A stretch of DNA of 64,000 bases from Sordariomycetes sp. S80-01Y (Eukaryota; Ascomycota; Sordariomycetes): contig JAXQJY010000033.1 in the NCBI GenBank assembly GCA_037042185.1, positions 3,410,001-3,474,000 of the forward strand. Reading direction: 5' to 3'. The position numbers were made by a program, and so were the translations under genes. Under the pieces are notes generated by a model, which saw only the letters and a list, made by a program, of their open reading frames with translations, ran no database searches and was not told the DNA's origin. This document shows positions 1-64,000 of the stretch, in pieces. Within the stretch, counting starts at the first letter, position 1; each line of letters starts with the position of its first letter.

Positions 1-783
1 TTTCCGAATTCGGTTCATTCAGCTTCCTGGGAAGGCCGATCTCTTCCGTTCTCTACATTCTCAAAACGATGGGGAGCCAACCATAACTCGGGCGTACGCC
101 TCCTAAAACTTTAGCGCCGGCATCGACTATCTTCTGACACCATCGAACCCACATATGCACCCTCATGCGCGTCCCAACATATAACCAATGAAAATACTGT
201 TGTGGTACGGAATAATCTGCAACTTATTCCAAAAGGAGTTATTGTTTGCGGGCGCTCTACATAGCTGAGTCTTGTTCCATGGCACTATTACGGCGCTAAC
301 ACAGGAGTGAAACTTGGCCTCGAGACATTGAGCCTTTCCGAGGACTGAGTATCATCAACTTCGCCAAAAGTCAGACCAACGCTAAGACCGACGCCATTCT
401 TCATATACGTCCGTGGATGTTTCGATGTCCAATAAATACGTCAAGCCTCACTTCAGTAAATAACATAAGATGCAAGGAACCGCTTGCGACAATTCTTGAC
501 CTCCATAGTGGAGCGAGGACGTTGATCCAACTATACTGTGATTCTGAGACATTGACGTATGAGGCCACGCCATGCCCGTTTTCCTCGGCACATCCATTGC
601 GGTCGGCAGTCACTGGCCCAACTCCATCCCGGGATTGCAAGCTAAGCCGTTGAGCTCGCCTAGGTTGCTTGGGTAGAGTCATGAGCCCGTCACGCATTCT
701 GTGACATTATAAAACCCTTTTGATGTTCCCCTTTACCCACATGCCTGGAGACATTGTCGTCCGAAGCCTTCATCCAGTTCATC
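1..783. other. Gene-free left flank / promoter of the NRPS-like gene
   Basis: I see no convincing coding region; only short, non-overlapping frames without family resemblance. The last few hundred bases presumably hold the promoter and 5' leader of the A-T-C enzyme starting at 784. A non-ATG extension of that frame reaches back to 754 but contains no upstream in-frame ATG. Confidence 0.5.
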
Positions 784-3700
784 ATGAAACACTCCAATAA
801 ATATACTATTAGCGAGTCGGAGGGGCCACCATGTCCCGCAGAGCCTGCTGTAAGCGATCGACTTAGCGCCGCCGCCAACAAATTCCCGTCCAAGCTTGCC
901 GTCGCAAGCCTGCATCAATCGCCAGGACTCTATGGCGTAGGGCAGAGCTCCTCGGACACGGAATACTTACGATGGACCTACGCTGAGCTCAACGGCGCTG
1001 TCGATGTTGTTTGCGCCAACCTCCTTAGAGATGGCATCACCCAGAAAACACCACTGGTCTCGTTCTTGTACAATGAGGTTGAGTTTGTCTTGACCTTTTG
1101 GTCAGCCCACAGGCTTGGCTGCCCATTCGTCCCACTGAGCCCTCGCTCCCTATCGAACTTGGGTGAAGTTCAGCATATCTTCAACGCGATCGGACAGGCG
1201 TTGGTCGTTGCTGAAGACGGAGAAACTGCCTCAAAGCTTGATGAGATGGATTCTTCCCTCATCTTACATAAGTACATGCTGTCAAACCCGTCACCTGGCT
1301 CCGAATGGCGTTCATTTGGAATGCTACTCCAGGATTCGGGACCACCAGCCTCTCCGAGCTCTCTCGAGTCGACTTCAAAGGCGGCACCAGGTCATGACAT
1401 TGTTACTATCCTCTTTACAAGTGGGACCACGTCGATGCCTAAGGGTGTTCCACATACCGATACTACCCTCAACGCGTTCTGCCAGAATCTATCTCTTGGG
1501 GGTCGATCCGAGCGCCACGTCTTTTGCAGCGTGTTGCCGAACAACCACGCCATGGGTTACTTCTACACATTGCATTTCATGATGAATGGCAGTGCTGTAG
1601 TTTATCCTGGTCCAGCGTTCGAAGCATCCTCTGTTGTTAGAGCTCTGGCTGCCGAGAAACCCACCCACACAGCACTCGTGCCGACCATGCTGTATGCACT
1701 TTGTGAGGCCATGAAGAGCACCCCTTCAACCATCCACTCGAACTGGGAGGACATATGTCTTTCAGGAGCTTCAGTATCTCCGAAAATGATTGAACAAGCC
1801 ATATTGGAACTCGGCAGTCGGGCAGTATCCGTTGGATTTGGTATGACTGAGGGTAGTCCTATATGGAGCGAGCCAAAGTCAAACCCGCAGGACCTTTACC
1901 AAGGTTCCAACACTATTGTAGGGAGTGCCGCCCCGGGTGCGAAGGTCAAGCTCTGTAAACCTGGGGAGGAAGCCCCGGTTCCCGTGGGAGAAGAAGGTGA
2001 AATTCATCAGACCGGACCTGGGCTTGTCCAAGGCTATCTAGGCGTGAATGACCACGATGCTTTCTACAAGGACGCCAACGGGTATCGTTGGTTTCGGACG
2101 GGTGACCAGGCGATCATGTATCCCGACGGCCGCTTCTCGATCACAGGGAGATACAAAGACCTTATAATTCGCGGTGGAAAGAACATCTCACCCTCTGCAA
2201 TCGAGGCCACCCTGGGCAAAGTGCTGGGTCTCACGGTTAGTGCTGGACTTTCACACAGCAGTTTTGCACAAGTGCGTAACTAATCCGGACCGCAGGCACA
2301 AGTGATTGGGCTCAAAGACACTATCGCTGGCGAGATTCCAATCGCAATCACAGCAAAAGCGAATGAAATCGATTTCTCTCTGCTTCAAGAAACTGTAAGG
2401 CAGCACATGGGCTCAGCATACGTTCCAGATGGTATACTCTCGCTCGAGGAGCTTGGTGTAGATGACTTCCCCAAGACAGTTTCAGGAAAAGTGCAGAAGG
2501 CAAAACTCGTTGAGCTGGTCGAGCAACACATGTCAAATCGAAGGGACTCAGAAGAACAGCCAAGCCAAGTTCGCGCCAAGAACGGCCTTCTTACGGCGTA
2601 CAACCGAGCTACGGGAATTCCCATCGAGAATCTGGATCTCGACCTGCCCACCACCAACTTTGCTGACAGCATCTCACTTCTAAGAGTCCGGGATTTCCTA
2701 AAGAAGGATCTGGGCACCACTCTGACTATTGAAGAGCTCGCCAAGAATTCCAGCATACGCTCGCAGATTGAGCTTCTGGAGAACAGAACGTTGCATATGA
2801 ACGAAGCACAGCGGAGCATAGCTCCTGGACGAAATGCCCGAAGCACGAGCCTTGATGATTTGGAGGTTTTGCTGGGACGCAAGGATTGGGCGCAGCAGAT
2901 GATGAATCGTGTAGGGACGGTTTTGCGCGAAAACGGTCTAAATGGGTGGGATTCCGTGTCCGGCATCATGCCAGCACAGGACTATGTGCAGGTTCTTTTG
3001 AGGTCGCATATCATCGATACATGGAACTTTGCCATTGCTGTAGTAAGCAAGGAAACAAAGCGCGAGGTAATGTCTCCTATGGCTATCGAACTTTCTGTAC
3101 TTTCTGATGGACCTCTAATGCTAACTTCGTCTTTGTCTAAGGCTTTCCGCGCTGCATTGGTAAAAGCCCTCGCAAATCACCCAATCTTGACATCTTTCTA
3201 CGTCTATGACGGCGGAAACAAGGCTTATTATGTCACTGTCAAGCCCTCTCCCGAGCTGTGGAGTGTCTGCTTGATTGATCACGGCAGGGTCAAAACCCGT
3301 CAAGAAGTGCAACAACTGGCGATCGACTATCCCTTCCACGAGCACGCGAGCGAGCCGGGCCCGTTATTCCGATGTCTTTTGGTAGATGTAGAAGACACAG
3401 GCGCATGCGCCATGGTGTTCTACGGTACGTGCCATGGAAAATACAGTTTCAGAGGCTTACTTGCTGATTTGCTCTCGCAGTCCATCATATGGTACACGAC
3501 GCGTCTTCTCAAAGGCTGTTCTTAGAAGACTTAGAGTTTTCTCTCAAGAACCCTGAGGATAGCCTTGCTGCTCATGTGGATTTCAAGGCTTGGTGTGACT
3601 CATACGCAGCACTGCGGTTCTCACCGCTGGCTACGGCCGCGGTGAACTACCAAGTTAGGCGACTGCGCGGTTTGGAGAAACACGGTAAGGGAATGTACCC

Positions 3701-4451
3701 ACCAGCTCATCTGCCTCGGAAGGCTGTTTCTGAGTCCCCGGATGGAGAAGATTATGCATTTGATGCACCGGGGCTGCGCGATCTGCACAAAGCTGACCCG
3801 AGCATCATCGCCGCTGTCGTCCTCAAGGCTGCAATGGCGATTGTGAATGTCCACCGCACAGGTCATACGCACGCACTCTTCAACAACTTTGAAGCATCGC
3901 GGAAAAGGTTCCCCTTTGTCCCGGAAAGCGTGGAGGCCTTGAGCCCTGCTACTTTCCAGGCCTCGGATGTGAATGGTCCCGTCATGCAAGGCGTATGCAA
4001 CGCTATTGAGGTGAACCCCGAGGAAACGATGCTCAGATTCCTGCAAAATCTGCAAAGAGAGCAAGTAGAGCTCACTCACTACGCCGACGCTCCCTTGCTG
4101 CGCGTCGTGGATGCTCTGAACTCTGACGGAAGTGGTGCTGGTGACATGGCCATCGAGGTCCATCGAGCACAGTTCCTGACATGGGTGCCCGGTTTCCTCG
4201 GGGAGTATGAGAGTTTCGACGTCGCCCAGCTCGCGATTCGGTGCGCCGCAGGTCTTGTTATAGTTGCTGGGCTGGGAGGCCCTCAAGGAACAACGTTCAT
4301 CATGACTACGCGCTGGGACGTTGCAAACTACTCGCGCGAAGAGGCAAAGTCTTTCATCAAAGACATCGAGGCGGTAGTCCTGTGGTTGACGGATCCAAAG
4401 AACTTTGAGAGTTCTCTGGCATCTGTATTAGGAGCGATGGCGGTGCATTGA
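784..4451 (+). CDS. NRPS-like enzyme, adenylation-thiolation-condensation (A-T-C)
   Basis: Three exons, 784-2235, 2296-3424 and 3481-4451, give 1183 residues. The first intron has a TAACTAAT branch site. The N-terminal part is an AMP-forming adenylation domain: SGTTSMPKG near residues 210-218, GFGMTEG near 350, RTGD near 438 and GRYKDLIIRGGKN near 456-468. A carrier domain follows with the phosphopantetheine serine in FADSIS (about residue 609). The C-terminal 450 residues are a condensation domain whose HHMVHDASS core (about 861-869) is created across the second splice junction. By family knowledge, such enzymes activate an acid, load it on the carrier and form an amide or ester. There is no terminal thioesterase or reductase, so release would rely on the C domain. 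The substrate cannot be told. No other biosynthetic gene lies to its right; a cluster, if any, lies left of the window. Start 784 is the first in-frame ATG. Confidence 0.85.
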
Positions 4452-5122
4452 GACGCGTTGGCTGAGTCACTGATGGCATTTCAAGTGTCACTTGAGCCAG
4501 GAGGAAGTAGGGCAATGGCGGGAGGAAAGAGGAGCATACATGTTTACGAATATCATGATCAGGAATAGCGTGAGTTGTATCTATTGGCCTACAGGTAAAC
4601 TTGCCAATCATTGTTCGCAGCCACAGGGTCAGATACATTGCCCAACACGTCTGAATCGCCCAGTCGCGGTGTAGGAGGAGCCTAAGGAGCTAGACATTGC
4701 ACAATTACCTGAGAAATTAAGCTCTCATCGACTATCATTGATGCTGAGGATTGGTAGATTTCTTTTCCTCGCCGGCTTCAGTAGCGCGAGGGCCATGCCA
4801 CTCGTTCTTACCATTGCTGAAATGCGGAGAGCAGACAGAGACGACCAAGGTGTGTGGGCAGTCTTAGGAGGACTCGGGCCACAGTCGTGCCAGTCGTTGG
4901 CAGTCGAATGGCGGTAAGACCCAATGGCGCCAGGGTCTTGGTCACTGGCCAACAACAGTGCCTCGCCTGGGTCGCTGAGTTAGTCATATGTGGGGCAAGT
5001 CCAGGGATTCCGAAACCTTGCCCCGTACTTGTGCCAAAGCCCCACCAAAGCCTCGTATGCCGCAGAATTCCCTCATATACTCCAATTACGGACCACCTTT
5101 CAACAATCGCACAAAACAAGCC
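4452..5122. other. Intergenic region without recognised features
   Basis: Between the NRPS-like gene and the tRNA I find only short frames on both strands with no domain or signal-peptide pattern. It contains the 3' flank of the NRPS-like gene and the 5' flank of the tRNA. Confidence 0.5.
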
Positions 5123-5211
5123 GGTCTGGTGGTCTAGTGGTATGATTCGCGCTTAGGGAACACCCTATAGCACCATTGCGCGAGGTCCCGGGTTCAATCC
5201 CCGGCCAGACC
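5123..5211 (+). tRNA. tRNA-Pro(AGG) with 18-nt intron
   Basis: The acceptor strands GGTCTGG and CCAGACC pair perfectly. The anticodon stem is CGCGC/GCGCG and the T stem CCGGG/CCCGG. The anticodon AGG (5155-5157) sits in the loop, interrupted after base 37 by an intron at 5159-5176, the usual place for a eukaryotic tRNA intron. CCCT within the intron can pair with the anticodon region AGGG, as in other intron-containing tRNA precursors. An A box (TGGTCTAGTGG) and a B box (GGTTCAATCC) are visible. The mature length is 71 nt without CCA. The anticodon and intron position both support proline. Confidence 0.93.
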
Positions 5212-5215
5212 CTTC

Positions 5216-5230
5216 TTTTTGCTTTTTTTT
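5216..5230 (+). terminator. RNA polymerase III T-run terminator
   Basis: A run of five T and then a run of eight T start 5 bases after the tRNA 3' end. This is the expected Pol III termination signal, with the second run as back-up. Confidence 0.85.
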
Positions 5231-5972
5231 GTTTCTGAGGCTGGTTGACAATGGGGGTGGCCGGCGATACTTTTGGCGACGTTGAGTCAAACAGGCGGCG
5301 GGAACTCACTCTGAGCGGGAAAGCCGGATAATCAACGGATTCTCCGGCTCATGAACTCCCTGGGACCGCTTTCCTGCCTCGTAAATATTTACTTTTGACT
5401 GAATATCGGTATGTGATCGGGTGCGTGGGTTTTGGCTGGGGAGTTCGGTGGCGGCGGCGCTTCATAGGGCAAGGCAGGTGCGTACGCACTTGGCACCTTC
5501 ACAGCGACCGCTTTGCACCGCTGGAAACTACAATTTCCAACTGTACCCCGTATTATCATTGTGGTATCACACCGTGCAATTTTCTAGCTTGAGGTGTGTC
5601 ACGACATGTCGTTAAACCGTATAAGTGGGATTTTCCTGATCGGGATGCGCTCTTCCCAACTGGCCACCTCGCACCTTCCCTCCGACAACAAAGAAGTCCG
5701 CGATCCGGAATCAGCCAGAGAACTACGCAAGATGATAGTACGATCAATTGATAAGCAAATTGTTCTCGAGGGTCGCACACGGTGAAAGCTCTTCGTGTAG
5801 GCAACCTGCTCGTGAACGAGCAGAGCGGGTCAGAAGAAAGATCAACGTGGATCAAGTCACTTGTTTGTTGGCACTCCTCTCATTTCAGTAGCTGCTTAGA
5901 CTGATCACACAATAAACAACTGGTTGTATATTAGACTACCGAAAAGAGCAGCTTGGAGTTGAATGCTTCTCC
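5231..5972. other. Intergenic region without recognised features
   Basis: No coding evidence beyond short frames on either strand. The right end is the 3' flank of the minus-strand secreted repeat protein. Confidence 0.5.
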
Positions 5973-7288
5973 TCAGTACACCGAAATATCAGTGATGAGG
6001 ATAGCGGGTTGGTTGGCCACATCAGCGTCGCAGGAAAGCTTCAGAGTGAAGAGAGGGTCGTACGTCAGCTGCACTTGGATGGGCGCCCCCTCGTACATCT
6101 GCCAAACCCCCGGCGAAGACCCGTCGTCCTCGATGCTGACAATGTTGTCCGGGCTGCGGTTGACGGACGCGCCGATCCTGCAACCGGTGGAAGCTCCGGT
6201 GAACTGGTAGTTGAAGCGGATCGTGAGCGTGACCTCGGGCGGGGGGTCTCCGCATGACGGCAGCTGCTGGTTGAGATAGACCTGGGAGAACTCGGCCTGC
6301 GAGGGGATCAAAGCAAATGCTGCTTCAGACCTGGTCCCGTCAGGAGCCACCTGTATGACTCCGGAAGAATCAGCAGTCACTTGGTCCGAAATATACCAAG
6401 GAGGCAAGGTACCGTCGCCGTTGACGAAGAAGTCGCCGTTCTCAAGGTCAGGGCAGTTTTGCGACGGGGTATTGGTTGGTGTTCCGTCTGAGGACTGTGT
6501 GGTTGTTCCCTCTTCTGTTGCTTCAGAGGTCAACAAGCCGCCGCCGCCGCCACCGGATGTCATGGAGGAGGTCACAGTCACCACAACGGTTGTGTCTTCT
6601 GTGGTCGTTCCACTCCCGCTCTCGACAGGTAGAGTAGTTGTTCCCGGATCCTCTCCCGTGACCGTGGTCGTGGTCAGATCAGGGTCCACAGTCACGATTA
6701 CAGTGGTCTCGTCGCTGGAGCTGGCGGGCAGCGTCGTCGTGCCTGGCTCTGTGCCAGTCTTTGTAATGGTTACGTCTCCATCCGGGTTCTCCGTCACAAT
6801 CACGGTGGTGTCGCCACCAGACCGAGCCGGCAACGTTGTTGTGCCTGGGGTGGGACCAGTTGTGGTAATGGTCGTATCTCCTCCAAGGGTCTCAGTGACT
6901 ATGACTGTCGTGTCGCCGCCAGGTCGAATTGGCAACGTCGTAGTGCCAGCCACCGGCCCTGTCGTCTTGATTGTTATCAAGCCATCGTCTTTGCAGTATC
7001 CGCAGTCACCGGAGCCCGCGAGGACCTCCGGAAATCTTTGGAGCCTCGGCACGCATGTTGCAGGAGCGCAGTCGGTGTATGTCCTGAACTAGGTTAATCA
7101 ACGAACGCAATCATGCAGTGAGGGTCCAAGTACGATCGAATAATTGTTTCCGTAACAGTACCTTCGCAACTGTAGACGGCTGGTTGGTTCAGGATGAATG
7201 TTGCTTTCTCACATTCTTCGTCGCCCTCGTGCGATGCGAAGGCAAGGGCTGTAAAGCCCCCGAGGGTGAGTGGCACTAGTGACTTCAT
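5973..7288 (-). CDS. Secreted Thr-rich repeat protein, adhesin/flocculin-like
   Basis: Two exons, 7134-7288 and 5973-7083, separated by a 50-nt intron, encode 421 residues. The first 18 or so residues (MKSLVPLTLGGFTALAFA) form a signal peptide. A short Cys-containing segment (YTDCAPATC near residues 54-62) precedes four degenerate repeats of about 34 residues at roughly 85-230, each built on GTTTLP...DTTVIVT as in fungal flocculin-type repeats, then a Gly run. The C-terminal 160 residues, with four cysteines and an NxDF-type start, resemble a beta-sandwich carbohydrate-binding module. A GPI-anchor signal is not evident, because the protein ends in ITDISVY. By family analogy it is a secreted or wall-associated adhesin exposing a sugar-binding head on a glycosylated stalk. 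The ligand is unknown. Confidence 0.75.
6590..6985 (-). repeat. Coding tandem repeat of about 102 bp
   Basis: About four imperfect units in the adhesin-like gene encode the GTTTLP/DTTVIVT repeat. Unit length varies slightly because the last unit carries an acidic/Thr insertion. The repeat gives a long open frame on the opposite strand that I do not regard as a gene. Confidence 0.7.
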
Positions 7289-7952
7289 TGTGAGGGTGCT
7301 CGCAGCTCAGCTCCAGGGTGCCGAGTATAGATTAGTGAAAATGCAACCCAACAGAAGACAAAGGACTCAGAACCCAGGAACAGGACGAGGCGGGCCTGTT
7401 GTTCTGTCGACGGTTGGTTGTATTTGAAGAATTCTAAACCCGAAATGGGCTTCAGGCAACCAAAACATGGCAACAAACATACGTAGCACGGGTCCCGGTA
7501 TCCAGGAAAGCTACTGAAATGTGTCTTATTCAACGGTTGGCTTCTCGTGCCGTGCTCTAGCTTCCCATGTCCCGGGCCCTAAACCCAGCTGTAGGTGCTG
7601 CTCCGACATCGCGGTAGCAGATTCTCAATAAATCATGTTGTCAGATGAGGAATGGTGACGGCCGGGGAATAAGCGACAGGGCGGGTGGAGGGAATGTGTC
7701 TCAGGGCGAAGGAGACGCCGATGTGTCTCAGAAACGCAATTCTCTCTGTATCCATATCTTTCCTCCGGAGGATTTCCCCCCAGGAATCCGGCTCTCGGCA
7801 TCCTTGCTCAATTTCAGCCGCGTATAAGTCTTCTGGTATGAGGCCAATTTAGAACCTCTGCCCTCGAGCCTGAAGTTGGGTACGGACGGGGATCGTGGCA
7901 GCTTCATGGATGAGAACCGCTGCAACAAACATCCATAGAGTCGAGTCAGGTT
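7289..7952. other. Intergenic region, promoter of the adhesin-like gene
   Basis: No supported coding sequence. It should hold the 5' flank of the minus-strand secreted repeat gene and the 3' flank of the decayed zinc-finger gene. Confidence 0.5.
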
Positions 7953-9504
7953 CTAAACACTTCGGTCCGTGTCAGTGAGAGAATCATGTTTGCGTGCCGC
8001 AACTGGGCTATATGTCTCTCTTGACACAATCCTCGTGTCTACACCGTGCATCCCCCTGCTGAACCTGCAAATACCCTTGATACAGTTTTGTTTAATGCAC
8101 CTGTGCCCATTGATACACTAGGGATCGTCGTAATCCAGGCCCGAGTTGCAAGGATTAGTCCGTGCAATCGCCCGCAAGGCAGCCAGCTCCCGATTGTTCA
8201 ACTTAGGCCCATGCTCGTGGGAGCAGCAGCTGCCGTTGTAGCAGTGGCCGAGCAGGTGGTAGTTGTTGCATTTCTTGAGCGCCTTGATGTCGTGGTATTC
8301 TGACATGCTGTACTTTATGGGCGGTTCCACGCGCTTCCCGTATTGGTTTCGAGGTATGTCTTCTTCCTTGCGGGGGGAGGGTGCCCGAGGCGCCGTCGGG
8401 GTCGGTTGGCGTGTAGGAGTCTTGGACGCGGCAGAGGCGTAGCCCGAACTAGCAGGGGTTTGCACCGGAGCAGGTGCCTACGTGCTTCGGATAGCGATGA
8501 CTTTCTGGCTCCTAAGAATGTCGAGGAAGGACAGAGTGCGGAAGAGGTCCTTGATTCAGGCCAATTTGGGGGCGAAGGGGGGAGCCCTCGACCAGAGTAA
8601 TCCGGCTACGATCCGCCTCGCTCTAAAGATACGGTTCGAGCATGCGAGCGTAACCATTATCGGCTGATCCGCCGAAGAAGAAATGGCGACAGTGCATGTC
8701 GTCGAAATAAAGCTTAAACACGGCTAAGATGAGTTCAGCACTCCGACCGGACGGTTCAAGATGAGGGAGGGTCCAACCTGTGACTTTCTCATCTGAACAT
8801 TCTTTACCGTCACCGGCGTTTACGTAGTCGCACAGCGGTTAGCCTATGTCGACGCCACGGACAAAGTCGTCGAATAGGGAAGCATTATCGAGGAAGCCCG
8901 CCTCAGTATACGTCTTACATAGACCGCGGACGTTAGCGTACACGCGAATAACCACCTGGAAGTGGTGGATCGGCGGCTGGAGGCTAAGGTTCTCCTCGAT
9001 AGCCAGCTTAAGAAGACTGGCTGCCTTTTTGCCACCTTCCAGGCCTTGTTTTACGAGCTCATGTTTTCGAACTGCGTTCGGAAGAAGCCCACGGCGTTGG
9101 TGGACTCACTATTACGGAGTCACCATCGATCAGAAGCGCTGCGAAGGCGTGTCAGTCCTGCGAAACACGTCTCAAAATTCACGCCTCAAGGGTTGAGAAT
9201 GCGAGTTCTTCTCATCTTCTCACTGTCCAAGTCGGTATATTTGGCCTGGAGCTCCCTGTTCATCTCGCGAATAGACTTGTTAGCAATCTTTCTGTCCTCG
9301 AGCTCTGACTCTGCCTCGTGAAACTTCTCCGACAGGTCTTCGATATGCTTCAATAGATTCTGTGCGAGCATGCGTGAGTCAGGGTCCGTTCCGCCGGGAG
9401 AATTGGCGTACCGTGATGAGCGTAGTCTTCTGGTCGGTCTACGCTCTACACGCGTCCCACAGAGCCTACAACTTTCCCAACTCAGATTGCGTGTTGCCTG
9501 CCAT
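7953..9504 (-). pseudogene. Decayed CCCH zinc-finger / coiled-coil protein gene
   Basis: Homology runs along the whole minus strand. A start MAGNTQSELGKL at 9504 is followed by a 52-nt intron (about 9361-9412, CTGAC branch). Then come a coiled coil (EDLSEKFHEAESELEDRK), LLIDGDS, LVKQGLEGGKKAASLL, VIRVYANVRGL, DDFVRG, FDDMHCRHFFFGGSADNGYARML, a low-complexity linker and a C-terminal zinc-finger block (KKCNNYHLLGHCYNGSCCSHEHG...CINGHRC...CRFSRGMHG). This order matches a fungal family of coiled-coil, DUF and tandem-CCCH proteins. The frame is broken by about seven stops, for example TAG twice in exon 1, TAA after VRGVDIG and TAG after DYDDP. There are at least two or three frameshifts, around LLIDGD and after SRITLVEG. 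Several stops fit C-to-T change at CpA. It is the host's own gene and almost certainly non-functional. Confidence 0.8.
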
Positions 9505-10143
9505 TTTCTGGGCTTATCCTAGAATTTCTCGGTTCGAGAGGTAAGACTAGTATTTCGGCGCGAGGTCCGTAAGTATTCTGATCAGCACATGTTAGTTGCT
9601 GAGCCTGACGGTGCCAGCAGAAGCGTGCTACAGTCTCGAGTGGAAATCCTCACTTGTTTTGACCAAAACACTCTGTGTTCCAATGCGAGGCAGAGTTCTG
9701 GTGAGGAACCACTGATTACCTTCAATGTCAAACTTCAGGTCGGTACCTGACGACTCGCGTGAGCGGTGTTGCCAACGCCGCGGTTGGCCACGAAATTTGA
9801 CTAACGGCATTGACCACATGACAAAATAAATGCACATCAATATTGTCGCCGCCGACAGCCCGAGCTTGGCGTCCCAGATTGAACAACATCGGTATCAAAT
9901 TGAACCGTAGCACCGGCCGATCACTTGCTGCTTCTCGGTTTCCTTGTCCTCTTCTTTCGATTAATGCCGCCTATCAATCCTCACCGCCTGCTCATCGCTT
10001 CCCTAATCGTCCTCCTCGCCATCGTGGCGCCCCTCTTACTAAGCTCCCCTTTCTTTACCCCTCGTCTCTCTTCTCTGCCCCGCAGCATCGTCAACCTCAA
10101 TCTCTTCCGGGTATACCGAACACACCACCCGACGCCAGCCACC
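9505..10143. other. Promoter and leader of the HAL2-like gene
   Basis: The right half is rich in pyrimidines, as is common in fungal 5' leaders. The frame of the downstream gene is open back to 9925 and includes an in-frame ATG at 9964. I see no other gene. Confidence 0.45.
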
Positions 10144-11196
10144 ATGTCCTACGCCAAGGAGCTCCAGATCGCCCAGCTGGCCGTCCAGCGCGCCTCCATC
10201 CTCACCAAGAAGGTCTTCGAGACGAAGGCGAAGGGCACCGTCGACAAGAACGACAAGTCCCCCGTCACCATTGGCGACTTCGGCGCGCAGGCTCTCATCA
10301 TTGCTGCGCTGCGACACAACTTCCCCGACGACGAGATCGTAGCCGAGGAGGAGGCTGCGCAGCTACGGGAGAACGATGAGTTGAAGAACACAATCTGGGA
10401 GCTGGTCAAGGAGACCAAGCTCGACGACCAGGAGAGCGAGGGGTCACTGCTGGGCGGTGCCGTCAAGGATGCTGATGACATGCTGGAGCTACTGGATAGG
10501 GGGCAAAGTGCGGGCGGCAACAAGGGCAGGATCTGGACGATTGACCCTATCGACGGAACTAAGGGCTTCCTCCGCGGAGGGCAGTACGCTGTCTGCCTGG
10601 GTCTGATGGAGGACGGCGACGTCAAGGTCGGAGTCCTAGGCTGTCCCAACCTGCCCGTCGACGACCAGGCCCCTCTCACGGCCGACATTGGCACCGAAGG
10701 CCATGGCGTCCTCTTCTCCGCCATCCTCGGCCAGGGCGCCACCAGCCGTGCCCTCACCACCGGATCCCTCGCCGCTTCCAAGCCCATCTCCATGAAGGCC
10801 ATCAGCAACCTCGCCGACGCGACCTTCTGCGAGTCCGTCGAGGCCGGCCACTCGGCGCATGGCGATCAGGCCAACATCGCGTCCAAGCTCGGCATCACCA
10901 AGCCGAGCGTGCGCATGGACTCGCAGGCCAAGTACGGCTCCATTGCGAGGGGCGCGGGCGACATCTACCTGCGGTTGCCCGTGAAGGCTACCTACCAGGA
11001 GAAGATCTGGGACCACGCGGCCGGTGATCTGATCGTCAGGGAGGCGGGCGGCGAGGTTACGGACATTCACGGCAAGAGGCTTGACTTTGGCGTAGGCAGG
11101 ACGTTGGCCAACAACAAGGGCGTTGTCGCTGCGCCCAAGGCTGCGCACGCTCAAGTCCTGAGTGTTGTGCAGGAGGTTCTCAACGCAAAAGCATGA
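10144..11196 (+). CDS. 3'(2'),5'-bisphosphate nucleotidase (Hal2/Met22 type)
   Basis: The 350-residue intronless frame has the metal-dependent phosphatase signatures: EIVAEEEA, DPIDGTKGFLRG from residue 134, and WDHAAGDLIVREAGG from residue 289. By family knowledge it hydrolyses 3'-phosphoadenosine 5'-phosphate to AMP, relieving inhibition of sulfate assimilation and RNA processing, and it is the classical lithium/sodium-sensitive target. I chose the ATG at 10144 because its context (GCCACCATGTCC) is optimal and the family begins there. An upstream in-frame ATG at 9964 would add 60 residues with a hydrophobic segment. No neighbour is functionally linked, although an arylsulfotransferase-family gene lies 46 kb away. 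Confidence 0.93.
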   Translation: MSYAKELQIAQLAVQRASILTKKVFETKAKGTVDKNDKSPVTIGDFGAQALIIAALRHNFPDDEIVAEEEAAQLRENDELKNTIWELVKETKLDDQESEGSLLGGAVKDADDMLELLDRGQSAGGNKGRIWTIDPIDGTKGFLRGGQYAVCLGLMEDGDVKVGVLGCPNLPVDDQAPLTADIGTEGHGVLFSAILGQGATSRALTTGSLAASKPISMKAISNLADATFCESVEAGHSAHGDQANIASKLGITKPSVRMDSQAKYGSIARGAGDIYLRLPVKATYQEKIWDHAAGDLIVREAGGEVTDIHGKRLDFGVGRTLANNKGVVAAPKAAHAQVLSVVQEVLNAKA

Positions 11197-14100
11197 CTGA
11201 GTAGAATATAAACTAGGATTGCACGGGTTGCCGTCCGTATTCCATGCAACCATCTACCTCGGTTCACTCTCCACGTGACGCGCGCCAAATTAGAACTTAG
11301 CCCCTCGCTTCTGGTTCGGACCCATGTGGGCGCTCGCAAGTCCTCATTGTGATAATCGTGAGCTAGGACGGAAATGTGCCATTGGTTCGGCCGCCCCGAC
11401 GTGCCAGTGTCTTGCGTGATATGCATGATTGACGCGAGAAAACGCGCTACGGCGACGCGAATCGTTGCGCCATCAGGACGCGTCGAGCATTGAGTTTGGG
11501 CTAGTCAATATGTTGGGCTGCTTTATGCGAGAACAACCGCAATGAGGCGGCCGTGATGGACAACAGAGTCATGCATTGACCATTTCGGGCGATGCATGCT
11601 TTGGACGAAGTTGGTTCTCTGGAAGCACATGGCTCAGGACATGGAGAGACCGTGGTTGTCTCGCTATGACTTAGACGTCATCTCGCCAAGGCTCCTGACT
11701 CCACCTCATCAACATTATGATTACGAACAGCATCACTTCACTCACTTATTCTCACTCGGAGTGTCAGTCTTTTGATCTCACTTGCAGCCCTCGCATTCGC
11801 GAGTCGCCCTGCAGACCCGCTTCCGAAGCCCAAGACTAATTCCATCCTCGTCTACGGGTGTGTCAGATCAATGTCTCTTTTCCCTTGCTCTGCTTCAAGA
11901 ACAAAGTGTAATTCGAGCGTGCAAGGAGCCTTGTCGAACTGCCAGTCCAAGTCATGTTTGGCTTGTGGATTGCTATCTCACCCCGGTCCTCGAGATACGA
12001 AGTAGACGCAGTAGTGCGTACGCGGTTCATCAGCTTCATCCGCCGGGTCCACCCTGACTTCTTCTTGCGGGGCGCCGGGGCCCAACATCCGTGGTCCTAA
12101 AAGGTCACGACAACAGTAGCGACATACAGGTTGCTAGCAGCGAGGGACGGGTACGGTCGAGAGGACCCAACAAAGCAGCAAGAAGCGGATGGCTACTGCT
12201 ATAGTCGGGACTGGCGATAGATACTCCTACGCTCCGTTGAATGAATGTTTATTATTAGTGCACTAATGTATATTGCTAAAACATTTGGTGTTGCTAGAAA
12301 CGAAATATTTTGCACCTGTGTGATGACTGAGGATTTTGGGTTGCTCAAAGTGTATGGGTTGAGCGACGGAAAAGGGGCTCGTCACCTTAGAAAACGAGAG
12401 CTCACGACACGAACCCACCCGAAGCTCACTCTGGACAGTTGAATAAAGAGACACCGGAGAAACCCTTAGAAAAATTACAAACGATATTTCCACGACAATC
12501 CAGCGACGAGTTGCCCGATTATTGGTATCAAGTCCTCATGGCATAGGGTAGCTCAAAGACCAGATGCGGAGCCCACGGCGTAGCGGAAGCAACTCAAGCT
12601 GACTGACAACGCAGTCCCGCAGCTTCCCTGCCTTTCTTGCATGTTCAGCTGTGCGCTAGACACGAATCGGTAGCTAACAGACCTCATCAAACTCTATTCG
12701 TCCAGAGGGGGCTGCCCGACATCGGGCTAAGATCTCAGCGCAGCTGTCGGTCTGAGGTGAAAACTGGGTTGGGAGATGAAATTTATGCTTGAGCTTTGCT
12801 TCTTCTGGAAGCCACCTTCAATGCAAGCAGAGACAACCACACAGCAACGACAAGTAAGCACGTCTAGCTCTCGAAAGACGCTCGTCATGGCTACGAGAAT
12901 TGGAGATCCGCATCCACTCTGGGCGTTACTTTATGGTGCCCTGCCCTCCAACCGGCGTTGGCCGAACACGAGTAGTCTCCCCACAACCACCAAAATCCGG
13001 TTTCAGGATGAATAGTGTCCCTCTCACTCGGGACAATGTCTCCAGACGATGTCGTCTAAGGGTGTCATGCATAAATGCAGTTCGCAATCCTCGTCCAATG
13101 AGGCCGTTTTTCTCCCTCGAGCACAGTCCTGAGCACCGAAGCGGTCCAGTCCACCGCAATCTCATCCGCGCTGATGCACGCGCACGATGATGGAACACAG
13201 GCATCAAACAACATGGCCACTCGAGCACCCGAGTGGTGCCCACCAGGACTAAAGCTCATGGCGGGGTGGGGAAGTCGGCTTTTCGGCGGAGAGATGGAGA
13301 TCTTGGGAGATCCAAGAAGTCCAAGCCTTTCGAAACTTGAAATCGAACCCTTGCAAGGTTCGGAGACACCCATGACGATAATGGCATAGGCGAAAGTAGT
13401 TATATTCTGAGTATTGCTTCATTGCATGCCAATATGCATCATGAGGATGCGGCAAGTCACATCCCAATGTAGGGGTTCTCGTGTTAAAATTTGCAAGTTG
13501 CAAACGACCTCCGAGGCTCTCCCTGTATAAATAAGTACGCTGATGTCAGTGTAACGTGGTGAACAGTCGAAGGGCGCCTGTGGCGGGCTGGAGGACTCCC
13601 TCCCTGCTAGGAAGGGCATGAGCAGCGAGCATCAACACAGCTGAGGCTCTTCAGCCCACCGTACGTGGTGCCAATTGGCCGATGTGACACTCAGGAAGTG
13701 AAGTGTCTGGTGTCGAGCCATGTCCGGAGACAAGCGCGGGGCCGCCGCCAGATGACACGACATGTCCTGCCGGTGCAGATGGTTGGATGTCCTGACATCT
13801 GTGAGGTTGCACGGTCGTACAGGCGGTTGGTTTTGATGGGGAGGCGGGATGCTGAAAGGCGAAGTGCTGGAGGTTTCGGAGAGCGTTGATCCCGTCCTGT
13901 GATGCCGGTTCGTCACGGGTGGTCGTGTTGAGCCCGGCCACAACAAACATTTCCGTTGTGGCTATCACCAGCGACGACATGTGCTCTGATCAGATTAGTC
14001 GCCGAGTGTGCCATCCTGACCAGATGGTAGTAGTGTCGGACAGATCTTGCAAAGCAAAGCGGTTCCAATGCAAGATCCGACGCGTCTGGGCAGCACAAGC

Positions 14101-15469
14101 AAGCCCCTTCTGACAGTCGACCGACTCCAACGAACGGCTCCCGTTGGCGCTATCAGGGTCTCCATGGTGTCATTGTCCGACGCGGGAATCAATAAGCTGA
14201 CTGGCCGGCGAGTATTCCGGCACAGCGTGGCATAACATGCTATACGATGCGGGAGCGCAGCCTCCCTTTGCCTGACGTCGTGTATGATTGAGTCGGACAG
14301 CCGGCGGTGGACAACCCACGCAAGATCCTTGCCTTTGACGTCCAGACGATGGGACTGTGGTTGTGGGAGGCTGTCCGTAGCCAGATTCGACGCTCAGGTG
14401 TCACCAGCACTCTCAAGGCAAGCCGGCGGGTAAACAGGGCAAGGAAGGATGCCCCTGTCAATAGGTCAGCACTCGACCTGTCGTTCCAAGGCTAGGCGAA
14501 CTTTGTTGGCAGCAGCCACTGGTGCGGCGCTGCAGCGCTGCAGCAGGAGCAGTTGTTGGTCAGACAGTGATAGGCTGCCCCTGGAGCAAGTGCAGCGGCT
14601 TCTGACAACGGCTGACGACGGAGGGGAGCGATTCGCGCGCGGTAGGGCTCGCCATTGAGTGCATCTGCGGGGGATAATTTCGGCTGCAAGCCTGTGTCCG
14701 GCAGGGCAGATCGTGATGAAGAGATTGGGCCTGGCAGAGACTAAATCGGACATGAAATGCAGGCGAGATGAAGGACTGGAATTGTTCGATTGTTCCGCGC
14801 CCGTGTACGGAGCGTACGCTCAGCAGCACCCTCCGCGGTGCGGGAGGTCGTGCGGTAAAACCTGACGCGCTCCAGCGCACTGCCAGCGGCGCTAAGCTAC
14901 TTATCTTACAGCGCCCCCGCCCACTAAACGCGCCTGCCTTGGTCGCTGCGAGTCTGTCCCGGGCTCCATCCCTGCAGAGGCGATCCATCTCGCCCAAAAT
15001 CTCAGTTCGTAATCTCTCCCAAGACGCACGAGGCAACACGGCACGTTGGCCTCGATCTGATCTGGTTTCCGGGCTGAGCATTCTTTTCTTCCCAGTTTGC
15101 CAGTCCTTCTTTACCGACTTTGCCACTGGGATTGCCATTGAGGCTGTTGACGACCTCCTTCATCGACTTCAGGCCCAGACGACAGGCCCTTTACCTCTGC
15201 CACCCACCCTCGACCCGACTTCGAACTCACCGCGTCGACGTCCTCCCGCTACCAGCACGCCGTGATCCGTCCGCGTTCCCCTGCATCTGGCCTTCCAGTT
15301 GTAGTACTATATCTTGACGGAACACGCCCTCACCTTGAGCGGGCTGCGGAACGTCCTATAGTCTGCGGGTCGACAATGTATCCTCCGTCAGCCTCGAGCA
15401 CCACCGTCCAAATCTCCTAGCATGCTTGCTCGTGGGGTTTCTGCCACTTCGTAGAAACCCTCGGCAACC
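11197..15469. other. 4.3-kb interval without recognisable genes
   Basis: Only short, randomly placed frames are present; none shows a domain, a signal peptide or plausible splice partners. Around 12240-12350 the DNA is more A/T-rich and includes a perfect 14-bp palindrome (12254-12267). I find no tRNA, long repeat or recognisable transposon remnant. The last few hundred bases, with ACGCGCC-like motifs, are probably the promoter and leader of the Byr4-like gene. Confidence 0.5.
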
Positions 15470-18400
15470 ATGCAGACCGTTCCCAGTGTTCGTCCCCAAA
15501 CCCTTATCCCTACCTCGACACACCACTGACGTCTGTTTCAAGCTGGTCGGAACTGGTACTGCCATTGCTGCTGCGGCCTCAGGGCTCGCATTTGGCGAGG
15601 CTCTCGACTCCCAAGACTTCTTCATCAATCGACCGACCTCTTACTCCACCACCAGACCTGAATCGAGCGATACCAGAAGCTACCGCACTGGCTATTACAA
15701 TTCTTCAAGACCCGGCACGAGCTCTGCAGTTCCCTCAACTCGAGGCGACCTCCCGCAGCACCACGCAACCTCACATACCCCAGCGCCTGTGGTGTCGAGA
15801 CCTCCCCTCTCCCGCTACCAGCGACCAAAGACTTCGCAGCTGGGCTCAGCACGACTCCCTAGCAGACGGCAGTCCATAACGAGGCAAGGCGAGGCACAAG
15901 TTAGCACGATCCCGGAAACGCCCAGAACGTCCTTTTCATCCACAAACTCGTGGATCAGGAGGCTGTCAATCCGCCCCTCCTCGCAGCACGACAGCCCTCG
16001 GTCCAGCATCGGACCCGACTCTACGTCAATTGCCTTCTCCTACGGCTCAGGCGCACCCATTCTCACGCCCAGGCATCCAGCTGCTCCTCCGCCGACCCCG
16101 AACAAGCTGGTCAAGCGCACTCCTTCCACAACCGACGAACCTGCCGCTCGACCAAGAGCCAGGTCGCACCTGCCCACTCTACGCCGGCCAGCCACGAGTC
16201 ATCAGAGATCTGCTACGCTTCAATTGCAAACCAATTTGGACTTTGGCACGCCTGCTGCGTCTTCACACAATTCGGTCGAGCCGTCGCCTTCACAGGGTCT
16301 CCTGCCATCACCTTTCGAGAAGGCTGCAGCCCCTGCCGAACGGAGGAGCTGGGCTTCGTTCTTTCACTCGAGGGCTTCGACGACCGGTGGACGTAGCGTT
16401 GGTCACGGACGGGATAAGCGTATATCCATCCTCTCGCCGGACCACAGACAGAGGGCACAACTTATCAAACCTGACATGATTCCAGCTGCACCGCAGCAAG
16501 CTGCTGACTTTGTAGTCCCGGCTGATATCAAGGAAGACCAGGCCGAAGAGGCTCACCCATCCAGGGAAAACACACCGAAGCGGACTCGGAAATCCATCTC
16601 GATGACCTTCACCTCAGCTGGGGACTGGGTGTCCAGAACCTCGGGCAGCATCCGCAGACCAAAACGAGGGTCCACGCCAAAGAACGGCACGCCTCGTCAT
16701 GTGTCAGATCCAGGCTCGACCCCAGGAAGTGTCGCAGAGCGCCGAGCCAATGCCACGCCGCGGGTGGCCACAGCCCCCAATACCCATGCAGCATCGCAAG
16801 GATCCGCGCTTGGTTCGACAACCAATTCGCAATCGCAGACACAGTCACAGTCGCGAAGGAGAAATATTTCCTCACCATTGCCCCCGCTTTCTGGCGTTTC
16901 AAGTCATCATGCCGATTTTTCAAGGGCAGGGTCTCCAGGCGGGGCTGCAATTCAAAATTTGCGGCAGAATCAGCCCTCCGGCAGCTCTACCAGCTCCACC
17001 GCCATGTCACAGCTCCGAGCTCGACGCCATGAGCGAACTTCGACCATGGATGGCTCCGAAAGCGAGCAGCGTGACTTCACATCTGGGGATGACGAGGACA
17101 CCGACTTCAAGAGTGACACTATGTTTGACTCGCTCAGGACCGGTGCCTCTGGCCACGTCCGAACCGTCGAGACGCCTCTCGAGTCCATGTACGACGAATC
17201 ACCACCTAGCACAGCAGGAAACGGCAAGGCCAAGCGCTTGTCGATCCAGGAGATACTAGGCAGAGACTGGGAGGATGGCGGCAAGATCTTGGAAGAGGAC
17301 GAAAGTATGCAGACCCCGGTGCGCTCAAGTAGCAAACGTGAGCCCCGCTTCAGCACCGAGTCTGGGTTTGGCAGGGTCTCCGTCGACGAGGACTTTGACG
17401 AGGATTGGACAAAGGACGACGACGCACCCTACAATGCCCTATCGCCGCCGTCAAAGGGCAGCTCATTGAACTCTAGGGGCGTTCATCCCAACGTTCGTCA
17501 GGCGCTGGCAAGCGTTAGTGGGAATAGCTTGGCGGAAACGGACAGCCGCACTGAGCGACCATTAAGCAACCTCTTCGATTGGAGCGAACCCTCTTTGCCA
17601 GACAAGAACGAAGCGAATGGTCACTCATTGCGCCCCAAGACAGCGTATCAGGAAGCGGATGCTAGAGGCGGACGCTCTGCTACTCGCAAGGGGCCCACGC
17701 CGACTCACGTTCGCAGCCAGAGTGTGCCTGTCGTCAACGAAAACCAAGACGAGGCGAAGCCCGCGGGATCGAAGTACGGCACCTGGGGCCTAGGTACCAA
17801 GACGATCAGCGAGGATTGGGACGACGATTTTGAGTTCGGCGGTGGTGTCGAGGACGAGAAAAGCAGCGAAAGTATTTTCGCGGTACCCGAATCCATCCAG
17901 GCCGCCCAGCCCAGCGTCAAGGCGCATTCGGGACAGATCCGTGAGCTGTCGCTGCTCGTCAATGATCTGCAACGTCTGTGTCGACACGGAAAGGACTACG
18001 AGTTGCTCGACGGATCGCACCGCACTTTGTGGAAAGAGGCAGAAGGCATCATCGCCCTGGCATCGCCCGACGATGATGATCTCGAGGCCGATCATGAGAC
18101 GAGCTCTTCCATTGACCTGGATGCCTTCGAGGCCAACGACCGCCTGTTCGACGACGACTATGACTCGGTGGACAAGCTCGACGCTGCGTTGGACGGCCAC
18201 GAACCTGCCATGTCCCGTACTGCCGTCATCCGCGACCGTCCGTCCCCGCGCCGTCGCTCCGTCATGTCTCCCGACGACGACATCTTTGGCAACAACTGGC
18301 CACTCACCGAAGAGAACCTCCAGTCGCGCTCGAGTCGACCCCGAACGCCGGAGCCGAGGCTGAACAAGGCGTCTGATGTCAATGGCATGGTGCGCTCAGT

Positions 18401-18764
18401 TGTGGAGGTCATGCAGCAGCGCTCCATCACCGAGTCCCTGCTAGAAGGTGGCAACGCAAATAAGAGGATGCACTTTGACACCAACAGCTTGAAGATTCTG
18501 GTTAAGAGAGCGGGCGACCTGCGCGATATCCTCTCTGATGTCATCCGCCGCGCAGAGCAACTCACACAGAGTCCTGCTCGCACGCCGCGGCATGATCGCC
18601 AGCTCGAATCGAGCCCAGCATTCACCAAGGTCTTCGAAGATCCGGGCTCCAGCCCACCTCGCCGCATTACTCGAAGTCGCGGAAACACTACCAAGGTCGA
18701 CTCTCCTGAGAACTCACCCTCATCCGGCATTAACCGCCGGATGCAACTTATGACGGTCAAATGA
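15470..18764 (+). CDS. Byr4/Bfa1-like cytokinesis regulator (SIN GAP subunit)
   Basis: The main exon (about 15543-18764) is open for more than 1070 codons and encodes a Ser/Pro/Arg-rich, mostly disordered protein. It has DWEDGGKI near the middle, EDWDDDFEFGGG near residue 764 and a conserved C-terminal region: QIRELSLLVNDLQRLC (about 800) and FDTNSLKILVKRAGDLRDIL (about 984). These resemble fungal Byr4, the scaffold half of the Byr4-Cdc16 GAP that inhibits the Spg1 GTPase of the septation network at spindle poles. No ATG starts the long frame near its 5' end. I propose ATG 15470 with a 55-nt intron at 15488-15542 (branch CACTGAC, acceptor TTTCAAG), giving about 1079 residues. This start is uncertain. 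The family assignment rests on memory of C-terminal motifs, and the N-terminal WDDD element of other Byr4 proteins is not seen. Confidence 0.6.
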
Positions 18765-19446
18765 AAACCGCTCTCGACTGTACAACACGATTTGTGGAAT
18801 TTTTTGTTTGTTTGCATAGCGACGGCTCCTCTACGATTTGAAACTTTTACGAAATTCGGCCTTGCTCGCTTCATAGACGAGGACCGGCGGAAGGCTTAAC
18901 GACCGTTGCTGCGTCTATTACACACGCGCATGCAGCCAACTGGATACGCCATTGGCATTTTGATGGCAATCGCTATGTGCTTCGGAGGAAAACGAGGATT
19001 TGCAAAGGCGGTACAAAAGGCTCTTCTCCCTGGCTTGGCATGGGGGAAAAGGGAGGAGGATCAGGCGTATAGGCTGTTAGAGACTTGTTTTACACTCATG
19101 AATGCATGGATAGAGTTTATGACCCAACCCATTGCCACCTGATTCTGTAGTGTCCGTTGGGAATCGTGAAGTTGGATTAGGTGCCAAAGGACTTAGCGCA
19201 GCCTCAAAACGAAGGCCTGCATGGTCTCAGCGGGGGGCTCGTGGACGAAACCTTGTTTTCTGTACCAGAGCAGGGTGCATACCGTGGTCAAATGGTGCTG
19301 ATGCCTCTGGCGGGTCTGTTGTATCGGAGGGGAACACCGTGTAGTCTGATAATCACGTGCTCACGCACCATCGATGCGTCATCCTAGCGCGTCTCACTTT
19401 ACTCAACGCGTTCACACTCCCACCTCACACACCGCATCGCTCATCC
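18765..19446. other. Intergenic region, 3' flank and promoter
   Basis: A T-rich patch just after the Byr4-like stop is consistent with a 3' end. The remainder is the upstream region of the SNF2 gene. No supported gene. Confidence 0.5.
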
Positions 19447-22400
19447 ATGAGAGTCAGCGCCATGACTCCTCAGTCTGGGGCACCAGTCGTTGATCTCACA
19501 GACGACACTCAAGGCGTTCCTGACCCAGGAGATCTGCCCAATGGGATTAGCAAAAAGCGCAAACCAGACGAGGGCTTCTCCGACAAGATTCACCTGACTG
19601 ATGAGTCCGACACCGTACCAACGAAGCCGAAGAGACGGAGGGCGCAGAAGCGCAAGTCCAAAGACAAGCGCCGATCAGATGTGCATGGGGATGCGGACCT
19701 GCAAGCCCCCGAGGACGACGACTTGACGCTGGCAGGCGTCCCAGACTACGTTCAGAAACGGAGACAAGAGTTCGATGCAGACCGGAGGCGGTACCATGAT
19801 GCGGGACTGAAGCTTGCACCCGATTACACCGCTTTTAATTTGGAAGATACGAGGAGCCTGCGTGATGTTGCGGAGCGGCCCCAGTTCGACGAGAAGAGTG
19901 GCATCAAGCCGTCTAGGCCCTACGAAGATATCTACATGGCCCACTCCGACGGTGTCATTCCTGCCTCAATAGCTCGGTATCTGCGAGACTATCAAGTTGA
20001 AGGTGTGAAATTCCTACACCGAAAGTTTGTGTACCAAGAGGGCGCCATTTTGGGAGATGACATGGGCTTGGGAAAGACGGTCCAGGTAGCGGCGCTGCTA
20101 ACGGCTGCCTTTGGGAAGACTGGCGATGAGCGCGACGACAAACGCATGCGGCAGATGCGACGACATCCCGCCCGACCATGGTACCCGAGAATTCTCATCA
20201 TCTGCCCCGGATCTCTCATTATGAATTGGAAAAACGAGCTGAATCGATGGGGTTGGTGGCATATCGACATCTTCCACGGCTCGAACAAGGACGATGTACT
20301 GGGCACAGCCCGCGCCGGCCTTCTGGAGGTCATGATTACCACTTACGATACGTACAAGAACAGCCGAAGTGCCGTCAATCTCGTGGCCTGGGACGCCGTC
20401 ATCGCCGATGAATGCCATCGAATCAAGGACCAGGCTAGCCAGACTACTAGAGCCATGATGGAGGTCAACGCCTTGTGTCGCATCGGCCTGACGGGAACGG
20501 CCATACAGAATCGGTATGAAGAGCTGTGGACCTTGCTCGACTGGACCAACCCCGGACACTTCGACACCTTGGCGCAGTGGAAACATAGTATTTGCCTCCC
20601 CATGGCTATCGGACAATCTCACGATGCCACGATGGCGCAGCTTAGGCTAGCTCGCGACACCGCCAGGAAACTCGTGCAGAACCTCCTCCCACGGTACTTC
20701 CTGCGGCGTATGAAGTCGCTCATCGCCCACCAGCTTCCAAAGAAGACCGATCGTGTCGTCTTTTGCCCGCTCACTGATCTCCAACGTGAGGCGTACAAAA
20801 ATTTCACCGAATGCAGTGACATCAGGCAGATCCTGTCTGTCAGCGAGATATGTGACCACGGCAGAAAGCAAGGCTGGTGCTGTCAGACGACCTTGGCAAA
20901 TGGCACTCCATGGCAGCACGTCGTCTTTCCGTGTATGCAGACGCTGCAAAAGCTTGCGAACCATCTGACTCTGCTTGTCCCTCTGACTACTGATCTCGAG
21001 GGCAAGCAGCAGGCTGAGCTCGAGAAGCTACAAATCTGCATGCCCCAAGGCTGGCAAGAGCTTTATGCTAAGCGGGATCAGATCACAAATCTCGTGAACC
21101 CGGAATTTTGCGGCAAGTGGAAGATCTTGAAGAAGCTTCTCAAGTTCTGGCACGGCACCAACGACAAGGTCTTGGTCTTTTCACATAGCGTGCGGCTACT
21201 CAGAATCTTACAGCACCTCTTTAGCAACACGTCCTACAATGTCTGCTACTTGGATGGGAGTCTGAGCTACGAAGCGAGGCAGGATATGGTCGACACCTTC
21301 AACTCGGATCCCCAGCAGTTTGTCTTCCTCATCTCGACGAAAGCAGGTGGAGTTGGCCTGAACATTACATCCGCGAACAAAGTTGTGATTGTTGATCCTC
21401 ACTGGAACCCCGCTTACGACCTCCAAGCACAAGATAGGGCGTATCGTATCGGGCAGACACGAGATGTTGAGGTCTTCCGACTTGTGTCCACCGGCACTGT
21501 CGAGGAGATCGTTTACGCTCGCCAAATTTACAAGCAGCAGCAAGCCAACATCGGGTACACTGCCTCTTCGGAGCGACGGTATTTCAAGGGTGTGCAGCAG
21601 GACTCAGACAGGAAGGGCGAGATCTTCGGTCTCAAAAACATCTTCACCTACCATACCGAGAGCGGTCTCCTCAGAGACATTGTCAACAAGACGAATGTCG
21701 CCGAAGCAAGGGCGGGCGTCGGGATGATGGATGTGGACATGGAGGAGGCAGCACATGATCAGGAGGAGCTCGGACTTGTAAAGAAGGATGATGACAACGA
21801 CGACGGGGGGATGGGTCAGCTCGCCGAGCTCCTGAAGTCTCAGGATCAACAAAAGTTCATCGAGTCGAAGAAGTCCGACGCTCCGAAATCGGACGCCGTC
21901 AACGCCATCTTGGCATCAGCCGGTGTCGAGTACACGCACGAAAACTCCGAGGTCATCGGGTCGTCGAAAGTAGAGGAGCACCTTTCCCGACGAGCAGCAG
22001 CCATCGGCGAGGAGGACGACCAACCAGGACGACATGTCTTTGCTGACAGCCGAGACTCGGCCGGCGAGGTGGGCTTGCATAGCAAGTACAACCCGCCTGA
22101 GGACGTACGTCTGCGCCAGTTCTGCGAGATGGCGAGGGAGTTTGGCTTTGCGAGCGCAACAGACTTTGCGCTCGTGGTTGAGAGCTGGACGCAAGAGTCG
22201 AGGCGCAACTGCCTGGACGCCTTCTATAGACGGAGAGAAGCAAGACTTGCTGGCGAGGAAGTCAAGAAGGACGAGTCCGGATCTGAGTCCTCGGAGTCCG
22301 GCAGTCGAGGCGAGATGTCGCACGCTGCAGGGAGACCGACGGAGTACGCGCATAAGCAGAGCAAAGTTGAGGAGGACGAAGATGCGAAGCCAGTGAAACT

Positions 22401-22500
22401 GGAAGGCGAGGACACTGGCGCGATGCAGTCCAAGCTCGAGGGCAAGTCGAAGAGAGCCTCGATCTTCCTCTCAGACGATGACGATGACGACGAATTATGA
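19447..22500 (+). CDS. SNF2-family ATPase, ERCC6L2-like
   Basis: An intronless frame of 1017 residues. The helicase core shows motif I GDDMGLGKT (residues 203-211), DECH (321-324), LTGTAIQN and, in the C-terminal lobe, YLDGSLS, STKAGGVGLNIT and motif VI QDRAYRIGQ (662-670). The GDDMGLGKT variant, the Cys-containing insert (KQGWCCQT) between the lobes and the overall layout point to the ERCC6L2 (Rad26-like) branch, nuclear DNA translocases linked to double-strand break and transcription-associated repair. The N-terminus has Lys/Arg-rich nuclear-localisation-like stretches (KPKRRRAQKRKSK) and the tail ends in an acidic SDDDDDDEL run. Start 19447 is the first ATG in frame; a second ATG five codons later is possible. 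Confidence 0.85.
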   Translation: MRVSAMTPQSGAPVVDLTDDTQGVPDPGDLPNGISKKRKPDEGFSDKIHLTDESDTVPTKPKRRRAQKRKSKDKRRSDVHGDADLQAPEDDDLTLAGVPDYVQKRRQEFDADRRRYHDAGLKLAPDYTAFNLEDTRSLRDVAERPQFDEKSGIKPSRPYEDIYMAHSDGVIPASIARYLRDYQVEGVKFLHRKFVYQEGAILGDDMGLGKTVQVAALLTAAFGKTGDERDDKRMRQMRRHPARPWYPRILIICPGSLIMNWKNELNRWGWWHIDIFHGSNKDDVLGTARAGLLEVMITTYDTYKNSRSAVNLVAWDAVIADECHRIKDQASQTTRAMMEVNALCRIGLTGTAIQNRYEELWTLLDWTNPGHFDTLAQWKHSICLPMAIGQSHDATMAQLRLARDTARKLVQNLLPRYFLRRMKSLIAHQLPKKTDRVVFCPLTDLQREAYKNFTECSDIRQILSVSEICDHGRKQGWCCQTTLANGTPWQHVVFPCMQTLQKLANHLTLLVPLTTDLEGKQQAELEKLQICMPQGWQELYAKRDQITNLVNPEFCGKWKILKKLLKFWHGTNDKVLVFSHSVRLLRILQHLFSNTSYNVCYLDGSLSYEARQDMVDTFNSDPQQFVFLISTKAGGVGLNITSANKVVIVDPHWNPAYDLQAQDRAYRIGQTRDVEVFRLVSTGTVEEIVYARQIYKQQQANIGYTASSERRYFKGVQQDSDRKGEIFGLKNIFTYHTESGLLRDIVNKTNVAEARAGVGMMDVDMEEAAHDQEELGLVKKDDDNDDGGMGQLAELLKSQDQQKFIESKKSDAPKSDAVNAILASAGVEYTHENSEVIGSSKVEEHLSRRAAAIGEEDDQPGRHVFADSRDSAGEVGLHSKYNPPEDVRLRQFCEMAREFGFASATDFALVVESWTQESRRNCLDAFYRRREARLAGEEVKKDESGSESSESGSRGEMSHAAGRPTEYAHKQSKVEEDEDAKPVKLEGEDTGAMQSKLEGKSKRASIFLSDDDDDDEL

Positions 22501-23035
22501 TGTATGAGGGATAGGCGTCTGGAATTATGATACCCCGGTCGGAGTCGAACTACTACCAATCTTGAACTTTTTTATCTCATCCCCATTCCTCCTCGTCCGA
22601 AGAAACAATAATATGCGTGTTCCTAACTGCCACGGATTGCCAGACTTCGCTAGTTGGCTCTCCATGGGGCTATATGCATGTTATCTCACTGCAGCTGGGT
22701 TAATCTCGGCTCAGACCTAGCTGGGAGAGCGGAGTTATAAGAGGACGAGACGCAAACGAGACTCAGCTCCCACACGAAGATCTGCTCTTATCTATGGGCA
22801 TCTAAATGAGGGTTGGCACGGTCTCGACATGCTCCGGCCGCCCTGGGATGTCTTGCATTGAAAACATGGGAGTACTGCTGCGTCTAGTTAGGCCTATCTC
22901 TAAAGGCATGATTAAACATTACCTTGAAAACTGTGCAGTGTTGTAAGTGCCTTCCCAGTGTTCAAAGCGTAAGACTCACGACAAGGGACATGACGGAAAT
23001 GACAAATCTACAAGGGCTCGACTGGGTGACTCGTA
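22501..23035. other. Convergent intergenic region
   Basis: Lies between the stops of the SNF2 gene and the minus-strand membrane glycoprotein gene. No coding evidence. A tRNA B-box-like stretch near 22530 lacks the rest of a tRNA. Confidence 0.5.
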
Positions 23036-24158
23036 TTATTTCGGTAGCTGCGTCTGCGTGTTCCCGTTCCCGGCGTCCAGCGGCAGACCAGCATTCTCGC
23101 CGCGATGAGTCGGATCGTCTCCTGCCAAAGAGCCACGATCCAGTCCGCCAGCCGTGCTCACCGCCGTGTCTCCCACCGTGGCGTACCGCGTATCGGCAAC
23201 GGTGGACTCCGTGGTCGGCGCCTCCGGCTGAGCAGCATTAACATTCCCGGCCGTATACCCCCGGCTCTGCGCAAACGTGCTGATCTCCATCTCGCTCTGC
23301 CTCAGCGCTGCCTTGCGTTTGTTGCGCCGGTGGATGGGCAGCCATATGCATCCTGCAATAAAAAGGGCGCAGACGAGAGTTGCCGCCAGTATGATGAATG
23401 TCATCTGCGACGAATTGATCCCGCTTCTTCCACTAGCCCAGCTGCGGTTGTCGTTGTCATCGTCGTTCTCGCCGGTGTCATTGCTCGCTACCACGCAGTC
23501 AGTATTTGATGCCTATGGCATTGAGGGGAGATGCGCTTACTGGGAGTAGGGCTGACGCGGTACACCGTGTCCATTGACCAGTCCGCATCTCGACAGGCAA
23601 TGTTGTATGCCGTCGGCCGTCCCTCGGGGTATGACATGTATATGGTCATTGTGTGACATACTCTGTCCTCGTAGCTGAAATCGTCTTCAGCGAACGCTCA
23701 TGTACCGCGGAAGAAACACTTACCACTCCTCGGAATAACCATTTGCAGACATCAATTCCACGACTGACCCGCTTGTGGTGCACGCCGTGGGCAGGTAGCA
23801 TGGAGCATCGTCGTCGGCGCATTCCCCTGCGTAGGTATCCGAGGTCACCCACGATGTCCACGCAGTATAGCGAACAGCTGCGACGAATTCAGCTCACGGG
23901 ATGCGTCGCGTGTGGGATTGGAGGCTTACTGTCATACGGCGTAGGAGTCCCCTCCTCGGACATGATCCAGTATCCAATGAAGTAAGGGTCGTCAGCGTCA
24001 CCGGTCCACGTCTCCAGCTCTGCAGTCGTGGTCGTTGATGTGTCGGTGAGAGTCTCCGTGACCGTCGCGGGCGAGATTTGGGCTGTCGTCGTCCAGGGGA
24101 GCAGCGCCATCACGGCGACGGCGCCACTGAAGCCCGTGATGCGCACCGATCGAGCCAT
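23036..24158 (-). CDS. Single-pass membrane glycoprotein, function unknown
   Basis: Four exons (23930-24158, 23724-23877, 23541-23674, 23036-23487) with introns of 52, 49 and 53 nt encode 322 residues. An N-terminal signal peptide ends near TTTAQ. A Thr-rich start is followed by a Cys-rich ectodomain (ECADDDAPCYLPTAC, EECYEDRVCHT, NIACRDADW). A short Asp/Asn/Ser stalk leads to one transmembrane segment (FIILAATLVCALFIAGCIWL) with a basic stop-transfer sequence (HRRNKRK) and a tail of about 100 residues. The layout is that of fungal wall-stress sensor-like or receptor-like type I proteins, but I recognise no named family. ATG 24158 is preferred; the frame extends five codons upstream only through a TTG. 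Confidence 0.75.
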
Positions 24159-25077
24159 GCTCGAGCGCAAACGGGTTGAATGAAGGTCAAAAGCAGCTCA
24201 TCGGAATATGTGGGGGTTCTCCAGCCTTAAGGGATGCAGAGGATTCCCCTAAGCGAGGCACCGGTGGAGGGGATGACTCCCAACAGGCCAATATTGGCCT
24301 GTTTTGGAAGTGGCCGGCCGGATGGATGCCTTGGTAGGTCTTGGCTGTGTGTTGGTCTTGGAGGTAAATGAACTCACAGCGACGGCTCAGACTCGAAAGA
24401 GCTACGAAATCAGTAACGGTATTGTGAGAATTTAGGATAAATATGATGGTTCGACTTGCATCATCTAGCTCCAGCTTTTGATACGCATATACTCAGTACA
24501 TACCTTATGGTTGATACAGACGAGTACCTTGGCGCCTCGCCTCGGCCCCTGTAACCAAGGCGGTTGGGCGGCCCTAAGGCTCCGTCCATGCTGATCAGTT
24601 GTTCCAATCCAAAGACGACCTCCAAGTTGCACATACTTATCATAGTTTGGGTGACATTGGCCCATGCCGAACCCCTTTTACCCCTTTTCTGATGGTCCCT
24701 GGAACAGCTAACACGCCCGGCGCCATCTGAGCCACTCCGGCCCCGAGGTGGGGCATTGCCGGTGCCTTTGTCGGGGGCAGCCCCGGTTGCTTCTCACACT
24801 GGTTGTGCTTGCGCAAAGCCATCGACGAACCGAGTCTGCAGCCTTTCCTTTTCATTCGGATCTTAGGGCATTTCTTTCTACGAAATCATCTCAAAAAATG
24901 CAGGTGTGCACAATGCTTCGTTGGATAAGGTACGTTTGAAACTCGGGCGCCCGGCAGGCGGTGGACCCTGATAGTCAGACAACACGTGATCTGCAAATCT
25001 CCAAATCCAACGCGCTCGCGAAGCTCTTCGCGATCTCATCCCCTTCCAAACACCGCAACCCCAACACACCCGTCAGC
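24159..25077. other. Divergent intergenic region
   Basis: Separates the membrane glycoprotein gene (minus) from GPI11 (plus), so both promoters should lie here. No supported coding sequence. Confidence 0.5.
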
Positions 25078-25875
25078 ATGTCCACGACCGTCGCAAAGGG
25101 CCAATCGGCCTCAAAGCCCTCCGCGCTGCAACCGGTCGCTCTCCTAGACACCCCCAAGGCAAAGGCCTACTCAATAGCCCGTCCGCTCCTGCTGCTCGGC
25201 GGTCTCGCCCTGCGTCTGCCTGCTCTGATCAGCGACCCCGTGTCTACGCTCAACAGCGCCTTGCCGTTCGTGGTGGTCATCCAGGTCACGTATGCGGTTA
25301 CCTGCTTGCCGGTTGCGGGGAGCCAAGGGGTGAAGGTGCAGAAGAAGCCAAGACCGGGGGAGAGGAAGAAGCAAGAGTCCAACGGGCCGAATTTGATCAA
25401 GGTATGCTTACCAGAGGCTGAGAAATGGTGATTCAAGCTGACAAAGATCGCTTAGCAAGCGATTCTGTCGCTGTTGCTTACCGCAATATCCTCCGTTGGA
25501 ATTCACATCCTGTTCATTCTCTTCGGCGCGCCGTTCCTCGACCACGTCGCCCACACGTCACTCACGGCGACGCACTTCACCGCCCTCGCCCTCTTCCCGA
25601 TCTTCTACACGCGCGGCGTCGAGGGGCAAGCGATGCTCTCCCTCGCTGGGGCGTATGCGCCGCTGGACGAGGTTTCGGGAGGATTGCTAGGCGCGGGGCT
25701 GGGAGCTTGGCTGGGAGCGGTGCCGATTCCGCTGGACTGGGACCGGGAGTGGCAGAAGTGGCCTGTCACGATAGTCGTGGGCATGTACCTGGGGTATGCG
25801 ATCGGTTCGAGAGTGCTGGGCAGCCTGTGCTTCGGGTGGCGACTGGGCGAAGGGGAACGGGAGAAGGAGGAGTGA
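25078..25875 (+). CDS. GPI11: GPI-anchor biosynthesis protein Gpi11 / PIG-F
   Basis: Two exons, 25078-25401 and 25456-25875 (54-nt intron), encode 247 residues, the usual size for fungal Gpi11. Hydrophobic helices are visible around ARPLLLLGGLALRLPAL, LPFVVVIQVTYAV, AISSVGIHILFILFG, LTATHFTALALFPIFY and in the last third. The stretches GAPFLDHVAHTSL and PIPLDWDREWQKWP are characteristic of PIG-F. In the ER membrane it partners Gpi13/Gpi7-type ethanolamine-phosphate transferases, adding phosphoethanolamine to the third or second mannose of the GPI precursor. Lys/Arg/Glu-rich linkers sit before the intron and at the C-terminus. The start is the first ATG; an upstream extension uses only a GTG. 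Confidence 0.9.
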
Positions 25876-27486
25876 GAGCCAGGCAAAAGAGGGCTGTACG
25901 GCTATGTGCACGAATATAACGAGGCTTGTATGGCATCATCGGGGCTGTTCAAACGGCAACCAGGCGCAAGTTGAGCTTCAAGGTGCATACAATCGTGAAG
26001 TCGATGGCCAAGCACCACTGCAAGAAGGTGCATGCGCCAGCCTCCGCAGTCCGCGTCGCCCCGACGGCGTCGTCCCTGAGTGGCCTGCGGTAAGACTGGA
26101 AAATTCTATTCCTAGATTCTATGCCGCAGTTTTGACTTCAGCGTGCTTGCTCGCATATGTCAAATTACCTAAATCCTCGGCACTGACCGACGCCAAGACT
26201 CGCGCAGTTACGCGGCCTCGACTCCCTGCCAACTTGGCTGCTTGGGCCAAGCTTCGGCGCAAGCGCCCAGCCGGTAGCTACTGGGGTGCTATTTGAAAGT
26301 TCCTTTCGCTGCCACGCAAGCACGCGGCTCAAAAGAGTGGATTCTGCGCCGGGTTTGCGCCTCAATTCGCAGACCTACCCTGGCTTGTGGGGGAAGAGCC
26401 GCTGACGAGGGTTCAGGGTTGGGCAGCAAGGGTTAGAGATGTGTTACTGGATCGGAAGTCGATGGACTGATTGAAATGTGCTTGAAAAGAGCCAGGTGGT
26501 GGAGCGTGACAGGAGTAGAGGTCCGAATATGGGCGAGCGAGAGGAGTTGCTGAGACAAGCTTGCAGAAGGAGGATGCTACCACATGAGATCTGTAAATCT
26601 GATTCCAGATCACCACATCCTATCGCGATTTCCTGTCTTGGCCTTGACTCGAACCCTACCAGTCTCGAGTCTCATGATTGTCGCTAGCCACAGCCCACGC
26701 CCATGTCACTGGAATGGCTCAGCCGAGTTCTAAGAAAAGAAACCTCTTCTCATGAGCCTCTCTCATTGTGGTCCGATCTCATCAGATCAGTCCGATACTC
26801 AAGCCCGAGGGTGGAGCCCCGGTGTGGCTGGTGCACACGGAGCTGCGCGATTCGTCCCGCGACAGTGGCTCAGCGATGCGCGATGATTGGCGATCTACAT
26901 GTGGCGCATGACCTCGCTGTGGCGTAACCGGGGCAGCCCTGTGCGGTGGGATGACGTAGCGTGGGCCAGTTTGACGAACCTTGGCCATGCGTCGAGCTAT
27001 CGACGCTGCAAACGTCACCGACCGAAACACAAAATGAGAGGAGACAGCCGCACCTGAGAGATCCTAAAACACCTACTGCTGGATTTAAATTAAGCTTGAA
27101 TTGAAGCTCGAAGCGAAAGGGCTGTAAAAGGAGAGGCTGGTGGGAAAGAAGAGAGCCATATCGATAATGGAAACACGCGTACAGGCCGTCAAAAGCGGCC
27201 TGCCAAGCCCCCGTGGAGTCGATGACGCCAGCCTACGCTCGCAAATGCCGAAGCTTGACTGGAGACTGGAGGCGACGGTGACGGTTTGGTTCGGTCAGCT
27301 CGCAGCCATGCAATTCTTTGCTGCAGGACGCTGGAAGTGACGGATGCATGACCTGCTCTTGGCAAGGACTAGCCCGCTGGAAGCACTGGCGCTGGCGCCG
27401 GCGCTGGCACTGACAGGCGTCGCGGCCCTCCCTTGCCCTGCCCTGCCCTGCCAACTTGGGGCGCCTCGTAACTTGGTCACCTCATG

Positions 27487-27498
27487 TACCTTAAGGTA
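27487..27498. promoter_or_regulatory. 12-bp palindrome in the PMP3 promoter
   Basis: TACCTTAAGGTA is a perfect palindrome about 200 bp before the PMP3 ATG and 32 bp before its TATA box. Related sequences recur in Sordariomycete promoters as I recall, but the binding factor is unknown to me. Confidence 0.4.
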
Positions 27499-27530
27499 GG
27501 TAAGAAACGGGCCACCTCGGGACTCAAACT

Positions 27531-27537
27531 TATATAA
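27531..27537 (+). promoter_or_regulatory. TATA box of PMP3
   Basis: TATATAA lies 163 bp upstream of the PMP3 start codon and is followed by a pyrimidine- and CA-rich leader, as expected for a highly expressed fungal gene. Confidence 0.55.
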
Positions 27538-27699
27538 TACCACACCACCTGCCCTCCTCTTCTTCTCCCCTCCATCTTCCACTCTCAACGTAACCCACAC
27601 CCGTTCACACTTTTCGTCGCCTTTCCACCTTTAGGAAAACCCCAAACCAGAATCAACCGTCATTCGCTCTCGCGAAACAAACCACACCAAACCGACACC

Positions 27700-28050
27700 A
27701 TGGCTTTCACCGCGTCGTAAGTGCCTTTCCCTCCTGCGATCCGACGCTTCCGCGCGCAGCCCCCAACCGCCCCTCGACGGCCCTGGCTACGCTACCATGC
27801 TGCTGGACGGTCCCAGGCGGGCTGCTAGGGGTTCGCGAGCTGCGAAGCTGTCGAAAGCTATGAGATGAAGGACAAGAGGCTGACCAGAACCAGCGACATC
27901 TGCAAGATTATCTTCGCCATCATCCTGCCCCCTCTGGGAGTCTTCCTCGAGCGTGGCTGCGGCGCCGACTTGCTCATCAACATTGCCCTGACCATCCTGG
28001 GTTTCATTCCCGGCATCATCCACGCCCTGTACATCATCCTCAAGTATTAA
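27700..28050 (+). CDS. PMP3: Plasma membrane proteolipid Pmp3
   Basis: Two exons, 27700-27716 and 27894-28050, separated by an unusually long intron of 177 nt (CTGAC branch 12 nt before the acceptor), encode 57 residues. The product has two hydrophobic helices around a conserved PPLGVFLERGCGADLLINI centre and ends IIHALYIILKY, as in all Pmp3/UPF0057 proteins. It sits in the plasma membrane, where it affects membrane potential and salt tolerance. The exon 1 codons (MAFTAS) join to DICKII across the splice site, matching the family start exactly. Confidence 0.95.
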
Positions 28051-28639
28051 GCGTGCCGGCTCGCCCCTCAACCTCCCCTGGAGGCACGTCCGATGTCCTC
28101 CACGACGGATGAGCCCTAGGGGGTCCTCGACGCGACGACGGCTGCTATAATACCCACTGTTTGATACCAAGCGCTTGTCCGCGCGGATGCGTTCTACCAC
28201 GGCCGGCCTGCTTTTCCCCATATACCAAGCTTGATACGGCCTTCAGTATCGGTTTCCCTTTGTGCACAGGCGGGTTGGGATTGACTGGATGGATATGGAG
28301 CGTGGGGATGTTCCGCGTAGTTACTATTAATTCGATACCCATTGACGATGATTTATGAACTCTCCGATACCTTGTGATTTTGGAATTGTTCCGGTACGAA
28401 ATTGTGCTCGAGATGACTAGCTGGAGATGTGTTGAGGCTGTAGCACGAGGAGGTTGGGGATTGTCGTGCGCGATACGAGGCGCAAGGCGCAGGCAGGCCA
28501 TCATGCACGAAAAAGAGCGTCTATTATTCGTTTCCCTAAGAACGTGCTATGAAACATCCGGACGCCAGGCCAAGCAATGTCCAACCCTGCTCCGAACACC
28601 TAAAACCAACCTTTCCGTTCGTAAATTCGACTGACCAGC
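28051..28639. other. Convergent intergenic region
   Basis: 3' flanks of PMP3 (plus) and ATG7 (minus). No coding signal seen. Confidence 0.5.
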
Positions 28640-30895
28640 TCACAGCAACTCGCCCTCGCCCTCCTCGGCCGCCAGGCCATCGTCCTCTTCATCCCAGTCC
28701 AGCTCATCCTGCAGCTTCTCGGCCTGCCGCTGCAGCTCTGCTAGACCGCTCAGTTCAGTGACGTACTCCTTCTCCAGCAACGCTCGCTTCACGAAACTCC
28801 ACTCGTCCTGCCTGTACGCATCCAGGATCTTGGGGCTGCATGCGCTGCAGCAGTCGTAGGCGTGGCCGCGGATCACCATGTTCTGGAAGGTGGAGACGTA
28901 GCCCCTGATTTGGTGCGGCACGAGACCGAGGGGATGCGATGGGGGGTCGCGCTCGGGGATGGAGCCTGCGGAGGCTTGAGGCGCCGGGGCGTGGTGGAGG
29001 AGGGGGTGTTGCAGTAGGGAGGTTAGGAGTTCAACGAGGAGGGCAGAGGCGATGGCTGCGACGCCGGGACGGGTGACAGTGCACTGTTGGTCCAAGGTTT
29101 GGTCGCGCATAGACTGATACGTTAGCTAGGTTGAGCACAAGGCTTTCGTGGAAACTCACGTCTGTTGGTGCGACAACGTCGTTGCAGAAGTAACATCCCA
29201 GCGCAGGTTTGTCCTTCTCAGCCTTGCCCTCGGCACCATGTCTCATGACGACGTACGAGTCGAAGCCCAAAGCGGCGTTCATGACAATCTTCCCTTCAGC
29301 CTTGCCCATAACCGTAGGCAGCCATCGTGACTCTCGTGTGTCCATCAACAGGAAGATGACGTCGTGCTCCTGAATCAGACCCTTCAGCTTGTCGTACTCA
29401 GCCTTCGTCTTGCCCTCGTCGGTGAATGGGTGCCCCAGCATAGGGACAGATAGCGAGTGTCCCTCGCTGTCCACGCCGGGGTATATTCTCTTCAACATCT
29501 GGGCCGCCTGCTGAGCCTTGGGCTTCCCACCGTCCGTGCAGTCGTCAAACTCGAAGAGCGGCTGTCTCACAGGGTTCGAGTACGACACGCGGCCGTAGTC
29601 CACGAATGTGATCTTCCTTACGCCCCAGCCTAACAGGTTTCTCGACACGTACCCTCCCAACGTGCCTGCCCCGAGAAGCAGACATTTCGTGTTCTTGATC
29701 TTCTCCAGGTCCAGGTCCGGCGCCAACCGCCACTTCATCAATTTGAGATTCAGATCGACAGACGAGTCTGCCAGCCTCGTTGGGTCCATGTACTCGCCGA
29801 GGTTCGCCTGCTGAGCCTGCAACTTGCCGTTGCGCGACCTCTCCCAGCCCGTAACTTTGGGCATCTCTGTGATTTCCATGTTCTCAACAGGATCCATCTC
29901 GATTGGCAGGATGACACTGCGCGCTTCGTGGCGGCGGGCCTGCATGTCGCGGTAGCAGAGGATTTTGATCTTGTTCAGACGGAAGCGTTGGCGGATGAGA
30001 ATGAGGAGGTTGCGAAGAGGCCAGCCGGGGCCTTCGGCGTAGGTCGACGGATCGGTAAAAGCGACGTAGCGGTCCTCTTCGGGTATGTCATTGAAGAAAC
30101 CCTCTTCAAATCGGCGAAGTGAGGCGACCTCCCATCTGAATGGGAGTTTTTGAGCGGCCTCGTTGTCCTCATCCTCACCCTCTTCTTCCTCCTCATTGTT
30201 CGTCTTCCCGCCTCTGACCTTCTTTACCAGGAAGAACCCGTGCTCGCGACCGTCGACGCCGTAGCGCCACGTGCCGACCTTGTCCACCAGCGCGGTGCTC
30301 TCGTCGGGCGACAGCTTCTCTGCAGGGCCGGAGCGCTTCCACACCGGGTCGGAGTGCAAGGTCGGGAAGGCGAACCAGTACGTGAACTTGTATTTCTTGA
30401 GATCGGCGTAGGAGAGAATGATGAAGGAGGAAAGCAGCGAGGGCACGGAGTAGATGCTGCCGTCGTTGATGGCGTCCCAGATCTGCAGCAATCAGCGCGA
30501 GTTTTGCGATCGGGGCCGAGGGGAAGTACCTGTCTACCAGCTGTTCTTATCATGGCTGACTTGTCTGTGTTCTTGAAAGCCTCGAGGGTGTTTGCATTCT
30601 TGATGATGCCCTCAGCACGCGCAGATCCCAGCGGGGCCCTGACAAGTTAGCATCCGACGCTCAAATATCCCAGAACGTGCATGGCATACTCCTGGCTCGT
30701 CAAGGCGTTGCCCAGTATCTGCATCTTTGTGCTCGCGTCCGGCTCCTCGAGCCGTGGCTCGTACAACCCCAGGACTCCACGGGCCGAGTCATCTAGCTTG
30801 TCGTAATCGAGTTTCGAGGCGAATAGTGCCGAATAGAAGGGGAGTTCGATCTCGGAGGTGAAGGTCGCGAACTGAAGAGGCGTCGTCGCAGTCAT
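28640..30895 (-). CDS. ATG7: Ubiquitin-like modifier-activating enzyme Atg7
   Basis: Four exons (30690-30895, 30530-30638, 29160-30482, 28640-29113), with introns of 51, 47 and 46 nt, encode 703 residues. The N-terminal Atg7 domain ([18 protein letters not shown]) is followed by the E1 adenylation fold: [12 protein letters not shown] near residue 375, [17 protein letters not shown], and [11 protein letters not shown]. The catalytic cysteine is C557 in [11 protein letters not shown], which lies in the last exon. The C-terminus has the [10 protein letters not shown]...LSGLAELQ segment that recruits Atg8. Atg7 activates Atg8 and Atg12 for conjugation in autophagy. Exon 1 uses GTATGC after the codon for Gln, giving SQEAPLG. 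Reading further into the intron would end at a stop. Confidence 0.95.
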
Positions 30896-33540
30896 GGTCG
30901 CGGTTGATGTGCGCTATCGAAGCGCGGGGAGAGGGGGCCCCAGGATGTTTCTAGATGGGCGCTCGAAGTTGTGCTTGAGCGGAGGGGGCGTCGCGAGGGT
31001 GAATGATGCTGCTGTCAAGGAAGAGTCGCGAGGTGAAAGCGGTATCGAGGAGAGGTCATGTGCGCGGACAAAGGTGAAAGCATGACGATGGTGATGCGCT
31101 CGTGATGGGGCGCGGCTACGGCGAGGTAGGGCTGGAGTTTAAGGGTAGCGGGCGGCGACTCGGAGCTGCCTGGAGCGTCGATGCCCCGCCGCGGGGTCTA
31201 TGCGTATTGGCGGCTCAATCATGGTCAGCGCAATTCAAGTAAGCCGACGCCTTCCATCGAGTTGGGCTTGACATCTCTGACAGGAACAGGAAACTGGAGG
31301 GTTTCCCACTCCTCAATTTATCGTTGCCTCTGATGCGACTTCGGATTTGTTTGGTCTGTCCCGTCAGCCGTGACTCTTACTGCTGAGGTACTCGGACGGC
31401 ACCTGGTGACCGTGAGTCACGTTCGGCCCACGTCACGACACGCTGGAACTAGTGACCAGTGCACACCAGGGACTGAAAGCGAGCTTCCAAAATATCTGAG
31501 ATTCAACATGCATTTACTTCTACTCGCTTGAGCAGCTTCAGCATGAGACTGGACTTCGAATTGGATTTATTGACCTCTCGCCGGAAATTGCACATATACC
31601 CCATTGCATCCAGCGTAGACAACGTGTGTTGGAACGACAGCACTCGCCTAGATGATAGTAAACGGAGAGAACCGCCCCCTTCCTCATTACTGGTGATCCA
31701 TCGCCGCATTTATGAGGCCCAGACGTCTTCAGTGCGCATTTGTACAGGCGGCCTTGAATGTGTGCACATTAGTTGCCAGGCTACTACTCCGGCAATCAAG
31801 TAGACGAAAGTGCAGATGGGAATACCCTTGGGGTAGTGTGGTATGCATCGATGTGGTCGATCTATGTAACGCACTCCGAACTTGCACAGTATCTGCTGGA
31901 AGAGCAGGGTCATCCAAATTAACTCGACCGGCATGATTGGTTTTGAGGGGATTGATCTTTGTTGCAAGTTTCTTGTGCCAGAAATTTTCTTTTAAGCAAG
32001 TTCCAACCATGCTTTGGCGTAAGTCAGAGTTGGTGCACCGCTCTTGTTGTCCTGTTCACCGTCCCGAGCTTTCGGGATCCAAGCGAGAGTGAGCAGCAGC
32101 GCAATGACATGTGCACCTCTTCGCTCCCTCCACAACCTCATCAGTAGTCTTCTATGACGGGTCAAAGCTCTTGAGTACTCACATATTGCGGATTTCGTCC
32201 CCATCTACCGAGCTTGGTGGGGTCGACTTCAGTAGAGAACGTTGTCTCGAACCACTCCTAGTCCAATGGCGACGGTGGTGGGACTTTGAGTGTGTTGTTG
32301 GGGCATGCTCCCTTATACGACAGCCTGTTGTTGTGAACAGGAAGGCTAGGGCCTCAGATACTAGCCACTACCCCTTACCCCACGTGGCCGCTCGCGTTAA
32401 TGCCAATTCACTCCCTATTTCCTTATGGAGGAAGAATGTATTAATATCCGTCTTGGGTTTTCCAGGTCACTTCTGTAAGACTTCAAGTTTGGGATGAAAG
32501 TGTATGCCGTCGGCCACGCTGTATTGGACTAGGGAAACGATGTCTCCTTCTTGCACTTAGACCTTTTTTTGGAGGCACCATGTAATAGATTCTATAAGCT
32601 TCGCACGTCAATGAAGGGAACTCAATAAAAATTAACTTGAAAGACTTTCAGGTCATTGAGTTCGTGCATATCTTGCCCTACTCCAGTGGCTATTCCCTCA
32701 TGATCTTTGATACCCGCAGCCACCTGATCTCAACAGCCCCCCGAAGCTTTTGCCGAAGCTCAATGCTGTTGTGAGGCCGGGTGCATCATTTTTAAATGTT
32801 CAAAAGACTCTTGAGTAGCTGGGCAGGCGTCCAGCCACACCTCGGAGAAGCAACTTCAACATAAGTCTCAAGACCTCAAGAAGAGACCCGAACGTCAGCC
32901 TGAAGGAGAACATTGTGGATCTAACCAGCCAGTTGCAATCTTTACTTCGAATTTGGCGTTCAGAGATGGCAAGAGAGACAAATACAGCCGCACTTGGCTG
33001 GTGGGCAATGGGTACGTCGGAAAAGGGGCCGAAAACCAACACACCCGACCTCTAGCGTTCGTTCGAGCACTTCAATGGGATCATTTTGCCAGTCCCCGTG
33101 CCTGAAGCCTCAGTCTGATTGGCGTCGGATATTGCAAGAGGCCCGCCACGTCTCGTGTTCAAGCCTGCACCGGCCTCATCCCAAGAACAACGTCCAAATT
33201 GCCTGTTGTTCCATGTTCCTTAATCGTAGATTTCCGGCTCTCTGGGTCTTCTAGGTCATTTTAACGCGTCGAGTCATCTCAAGTCACGTTGGACTAGCCA
33301 CATGAACCTTGTCTGAACACACCCAGGCGGGGACCCCGCGGCTGCTGGCGTAGCGGCCCAAGTCACTGCAGCTCCTTTCCCTCCCTTTCCCCCCTTTCTT
33401 GCCCGCTGACCCTCTTCATCTTCTTCATCTCCTTCATCTCCTTCATCATCCCTCCCCTCTGACATCCAGACCCAAAATTCCGACCAAACTCCCCTTGCCT
33501 ATTCTCCACGGCTCATACACATCTACCGACATAACGCAAC
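30896..33540. other. 2.6-kb interval without recognisable genes
   Basis: Contains the ATG7 promoter at the left and the F-box gene promoter at the right. Between about 31500 and 33050 several short frames exist on both strands without family resemblance. A coding-like stretch near 32840-32990 could be a gene scrap but cannot be supported. No repeat or transposon remnant was recognised. Confidence 0.45.
33413..33450 (+). repeat. CTTCATC-type pyrimidine microsatellite
   Basis: Imperfect repeats of CTTCATCT about 90 bp before the F-box gene ATG, inside a longer pyrimidine tract starting near 33371. Such tracts are common near fungal transcription starts. Confidence 0.6.
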
Positions 33541-35175
33541 ATGGATGACTCCGACCTGGACGGTCCTGGGCCCCTCGCCCCAACCCAAGATCAGTCGCCG
33601 AGCCAAGCGAGCCTACACGGGTGGCCATCTGCGCCAAATGAAGTACATGATATGATCTTGGAAGCGCTCGTGAACCAAAATCAAGACAACGTAGCCCAGT
33701 ACGCTACAGTGTCACGCGAGTGGCAAGGGATCATCGAGGCGGCGACCTTCCGTTGCTTAAAGGTCACCCCAGAGAATATCAACAAGCTTGCAACGCTCGG
33801 CAACCGTCAGCACCTTGTTCAGAAGGTCTGGCTTCATGTTGAGCTTTCCGGCTACAAATGCTGTTCAGCCTTTTGCGACAACTCCAATGAGCTCCACACC
33901 TACGCCGCTTCCGACTGCCAGTATGCCTACATCGTCAACCAAGCTCTAGTCGACCTAATGAATATTCTCGTTACTTGGGAAGAACCACAACAGATCACCC
34001 TAGAGTTAAGTGTCCAGTCACTTAGTGATAACAAACACTGGTTTCAGAACCTTAGCTTTGGTGGAACGAAGAACAAATCTGGTCTTGACAGCTTGGAGAA
34101 CCCCCACCGAGTCTCAGATGGGATACATGACTGCAAAGATACGGCGCCACCTCAGTTTGCTTTGTGGCGTCTTTTTAGACGCACCCCACGTGCGCCTCGG
34201 TTGTTGAAGATTGTAAAGCCCAAGGTTGTGAAAGCCTTTGTCATCCGCCGCCACACGCGGCGCCTGATCAACAACTCGGAAATGAAGCTGCTGGTGGAAA
34301 ACCTCATTGAAGTCGAAAACTTGCATTGGGAGACCTGGGTAACCTACGAGAGCCGCACAGACGAGCTACACCAAGCGCAGGACATTCTATTCGTCCTTCG
34401 AAAGCTTGAGCAGCGTCTGTCGGCTGGCGAAAGCAAAGTGAAGCGGCTTTCATTCTTCCAGGACTTTAACCAAGACTACGGCTATTATCTCCGAAGAATA
34501 GACGAGCCCATGGAATCGACAGGAGTCATCGTGAGCCACCCTCGCGATGGCGACCTTACGCTCGCGGGAACGTTCGCGCAACTTAGCGTCAACCTGAACG
34601 AGCTCTACATCTCCTACGCTATCGATGCTGCCGAGTTCCTCCAGTCGTGTACGAATGGCTGGCGCTGGAAGTCTCTCGAGATCCTGGTGCTGACGGCCCC
34701 TGATCTCATCAACGAACCTGACAAGGTGCCAGAGCTTCTATGCACTGCCGCACAGGTCGCTTACGGGATGGAGAAACTGCAAACCATGGTATTGTAGTAT
34801 GGTCTTCGGGACTTTGCATGTTCCTTTTCCTACAGCGGTCCTGACGAGTGCGTCAGCTGGCGTGGGACTCGGCCTTTCACCTTCGAGTCTGCAGTCGCCG
34901 AAAAATGGCAGCGAGTTGCAACTAAACAAGGGCTCGGAAACCTCCAATTCCAGAGCGACGACATTACGAAAGGGGACATCCTGTCCCATGGGGATGCTAT
35001 CCATCACTTAGGACTTCCCGAGGCAGTCGTCGACGAGCTTTCTCTAGGCCAGATCCGGCGTGAAGCGCGTCCTTGGGGATTTTCACGTGAATGGGATTCT
35101 GTCGAAGACGAGGATTCCGATGACGAATACGAGGTTTCCAGCGACGACGACGATGACGACGGCGACGAGCAATAG
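33541..35175 (+). pseudogene. F-box-like protein gene interrupted by one in-frame TAG
   Basis: The frame from ATG 33541 reads 418 codons to a TAG at 34795-34797. It then continues in the same frame for another 125 codons to a TAG at 35173-35175. The N-terminal part has an F-box-like helix pattern (PNEVHDMILEAL...ATVSREWQGIIEAATFR). The middle is the leucine-patterned region of large fungal F-box families. The segment after the stop (YGLRDFACSFSYSG...SWRGTRPFTFESAVAEKWQ) is the conserved C-terminus, ending in an acidic tail. MVL-stop-YGLRD aligns with the usual M-x-x-W-x-G of this family, so TGG to TAG is the likely change. The 3' part is too well kept for an old pseudogene. A recent null allele, stop read-through or a base error are alternatives. 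F-box proteins recruit substrates to SCF ubiquitin ligases; the target is unknown. Confidence 0.7.
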
Positions 35176-36107
35176 GTCCCAAAGATCTACTTTGAGGATA
35201 GCATTTATCTCACGAATCATGAAACAAGCGAGCGAGCGAGGGGACAAGAACTGTCGATCCGACTTTGCGGTGTTGAGTATGGGAATCATGGTGTTGACGA
35301 AAGCACATGGATAGCAAAGCGAAGAGGAAAAAGAGCACCACGCACCAAAATGCACGAGGATGAGTGCTTAGACAAATCCTGGAAAAGAAAGAAAGAAAAA
35401 AAAGAGCGATACGAACTACTGGCCAGAAGGATTTTCATTTCATGTTTGATATCGATCCGAGAGACCCTCTTTCGAGGACACCGGAGATGGCACTGTGAGG
35501 AGACGATATTGCGACGGCTGAGTTGCAAGACTGGACGTATAGCGCCCAGTCTGCGACGTATCTGGACGTACAGAGCTACATTTATCTGTGCGTAATATCG
35601 TCAGGTTGAGATCAAGTATGTGTGCAACACGAGAGATCGTACCTTCACGAAGTTGCGTGTATCTTAGCAATTGACTATCTCACGAAACCCCCCTGGCTAT
35701 TGATGTGCCTGGTGCTCGTGAATCTGTCCGCGACAACTATCGTAAGTTCGGGCGGCTGGGGGTTCATAGGAGAAGTTTACACCCACACGCCTGGATCCCA
35801 TTCTCCAGGATTAGCCAGTACTACAGAGACCGATCTTTTCTCTAGTCCTCGTATTCCCTTCGCAGGCGCAACTCCCTTTTAGGAGGAACTAAAGCACGGT
35901 CGTAAGTGAGATTTGGAGTATACTAGGGCCAGAAACGGACGGCTGATAATGCATATAATCTAACGCTGGCTAAAGAGAAGCTGCTATGCAAAAGCAGCTA
36001 GACAAGAGCGCGAGCTGAGTAAACGGCTCTGTAGGGCAATGAAACTTTTCCTATGCTATCTAAAAGCAGTTTGCGGCCACATATACTGACTCATACCATA
36101 AATACCC
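35176..36107. other. Convergent intergenic region
   Basis: 3' flanks of the F-box gene and of the minus-strand permease. A purine-rich run occurs at 35382-35405. No gene supported. Confidence 0.5.
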
Positions 36108-37846
36108 TTACGTAGTGTAGATGAAACCCTCCTGCTCAAAGTCCGTCTGGTCGAGGAATGACTCCAAGACCTCCCTGTTGTCTGCAGCAGCAGCGGCATG
36201 AGCTCTTTTCTTGTTCTCCCAAACAGCCAGGAGCCAGTACGCCCCCATCAACACAATACAGATGCAGTAACACACCAGCATCGAGATCGTCCCACCAATG
36301 TACTCGGGGGCCTGGTTTGCTCGGAACGTCTGAGGCCCGATGAGATTACCAACAGCGTAACCGATGTATAAAATAGCAAAAACGACAGTCTTCTTGGTAT
36401 GGCCAGCTGTGTTCGCCTGAGCCAGGCCAATTCCGACAACGTATGGCCCGAAATAGGCGTAGAGGAAGTATAGGCCGACCATCTGGCCGGCGATATTGCT
36501 GCGAGGAAGGGCAAAGACGATGATCGTACCCATGATTGGCACCAGACAGGCGATCATGGTCACGAGACACCTCCTATTCTTCCATTTGGCCGATATGAGC
36601 GAGAAGACAAATGCCGCGAGGGTGGACATGACACCTGTTGGCATCGTCAACAATGACGCTTCAACGCCAGAGTATCCGAGACCAGAGATGATGAGACCGA
36701 CAAAGGTGGTCAATCCACCATTAGGAATGTTGATAGCGATGTTAAAGAAGAAGATCAGCCAGGTCTTCGGATCAATCACAGCCTCCTTTGCTTGGGACCA
36801 CTTCCAAGTGTGGTTAACAATGCCAGTCTTGTTGGCGGCGAGACGGTTGACTGTGTGGTGCTTCTCCTGTTCTGAGAGGAAGAACGCGTCCATAGGGGTA
36901 CCGGGAAGCCAAATCAGAGCTATAACAGACCATACCATTGAGATGGTTCCTTCTTCGTGTCAGATTTATACTGAGGATGCTAGGAAGGGCGAAGCTTACC
37001 AACTAACAAGAAAAGATACTGCCAAATGGCAAGCGGTGCATCTTTGGATATGTGACCGATCGCCCAAGACAGAAAGCCGTTGAAAACAGAGCTCGCTGCC
37101 GCGAATACCAGGGCGTTACGCGGGGGTTGCTCTTCCTTCAGGTAGAAGCCGGCGAGGATAAGGGAGATTCCAGGTACAATGATGGCTTCAAACATGCCCA
37201 TAAAGAAACGCAATGTGGCGAGGCCGGCGAAAGAGCTGCAGGCAGAAAGCAGAAGCGAGCATGCGGACCATCCCACCGAACAGGCAGAGAGATATTTCGC
37301 GCTGGGGAGGCGATGGATGAGCCAAGAAGAAGGGAACATTCCAACCAAGGCCTAAAGGAATGGTCAGAAAACAGGTAAATGGGAAGTACCAATCAGCCTT
37401 ACACCGAGGGACAAGATAGATCCGAGCCAGCTGTATTGCTGACCCACGAGGTTGTTGTCCTCTCGCAATCCATAGAGAGCTGCTGTTCCGAGGGCCACTT
37501 TGTCGATGCTAAAATAACATCAGTTTCGTCCCTTGTGACCATCATCGAAAAGACAACTCACGCTCCGAGCGTTGCTACGAGGAAAAGCTATATCGTATCA
37601 GCGTCCACGAAACTTGACAGCGACTCTGAAGCTCACCATGGGAAGCAAGATCCAATCAGTCTTGCGCTTCATCTTCCTTGCTTCCTCGGGAGATAGAGCC
37701 TCGTACTGCTCTGAGTTGTTCAGGTAGGCGGCTGCAACGTCAGCCTGGCGATGATCGACCTTTTGGGTCTCACCCAGCTCGACTGGAGGGTCGCCAGGCA
37801 TTTCGTCAATGGCAGAGTGCTTTTGGTCCTTGGTCTCAGAAGTCAT
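36108..37846 (-). CDS. MFS permease, Dal5/allantoate (anion:cation symporter) family
   Basis: Five exons (37637-37846, 37562-37587, 37403-37508, 37000-37351, 36108-36949), including a 26-nt micro-exon, encode 511 residues. The N-terminal cytoplasmic stretch is hydrophilic (DQKHSAIDEMPGDPP). The core shows the family sequences LFLVATLGAIDKVALGTAALYGL, LVGMFPSSWLIHRLPSAKYL, GMFEAIIVPG and WQYLFLLVGTISMVW...LPGTPMDAFFLSEQE, and about 12 helices. Members import organic anions such as allantoate, ureidosuccinate, nicotinate or small peptides with protons. The gene diverges from the FAD oxidase at 38538 across 691 bp, suggesting co-regulation and uptake of its substrate. ATG 37846 is the first real start; upstream extension uses TTG. 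Confidence 0.88.
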
Positions 37847-38537
37847 GATAGAGAAGAGCAATGGGTTATGATGATGGTGTGCCAGGTTCTGCCACTGAAG
37901 GCTCTCCTAGTCGAGGAACAATGGCTGTTTAAATCATAGGAGAAGGTCGCCCATGTTGCCAACCCCAAGATAACGCTGTGATGGGTCTAACCAGCTTAAG
38001 CAAAGCGCGCTGCCTTCACCAGGCAAGTGGACCGTGTGGGCCTGGGGTACGCATGGTACAGAGGCTAGAGGGATACGCATCATTATCAAGGGCCTCGTGG
38101 GAAAGACGGCTCTCAGAAGTAGCATTTGAATATGACAGTTGAAAAGCCACTGTCTAGACAATCCCTGTTCTGGCGTCCAGAGATGCGGAGCAACCAATAA
38201 TCGTCTTCGAACCCCCCTGATGTACGGTATCGGACGTAGTCTCCACTCAAGATTCGTGCGCAGCCCAGCTCGTTACGACCTTCCCATCCACTCGGGACTG
38301 CCAAGCTGATCATTCGGGGTTCACGTTATCGGCAGCCGAAGCCGGACCCAGAAGCCATGCGCGCGCAGCATGAGAGATATGCTCAGAATGACTTCACTAG
38401 ATCGTCTGCGCCCCCGTATTTAATTGAACAACATGTGGCAACTTCGCATAATTGATATCAAAGGCTTCCTTATCGTTTTGATAGAACATCCCGGGTCTTT
38501 GTTCACGCTTCTGTCGATGAGCTGACGCACCGCCACC
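37847..38537. promoter_or_regulatory. Divergent promoter of permease and FAD oxidase
   Basis: This 691-bp region serves two divergent genes. It holds GATA-factor-type HGATAR sites (AGATAA 37969-37974, CTTATC 38469-38474, TGATAG 38479-38484), which suggest nitrogen control. It also has CGG triplet pairs, CGGTATCGG (38225-38233) and the inverted repeat CGGCAGCCG (38330-38338), the kind of target bound by Zn2Cys6 regulators. Function is inferred from motif only. Confidence 0.4.
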
Positions 38538-39872
38538 ATGGACTGTTCTCACAGGAAAACCGAACACATTCTAATCATAGGCGCCGGCACATTCGGACTG
38601 TCTACTGCTTTCGAGCTAGCCAACAATGGGTATAGCAATATCACCGTCCTTGACCGAGCCTCTAGTATACCCTCGCCGTTCTCAGCGGGCTGCGACCTGA
38701 ACAAGATTGTGCGAGCCGAGTACGAGGACCCCTTTTATACCGACCTTGCTCTTGAGGCAATGAGAGCATGGAGAGAGCCCTTTTTCGCGCCATTCTATGC
38801 TGAGCGAGGTATTCTTATGCTGAACTCCCCAGCCGCAGAGCAGAAGGCAAGGGTTTCGATGGATAAGGCCTTCAGCTCCATCATGCATCATGCTGGGTTT
38901 CCATCCGAGGCTCTGAGAAAAATAAGCTCGGGAGACGAGATCCGTTCCAGCGTGCCCCAGTTGAAAGGGAAAATGGACGGATGGGGGGGCTACAGCAACA
39001 GTCACGGAGGCTACGTTCGCGCTGGACGAGTCATGGCGAGGTTGCACATTGCCTGTAAAGAAATGGGAGTCAAGTTCTTACTCGGGGCGGCAGGTCAGGC
39101 TGTCACTCTGCTACGGGATGGACGAAAGTGCATTGGCGTCAGAACTCATTCAGGGGAAACTCATCGGGCTTCACGTACAATCTTGTGCCTTGGAGCCCAT
39201 GCTGCTAGCCTCCTCCCCTCCATCGCGCCGCAAATTACGGCAAAAGCATGGTCAGTTGCGCATCTGCAATTGACGTCTGCTCAGGCACAAGACATGTCGG
39301 GGATTCCTGTCATAAATTGTCGGGACCTAGGTTTCTTCTTTGAGCCTGATGCTGAGACCGGGCTTCTGAAGCTCTGCGCCCACAGCGCAGGCTTAACAAG
39401 CTATACTGAAATCGGCAGTGCCGAGCATGCGAGCCTACCAAGCACCACAAATCTGAAGGGAAGCAAAATCGATGCCGGCTGCATTCCACATGAAGACCAT
39501 GGCAAGATAGTCAAGCTCATCGCGGAAGCACTGCCTCAGTTCAGTCATTTGCCCCTGACGCGGATGTTCATCTGTTGGTGTGGTGACACCAAGGACTCGA
39601 ACTATATAATCGACTATTGTCCTGAGTTTGAAAGTCAGTCTTTGATGGTCTTCTCTGGCGATAGTGGTCATGCCTTCAAAATGCTCCCAATAGCTGGACG
39701 CTGGGCGCGGGAACTTCTTGAGAAAGGAACGCAAAGCTTGGACAGGTGGAAATGGAAGCATGCTCCGGCAGGTTCCTCTAATGAAGTCAGCTGGCGCATT
39801 GGTGCGACAAAAGATGTCACAGACGTCAAAGAATGGGTTTACGAAGAAGGAGAGTCGCGATTCAAGTTGTAG
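38538..39872 (+). CDS. FAD-dependent amine oxidase, amadoriase/fructosyl amino acid oxidase-like
   Basis: An intronless frame of 444 residues, the typical length of fungal amadoriases. It begins with the FAD-binding GAGTFGLS motif (about residues 15-22) and has SAGCDLNKIVRAEYED, FFFEPD, RMFICWCGDTKDSNYIIDYCPEF (probably carrying the covalent-flavin cysteine) and SGDSGHAFKMLP near the C-terminus. Family members oxidise fructosyl amino acids or related secondary amines with O2, releasing the amino acid, a dicarbonyl and H2O2. Saccharopine, pipecolate or sarcosine oxidase activity is also possible. The C-terminus is RFKL, a non-canonical relative of the peroxisomal SKL signal. It ends only 5 bp from the stop of the convergent Zn2Cys6 gene. 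ATG 38538 has a good context (GCCACCATGG). Confidence 0.82.
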   Translation: MDCSHRKTEHILIIGAGTFGLSTAFELANNGYSNITVLDRASSIPSPFSAGCDLNKIVRAEYEDPFYTDLALEAMRAWREPFFAPFYAERGILMLNSPAAEQKARVSMDKAFSSIMHHAGFPSEALRKISSGDEIRSSVPQLKGKMDGWGGYSNSHGGYVRAGRVMARLHIACKEMGVKFLLGAAGQAVTLLRDGRKCIGVRTHSGETHRASRTILCLGAHAASLLPSIAPQITAKAWSVAHLQLTSAQAQDMSGIPVINCRDLGFFFEPDAETGLLKLCAHSAGLTSYTEIGSAEHASLPSTTNLKGSKIDAGCIPHEDHGKIVKLIAEALPQFSHLPLTRMFICWCGDTKDSNYIIDYCPEFESQSLMVFSGDSGHAFKMLPIAGRWARELLEKGTQSLDRWKWKHAPAGSSNEVSWRIGATKDVTDVKEWVYEEGESRFKL

Positions 39873-39877
39873 CAATT

Positions 39878-41586
39878 TCAAGCCAAACTGAGAAGTTTCC
39901 CTCTTGTCTCGACCAAATCCTCCCACCGCTCTCTCTTGCCCAGATCCCGGTCTAGCCATACAGCCTTGACGATATCAGCAGCTCTGACTATACTAGCTAG
40001 AGGTCTAGTCTCAACCATCCTGGAGAACTTATCCAGGACAATCCGCCTGTCATCTTCATTCCAGACGCCCAAAGTGCCGACCACGAACAAGGGAAAAGTA
40101 AGTGAAGGCTTGGGCGGCAGTCTCGAGAGTATCTTCATGACCCGCGCCGTCAGAGTTTTGATGATTGGGGTTGAAGGAGTTGCATCGTCAATGCATGTGT
40201 ATAGATATATGAGGGCACATAGCCTCTTACTCTCGGCGACTTCCAGCAGTTCTGTTGGTGTCGCGACATGTGATGTTGAAAGTCGCTGGCCGAGTTTATG
40301 CAGAGCATCTTCAATGTTGTTGCGCCGCTCAGCTAGGATGGAGCTCGCGCTGTCACTGTAAAGTCCCTTTCTCTTTTCCATTATCAGCGCTCCGATGCAG
40401 GAGATCTGCTGAATGAGGCCGCGCGAGCAACCAATCATGGCATCAATCTCGGAGTCGTCGTCGCCAGCAAACCATTCGCTCGGCTCAAATAGTGTCTCTT
40501 GAATCCATGCGGTTCGGCTCATGATTTCATGGGATACAAACCACATGACACAGAATCTTCGGAAGCTGTCGGAAAAGCTTGTGCAGGATGTAAATAAGAG
40601 GCTGCAGAGCATTCTCGCCGCTCTGAGGTGGGCAATCCAAGTTGAAGAGCATGTCTCAACAATCTCTTGACATGACAAAATGATCATCGTGGAAAGAACA
40701 GACGTCAAAGTATCAACGCATGGTGCTGAAGTGCTCTGAGATAGTCTGATCTCCTCCTGCAAGCCTTGCAACGCCTTGACTTTGTGCTGTACCGAAGCTC
40801 TGCGACACGATTGGTCGTTAGGGTTGCGAAACGCCAACTCGTGGGCCGACCAACTTAGTACAGAATGATACAGGGGCGCTGAGGACAAGGACAAGGGGGC
40901 AATGAACTCTAGGTATGGGTTCTGTGTCGGTGAATTGCTCAGCCCGGGTCCCAAGCCATGCAGGTAGAAGTCAAAGAGATATCGGTCATAGTGATCAGCT
41001 GCCGATGACCCGCAAGGATCAAACATCTGTAGTCGCAGGTTGGGATGAGTTTGAGAATACTCTGTGGTATCGGTCCTGTTTTGGTGGAGATCTGAAAGGT
41101 TGTCATGGGACGACAGGCTGTCACCGCTGCGAGTTCGTTGGCTCTGCGAACTGTAGCATGCTCGCCTTTTCCCTTCAAAGTCTTGATTGAAGGCATTGAA
41201 GAAGTGGAAGTCGCCTTTGAATGATTTCAGACCAGGCGGTTGGTGAGTCAAGGGTGCTGGCTGAGACGGGCGTCCATAGACGCCTTCAAACGTCAGCAGG
41301 CAGACCAAACTTGCAGGAAAGGCAGAGCATGAGACGGACCTTCTCTCCCGAAACAGATGCCCCTCGCGACAGCTTCCTCTCTCCATAGGAGTCTCACCCC
41401 ATACTGGCAATCATATCCGCCTCGAGCGCAGCTCTTACAGGTGGGTCTGTCCAGGGAACAGCGAACACGGCGTTCTGGAGCAGTCTGGTCAGCCATCGCA
41501 GCGCCAGCTACCAAGACAGACCCAAGAAAGGGCCGTCAGAACATACCTTTGCATTTCCAACAAGCATTCCTCTTGCGAAGCTCCAT
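39878..41586 (-). CDS. Zn2Cys6 transcription factor
   Basis: Three exons (41547-41586, 41340-41474, 39878-41283; introns 72 and 56 nt) encode 526 residues. The binuclear cluster lies at the very N-terminus, MELRKRNACWKCKERRVRC...CKSCARGGYDC. The first intron falls between its second and third cysteines. After a linker, a long helical region of the fungal-specific regulator type (FDPCGSSAADHYDRYLFDFYLHGLG...) extends to the end. Located between the FAD oxidase and the 5-oxoprolinase and divergent from the latter, it is a plausible pathway-specific activator of this catabolic cluster. That role is inference from position. Confidence 0.88.
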
Positions 41587-42258
41587 CTTGGATTATGCCG
41601 CTTTTGCCGCAAGCCTGCCACAGATATGCAAGCGGTGGGCAATGAGATGTCGGTGGGGGAGGTTGCGGTACGATTACCGACCCAGTAGTCGACACAGACT
41701 GCGCGTTGGAGTTGGGGAAGGTCGAGACGAACTTACCGGTGGCATGAGGAGAAGATGGTATCCTTGGGCTTATGCCAGGGTGGATGTCGGCGGTACTAGT
41801 ACTAATCCGAGTTGCCGAGTCAATCGTGGTGGATCGAGACTCAAGCCTGATAATCAAGAGGAGGGGATCCGGGGTCGATGAGTCTCCACCTTTGGAGATT
41901 CCCCCTTCTGGATCGAACGCGTCTCCAGTAACATCTGGACCTGTAATCTCGACTGGGCTGAGGAAGGTCCGAAGTCGCTTGTCGAGCTACGACGCACCAA
42001 GAAGAAGGTCGTATCGACTTGCGGATCTGGCAGAATGTCAGGTTTGCGTGGAAAGATGGGTTCAATGTTCTTATATGAGGGGTTCTGCCCCCTAAAAATG
42101 ATAGAGAACAATCTTATCGAGCCGATTCACGAGTTCACCTCGTCCCGAACAGGCCGCCAGGACTACTGACAGGTCCGCACAATTGAGCCGAATTTCCTCT
42201 TCTCAAGTCTGTTCAAAGGCTAGTAGTCTTGGATATCGCTCCAAACCAGAAAGATAAA
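41587..42258. promoter_or_regulatory. Divergent promoter of Zn2Cys6 regulator and 5-oxoprolinase
   Basis: The 672-bp region separates two divergent starts. CGG and CCG triplets flank a TACTAGTACTA stretch near 41790-41808, and an AGATAA GATA-type site (42253-42258) abuts the oxoprolinase ATG. No alternative gene is supported. Confidence 0.35.
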
Positions 42259-45200
42259 ATGGCGGACTCAATTCTTATCGCCATCGACCGCGGTGGTACC
42301 TTTACAGATGTTTGGGCCTCTGTAGAAGGACAACCCGACTTCGTCTTCAAGCTCCTCTCAGTTGACCCAGATCATTACTCGGACGCGCCAACCGAAGGTA
42401 AGGCTTTATTCCCGATCCGATAGAAAGAGGCTGGGACTCTGACACCCAGATAGGAGTGCGAAGAGTTCTATCGCATTATCTCGGCCGAGAGATACCCAAG
42501 TCAGAACCCCTTCCCAAGGAATCGATTCGCGCCATCCGCATGGGCACAACAGTCGCCACGAATGCTTTGCTCGAGAGAAAAGGTACAAAGCACGCCTTCC
42601 TCGTCACCAAAGGCCATAGGGATGTGCTCGAGATTGGGTCACAGCAAAGGCCAGATATCTTTGCCCTCGACATTCGGAAAGCAGCCGTGCTGTACGACGA
42701 AGTCATCGAGATTGATGAGCGGGTGACGCTCGAACATTTCGATGAGGAGCCGAACAGAGCCAATGGATCTCGCAAGGTTCTGGATGGAGAGGTCGTTGAA
42801 GGCGTCAATGGTGAATTGATCCGAGTGCTGGAAAAGCTCAACGAAAACACAACACGGGCCTCACTGCAGCGTTTGCGAGACAATGGGTTTACAACAGTCG
42901 CTGTCTGTCTGGCGCACTCTTTCCTGTACGCAACCCATGAGAAGCGCATCGAGGCTCTAGCTCGGGAGCTGGGGTTTGAACACATCTCCCTATCGTCAGA
43001 AGTTGGTTCTAGGATGGTGAAGATGGTGGCCCGAGGCGGCTCTGCATCCGCCGACGCCTATCTCACTCCTGGAACGCATGAGTATATCGCGGGATTTGCA
43101 GCTGGCTTCGAAGGCGGCAACCTCGATGGCCTTCGATGCGAGTTCATGCAGTCAGATGGCGGACTTGTCAATCACAAGGGCTTCTCTGGCATGAAAGGTA
43201 TCTTGAGCGGCCCAGCTGGTGGTCTCGTAGGCTATGCTCGCACTTCGTATGATAAGCGAACGCCCCTTGTGGGGTTTGACATGGGAGGCACATCAACCGA
43301 TGTCAGTCGATTTGGCGGTACTTTTGATCACGTATTCGAGACCACGACTGCGGGCGTAACTATTCAGAGTCCCCAACTCGATATCAACACCGTTGCAGCT
43401 GGCGGAGGGAGCATCCTCGTCTGGAAGGATGGGCTCTTCAAGGTCGGGCCTGAGTCGGCTGGGGCCCATCCTGGGCCAGCGGCATACCGTAAAGGCGGCC
43501 CTTTGACCATTACTGATGCTAATCTACTCCTCGGACGTCTGTTGCCGGACTACTTCCCGAAAATCTTTGGTCCGTCCGAGGACCAGTCTCTTGACGTGGA
43601 AGTTGTTCGTGAGAAGTTCACCAAACTCGCGCAGACAATTCAAGACGATACTGGTCGAGCCATTACACCCGAGGAAGTGGCAGTGGGATTTATCGAGGTT
43701 GCCAACGAGTCTATGTGTAGACCTATACGCGCCCTAACAGAGGCACGGGGTTTCGAGATCACCACACACAACCTTGCGGTCTTTGGTGGCGCTGGCGGGC
43801 AGCATGCATGTGAGATTGCCGAGAATCTTGGAATCTCAAGGGTGGTTATGCATAAGTACTCGAGCTTGCTATCAGCCTATGGAATGGCTCTCGCCGAGGT
43901 GGTCCAGGAGGCACAAGAGCCCTGCAACGAATTTCTCAACACGGAGACTCTGCCCAGGCTCAAGAAAAGACATGAGCACCTGCGAGACTTTACAAGGCAG
44001 AAGCTTGTGAGTCAGGGAATCGACGAAAGTGCGATCAGGCACGAGATTTACCTGAATCTTCGGTATCGGGGAAGCGACACTACGCTCATGATCCGGGAGC
44101 CTGCGGATGGTGACTGGAAGAAGGAGTTTATCGCTGAGCATCTGCGAGAGTTTGCTTTTGTATTGCCACAGGACCGTGAAATTATCGTGGATGATATTCG
44201 TGTGCGTGGTATCGGTGTCAGCTCAGAGAACACCAGGGACAGCGAGGCACTTGAAGCAGAAATGGCGAGCGACACCTTCGAGATCATCGACTCCGACAAG
44301 ATGGCTACCGAGACTGTGAGTCTTCTGAGATCTGCGATCTGTTCTTTGTTCTAACTCTTGCCAGCATCCCCTTTACTTCAAAGACGGAGGTATGCACCAA
44401 GCCAATGTCTTCCTTCTTGATAACCTCTCACGCGGGTCCGCGGTCGTTGGGCCTTCGATAATCATCGACAAAACGCAGACCATCGTCATCGCCCCAGGAA
44501 GCATTGCGCGCCTCTTGTCCAACCACATAGTCATTGAGGTCAAACCCCAGGCAGTCTCTCAAGCTGACGCAGTGACGGTTGATCCCATCCAGCTCTCACT
44601 GTTTGGCCACCGTTTCATGAGCATTGCTGAGCAGATGGGAAGGGCGCTTCAGAAAACTTGCGTTTCGCTTAACATCAAAGAACGGTTGGACTTTGCGTGT
44701 GCCATATTTGGGCCGACGGGTGATCTGGTCGCCAATGCGCCGCACGTGCCCGTGTTTCTGGGAAGTATGAGCTATGCAGTCAAGGGTCAGATCGAGCTTC
44801 TCGGCGACAACATGCGTCCCGGTGATGTATATGTCACCAATCACCCTGTTCGGGGTGGCACACATCTTCCTGATCTGACGGTGATCACACCTGTTTTCGA
44901 CGAAGCCGGCCAAGCTATCCTCTTCTTCCTAGCATCTCGCGGTCATCATACGGACATTGGTGGCTCCGAGGGCACATCTATGCCTCCCAGCTCAACCGAG
45001 CTCTGGCAGGAAGGTGTTGCTATTCACACATTTACCATGATTCGAGACGGAAAGTTTGACGAGGACGGCATTGCAAAGATCTTTGCCGAGCCAGGCACAC
45101 GCCCGGGGTGCAACAGCACGCAGAGACTGAGCGACAACATCACGGATTTGCAATCATTCGCCGCCGCCAACAACAAGGGAGCCAAGCTTCTCAACAAACT

Positions 45201-46296
45201 CATCGATCAGTATGGCCAGAAGATAGTGCACTTCTACATGGATGCCGTCCAGGCCAATGCGGAGCTTGCTGTTCGGAAATTCTTGAAGGACGTCCGATCA
45301 AAGAAGCCGGACGGGAAGCTCGAGTCGGTTGGATATATGGACAACAGTTCACGCATTCATCTCCAGGTCCGCATCCGCGACGACGGCAGTGCCACCTTCG
45401 ACTTCACCGGCACGACCCCCGAACTTTACGGCAACATGAACGCGCCAAAGGCCCTGACATACTCTGGCATCATCTTCTGTCTACGAGCGATGATTGGCTC
45501 GGACATTCCATTAAACCAGGGATGTCTGGCACCAATTGATGTAGTGCTGCCCAGTGGCTGCTTCTTAAACCCGTCAGACGGGGCAGCGGTCTGCGCTGGG
45601 AACACCCACACATCACAACGCGTGTGCGACACCGTCCTCCAAGCTTTCGAAGCCGCGGCCGCTTCTCAGGGATGCATGAACTGCGTTGGATTCTTTGGAG
45701 GCGAGTCTGTAGACGAAAATGGTAGAACCAAGGGATACAAGTATTCCTTCGGCGAGACCATCTGCGGTGGCGCCGGTGCCACCTCAAGTTCACATGGCGC
45801 TCATGCTGTCCACACTCACATGACCAACACCCGTATCACCGATGCAGAGCTTCTTGAGAAGAGATACCCTGTCCTCATGAGAGAGTTCAGCATCCGACGG
45901 GGTAGTGGTGGAAAAGGCACCTTCAACGGTGGTGACGGCTGCAAGAGAGTCTATGAAGCCCTCGCGCCTCTAAGCTTCAGTGTCATTACTGAGCGCAGAA
46001 GCACACGGCCTTATGGTATACGAGGCGGAGAGGAGGGATCTTATGGTTCTAACACATGGAACAGAAAGCAGCCTGACGGATCCATCAGAGCCGTCAACCT
46101 TCTCCAGAAGAACATGGTAAGAATGCAGCCGGGTGACCAGTTGGTGATGGTGACACCTTCGGGGGGAGGTTACGGAGCCCCGAATTTGGGAACCTCCAAA
46201 AAGGTGAATGGCTTTGTGAAGGAGACGAAGAATCAGTTTCAACCACGCGCGACGGGAAGTGTAGCCGCCTGGGAGTCGCAGCAAGCCGAGTTCTAG
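42259..46296 (+). CDS. 5-oxoprolinase (ATP-hydrolysing), HyuA-HyuB fusion
   Basis: Three exons (42259-42397, 42454-44315, 44365-46296; introns 56 and 49 nt) encode 1310 residues, the normal size of eukaryotic 5-oxoprolinase. The N-terminal half is hydantoinase A-like, with an ATP-binding DRGGTFTDV (from residue 10), [27 protein letters not shown] and [17 protein letters not shown]. The C-terminal half is hydantoinase B-like, with [28 protein letters not shown] and [11 protein letters not shown]. The enzyme opens L-pyroglutamate to L-glutamate using ATP, in the cytosol (gamma-glutamyl cycle). Located beside an amino-acid-type oxidase, a permease and a regulator, this may be an extra copy devoted to catabolism rather than the housekeeping enzyme. 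No PTS1 is seen. Confidence 0.92.
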
Positions 46297-46562
46297 GGCA
46301 GAAATGTAAGCTCCTAACGTCAAGAGTGATCAGTATGAGACGACTCCGCCTATAGAGCAGAGATGCCTTCAAATAACAAGTTCAGAGTCAGTCAATAACA
46401 GCATTTCATATGGTGGTGCATGAAATTTTACTCCCATAACTACCAAACCCTATACCAACACATTCAAAACCATAGAAGATCCGAGCCACCGTGGTCCTAT
46501 CACCGCCCCCCTTTCAGGCGCAACCCTTCTGGTCCCCTCTTACTGGCTCTCAGAGCTGCTTT

Positions 46563-47511
46563 CTACTTCGTCAGATAACCGATGATATGAGGCAGCATCT
46601 TCCACGGCGGCTCGTTGGGCGGCTGCGCAAGATCCACCTTGCTCCAAGGTCCAGCCTTCAACAAACTGGTCTCGGTACGCCTGCAAAGCCTGCAACCACC
46701 CAAGAAGTAAGACCAGAATACATTAACGAACCCTAGAGGATCATTAGCGTGGGTTCAATCAGGGGACGGTTGACTTACGTTGGTACAAGCTGATCAGGAT
46801 TCCGCCCCTCTCAGCTTTCACGTGCTCGTAGACGTACCATCTGCCACCTGGCTTGAGCAACTCATACAGGGCTTTGGCATTCTTCTCCTGATCGGGGATG
46901 CTGCACATGCAGAGGATGGATACGATGCAATCGATGCTACCTGGCTCGATCGTCGTCCCAGTCCACGCAGCTGGGTCGCTGAGGGATTCAATGCCCACGG
47001 GTACAACCTCGTAGACATCACCTAGACCAACTTCCCGAACCCTCTGCCTCAGAGCATCCGCAGACTGGGGATTCGGTTCGACGCCGTATATCTTCGTCAA
47101 TCCACTCCCAGACTTGACACCCCTTCGTCTCAAACCATCCTCGCCATCCTTGTCACCCCCAATCTTGAAAAACACATCCGCCCACATCCCACTTCCCGCG
47201 CCGACCTCAATCACCCTCCCATTGACGGGCTGGAAGTAAGGCTCCTCCTGAACCACGCCATCTTTGACTCTTCCCTCCAGCAAGGGAATTACGCGTGGCT
47301 CGGCATTGATCCTCACCATTGGCCCAAAGTTGGCCCAGAAATTACCGAAGAGGACATCGCGGAAGGCCCAAGGTGAGAGAACGGTGGTGATGCGGCCTTG
47401 GCGGAGGAGTGTGAGGATGGTGCTAGGTATGTGGCGGGCTGAGCTGAACATGAAAAGCCATGGGTCGACGAGGTGAGTAAGGAGGTCTTTCAGGGTGGCG
47501 AAAAAGTCCAT
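46563..47511 (-). CDS. SAM-dependent methyltransferase, METTL7-like
   Basis: Two exons (46779-47511 and 46563-46732; intron 46 nt) encode 300 residues. A hydrophobic N-terminal segment precedes the Rossmann methyltransferase core: VIEVGAGSGMWADVF (motif I), IYGVEPNP, SIDCIVSILCMCSIPD and LLKPGGRWYVYEHVK. This order is typical of METTL7-type, membrane-associated methyltransferases, some of which methylate thiols. The second exon supplies the Cys-containing tail (GGCRLCRRTE...) and ends PHIIGYLTK. The substrate is unknown. It is convergent with the 5-oxoprolinase across 266 bp. ATG 47511 is the first start; the frame extends upstream only through TTG. Confidence 0.8.
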
Positions 47512-47870
47512 GATTGCAATCAGAAAGGCAAGGCCTGAAGCAACCAACAGTAGGAGATATCTGCTGCGATATTATCCAGGGCCCAAGATGAAGTGAACCA
47601 GTATCTGCATCCTCGGTTTTGTTAAGGAGGGAAGAAAAAGGAGGGAGGCACGCGATCATTTATAAGCGCTCGGCTAAGTGGGGCCATCGAGCAGTGTAAG
47701 TCAGCAACCATTGCCATGACAAGAAGGGGGGAAAACCCGCCCGTTGTTGGTCGGATGCATTGGAGAAAAGATGTCATCCCTGATCTATCATGAGGTAAAT
47801 TCGCTCAGCTTCTAAGCCCGTTGCCGATATCCGTTCAATGATCACCCGCATACCCCTGAAGTCCCTGGAA
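47512..47870. other. Short intergenic region, methyltransferase promoter
   Basis: Lies between the methyltransferase start and the esterase stop, both minus strand. No coding evidence. Confidence 0.5.
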
Positions 47871-49056
47871 TCAACCCGAGTACTTCTTCACAAAAGCAAC
47901 GATCTTCTCGTAGTAATCCAGAGCTTTGGGGTGCGTATTGAGCATGTAGAAGCAGTGCGGCAGCCCCTGGTAGGTGTGAAGCTCAATGTCATTGCCTTCA
48001 GCCTTCAGCCTCTCAGCATAAGCCAAGCCCTCGTCTCTCAGGGGGTCGTAGCCGGCGACAATCATGACCGCAAAAATGTCAGCAGAACCTCCCAATGCTT
48101 CCGATGAACACTCACATGAAGGGGGCAGATTTTTCAGACTCGGAGCCAGCAGAGGCGAAAATCGCCAGTCGTCGCTAGGTTCAGGCATGTACTGATCCAC
48201 GAACCACTCCAACCTGACGGCATTGACTACACTGGCGTCTGCATTCTGCTGCCAGCTTTTGATTTCGTACTTGTCCATCGGGGCATACTTTGGGTGCACG
48301 GTAACAGGGAAGGCGAGTATCTGGCCGACGATACCCGTGACGCCCTCGTCGCGTGCCAAGATGGCGACGACGCTGGCTAGGTTGCAGCCTGCGCTACCGC
48401 CATTGAGAATGATCTTGTTCGGATCTGCACCTAGAGAGGCGGCGTTATCTTTCGACTGGTCTTTGCGTAAGCTTGCCGTTCTTCTTGCTGTTTTGACCTG
48501 GACTTACCCATTTCAACGCGTCAAAGCAGTCGTTGACCGCATAAGGGAATTTGAATTCTGGCGCCCTACTTTGTAAGCACCCGATCCCGACTTTATAGAG
48601 TCAGGAGACTTACATACGGTAGTCCACACTGACTACCACAGTATTCGTCCTCCCGGCAATCATCAAGCTCTCGCTGTGCTCCGTGCAATGCCCGCCCACC
48701 ACCCATCCGCCGCCATGGAACCTCATCATCAACACGCTCCCCTCCTTCTTCTCCTTGGGAGAGTATGTCTTGACTTCAACTTCGTACCCGTCGCGCATGG
48801 GGATTTTCATGGTGGCAGTGATTACGTCTTGGCCTTCGACGGGACAGCCTGGCGGAGGCGGACCCTCGTTGAGCCACATCTTACGAAACTCGTCTAGGGA
48901 GAGAGAGGGCTCCCATATGGACTCGATCATGGGATCGATAACGGGTTTCGCGGCAGCGAAGTCTGAGTCCAGGGTTGAGAGGTGGCCATATTTGGGACCG
49001 GGCGTGAAGTTCGGGTCAAATTTCGTGTATTCTGGCTTATCTTTGGTGACGACCAT
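47871..49056 (-). CDS. Alpha/beta hydrolase fold-3 esterase (HSL/AADAC type)
   Basis: Three exons (48614-49056, 48508-48565, 47871-48455; introns 48 and 52 nt) encode 361 residues. The oxyanion-hole motif HGGGW (residues 114-118), DYRMAPE across the first junction, the nucleophile in GGSAG (Ser188), the acid region DPLRDEG and the catalytic His in GLPHCFY mark a hormone-sensitive-lipase-type carboxylesterase. The reading between LPPS and MIVAGYDPL carries about 16 extra residues. This insert coincides with a 48-nt stretch (48068-48115) having a GTGAGT donor and a CTGAC branch but GG instead of AG at its 3' end, so it looks like a former intron now read through in frame. If it is spliced, the protein is about 345 residues. 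The substrate is unknown. Confidence 0.85.
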
Positions 49057-50083
49057 TTTGACGGTTACGAACGCTCTCTGACAGTGCTGCTGCTACTCAA
49101 GTAGCTGATGCTTGGGCGACGAGGCTAAAGTGAAAGACCAATTGGAAGTGGTGTTATCACTAGAGACAATTCAGAGTCAGAGAACAATATCAGTGATGAA
49201 TGAAGGTACAAGCATCGACAGGCTATGAAAACGCAGGTCTAATCACAACGCCGTGGCGGATGATGCTTGCCTAATATAAACATTGCTGATTGAAAGCAGC
49301 GCGAACACCGGCCAAGTGACCCATTCGTCAGGCCTGCGACCTATGAGAGCCCGCATACTTGCGAAACTGAATCATTACTCTGGAAAACTGCACCCCACAC
49401 TGACATATGAGCGTGGCCTCGAGGGGTTCACGAGAGTGCGGTCATGGCTGAGATCGTGGGGTTGCGGTTGTCATTTTCCGCGGAGTGTGGGGTTAAACAC
49501 TTGGCCGAACGAGATGTGTGCCTGTACTGGGCGCGTGAACTTGGATTAGGTTATTTGTTTGATTTAATTGGGCAAGACTTTCTACTTTTAGATAAGTCTT
49601 AACAAGCCTCGGCTGGTTCTCAGTGAGCCAAAAGTAAACCCTCAATTCGCAGTCCCGACCCCTTAGTGATGGTCCTCCCCATAAATGTTGAACCAGACCG
49701 CCGTAAAGGGCTTGCTTTCCAGAGACGCCGCTCACGAGAACAGCTGCGGTTCATTCCGGAATCATCGCGTAGAGACGAGTATCGTTTCGGCCGGAGATGG
49801 CGACGCCAGTCTGCTCAGCCAGTTGCGCCGGTTATTACAACCGCCATAACAGGCTTCCCACAGCCGGCGTCAAGACAGTTGGAAATATTCGTCTGCCCTG
49901 CCGGTCCACAGGCCTGCCTGAAGAAACGTCCATCTGTGTGGTCCAGGTCGACTCGCACCAAGAGTCTTTGCGATGCCTTCGATCATCGTTGGCTTGCTCT
50001 TTCCCCGGCGCAGAGTTTTGTCGCCCTCTTCGTCGGTTTTGTGTCGTAAAATCGTAAATCCATCGTCCAAGATCTCAATCGCC
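49057..50083. other. Intergenic region, esterase promoter and IMP3 3' flank
   Basis: About 1 kb with only short frames on either strand and no family resemblance. It presumably includes the esterase promoter on the left. Confidence 0.5.
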
Positions 50084-50694
50084 TCACAGCAATTCGAAAT
50101 CATCCAACTGATCCCGATACTTCATGATGTTCCTCTTGATCTTGCTTCCCACGCTCCACGTCACGAAATCCTCCGTCGTCCGTGTCACAAGAAACGCCGG
50201 ATCCGTGACCGTCTCCGTCCCCACCCTCACATGGCCCTGCTCGATCATCTTGGTCGCCGCCTGCACAGTCTCTGCCATCCTGAGCCTCGTCATTACCACC
50301 GGCAATCTACGGCGCGCAAAGGCGGAGACCGTGACGCTGTTTTCGACAGCCGACAGCTTGGATTTGGAGGACAGTACACCCATATCGTACAGCTTGTTGA
50401 GGAGGAGCTCTTCGTGTTTGCGACGGACTGCGTTGTCGGGCGGTAGGAGGGAGAGGCGATGGGCCAGTTGGCGCAATTTCTGTAAAATCATTAGTGGCTG
50501 GTCTGGGATGCGATCTGAGGATGGCAGGTAGAACATACACCGCATATCCTGTTGTATTTGTGGTAGTCCTCGGGCTTCTGGATCATGTACCGCCGGATTA
50601 CGGCCTTGTCGCGGTGGTCATTGTCGGATTTGTAGGTTGTGAAGTCGACCTTGCGAAGGAGCTTCTGCTCGTGATGTTTGAGTTTCCTAACCAT
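50084..50694 (-). CDS. IMP3: U3 snoRNP protein Imp3
   Basis: Two exons (50539-50694 and 50084-50479; 59-nt intron) encode exactly 183 residues, the length of yeast Imp3. The start [18 protein letters not shown] and the S4 RNA-binding domain ([44 protein letters not shown]) are diagnostic. Imp3 binds U3 snoRNA and pre-rRNA in the small-subunit processome in the nucleolus. It is divergent from the mitochondrial bS18 gene; the two starts are separated by 224 bp. Confidence 0.96.
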
Positions 50695-50918
50695 GGCGAC
50701 GATTTATATGTGTGCGACTTTTCTCTAGTAGACGTTGGTGAGGACGAAGATTCAAAGTCGAAGGCGTGCAAAAAATCTTGGTGGAGCACCACCACAACCG
50801 CACCGCTGCGCGGAATTGCTCCGCCCGAACTTCCGACCAGCAAAATCTCCTAAACCTCCAGCACGCGCATCACCACCTCAGCAATCAACGCTCTCGGCAT
50901 CGACCACCAGCCTTCGTC
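50695..50918. promoter_or_regulatory. Bidirectional promoter IMP3 / bS18m
   Basis: Two divergent ribosome-related genes share these 224 bp. I found no classical PAC or RRPE motif, so the assignment rests on geometry. Confidence 0.5.
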
Positions 50919-51670
50919 ATGCCGCCACGACTCCCCAATCTGAGCGCCCTGCGCGGCTCAGTGCAGACACGTCTGTTTTCCTCGACTCCTGCAGCCAGCG
51001 CACCTCCCCGAAACACCTCCCCCACAGCCGCCCTCGGCGCCCTAGGCCAATCCATGGCCAAGCCCCAGCAGACGCAAGCTCAATCACCGCAACCCAGAGG
51101 CGGCAACGGCCCGAACAGGCAGCGCCCCAGCAGCTACGATGCCGTTATGTCTGCCCTCAACCGCGCCAAGCGCAACCACCGCGAGCACGCCGGCAGCCTG
51201 ATGGACATCCGCGACCAGACGCGCGAGAGGCAGCTTGCGCAGGAGTACCTCAAGCAGATGCCACGCAACTGGCAGACCGGTGATGTCTACGCGCCGCACG
51301 ATCTGAGTGCGGTGGAGATGGGCAAGTACAAGAAGCGCTTGTTCAGGCCCAAGATTGATATCGTGGATACGTTGAACATTCAACCAAAGGACATGTACAA
51401 GGTAAGTTGTGGCCGCCCAGACGCGAGGATTCGAGGGGCGGACTTGCTGACCCGTAATAGAACTTTACGCTTGTGTCGGAGTTCATGACGACGGCTGGTC
51501 ATCTGCGGACGAGTGCCCACACCAGGCTGCGGCCCGTCAATCATCGAAGGATAGCCAAGATGGTCAGGAGGGCAATCGGGATGGGTCTTCACCCGAGCAC
51601 CCACGCTCACCCCGAGATTCTGCGGAAGAACTTCTTCCCTTCGACAACGGGCCGCGGCGGCTGGAGGTGA
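50919..51670 (+). CDS. Mitochondrial small ribosomal subunit protein bS18m
   Basis: Two exons (50919-51401 and 51461-51670; 59-nt intron) encode 230 residues. The Arg/Ser-rich N-terminus (MPPRLPNLSALRGSVQTRLFSST) is a mitochondrial presequence. The bS18 core spans the junction: LNIQPKDMYKNFTLVSEFM then GHLRTSAHTRLRPVNHRRIAKMVRRA, ending in IGMGLHPSTHAHPEIL. The protein belongs to the platform of the mitoribosomal small subunit. The frame extends upstream of 50919 without an ATG, so this start is preferred. Confidence 0.93.
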
Positions 51671-51801
51671 GGGCTGATGGAGCGAGACAAGGGCTAGGGT
51701 CATTCACGTGAATAGCGATATGCTGCTACTATCATGTAGTGTATATGTACAACATCTTTAACCTCTACTATGTACTAGTATAGACACAAAATTGTACAAC
51801 G

Positions 51802-54231
51802 TCAAGACGCTTTGGCAACTCTGTCGAGCTTATAATTGCAGAGCCCGAACTCCGTGCCGCGTTTTGGTTTCCTGCTCAGGGTTGCCCAAGCGGTGGCGTA
51901 GGTCTGCTGTGCCCATGTCCTGAAGCTTGACTGAAGATGGTCTCCAGGCAATGCATTGAAAGCAATCCCGAGGCTGAGATGTCAGTAACATGTCGTGAAT
52001 GGTGATCGGGTGACTTACGTGAGAGCGTCCGGCTCCGACCCAGTGTAGGACGCCATCTTCAAGATCAAGGCCCGAATCTCCTTCTCATTGCCTTGCCCGG
52101 CGATAGCACCAATGTACGCATTGTACACCGACGCCGGAATGTCTAGATCCATAGCCTGGATCTTGTCCCAAATCTCGCGCGCCATGGTCCACCCGCCCGA
52201 TTTTCTCTCCAAAGTCCAGAACACTGCTTCTAGACTCGCATAAGACGGGCCTTCAGGGGACGTCTTGATTTGCTCCCAGAAATCCAATGCTTTCAGGGGC
52301 CGCTCGCACGCCGCGTGCGCCAGCATGAGAGCTGTGTTGAGCTTCGTGTTCTTTTGGATTCGCATGTCCATCTTCAACATGTTGTGAACCGTTTCCAGTC
52401 CCGACCTATCCGGATGATTCGCAAACCCCTCGAAGCATCGCACGTAGGCGTCTCGGTCCGGTTGAAATGCCTTGTTCGAGTGCTGCCGCATATGCCCGAA
52501 TATGTATGTCGACATATCTGGACGGTTGCGGTCGAAAAAGGCTTGTAATAGCTTGATGCGCTTGTCGAAACTCAAATCAAGGAAGAATTGGTGCAGCAAC
52601 TGGTACGCGCCCCATGCTCGTGATGTGCTGGTGTTGGAGTCGAGGACAAAGGAGACGAAAGCTGCCTGTACGATCTCGCGCTGTGTCTCGCTGTATAAGA
52701 AGGCGTGCACTGATAGAATGTCCATGACATCGAAGTGCTGGTCGTTTTCTAGGAAGCGCAGACATAATGCTGCGACCGTTTTGGGGGAGAGGTGTATCCG
52801 CTCTTCCTCCACTGTGTTAAGAACCTCGAGGATGTGTTTGAAGTCGGGTGGTCTCTGCGCGCACAGGAGCATAAGATACCGATTCACCGTGTGTCCGTAT
52901 GCCGTCCAAAGCTCTTTCGAAGCTTCGCTGGGTATTGATCCTGCAGAATGTAGCTCCTGATAGGCCTGGGTTGCTTCCCCCACAGAACCAGCCGTGGTTT
53001 GGATGCGCAAGAGTATCGCATACGTCTCAGCATCCGGGTTGACCCGATGCTCCGCAGCGACCCAGATGAGCTGTTCGGCTAATTTGGGGTCTTTCATGAT
53101 GACGGCGGCGCTGAGCATTGCGTTGAAGAAAGATGTGTTGGGCTTAAATCGTCCCTCCAAGCTCACCATGTTACCGAAGATAGCCTTGATCTCCTCCAAT
53201 GGCGTTCCGATGAGAACGAGGGAAGGGAGGATGACGCGCCAGTACCTCTTCATTGGTTCAGACTGGATGAGTTGAGCCAGGTGTCCGCGAAACCAACCAC
53301 CGGACCTTTTCCGGAAAGCGAGCTTGGCCATCTCCAAATATGTTTGAGGGCTTGGTTGGCCAGATTCAAGTGATTTTGTGAACCACTCCTCTGCCTCCGA
53401 GACTTGATTACGTTTGCCGTAAAAGACTGCAACAACTTCCCGGATACCGACCATATTGTCGATGCCCTGGCCATCCGCGAATTGAACCAGGTCCAGGAGA
53501 TCTGTCTCGAGACCCTCGTCGGCGAGCCCCCGCGCAACAGTCTCTAACACTCGGTGCTCCCCACTGGTGCACTCAACGTACGCGGGATCGCTCCAGTACT
53601 TCTTCAGCTCGTCCCGTGCCTCTCTTGCCGCGCCATAACGACACATTGCCTGGACAAGCTGCGCCCATTGTTTCGGCTCATCCTTCTGCTTGTGTCCAGC
53701 CACTTGCGCGCACCGCGCCCGGTGTACCGTCCTCGCCAACTTCAAATGCTCCGGGCTCCTCTCGATTGGGTCGATTTCCAGGAGTACCTGGTTGGCCATG
53801 GATAAGCTCTGTTTCGACAACTTGGTATCCTCTTGTTGATCAGGGTCGATCAAGTATTCTAACAGCCTCCTGCACTGTATAGCCTGAGTACTGTTCAGTG
53901 GCGCCGCGTTCCTCAACTTGCTCTGCATGAGGTTGTCCCAAGCAGCAATCAACTCTGGTCGTTCGGGGGGTCGCGTCTTGTCGAGCATGCGACTCCGCCA
54001 GACCATGATTTGCATCCATCCTGGCTCGTACTCGGGTTGCCGAACCTCGCGCGGAGGTTTCTTGAAGATCCCACCGAGGAACGTTCGACGTTGGCCGGCT
54101 CGACAGGTCACAGGAACATAGCGCAGTGATATAGGTCTTCGATGCGAGAACGTCGTGTATGAGGAGTGCGATCGGGTCGCGGCGCGGCGAACGACGAGAT
54201 GTCGAGCATGGCAGGCGAGATTGGCCCTCAT
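51802..54231 (-). CDS. Mitochondrial PPR-type protein, CIA84-like complex I assembly factor
   Basis: Two exons (52019-54231 and 51802-51973; 45-nt intron) encode 794 residues. The N-terminus is basic and hydroxylated (RHLVVRRAATRSHSSYTTFSHRR), a mitochondrial targeting sequence, followed by RRTFLGGIFKKPPREVRQPEYEPGW. I associate that segment with fungal complex I intermediate-associated protein 84. The rest is alpha-helical with PPR-like 35-residue periodicity (TYLEMAKLAF, TYAILLRIQTTAGSVGEATQAYQEL, SVYNAYIGAIAG). CIA84 assists assembly of the membrane arm of NADH dehydrogenase and leaves before completion. Assignment is from recalled motifs; a generic mitochondrial PPR protein is the alternative. 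Confidence 0.72.
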
Positions 54232-54875
54232 GGTGACGCTGAATAGGGGCCAAAAGACCTACTTATATTAGCATGTGCGGCTCAATCGGGCTGACGCAAG
54301 GAATCTTCATCTTACCAAAGCATATTTACAGCCCTAAAACGTCGAATTGAGCTTGTCGTTGGGTCAGCTCTCAGTCAGTCTTGGAATTTGACGTTCTTCA
54401 TGGATTGGAGCTCCGAAGTTAGCGCGTTCAAACTAGGCATGACTAAGCGCGTCCACCTACCCTGCGGCTGAATGGGATCGAAGTGGAATTGAGTCTTGAA
54501 TCAACGGACGGAGAATTGAGAAGCACAATTAACATATGTAAGATGTCTTATTTTCATTGAATATTTTCTAGAGTCAGAAGCTCAACGCACAATCTCTGGT
54601 GCAATCAAGAATATACTGCCTCAATGGCGACGAGCGCGTGGTGGCATGTGTTAGGATACCTCCTCTATACAATCCGTTCAGTCTAACACCATGTGAATCT
54701 TACCAATTACAATGTTGCGCGGTAACTAACCCCCCTTATCTGAACCATTGGTTCTTGGCCCCACTTTCCCTTCCTGGCGCAGACAGGAGGACGATTAGTA
54801 CTTTGTACATGGAATCATTCTGGTCCTGTCTTCTCTCCCTAACGTCAAACGAGTCGTTGATCCTACAGCTTAGCT
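54232..54875. promoter_or_regulatory. Divergent promoter of CIA84-like gene and Zn2Cys6 regulator
   Basis: 644 bp between two divergent starts. No coding sequence supported and no copy of the CCG-N-CGG element found further right. Confidence 0.4.
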
Positions 54876-56900
54876 ATGCCGCCTTTGGCGACTCGACGGG
54901 CGTCTAAAGCGTGCGATCTTTGCCGCAAGAACAAGACGCGTTGCCATGCGTCCGACAAGCCTGATGGCAGCTGCTTGCGGTGCGAGACACTCGCTCAATC
55001 GTGCTCGCTCAAGGTCACTACCTCAGCGTTTTCGCGTGAAAGCCGTCGTCACCGATTCGTATCACCAAATACCAGTCGTGGCTCCGAATTCGGGCAAGCA
55101 AGCCCGCGCGTCCGACGGGAGTCAGACGCTGTGAATCAAAGGTACACCAAGACGAATGATTCGGGCATGTGCGAGTTGCTGAGCTAAATCGTGCGAGCTA
55201 GACTCGAGCGACTGGAAAGAAGCGTGCAAGGGCTGGCTGACCGACTTGACGCGCGACTTGATGACATTCCTCAAGTCCAATCCCGCACGAGCCGCGAGAA
55301 ACTCCGTTCTCGAATGGACGGGAAGACTGTAGTTGCTGAGCGCAACCCTGCCCCGGTGCTTCTGTTGCGAGATGCTGCCGCAGACGCTGGCGTGGGATCG
55401 CCTCAGCCGACCAGCAATCAATTCGCCTCTCCACCAGATGTCATCACAACAGGGATCGTGTCCTTGTCAACGGCCCAGTCTTTGCTACGACTGTATGTCC
55501 TCCCGTGAAGAGCGGGCTGAGGTTCCTACGGTGTTGACGTATCCTAGTTTCCGAGTACATTACGGCCGATGGGTCAGGTTTCCAGAGCACGTTTCCGTGG
55601 AGGCTCTGCTAGGCGAAGTGAGAAAGTCACCGCTGCTTTTGTCGAGTGTTTGCTTGATCGCCGTGCGGCATACTACGCAAGACCTTGCAGATACTCTGGC
55701 GCCCACACTATTTGAGGAGGCAAAGTCCTTGCTCCAATCTTCATTGCTGACCGCTCCCCAACCTCTGCATTTCTTTCAAGCCGTACTGATCTTAAGTCTG
55801 TGGTCGACCACCATCGGACAGGTGCTTCTCAGTGTGGACAGCTGGCTATTGACGGGCTATGCTCTCCAACAAGCTCTAGCAAGCCCTGAATTCGAAGCTG
55901 TTCTTCAAACAGGATCAGAAACGCCTCGTGGGGAGCCCAAGACTGATACCTGGTGCATCTGGAACCACTTGTGCGTTGCTCATTTGCAGTCAGTTGACTT
56001 TTCCCTGTCCTTTGCACGTTTCGTTGACTCGACTACAGGTACTGTGTTGGAACAAGAAGACAATCGCTTCTAAACGAAACCCAGGTTGAAAGTTGCGTAT
56101 CGCTTTTGGAGCACAAAGACGTGGATAACTTCGAGGCGAGGATGGCAGCGGAGGTCAGACTATACTGGATCATGGTCAAGAAGTGCTCTGCTTCCGAAGT
56201 TGATCTGGTTGACACCGAGGCCGCTCTAGAGGATTGGTACCAGGAGTGGTCAGAACTGTTCAGTGAGTCCTCTGGAAACTCCCTTCCGGCGCTTGGGATT
56301 GCGACGGGCTGACATCTTTGACCAGGCCAGCCGCGATCTCAATTTCTCCAGATGGGCTACGAGTTTGCTTATCTCATCACCTATCACCAATCGGTCAAAT
56401 CTTTACGCGAGGTCATGGGAGGTTCAGTACTCGAGGAGATGATAAGGCGGTGCCAAAACATCATCAACCTCGTCGTTGGCACGGCAGATGGTCGCACCCC
56501 TCATCTGACGGACCACATTTACCTCGTTGTGGCGTTTGCTGCCCTTACACTTTGTCGACTCGTTCACACGTACGAGACGCAATTACAACAGGCAAAGCAC
56601 GACATCGTCGCGATGGACGCCATTGTCATCAAGCTGGTCAAGTGGCTGAAGACCATTGGCCTGCCGTGCCACGTTGCGCCCCTTCTTGGACGCATCGTGT
56701 TTGCGCAGTTCAAGAAATTGCGGCCGGATGGCAACACACAAGAGCTCTTTGGCTCCCATGATTCTCTCGATTTCGATGTCAGTGGCTCACTGGCTGACCT
56801 TGAAGATATGCCTACCGACCCAGCTTTCCCATACCCGGATCTCAACGGATCTGAACTGTTCTACATGGCTAATGGCCTGTCCTGGCCTCAATGGTGTTAG
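54876..56900 (+). CDS. Zn2Cys6 transcription factor (War1/PrtT-like architecture)
   Basis: Five exons (54876-55141, 55202-55492, 55548-55988, 56039-56262, 56326-56900; introns 60, 55, 50, 63 nt) encode 598 residues. The DNA-binding cluster KACDLCRKNKTRCHASDKPDGSCLRCETLAQSCSL lies at residues 11-45 or so. A coiled coil, LERLERSVQGLADRLDARL, is formed across the first junction. The middle region, LLRLFRVHYGRWVRFPE through a helical fungal-regulator domain (NHLCVAHLQYCVGTRRQS, MGYEFAYLITYHQS), runs to an acidic C-terminus. The cluster and layout recall the War1/PrtT group. Its neighbours, an arylsulfotransferase and a permease with clustered CCG-N-CGG sites between them, suggest it controls that pair; this is inference. 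Confidence 0.88.
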
Positions 56901-57017
56901 GTCGATGGAATCAGAAAGGGTGGCCTATAACCACTTGTATTCGTACAGGACTATAATATGACATTTCATAGACACCCTTGCAAGCTGAGGCTGCTATGTA
57001 ATAACATTCGTTCTGCG

Positions 57018-58184
57018 CTATAGTCGCGCGGCAGAGACTGCCGACTTTTCCTTTTCCTGCAACCATGGGATCTCATCCCGGGAATATCGATAAGCTCGGA
57101 AGAGGGCATTCGACTCGCCGGGGAAGAGCTTCGCAGTGACTTCATCAGGGTACTCTGAAAAGTGAGGATTGACATATTCCCAGCAAACATATCCATCCAT
57201 TGTGACCTCAAAGATGCGTCCGAAGGCGCTCTCGCAGATGAGCGTGTTTCCATTCGCGAGCCTCTGCGCGCTACCCATGAAGGGGGTGAAGAAGTTGTGC
57301 ATCTGGGCACGGTCGCGGTATTCCCACACGATCTTCTTTGTCGCGCGGTCAACCTCGATAGCTCGAGAGTAAGTAATGGACTCGCCGTTGCGGAAGGCTC
57401 CATTGTCGAAGATGAGGATGTTGCCATTCTCCAACTCAGTAGCGTTGTGTTGCTGCGCCAGTATCTCGGGTCCGATGCTCCAGACAATGTCTCCGCTTGA
57501 TCGCTCGATAATGACCACGGCGGATACTGATCGCATCGACGCGAGAATGTGTTTCCCGTCGCGCATAGGCAGCACAGAGTTGATCAAGGGATAGTGCTCC
57601 CGAGTGTAGTGGGCCTGGAGAGGGAACTTATCCCGAGGTAGTCTCTCGGAAACTTTCCATTGCCAAGTCAGGTTGCCCTTTTCGTCGACCTCGTTGATGG
57701 TGTCTGCGTAGGTGATGCCGTCTATTTCGGTGCCCGGAACTCCACCCTGAACAGCAGCCGAGTCCTCGGGTGACAGAGCTTCGAGGCCAGCGTAGAGAAT
57801 ACGGCCGTCACCGTAGTGATACTGATCGTGGTGTCCTAAGGAGTCTTTGAACTGGCGAACCACGTTTCCCTCGGAGTCCAGCTCGCTCATGACCCCCCCG
57901 CCGTACTTGTTGAAGAAGAGGAAGGGGAACGGGCCACCATTCTTTGTTTTCTGAGGTAATGCTGGTCGTAGGGTATTGACCGCGAGGTTTCCATTTGGAA
58001 GAATCCTGGCATGGCGGCCGATCCGACCAGGCAGTTTCCATGAGTGAACTTGATTCCCATCGATATCAACCAGATAGGCTGTGTCGCTGGTTAGAGGACA
58101 GAAGAGTGTAAAGCCACCGAAAGACCGTTGCTTGTCAACGCCGGTAAGGCCGACACCCCTTCTTTTGATGGCGTTTTGCTCCAT
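57018..58184 (-). CDS. Arylsulfotransferase (ASST)-family protein
   Basis: An intronless frame of 388 residues. The repeated GxVhxxW pattern (VDIDGNQVHSWKLPG, DEKGNLTWQWKV, RSSGDIVWSI, DRATKKIVWEY, TMDGYVCWEY) forms a beta-propeller. The motifs HARILPNGNL, GHHDQYHYGDGRILY and LANGNTLICES match the ASST family. Bacterial AssT enzymes transfer sulfate between phenolic esters in the periplasm through a histidine. Here there is no signal peptide, and the C-terminal tripeptide is ARL, a permitted PTS1, suggesting a peroxisomal location. Lack of introns and the mainly bacterial affinity of the family would fit old horizontal transfer. It diverges from the permease at 58743 and converges with the regulator. 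Sulfotransfer activity in fungal members is not something I can confirm. Confidence 0.8.
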   Translation of the reverse strand: MEQNAIKRRGVGLTGVDKQRSFGGFTLFCPLTSDTAYLVDIDGNQVHSWKLPGRIGRHARILPNGNLAVNTLRPALPQKTKNGGPFPFLFFNKYGGGVMSELDSEGNVVRQFKDSLGHHDQYHYGDGRILYAGLEALSPEDSAAVQGGVPGTEIDGITYADTINEVDEKGNLTWQWKVSERLPRDKFPLQAHYTREHYPLINSVLPMRDGKHILASMRSVSAVVIIERSSGDIVWSIGPEILAQQHNATELENGNILIFDNGAFRNGESITYSRAIEVDRATKKIVWEYRDRAQMHNFFTPFMGSAQRLANGNTLICESAFGRIFEVTMDGYVCWEYVNPHFSEYPDEVTAKLFPGESNALFRAYRYSRDEIPWLQEKEKSAVSAARL

Positions 58185-58742
58185 GGTATCTCTGTGAAGT
58201 ACTCGAACTTTGAGTGGAATGTGTGTCGGGGGTGAAATGAATGAGACTAGGCTCCTGAGGACGTGTTGTAGCCACTCACTTCGCCTTGTGTTCTTGCTGC
58301 GGGCGTTTTATCCCACGTCTTATATACCAAGCAAATCACGCGCCTGGGCCTTTTCAAAATATGAGCATTTTGACCTTATCTGGCGTTTGACCTGCGCTGC
58401 TGAAGAGACGCGACCTTCCCGATGGTTTCCCTTCGGCTTACCGGCGGCTTCTCCGGGAACGTACCGACGGCATACCGACGGCAACGTCACCCCCCCAGGT
58501 TCTGATACCATCGGGCGGGCGTCTTATAGGTGCACCAGTCGCAGCACGCCATTTGAATCCATTCTTATCTATCAGCCACCATGACCCTCGTTCACCCATA
58601 TCAGCGCCGACATGGCTTCGTTAAACGTTTGATGGAAGTATAAAGTCGAGGAAATGGCCCTGGAGGCCACAGGGCATAGAGCAGAAATCTATTCTGATGA
58701 ACCCTACGCCGTTCTTTAATTGAAACTCTTTGTTGATCATCA
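58185..58742. promoter_or_regulatory. Divergent promoter of ASST-like gene and MFS permease
   Basis: The 558-bp region between two divergent start codons contains the CCG-N-CGG cluster at 58440-58483, near its centre. No coding sequence is supported. Confidence 0.6.
58440..58483. promoter_or_regulatory. Three CCG-N-CGG everted repeats, candidate Zn2Cys6 operator
   Basis: ACCGGCGGC at 58440-58448 is followed by a perfect tandem 11-bp repeat TACCGACGGCA at 58462-58472 and 58473-58483. All three contain CCG, one base, CGG, the everted-triplet geometry recognised by dimeric Zn2Cys6 proteins. Spacing and clustering argue against chance. The nearest such regulator is encoded at 54876-56900. Confidence 0.6.
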
Positions 58743-60412
58743 ATGAATCGTCCCTCCGACACACAATCCAAGACGGCGCGGTCTGAGGTCTTGGACAATG
58801 GCGTCGACTTCAACCCCAATGGGGCCGCCGATGTCCCTGGCTACGACGTGACACTTCAAATCACCAAAGCTCAGGCGAGGGAGGCCAAGCTGAAAACAGA
58901 CCTGTGCATCATGCCTGTTATCATCCTGTGCTTCTGCTTCCTGCAGTTCGACCGCACCAATATCGGCAATGCGTTAACAGACACTCTGCGCGAAGATATA
59001 AGCTTGACAAATGCGGACATCAATCTGGCCCAGACGCTGTTCACCGTTGGATTCGTCATCACCGAACTCCCCTTCAATATGATCAGCAGATACATGGGCC
59101 CGGAACGGTTCCTGCCCATTACCATGTTCCTGTGGGGGATCGTTACCTGGTCCCAGGTGTTTTTGAAAAATGCTACTGGACTCTACGCGACCCGATTCCT
59201 CATCGGTGCTCTCGAAGGTGGTTACATTCCAGGTTTCGCGCTGTACATTTCGCGCTTTTACACGAATCAGGAGCTTGCCCTGCGTTATGCCATGTTCTGG
59301 GCGTCGAACAGCTTCGCTGGTGCTCTGGGAGGCCCGTTGTCCATTGGCCTTCTATCCCTTAGAGGAAGGGGTGATCTAAGCGGCTGGCAATGGCTGTTCC
59401 TTGTTGGTGAGTACACATTCCCTGGACTCATTGTACCCCACAGTCTGACCCGAAGCAGAAGGAATCTTGACTTGCTTCCTCGGTGTTTGTGCCTACTTAT
59501 ACCTTCCGCACAGTGCCGCCACGCCCAAGAAGTTTTTCGGCTCGTCCTTCTCGGTCTTCACCGACCGACAGGCTTCCATCATCGTCACGAGGGTCCTCCG
59601 CAACGACCCGTCAAAAGCCATACAGAACAAGGAAGTCGTCAAGGTGCGCCATGTCGTGGAGACTTTTGCGGATTGGCGCCTGTACGGCCACATCGTGGCA
59701 GCTCTGCTCTCCATGGTCATGATCTCGCCGATGAACACCTACGCGCCCTCAATGATCAAGTCACTTGGATTTACCGGCTTGCAGGCAAACGGCCTCAATT
59801 CCGTCGGGAGCATGTGCGCCCTTATCTGGTCGGTCTCCCTAGCATACAGCAGTGACAGACACGGCGAGCGTGGATTCCACATCGCCACCGGATACCTCTG
59901 GGGCGCCATTGGGCTTTTGTGGTTGGCTCTGGCCCCTAACAGCGCTGGTAAATGGACGCTTTATGGTGAGTACCCAACAACATATTCAAAGCTTTTGTGG
60001 ACGATTTCTGAAGCATCTTAGGTGGTGTCGTCTGGACCCAAATGGGGATGGGGTCTGCACAGGCAATCAGCGCCGCCTGGCTCGCCGCCAAGATGTACGA
60101 TCACAAGCGGCCAGTGGCTCTCGCAGCATATGTAATGAGCATTCAGCTTGCCAACTTCCCGGGAAATCAGCTTTTTAATGACCAAGGTAAGTGGCGTCCA
60201 TGGTCAGCACGGCGCTTGTAGACTGACTGGAACTTGCAGACGCGCCTCGGTACAGCCGGGGGCTTATCATCGCCGCGAGTTGCACCATCGCAGCGGCAGT
60301 CGTCATTCTCGTGTGGAAGCTGTTGTACCGTCTCTTTGATCATGGGGATGGAGGAGTGGAAGTCACCTTGAGTGTTGCTCACAACGAAGAGTCGCGTGAG
60401 ACCAAAGAGTAG
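58743..60412 (+). CDS. MFS permease, Dal5-type anion:cation symporter
   Basis: Four exons (58743-59406, 59459-59965, 60022-60186, 60240-60412; introns 52, 56, 53 nt) encode 502 residues. Twelve helices are discernible. Family sequences include LCFCFLQFDRTNIGNAL, TLFTVGFVITELPFNMISRYMGPERFLP, GALEGGYIPG, WQWLFLVEGILTC, MISPMNTYAPSMIKSLGFT and GVVWTQMGMGSAQAISAAWLA. It is a distinct paralog of the permease at 36108-37846. By family it imports an organic anion with protons. Sharing a promoter with the ASST-like gene suggests that its cargo is that enzyme's substrate or product, for example a sulfated or phenolic anion (inference). Confidence 0.88.
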
Positions 60413-60992
60413 AGACATGTTAGAAAAGAACAGACACGAAACGAACAGGGCGCGTCCCGAACTGTCATACACAACAAGACGCCATGTCTCGGCGTTCCTC
60501 CCGTGATGTTGTCATCTGACGTTGCGAGAAACAGCCGAGATTGTAGAGACGGGTGGGCTGCTGACTCATCCACGATTCCAAAGAGCTGGGCGACTCGGAG
60601 CGCTAAGTTGTAGGGGCTGAGCGGGGAGGCCCAATCACATGATGCCAGGTAGACCCGCTTCCCCTGCACCTCGCCATCATCTGCAATCGACGACCTGTCG
60701 CCTCTGGGCTGTAGACCGCACGCATCGTTGGCCCAGAAGCAGGCGTCATTTAACCCCTACGACGCCCTTCGACAGCCTCTCATCCGTCCTCCTCTCTGTT
60801 CTCTTCCTATAGCGGCTCGTTTTGGTTTGAAGAAGGACTCCAGAAGCATCTATCCCTCGGTCTGCGACAGACTGCTGGCCAGTCCCAAACTCAGTTTCGA
60901 ACCTTGGCCTCCGCCCGTCGCACACCCACACCGAGTGCCCTCCCGAATAGACCGAGCCGGCCGACCGAGTGCCAAAGTATATTCAAGCGCAA
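60413..60992. other. Intergenic region, promoter of the SLC35F-like gene
   Basis: No gene supported. The frame of the downstream transporter is open back to 60969 but only through a GTG; the right half has a pyrimidine-rich patch near 60770-60810. Confidence 0.5.
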
Positions 60993-62441
60993 ATGGCAGG
61001 TCTCGACACCCGCCGGCCGGGCTATAGCCGTCCCAATGAAGGCCGCTCCGGGCTCCCCCTTCTCTACAAAGCCGAAGAGGACGACTTGGACGACCTTAAC
61101 GACAACGACCGGGGCAGACCAAGCATGTCGGAGCGCCTCTACGATGGCGAACGCCAGTCCCGATCGGAAGATGCGCTGCGACCCGATGCCACGAACACCC
61201 AACGGCCTACCTTTAGCAGAAGGTCCACGATGCGCAGTCGCAGCCCAAGAGAGGTGGCCGCTGAGAACGTGGCCAAGAAGAAATATACCTATGCTGCCTT
61301 CTTTCTTTGTGTCAGTCTCGTGACTTTTTGCATACAGACGGAGTTGAGCGCGCATATTCAGCATGACCTGGGATGGTCCAAGGCGTACTGCATGATGTTC
61401 TTCACCCACGGTTCTTGGGTGGTTCTATGGCCGGCGCAACTGCTGGTGTTGAAGGCGCAGAAGATGAATGTTCCGTGGAATATCTTTATCAAGAAGCACC
61501 TCGAGTCGCTTAAGCTGACAGCCACAATGGTCGAGATGAGGACGTTGGACGTACACAGGCCGTCGATACAACACAACGCGCACCCCATTCGATACATGAT
61601 CAAATACACGGCAATTGTCACGACAGCGCTGACCGTGGCGGGATTGAGCTGGTATGTGGCCGTGGCTTTGACGACGCCGTCCGACCTGACAGCCATCTAC
61701 AACTGCTCGGCCTTCTTTGCCTACGTCTTCTCGGTCCCGATTCTGAAAGAGCCCCTGCGCCTGGACAAATCAATCGCCGTCTTGATTGCCATCGTGGGCG
61801 TCCTCGTCGTTGCATACGGCGATACCAAGGGTTCGGATTCTGGGGAGGAGGACACCACCGCTGGCAGTCGCTTTCTCGGCAATATCGTCATCGGCATTGG
61901 CTCTGTGCTCTATGGTCTCTACGAAGTCATGTACAAGCGCTTCGCCTGCCCTCCCGAAGGCGTCTCTCCCGGGCGAGGCGTCGTCTTCGCCAACACTTTT
62001 GGCGCTCTCATCGGCGTCTTCACCCTTTCAGTCCTGTGGATCCCGCTCCCCATTCTTCACTGGCTCAACATCGAACGCTTTGAACTACCCGACGCCTCGA
62101 CCGGCTGGCTCGTTCTCTGCGCCGTCCTGGCCAACGCCACCTTCAGCGGCTCATTCCTTGTCCTGATCTCACTCACCTCGCCTGTCCTGTCATCCGTCGC
62201 CGCCTTGCTGACCATCTTCCTCGTCGCTATCGTCGATTGGTTCATCACTGGCGAGCCACTGAGCTGGGCAGCTATCTTCGGCGGGACCATGATCATCGTG
62301 GCGTTTGTAGGCCTGAGCTGGAGCACTTACCGGGAGATGAAGGAGCACGAGGCGCAGAAGATGGAGATCGATCTGTCGGACAGCGACCTGGATGTTGAGG
62401 AGGCCGAGTTGAGCAGCAACGATGGGCAGGGTAGATTCTAG
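60993..62441 (+). CDS. SLC35F-type drug/metabolite transporter (EamA fold)
   Basis: An intronless frame of 482 residues. A disordered acidic N-terminus of about 85 residues precedes ten predicted helices: YTYAAFFLCVSLVTFCIQTEL, YCMMFFTHGSWVVLW, IVTTALTVAGLSWYVAVAL, TAIYNCSAFFAYVFS, SIAVLIAIVGVLVVAYGD, LGNIVIGIGSVLYGLYEVMYK, ANTFGALIGVFTLSVL, GWLVLCAVLANATFSGSFLVL, SSVAALLTIFLVAIVDWF and IFGGTMIIVAFVGLSW. YNCSAFFAYVFSVPILKEPL is a hallmark of the SLC35F and yeast YML018C/Thi74 group. These sit in vacuolar, Golgi or mitochondrial membranes and their substrates are poorly known. The acidic C-terminal tail may be regulatory. Confidence 0.87.
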   Translation: MAGLDTRRPGYSRPNEGRSGLPLLYKAEEDDLDDLNDNDRGRPSMSERLYDGERQSRSEDALRPDATNTQRPTFSRRSTMRSRSPREVAAENVAKKKYTYAAFFLCVSLVTFCIQTELSAHIQHDLGWSKAYCMMFFTHGSWVVLWPAQLLVLKAQKMNVPWNIFIKKHLESLKLTATMVEMRTLDVHRPSIQHNAHPIRYMIKYTAIVTTALTVAGLSWYVAVALTTPSDLTAIYNCSAFFAYVFSVPILKEPLRLDKSIAVLIAIVGVLVVAYGDTKGSDSGEEDTTAGSRFLGNIVIGIGSVLYGLYEVMYKRFACPPEGVSPGRGVVFANTFGALIGVFTLSVLWIPLPILHWLNIERFELPDASTGWLVLCAVLANATFSGSFLVLISLTSPVLSSVAALLTIFLVAIVDWFITGEPLSWAAIFGGTMIIVAFVGLSWSTYREMKEHEAQKMEIDLSDSDLDVEEAELSSNDGQGRF

Positions 62442-62698
62442 ACCTCACGATGCATAGATGTCGTGGCATAGAGGCGTTTCCGGAGTTTGGTTGTACTGGC
62501 GTTAATGTTGAATTTTCAAGTTCGCTTCGACCTGGAATAGAAGTGGAGAGCCCTTCCTTGGATATATGTGTACGTGATTAACACATACTGCAAGTCAGGG
62601 CTCCTCTCCGCCTTCAGCTACCTATCATCGTTTGTGGCTCCGTGAACTACGTTGTGTACTTTGGAGACCGTCCCTGGGACTGACCTCTTCTCGATAGG

Positions 62699-64000
62699 CT
62701 AAAACCAATCCTTCATTACCACATCCTCCACCGACGGATCCATCTTCGCCAACCATCCGTCTCTGCCGACTACCCACCTTCTCTTGCTCCCGCTGTCTGA
62801 ATTGGTAAAATTGTAGTCGATCAGTTGGGATACCTGTATCGATAGCCTCTCCCCAAGATCAGCGTCATCTCTGCCTCTGATCCTGAACCTCTTCACGCCA
62901 CGTAGAAAGGGGTAAATATGGGGCTCATGAGCAGCCAACACCGACGCCAGCGTTGCACAAACCCGCCCCCTGGTGGCGAGTCTCGCTCGCAGCAAGGCCT
63001 TGCGGCTCACCATGATGTGCTTCGGGCGCACGCTACCTCCGATATAACTCGGATTCGGCTGCAGCATGAACCTTTCGTCAGCCATCATGCAGAGCTCCAG
63101 CGGTGAGTCGAACGATTCGGGCCCGATGAGTAGGTCGATGTTGGGGGCGGGGACGAGATGCTCGATTACCTCCGCAACGCCCATGGGAGCTGGGTTGAAG
63201 TTGATGTAAGTGAAATGCGTGACGTGCCGCGGCTGGATGTAGATGCACTGTGACAACAGGAGGAGGCAATTCTCGTTGGCGGGCGAGTCACCCTCGTTAA
63301 TGAGGAGGTGTGTCCAGGGGAGCATGTATGTCACGCTCCACCCACTAGACCGCATGTGTTGCTGAGGCCAGCTCTGAGGCTTCTCCCTCCGAACCTCGAA
63401 TAAGGATCTCCTCATTGTAGAGCAAACTTGGGCAGGCTGGAGTGACGCTCCAAGAACGTAGGCGGCGTCGTATGGAGTCCCCACGACCGTTACCCGGACA
63501 GGATCAATCCATTTCATTATTGCAGCCCAGAACTCCCTCACCCATGCGGGAAACGACCACCACTCTTCTCCCGTCCGCTTTTCGTACACGCCCATGTGAA
63601 TCATACGCCCTCTTTCCCACCTTGACCCGTGGTACGTTATCCTAGCCTTCTGTTCCTCAAAGAAACCGGACAGCGGGCGGTGAACAGCGAGCACCGTAAG
63701 TCCTTCTACTATCTCTCTCATGGACTGTGTCATTGGCAGGACTTTCTCGGTGCTTAGGAAGTGTTCGATGTCGCGGACGGGCGGGCGGTGGCAGGGGTGG
63801 GATTGATCGATTCGTGGCGTCCACTTGATATAACGGAAGAGGCATCGGAACGCCATCGAGCGCCACTCTTTGCTGACGAGGGACGCATTCTTGAGATCTT
63901 GCGTGACGTCTTCTCCGATGATTCGACCGCTTTTATCAACAATAGTCTCTGGGTTCTGCTCGACTCTCGAAGAGACGGGCGATTTCGTGTCGAGCTCCTG
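62699..64000 (-). CDS. F-box-like protein, partial at right edge
   Basis: The minus-strand frame is open from its stop at 62699 to the window edge, so the N-terminus is outside. Near the edge the reading ETIVDKSGRIIGEDVTQ...LKNASLVSKEWRSMAFRCLF fits the second half of an F-box (SLVSKEWR). The ATG at 63856 is therefore internal. The remaining 350 residues show scattered conserved-looking stretches (GVAEVIEHLVPAPNIDLLIG, PHIYPFLRGVKRFRIRGR), but no domain I can name. Such proteins usually act as SCF substrate receptors; the target is unknown. No introns are seen in the visible part. Confidence 0.65.
   Translation of the reverse strand, partial: QELDTKSPVSSRVEQNPETIVDKSGRIIGEDVTQDLKNASLVSKEWRSMAFRCLFRYIKWTPRIDQSHPCHRPPVRDIEHFLSTEKVLPMTQSMREIVEGLTVLAVHRPLSGFFEEQKARITYHGSRWERGRMIHMGVYEKRTGEEWWSFPAWVREFWAAIMKWIDPVRVTVVGTPYDAAYVLGASLQPAQVCSTMRRSLFEVRREKPQSWPQQHMRSSGWSVTYMLPWTHLLINEGDSPANENCLLLLSQCIYIQPRHVTHFTYINFNPAPMGVAEVIEHLVPAPNIDLLIGPESFDSPLELCMMADERFMLQPNPSYIGGSVRPKHIMVSRKALLRARLATRGRVCATLASVLAAHEPHIYPFLRGVKRFRIRGRDDADLGERLSIQVSQLIDYNFTNSDSGSKRRWVVGRDGWLAKMDPSVEDVVMKDWF

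Follow-up and report, generated by a model that had tools for sequence, protein, structure and literature searches.

Whether three contiguous genes of a fungus form a unit for the uptake and use of one compound, and whether that compound carries sulfur, is the question raised by a locus in a 64,000-nucleotide window (the whole stretch of DNA analysed) of Sordariomycetes sp. S80-01Y. The initial annotation had interpreted the genes as a putative sulfo-aromatic utilisation unit, and all three were recovered at exactly the positions it gave when the models were rebuilt by predicted splicing, with GT/AG signals and the reading frame guiding the choice of splice sites. The Zn2Cys6 regulator gene (54876..56900, plus strand) has five predicted exons (54876-55141, 55202-55492, 55548-55970, 56039-56262, and 56326-56900) and encodes 592 amino acids. 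It is convergent with, and 117 bp from, a single-exon gene encoding an arylsulfotransferase (ASST)-like beta-propeller protein of 388 amino acids (57018..58184, minus strand). As had been proposed, that gene and a permease gene are served by one divergent promoter region, which spans the 558 bp between them (58185..58742). The permease gene (58743..60412, plus strand) has four predicted exons (58743-59406, 59459-59965, 60022-60186, and 60240-60412) and encodes a Dal5-like MFS protein of 502 amino acids resembling anion:cation symporters. The flanking genes, a 747-codon frame (52015-54258, minus strand) and, on the other side, an EamA-type transporter (about 60993-62441), look unrelated to the triad.

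The family assignments of the initial annotation hold for the regulator and the propeller. The regulator scores 22.9 bits against PF00172 (cut-off, 21), and its six-cysteine binuclear cluster, with the spacing CX2CX6CX9CX2CX6C read from the translation, lies near the N terminus. The ASST-like protein scores 63.2 bits against PF05935 (cut-off, 24.2) and 60.3 bits against PF14269 (cut-off, 27). The permease scores 129.3 bits against MFS_1, and among NCBIfam models TIGR00893 ranks first with 151.7 bits, its cut-off being 395. The predicted structure of the ASST-like protein (pLDDT, 90.2; pTM, 0.90) has entries of the sulfotransferase Cpz4 as its first and second structural matches, the top one, 9kf4, having an E value of 1.3e-18 and 20% identity in the structural alignment, and the third match follows far behind. 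Cpz4 of Streptomyces (PDB 9kf4 and 9kf6), which acts in the biosynthesis of the antibiotic caprazamycin (PMC13426309), is the best match of the fungal protein among solved structures in both structure and sequence.

The propeller profile is like that of AssT from Escherichia coli CFT073 (PDB 3ELQ; PF05935). However, the AssT chain has 571 residues, and the fungal protein, being only 388 amino acids long, has no space for the N-terminal beta-sandwich domain of AssT. AssT is an exported enzyme linked to Dsb genes, whereas the genes of the clade to which the fungal protein belongs are tied to importers. No signal sequence was seen in the fungal protein on inspection by eye, and its start is close to that of the bacterial relatives, with 11 residues before G12, inside the range of the bacterial rows. 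At the other end, 13 residues follow L375, whereas the bacterial members of the clade have 0 to 7 in 77 of their 78 rows and 12 in one (L062). This C-terminal tail (57018..57056, minus strand) ends in the PTS1-like sequence Ala-Arg-Leu, and the fungal protein is alone among the 84 alignment rows in having such an end.

Four of the five ASST active-site residues are conserved. H119, N202, R218, and H246, which are equivalent to H252, N358, R374, and the sulfated, sulfo-accepting H436 of AssT, do not vary across the 84 rows. The fifth, His356, is kept in all five outgroup rows, but its position is occupied in the clade by Met (46 rows), Leu (29 rows, including the fungal protein), Phe (3 rows), or Val (1 row). 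The clade carries instead an invariant His (His197) three residues ahead of this position, so that the outgroup motif D-W/Y-x-H-x-N becomes H-W/Y-P-(mostly M or L)-x-N. Cpz4 keeps the His of its H-I-N-S sequence, where the fungal protein differs. Of the eight host ASST loci read, seven also have an H-x-N motif resembling the one around His356, as found by motif and not by alignment, with no call for the eighth (L003).

The ASST-like gene is likely of bacterial origin. PF14269 matches 12 places in the host genome, the gene of the triad included; although the triad protein scores above the cut-off of this fungal Arylsulfotran_2 family, only a single other host place matches it directly, with 31% identity over part of its length. 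In contrast, the bacterial clade rows show 40 to 55% identity, and the nearest relatives found, from Aeromicrobium and Tsukamurella, show 54 to 55%. The protein is thus closer to the bacterial clade than to the other PF14269 genes of its host, and a recent duplication of a host ASST gene is ruled out by these identities. Contamination is unlikely, since the gene lies next to intron-bearing genes within a contig that runs to 3.47 Mb or more; its GC3 is 0.64, and its four neighbours range from 0.58 to 0.74. In a tree of 61 rows (23 of the 84 rows of the alignment omitted, the alignment itself omitting 12 of the 90 loci described below), the fungal protein groups with those of Tsukamurella and Aeromicrobium with support of 100/98 on a long branch (1.03). 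Bacteria as one clade without the fungal protein were not rejected by the AU test (p, 0.064), and once the two closest bacterial sequences and the five outgroup sequences had been dropped, the fungal protein was placed next to Streptomyces, with a branch length of 2.07. Long branches meet in this fungal-bacterial grouping.

The genomic context of the bacterial relatives bears most directly on the function of the triad. A contig search with the fungal protein alone as the query found no relatives, and one with an alignment of it and ten plasmid relatives gave 498 matches; the best 80 of these and the 10 plasmid loci made up the 90 loci examined. Longest-ORF calling left the central gene uncalled in 46 of the 90, and genes were called instead by codon usage, with annotated plasmid genes as the training set and neighbour kinds named after cluster representatives. 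A same-strand importer component directly adjoins the enzyme gene in 89 loci, an adjacency that a gene overlooked between two called ones could falsely produce. The importers are ABC (48 loci), NCS2 (29), TctC (5), NMT1-type binding protein (4), amino-acid permease (2), or ABC plus TctC (1), and L090 has none. An opposite-strand regulator was scored upstream in 78 loci (LysR, 32; XRE-cupin, 24; LacI, 22), counts that are likely lower bounds because the caller overlooks genes, among them an annotated opposite-strand 'substrate-binding domain' gene adjoining the enzyme gene of L018. Since in these loci the bacterial enzyme gene nearly always adjoins an importer and usually lies near a regulator, the fungal triad looks like an uptake-and-use unit. 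The tree requires nine or more switches of importer type (55 labelled rows, the fungal change counted in), which indicates that the enzyme is the constant and the importer the replaceable part; regulator type changes three times, the minimum possible for four types.

The divergent promoter holds three copies of TACCGRCGG on the plus strand (58439-58447, 58462-58470, and 58473-58481), each containing CCG-N-CGG, which are candidate Zn2Cys6 sites. The three copies in the window compare with 0.48 expected, and none of 100 shuffles reached three; the triple ACCGRCGG occurs once in the 30.9-Mb genome and the reversed-pattern control not at all, the pattern having been read off this same promoter before counting. 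CCGNCGG alone was not enriched in the window (23 versus 19.0 expected). Global sulfur control through a MetR/Cys3-type site was considered and rejected, since no match to the consensus of such a site is present in the 558-bp promoter; the whole window holds two (0.95 expected). A search for SutR-like sulfur regulators contributed nothing to the argument. On its minus strand the promoter also has three HGATAR words, as a raw count.

Genes of the organosulfur kinds sought (FMN-dependent monooxygenases, FMN reductase, SfnC-like dehydrogenase, and sulfatase) lie near 16 of the 90 loci as a raw count, and the seeds were drawn from the same neighbourhoods (L012, L016, and L018, with other seeds from L017, L020, and L021, of which L021 is not one of the 90 loci); with L012, L016, and L018 removed, the count is 13 of 87. 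Luciferase-like monooxygenases have at least 23 to 35 matches per genome in six Streptomyces genomes of 7.8 to 8.9 Mb, and their expectation per 17 kb is about 0.06 by our own arithmetic. One is present at 7 of the 22 loci taken as Streptomyces or near (6 of 21 once the seed locus L012 is set aside), which include related strains and are not independent. The initial proposal is borne out as an uptake-enzyme-regulator unit by the bacterial adjacencies and the three CCG-N-CGG sites; its sulfo-aromatic substrate is not, given the absent active-site residue, the few loci with organosulfur kinds, and the mixture of importers, which takes in xanthine-permease-like NCS2, SsuA/NMT1-type ABC, TctC, and amino-acid permease.

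The reading favoured here, with confidence that stands about even, is that the triad forms a cassette by which one small organic anion is imported and then catabolised or scavenged, and that the ASST-like enzyme is a sulfuryl transferase. Analogy with the bacterial loci gives good support to a regulator, an importer, and an enzyme serving a single imported anion, and a sulfated aromatic is a plausible substrate. The MFS permease would import the compound, and the propeller may act on it intracellularly, in the cytosol or possibly the peroxisome, as a sulfuryl transferase that needs no cofactor: H246 would accept the sulfo group, and water or another acceptor would then receive it. Via the CCG-N-CGG triplet, the Zn2Cys6 protein would turn on the divergent pair, and the enzyme gene, probably from a bacterium, would now stand with a fungal transporter gene and a fungal regulator gene in a bacteria-like layout. 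We infer that the three fungal genes act jointly, that the imported compound carries sulfur, that the reaction is sulfuryl transfer in the direction of desulfation, and that the regulator binds the promoter repeat. Counting against this reading are the replacement of His356 in 79 of 79 clade rows, the NCS2 loci mostly without organosulfur matches, the promoter without a MetR/Cys3-type site, the single fungal sequence examined, and, for the origin, the AU p value of 0.064, the long fungal branch, and its shifting tree position.

The strongest competing explanation, a serious possibility held with clearly less than even confidence, keeps the cassette and changes the chemistry: the enzyme would open or hydrolyse a sulfur-free heterocyclic or carboxylate anion, as a carbon or nitrogen source, with no sulfuryl transfer. 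The rebuilt active site is consistent with this, as are the xanthine-permease-like NCS2 partners of the two nearest relatives, of 8 of 8 enterobacterial and Pantoea loci, and of 19 of 19 Burkholderia and Paraburkholderia loci. Xanthine-permease-like NCS2 proteins are not known to carry sulfate esters. TctC receptors and amino-acid permeases are also among the partners, and the organosulfur seeds had no match near 74 of the 90 loci, including 27 of the 29 NCS2-type loci, the two closest relatives being among those 27. However, the sulfo-accepting His and its three partner residues are invariant throughout the alignment, and organosulfur kinds lie close to several Streptomyces, Variovorax, and Acidovorax loci. 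It is improbable that the fungal genes are accidental neighbours, with the enzyme gene landed between unrelated genes. The host is the one fungal genome covered, and such permeases would be common neighbours by chance, as the host genome holds 85 further matching pieces of permeases of this type; but the fungal arrangement repeats the bacterial one, the enzyme and permease genes have a promoter in common, and the triplet pattern, itself derived here, has a single occurrence genome-wide. Slightly less probable still is detoxification, in which the enzyme would sulfate imported or internal phenols from a sulfated donor, as characterised ASSTs are described as transferring sulfuryl groups between phenols in vitro (PMC13426309 and PMC11576661), since the partners are importer families and one active-site His of the characterised ASSTs is absent.

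The favoured reading, a cassette for an imported anion, resembles known fungal sulfur uptake (Soa1, AstA, arylsulfatases, and Jlp1), which is likewise described as an MFS importer with an intracellular sulfur-releasing step (PMC5303821, PMC11502921, and PMC5857272). Yeast Soa1, an MFS transporter of a large fungal organic-anion transporter family, is reported to carry sulfonates and choline sulfate (PMC5303821), SOA1 is listed with Dal5-family genes in a Candida parapsilosis paper (PMC11502921), and Jlp1 is described as a sulfonate dioxygenase within fungal alternative sulfur uptake. The yeast sulfur genes named in the Candida paper are under Met4 (PMC11502921), whereas the triad has a cluster-borne Zn2Cys6 protein. 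A fungal PAPS-independent sulfotransferase activity is reported for the 'aryl sulfatase II' of Aspergillus oryzae (PMC13426309), which is set beside the triad enzyme here by description only. For sulfate esters, three enzyme families are named in a 2018 review on alternative sulfur sources of fungi, and the word sulfotransferase is absent from its main text (PMC5857272). The triad may represent, via likely bacterial transfer, a route of anion or sulfate-ester utilisation outside the three families named there. According to a 2026 review, what bacterial aryl sulfotransferases do physiologically is poorly understood because their natural substrates are unknown (PMC13426309). Because, in the loci examined, genes of the clade nearly always have an importer gene as neighbour and mostly a regulator gene close by, the substrate question becomes a screen, in which a candidate substrate is a compound that induces the regulator and requires the importer.

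The clade was found in Actinomycetota, Pseudomonadota, one cyanobacterial bin, and the one fungal sequence examined. A broader proposal, offered tentatively and as rather doubtful, is that it is an intracellular, importer-coupled group of ASST relatives, undescribed in the literature searched, whose rearranged active site (His356 lost and His197 gained) may catalyse a reaction of its own kind on the anion that is imported. The fungus would have taken up a member of this group and rebuilt the cassette with its own regulator and permease, the latter being one of the at least nine importer changes, and perhaps with a peroxisomal enzyme. The Kluyvera gene had no blastn match in complete E. coli genomes, and the enzyme gene is present in three phage-collection records, one of which is titled as a Salmonella strain.

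The initial annotation proposed a sulfo-aromatic utilization unit of three genes, whose existence and coordinates are both borne out by gene models rebuilt from the sequence. They are a Zn2Cys6 regulator (54876-56900, plus strand, five exons, 592 amino acids), an ASST-like enzyme (58184-57018, minus strand, single exon, 388 amino acids), and an MFS permease (58743-60412, plus strand, four exons, 502 amino acids). The regulator passes PF00172 narrowly (22.9 bits against a cutoff of 21), the enzyme matches PF05935 (63.2 bits) and PF14269 (60.3 bits), and the permease matches MFS_1 (129.3 bits). The top NCBIfam model of the permease is TIGR00893, at 151.7 bits, below the model cutoff of 395, and "Dal5-type" appears to be a fair description of its sequence.

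The 16 contigs of the host genome (30.9 Mb) contain 15 PF14269 matches at 12 places, including the window gene, and the family is thus sizeable in this fungus. Only one other host place matches the window enzyme directly, with 31% identity over residues 151 to 335. An H-x-N-S/A motif, like the one holding His356 of the Escherichia coli aryl sulfotransferase AssT, was found by motif search rather than alignment in seven of eight fetched host PF14269 loci, the eighth (L003) yielding no call, whereas the window enzyme has Y-P-L-I-N. By sequence, the window enzyme lies outside the usual ASST set of its host. The relatives recovered come from bacteria and archaea: species genomes of the two domains yielded 498, the best 80 of which were retained and are all bacterial by title. 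A tblastn search of plasmids yielded 49 records, 25 of them with at least 80% cover, and the 12 best bacterial ones share 39.8 to 43.2% identity. In an 84-row alignment, the nearest rows are Tsukamurella sputi (55%) and Aeromicrobium (54%), and the remaining clade rows are 40 to 49% identical to the window enzyme. Three haloarchaeal plasmid relatives (L021 to L023; 31 to 33% by tblastn) occupy a separate context, with no listed importer adjoining, aminotransferase genes in the vicinity, and sulfatase genes in two of the three.

Against PDB sequences, the 84-row profile matched Cpz4 (3.3e-20) and AssT (9.8e-16). The AlphaFold2 model of the window enzyme (pLDDT, 90.2; pTM, 0.90) likewise had two Cpz4 entries as its top fold matches (E values of 1.3e-18 and 4.8e-18), followed by a third match at 1.9e-11. 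The AssT active-site residues, including the transiently sulfated His436, are listed in PMC10932419 and PMC13426309, the latter also naming Thr501; the other five were mapped. In the profile alignment, AssT His252, Asn358, Arg374, and His436 correspond to H119, N202, R218, and H246, each invariant in all 84 rows, and His356 corresponds to L200. The 79 clade rows (the window enzyme and 78 of 90 bacterial loci) have Met (46), Leu (29), Phe (3), or Val (1) at position 200, versus a constant His in the outgroup, which comprises five rows (three haloarchaea, Paenibacillus, and Acidisoma). Position 197 is His in every clade row and Asp in every outgroup row.

In a 61-row tree, the fungal protein groups with Tsukamurella and Aeromicrobium (100/98) within the bacteria. 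The alternative, with the bacteria as one clade and the fungal protein apart, gave a P value of 0.064 in an AU test, and when the two relatives were left out together with the outgroup, the fungal protein shifted, on a long branch, beside Streptomyces. The enzyme gene was likely transferred from bacteria, as judged from a comparison holding one eukaryotic sequence.

Neighbors were surveyed at 90 loci, the best 80 of the 498 and 10 plasmid loci, by gene calling, clustering, and naming of cluster representatives with Pfam and NCBIfam. An importer component is the called gene adjoining on the same strand in 89 of these loci, which are not independent since many are from Streptomyces, Burkholderia, and Variovorax; L090 is the sole exception. 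The importers are SsuA/NMT1-kind ABC (48), NCS2 xanthine permease-like (29), TctC receptor (5), NMT1-type binding protein (4), amino acid permease (2), and ABC plus TctC (1). An upstream regulator on the opposite strand was scored in 78 loci (LysR, 32; XRE-cupin, 24; LacI, 22). It adjoins the enzyme gene in the LysR and LacI types and the two closest relatives, and in the Streptomyces type it stands ahead of codirectional ABC genes. Such arrangements occur in eight annotated plasmid records, and two more records are unannotated at the locus. The bacterial loci show the same kind of layout as the fungus, and this gives an uptake-enzyme-regulator unit stronger support than the initial annotation could draw on. 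On the tree, with 55 labeled rows, importer type changed at least nine times, counting the fungal change, and regulator type three times, the minimum for four types. The repeated swapping of unrelated importers, with the pairing itself preserved, is the chief reason to think that the substrate of the enzyme is an imported compound. Coupling to importers may predate the clade and reach beyond it, because a nonclade Paenibacillus plasmid relative that retains His356 (L024, 6383-11025) has a MarR gene on one side and ABC transporter genes on the other. In 11 Burkholderia loci, a gamma-glutamyltranspeptidase gene adjoins the regulator, on the upstream side of LysR, and in 8 Paraburkholderia loci a porin gene lies 3' of the NCS2 gene (loci including L014, L020, L064, and L077).

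The 558-bp divergent promoter carries three copies of TACCGRCGG (0.48 expected in the window, where no others occur). Three ACCGRCGG copies with spacers of up to 30 bases occur once genome-wide and the reversed-pattern control never, a uniqueness partly built in since the pattern was derived from this promoter. CCGNCGG itself is not enriched within the window. The repeat is of interest because each copy contains CCG-N-CGG, the kind of site bound by Zn2Cys6 dimers, and is therefore a candidate regulator site.

An intracellular desulfation is about as likely as not. The sulfo-accepting site is retained, and organosulfur-kind neighbors (FMN-dependent monooxygenases, FMN reductase, SfnC-like dehydrogenase, and sulfatase, in some lineages) occur in 16 of the 90 loci, or 13 of 87 without three of the loci that supplied queries. 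Transport also counts for sulfur: according to PMC5303821, yeast Soa1 is an MFS transporter for sulfonates, choline sulfate, and inorganic sulfur and AstA carries sulfate, and PMC11502921 lists SOA1 as a Dal5-family gene. Counting against sulfur are the loss of His356 in the clade, the 27 of 29 NCS2-type loci without an organosulfur match, the two nearest relatives among them, and the fungal promoter, in which a MetR/Cys3-type site was sought and not found. A sulfur-free chemistry is possible but less likely than desulfation. On Streptomyces plasmid L012 (10315-19101), the enzyme gene is followed by amino acid ABC, GNAT, several FMN-dependent monooxygenase-type, and sulfatase-like genes, a block that by analogy looks like organosulfur salvage.

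Neither the clade nor the cassette is described in the titles and abstract openings listed for ASST-type enzymes in the open full-text literature, in which subscription journals are mostly absent. PAPS-independent sulfotransferase activity is reported from a fungus, Aspergillus oryzae (PMC13426309). A 2018 review on the alternative sulfur sources of fungi (PMC5857272) names three sulfate-ester enzyme families, and the word sulfotransferase is absent from its main text.

The C-terminal tail of the ASST-like protein (57018-57056, minus strand) comprises 13 residues after L375, longer than the 0 to 7 residues in 77 of the 78 bacterial clade rows; the remaining row, L062, has 12. The tail ends in Ala-Arg-Leu, a PTS1-like sequence. 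It is the sole such end among the 84 rows and offers a lead toward a peroxisomal location of the fungal enzyme.
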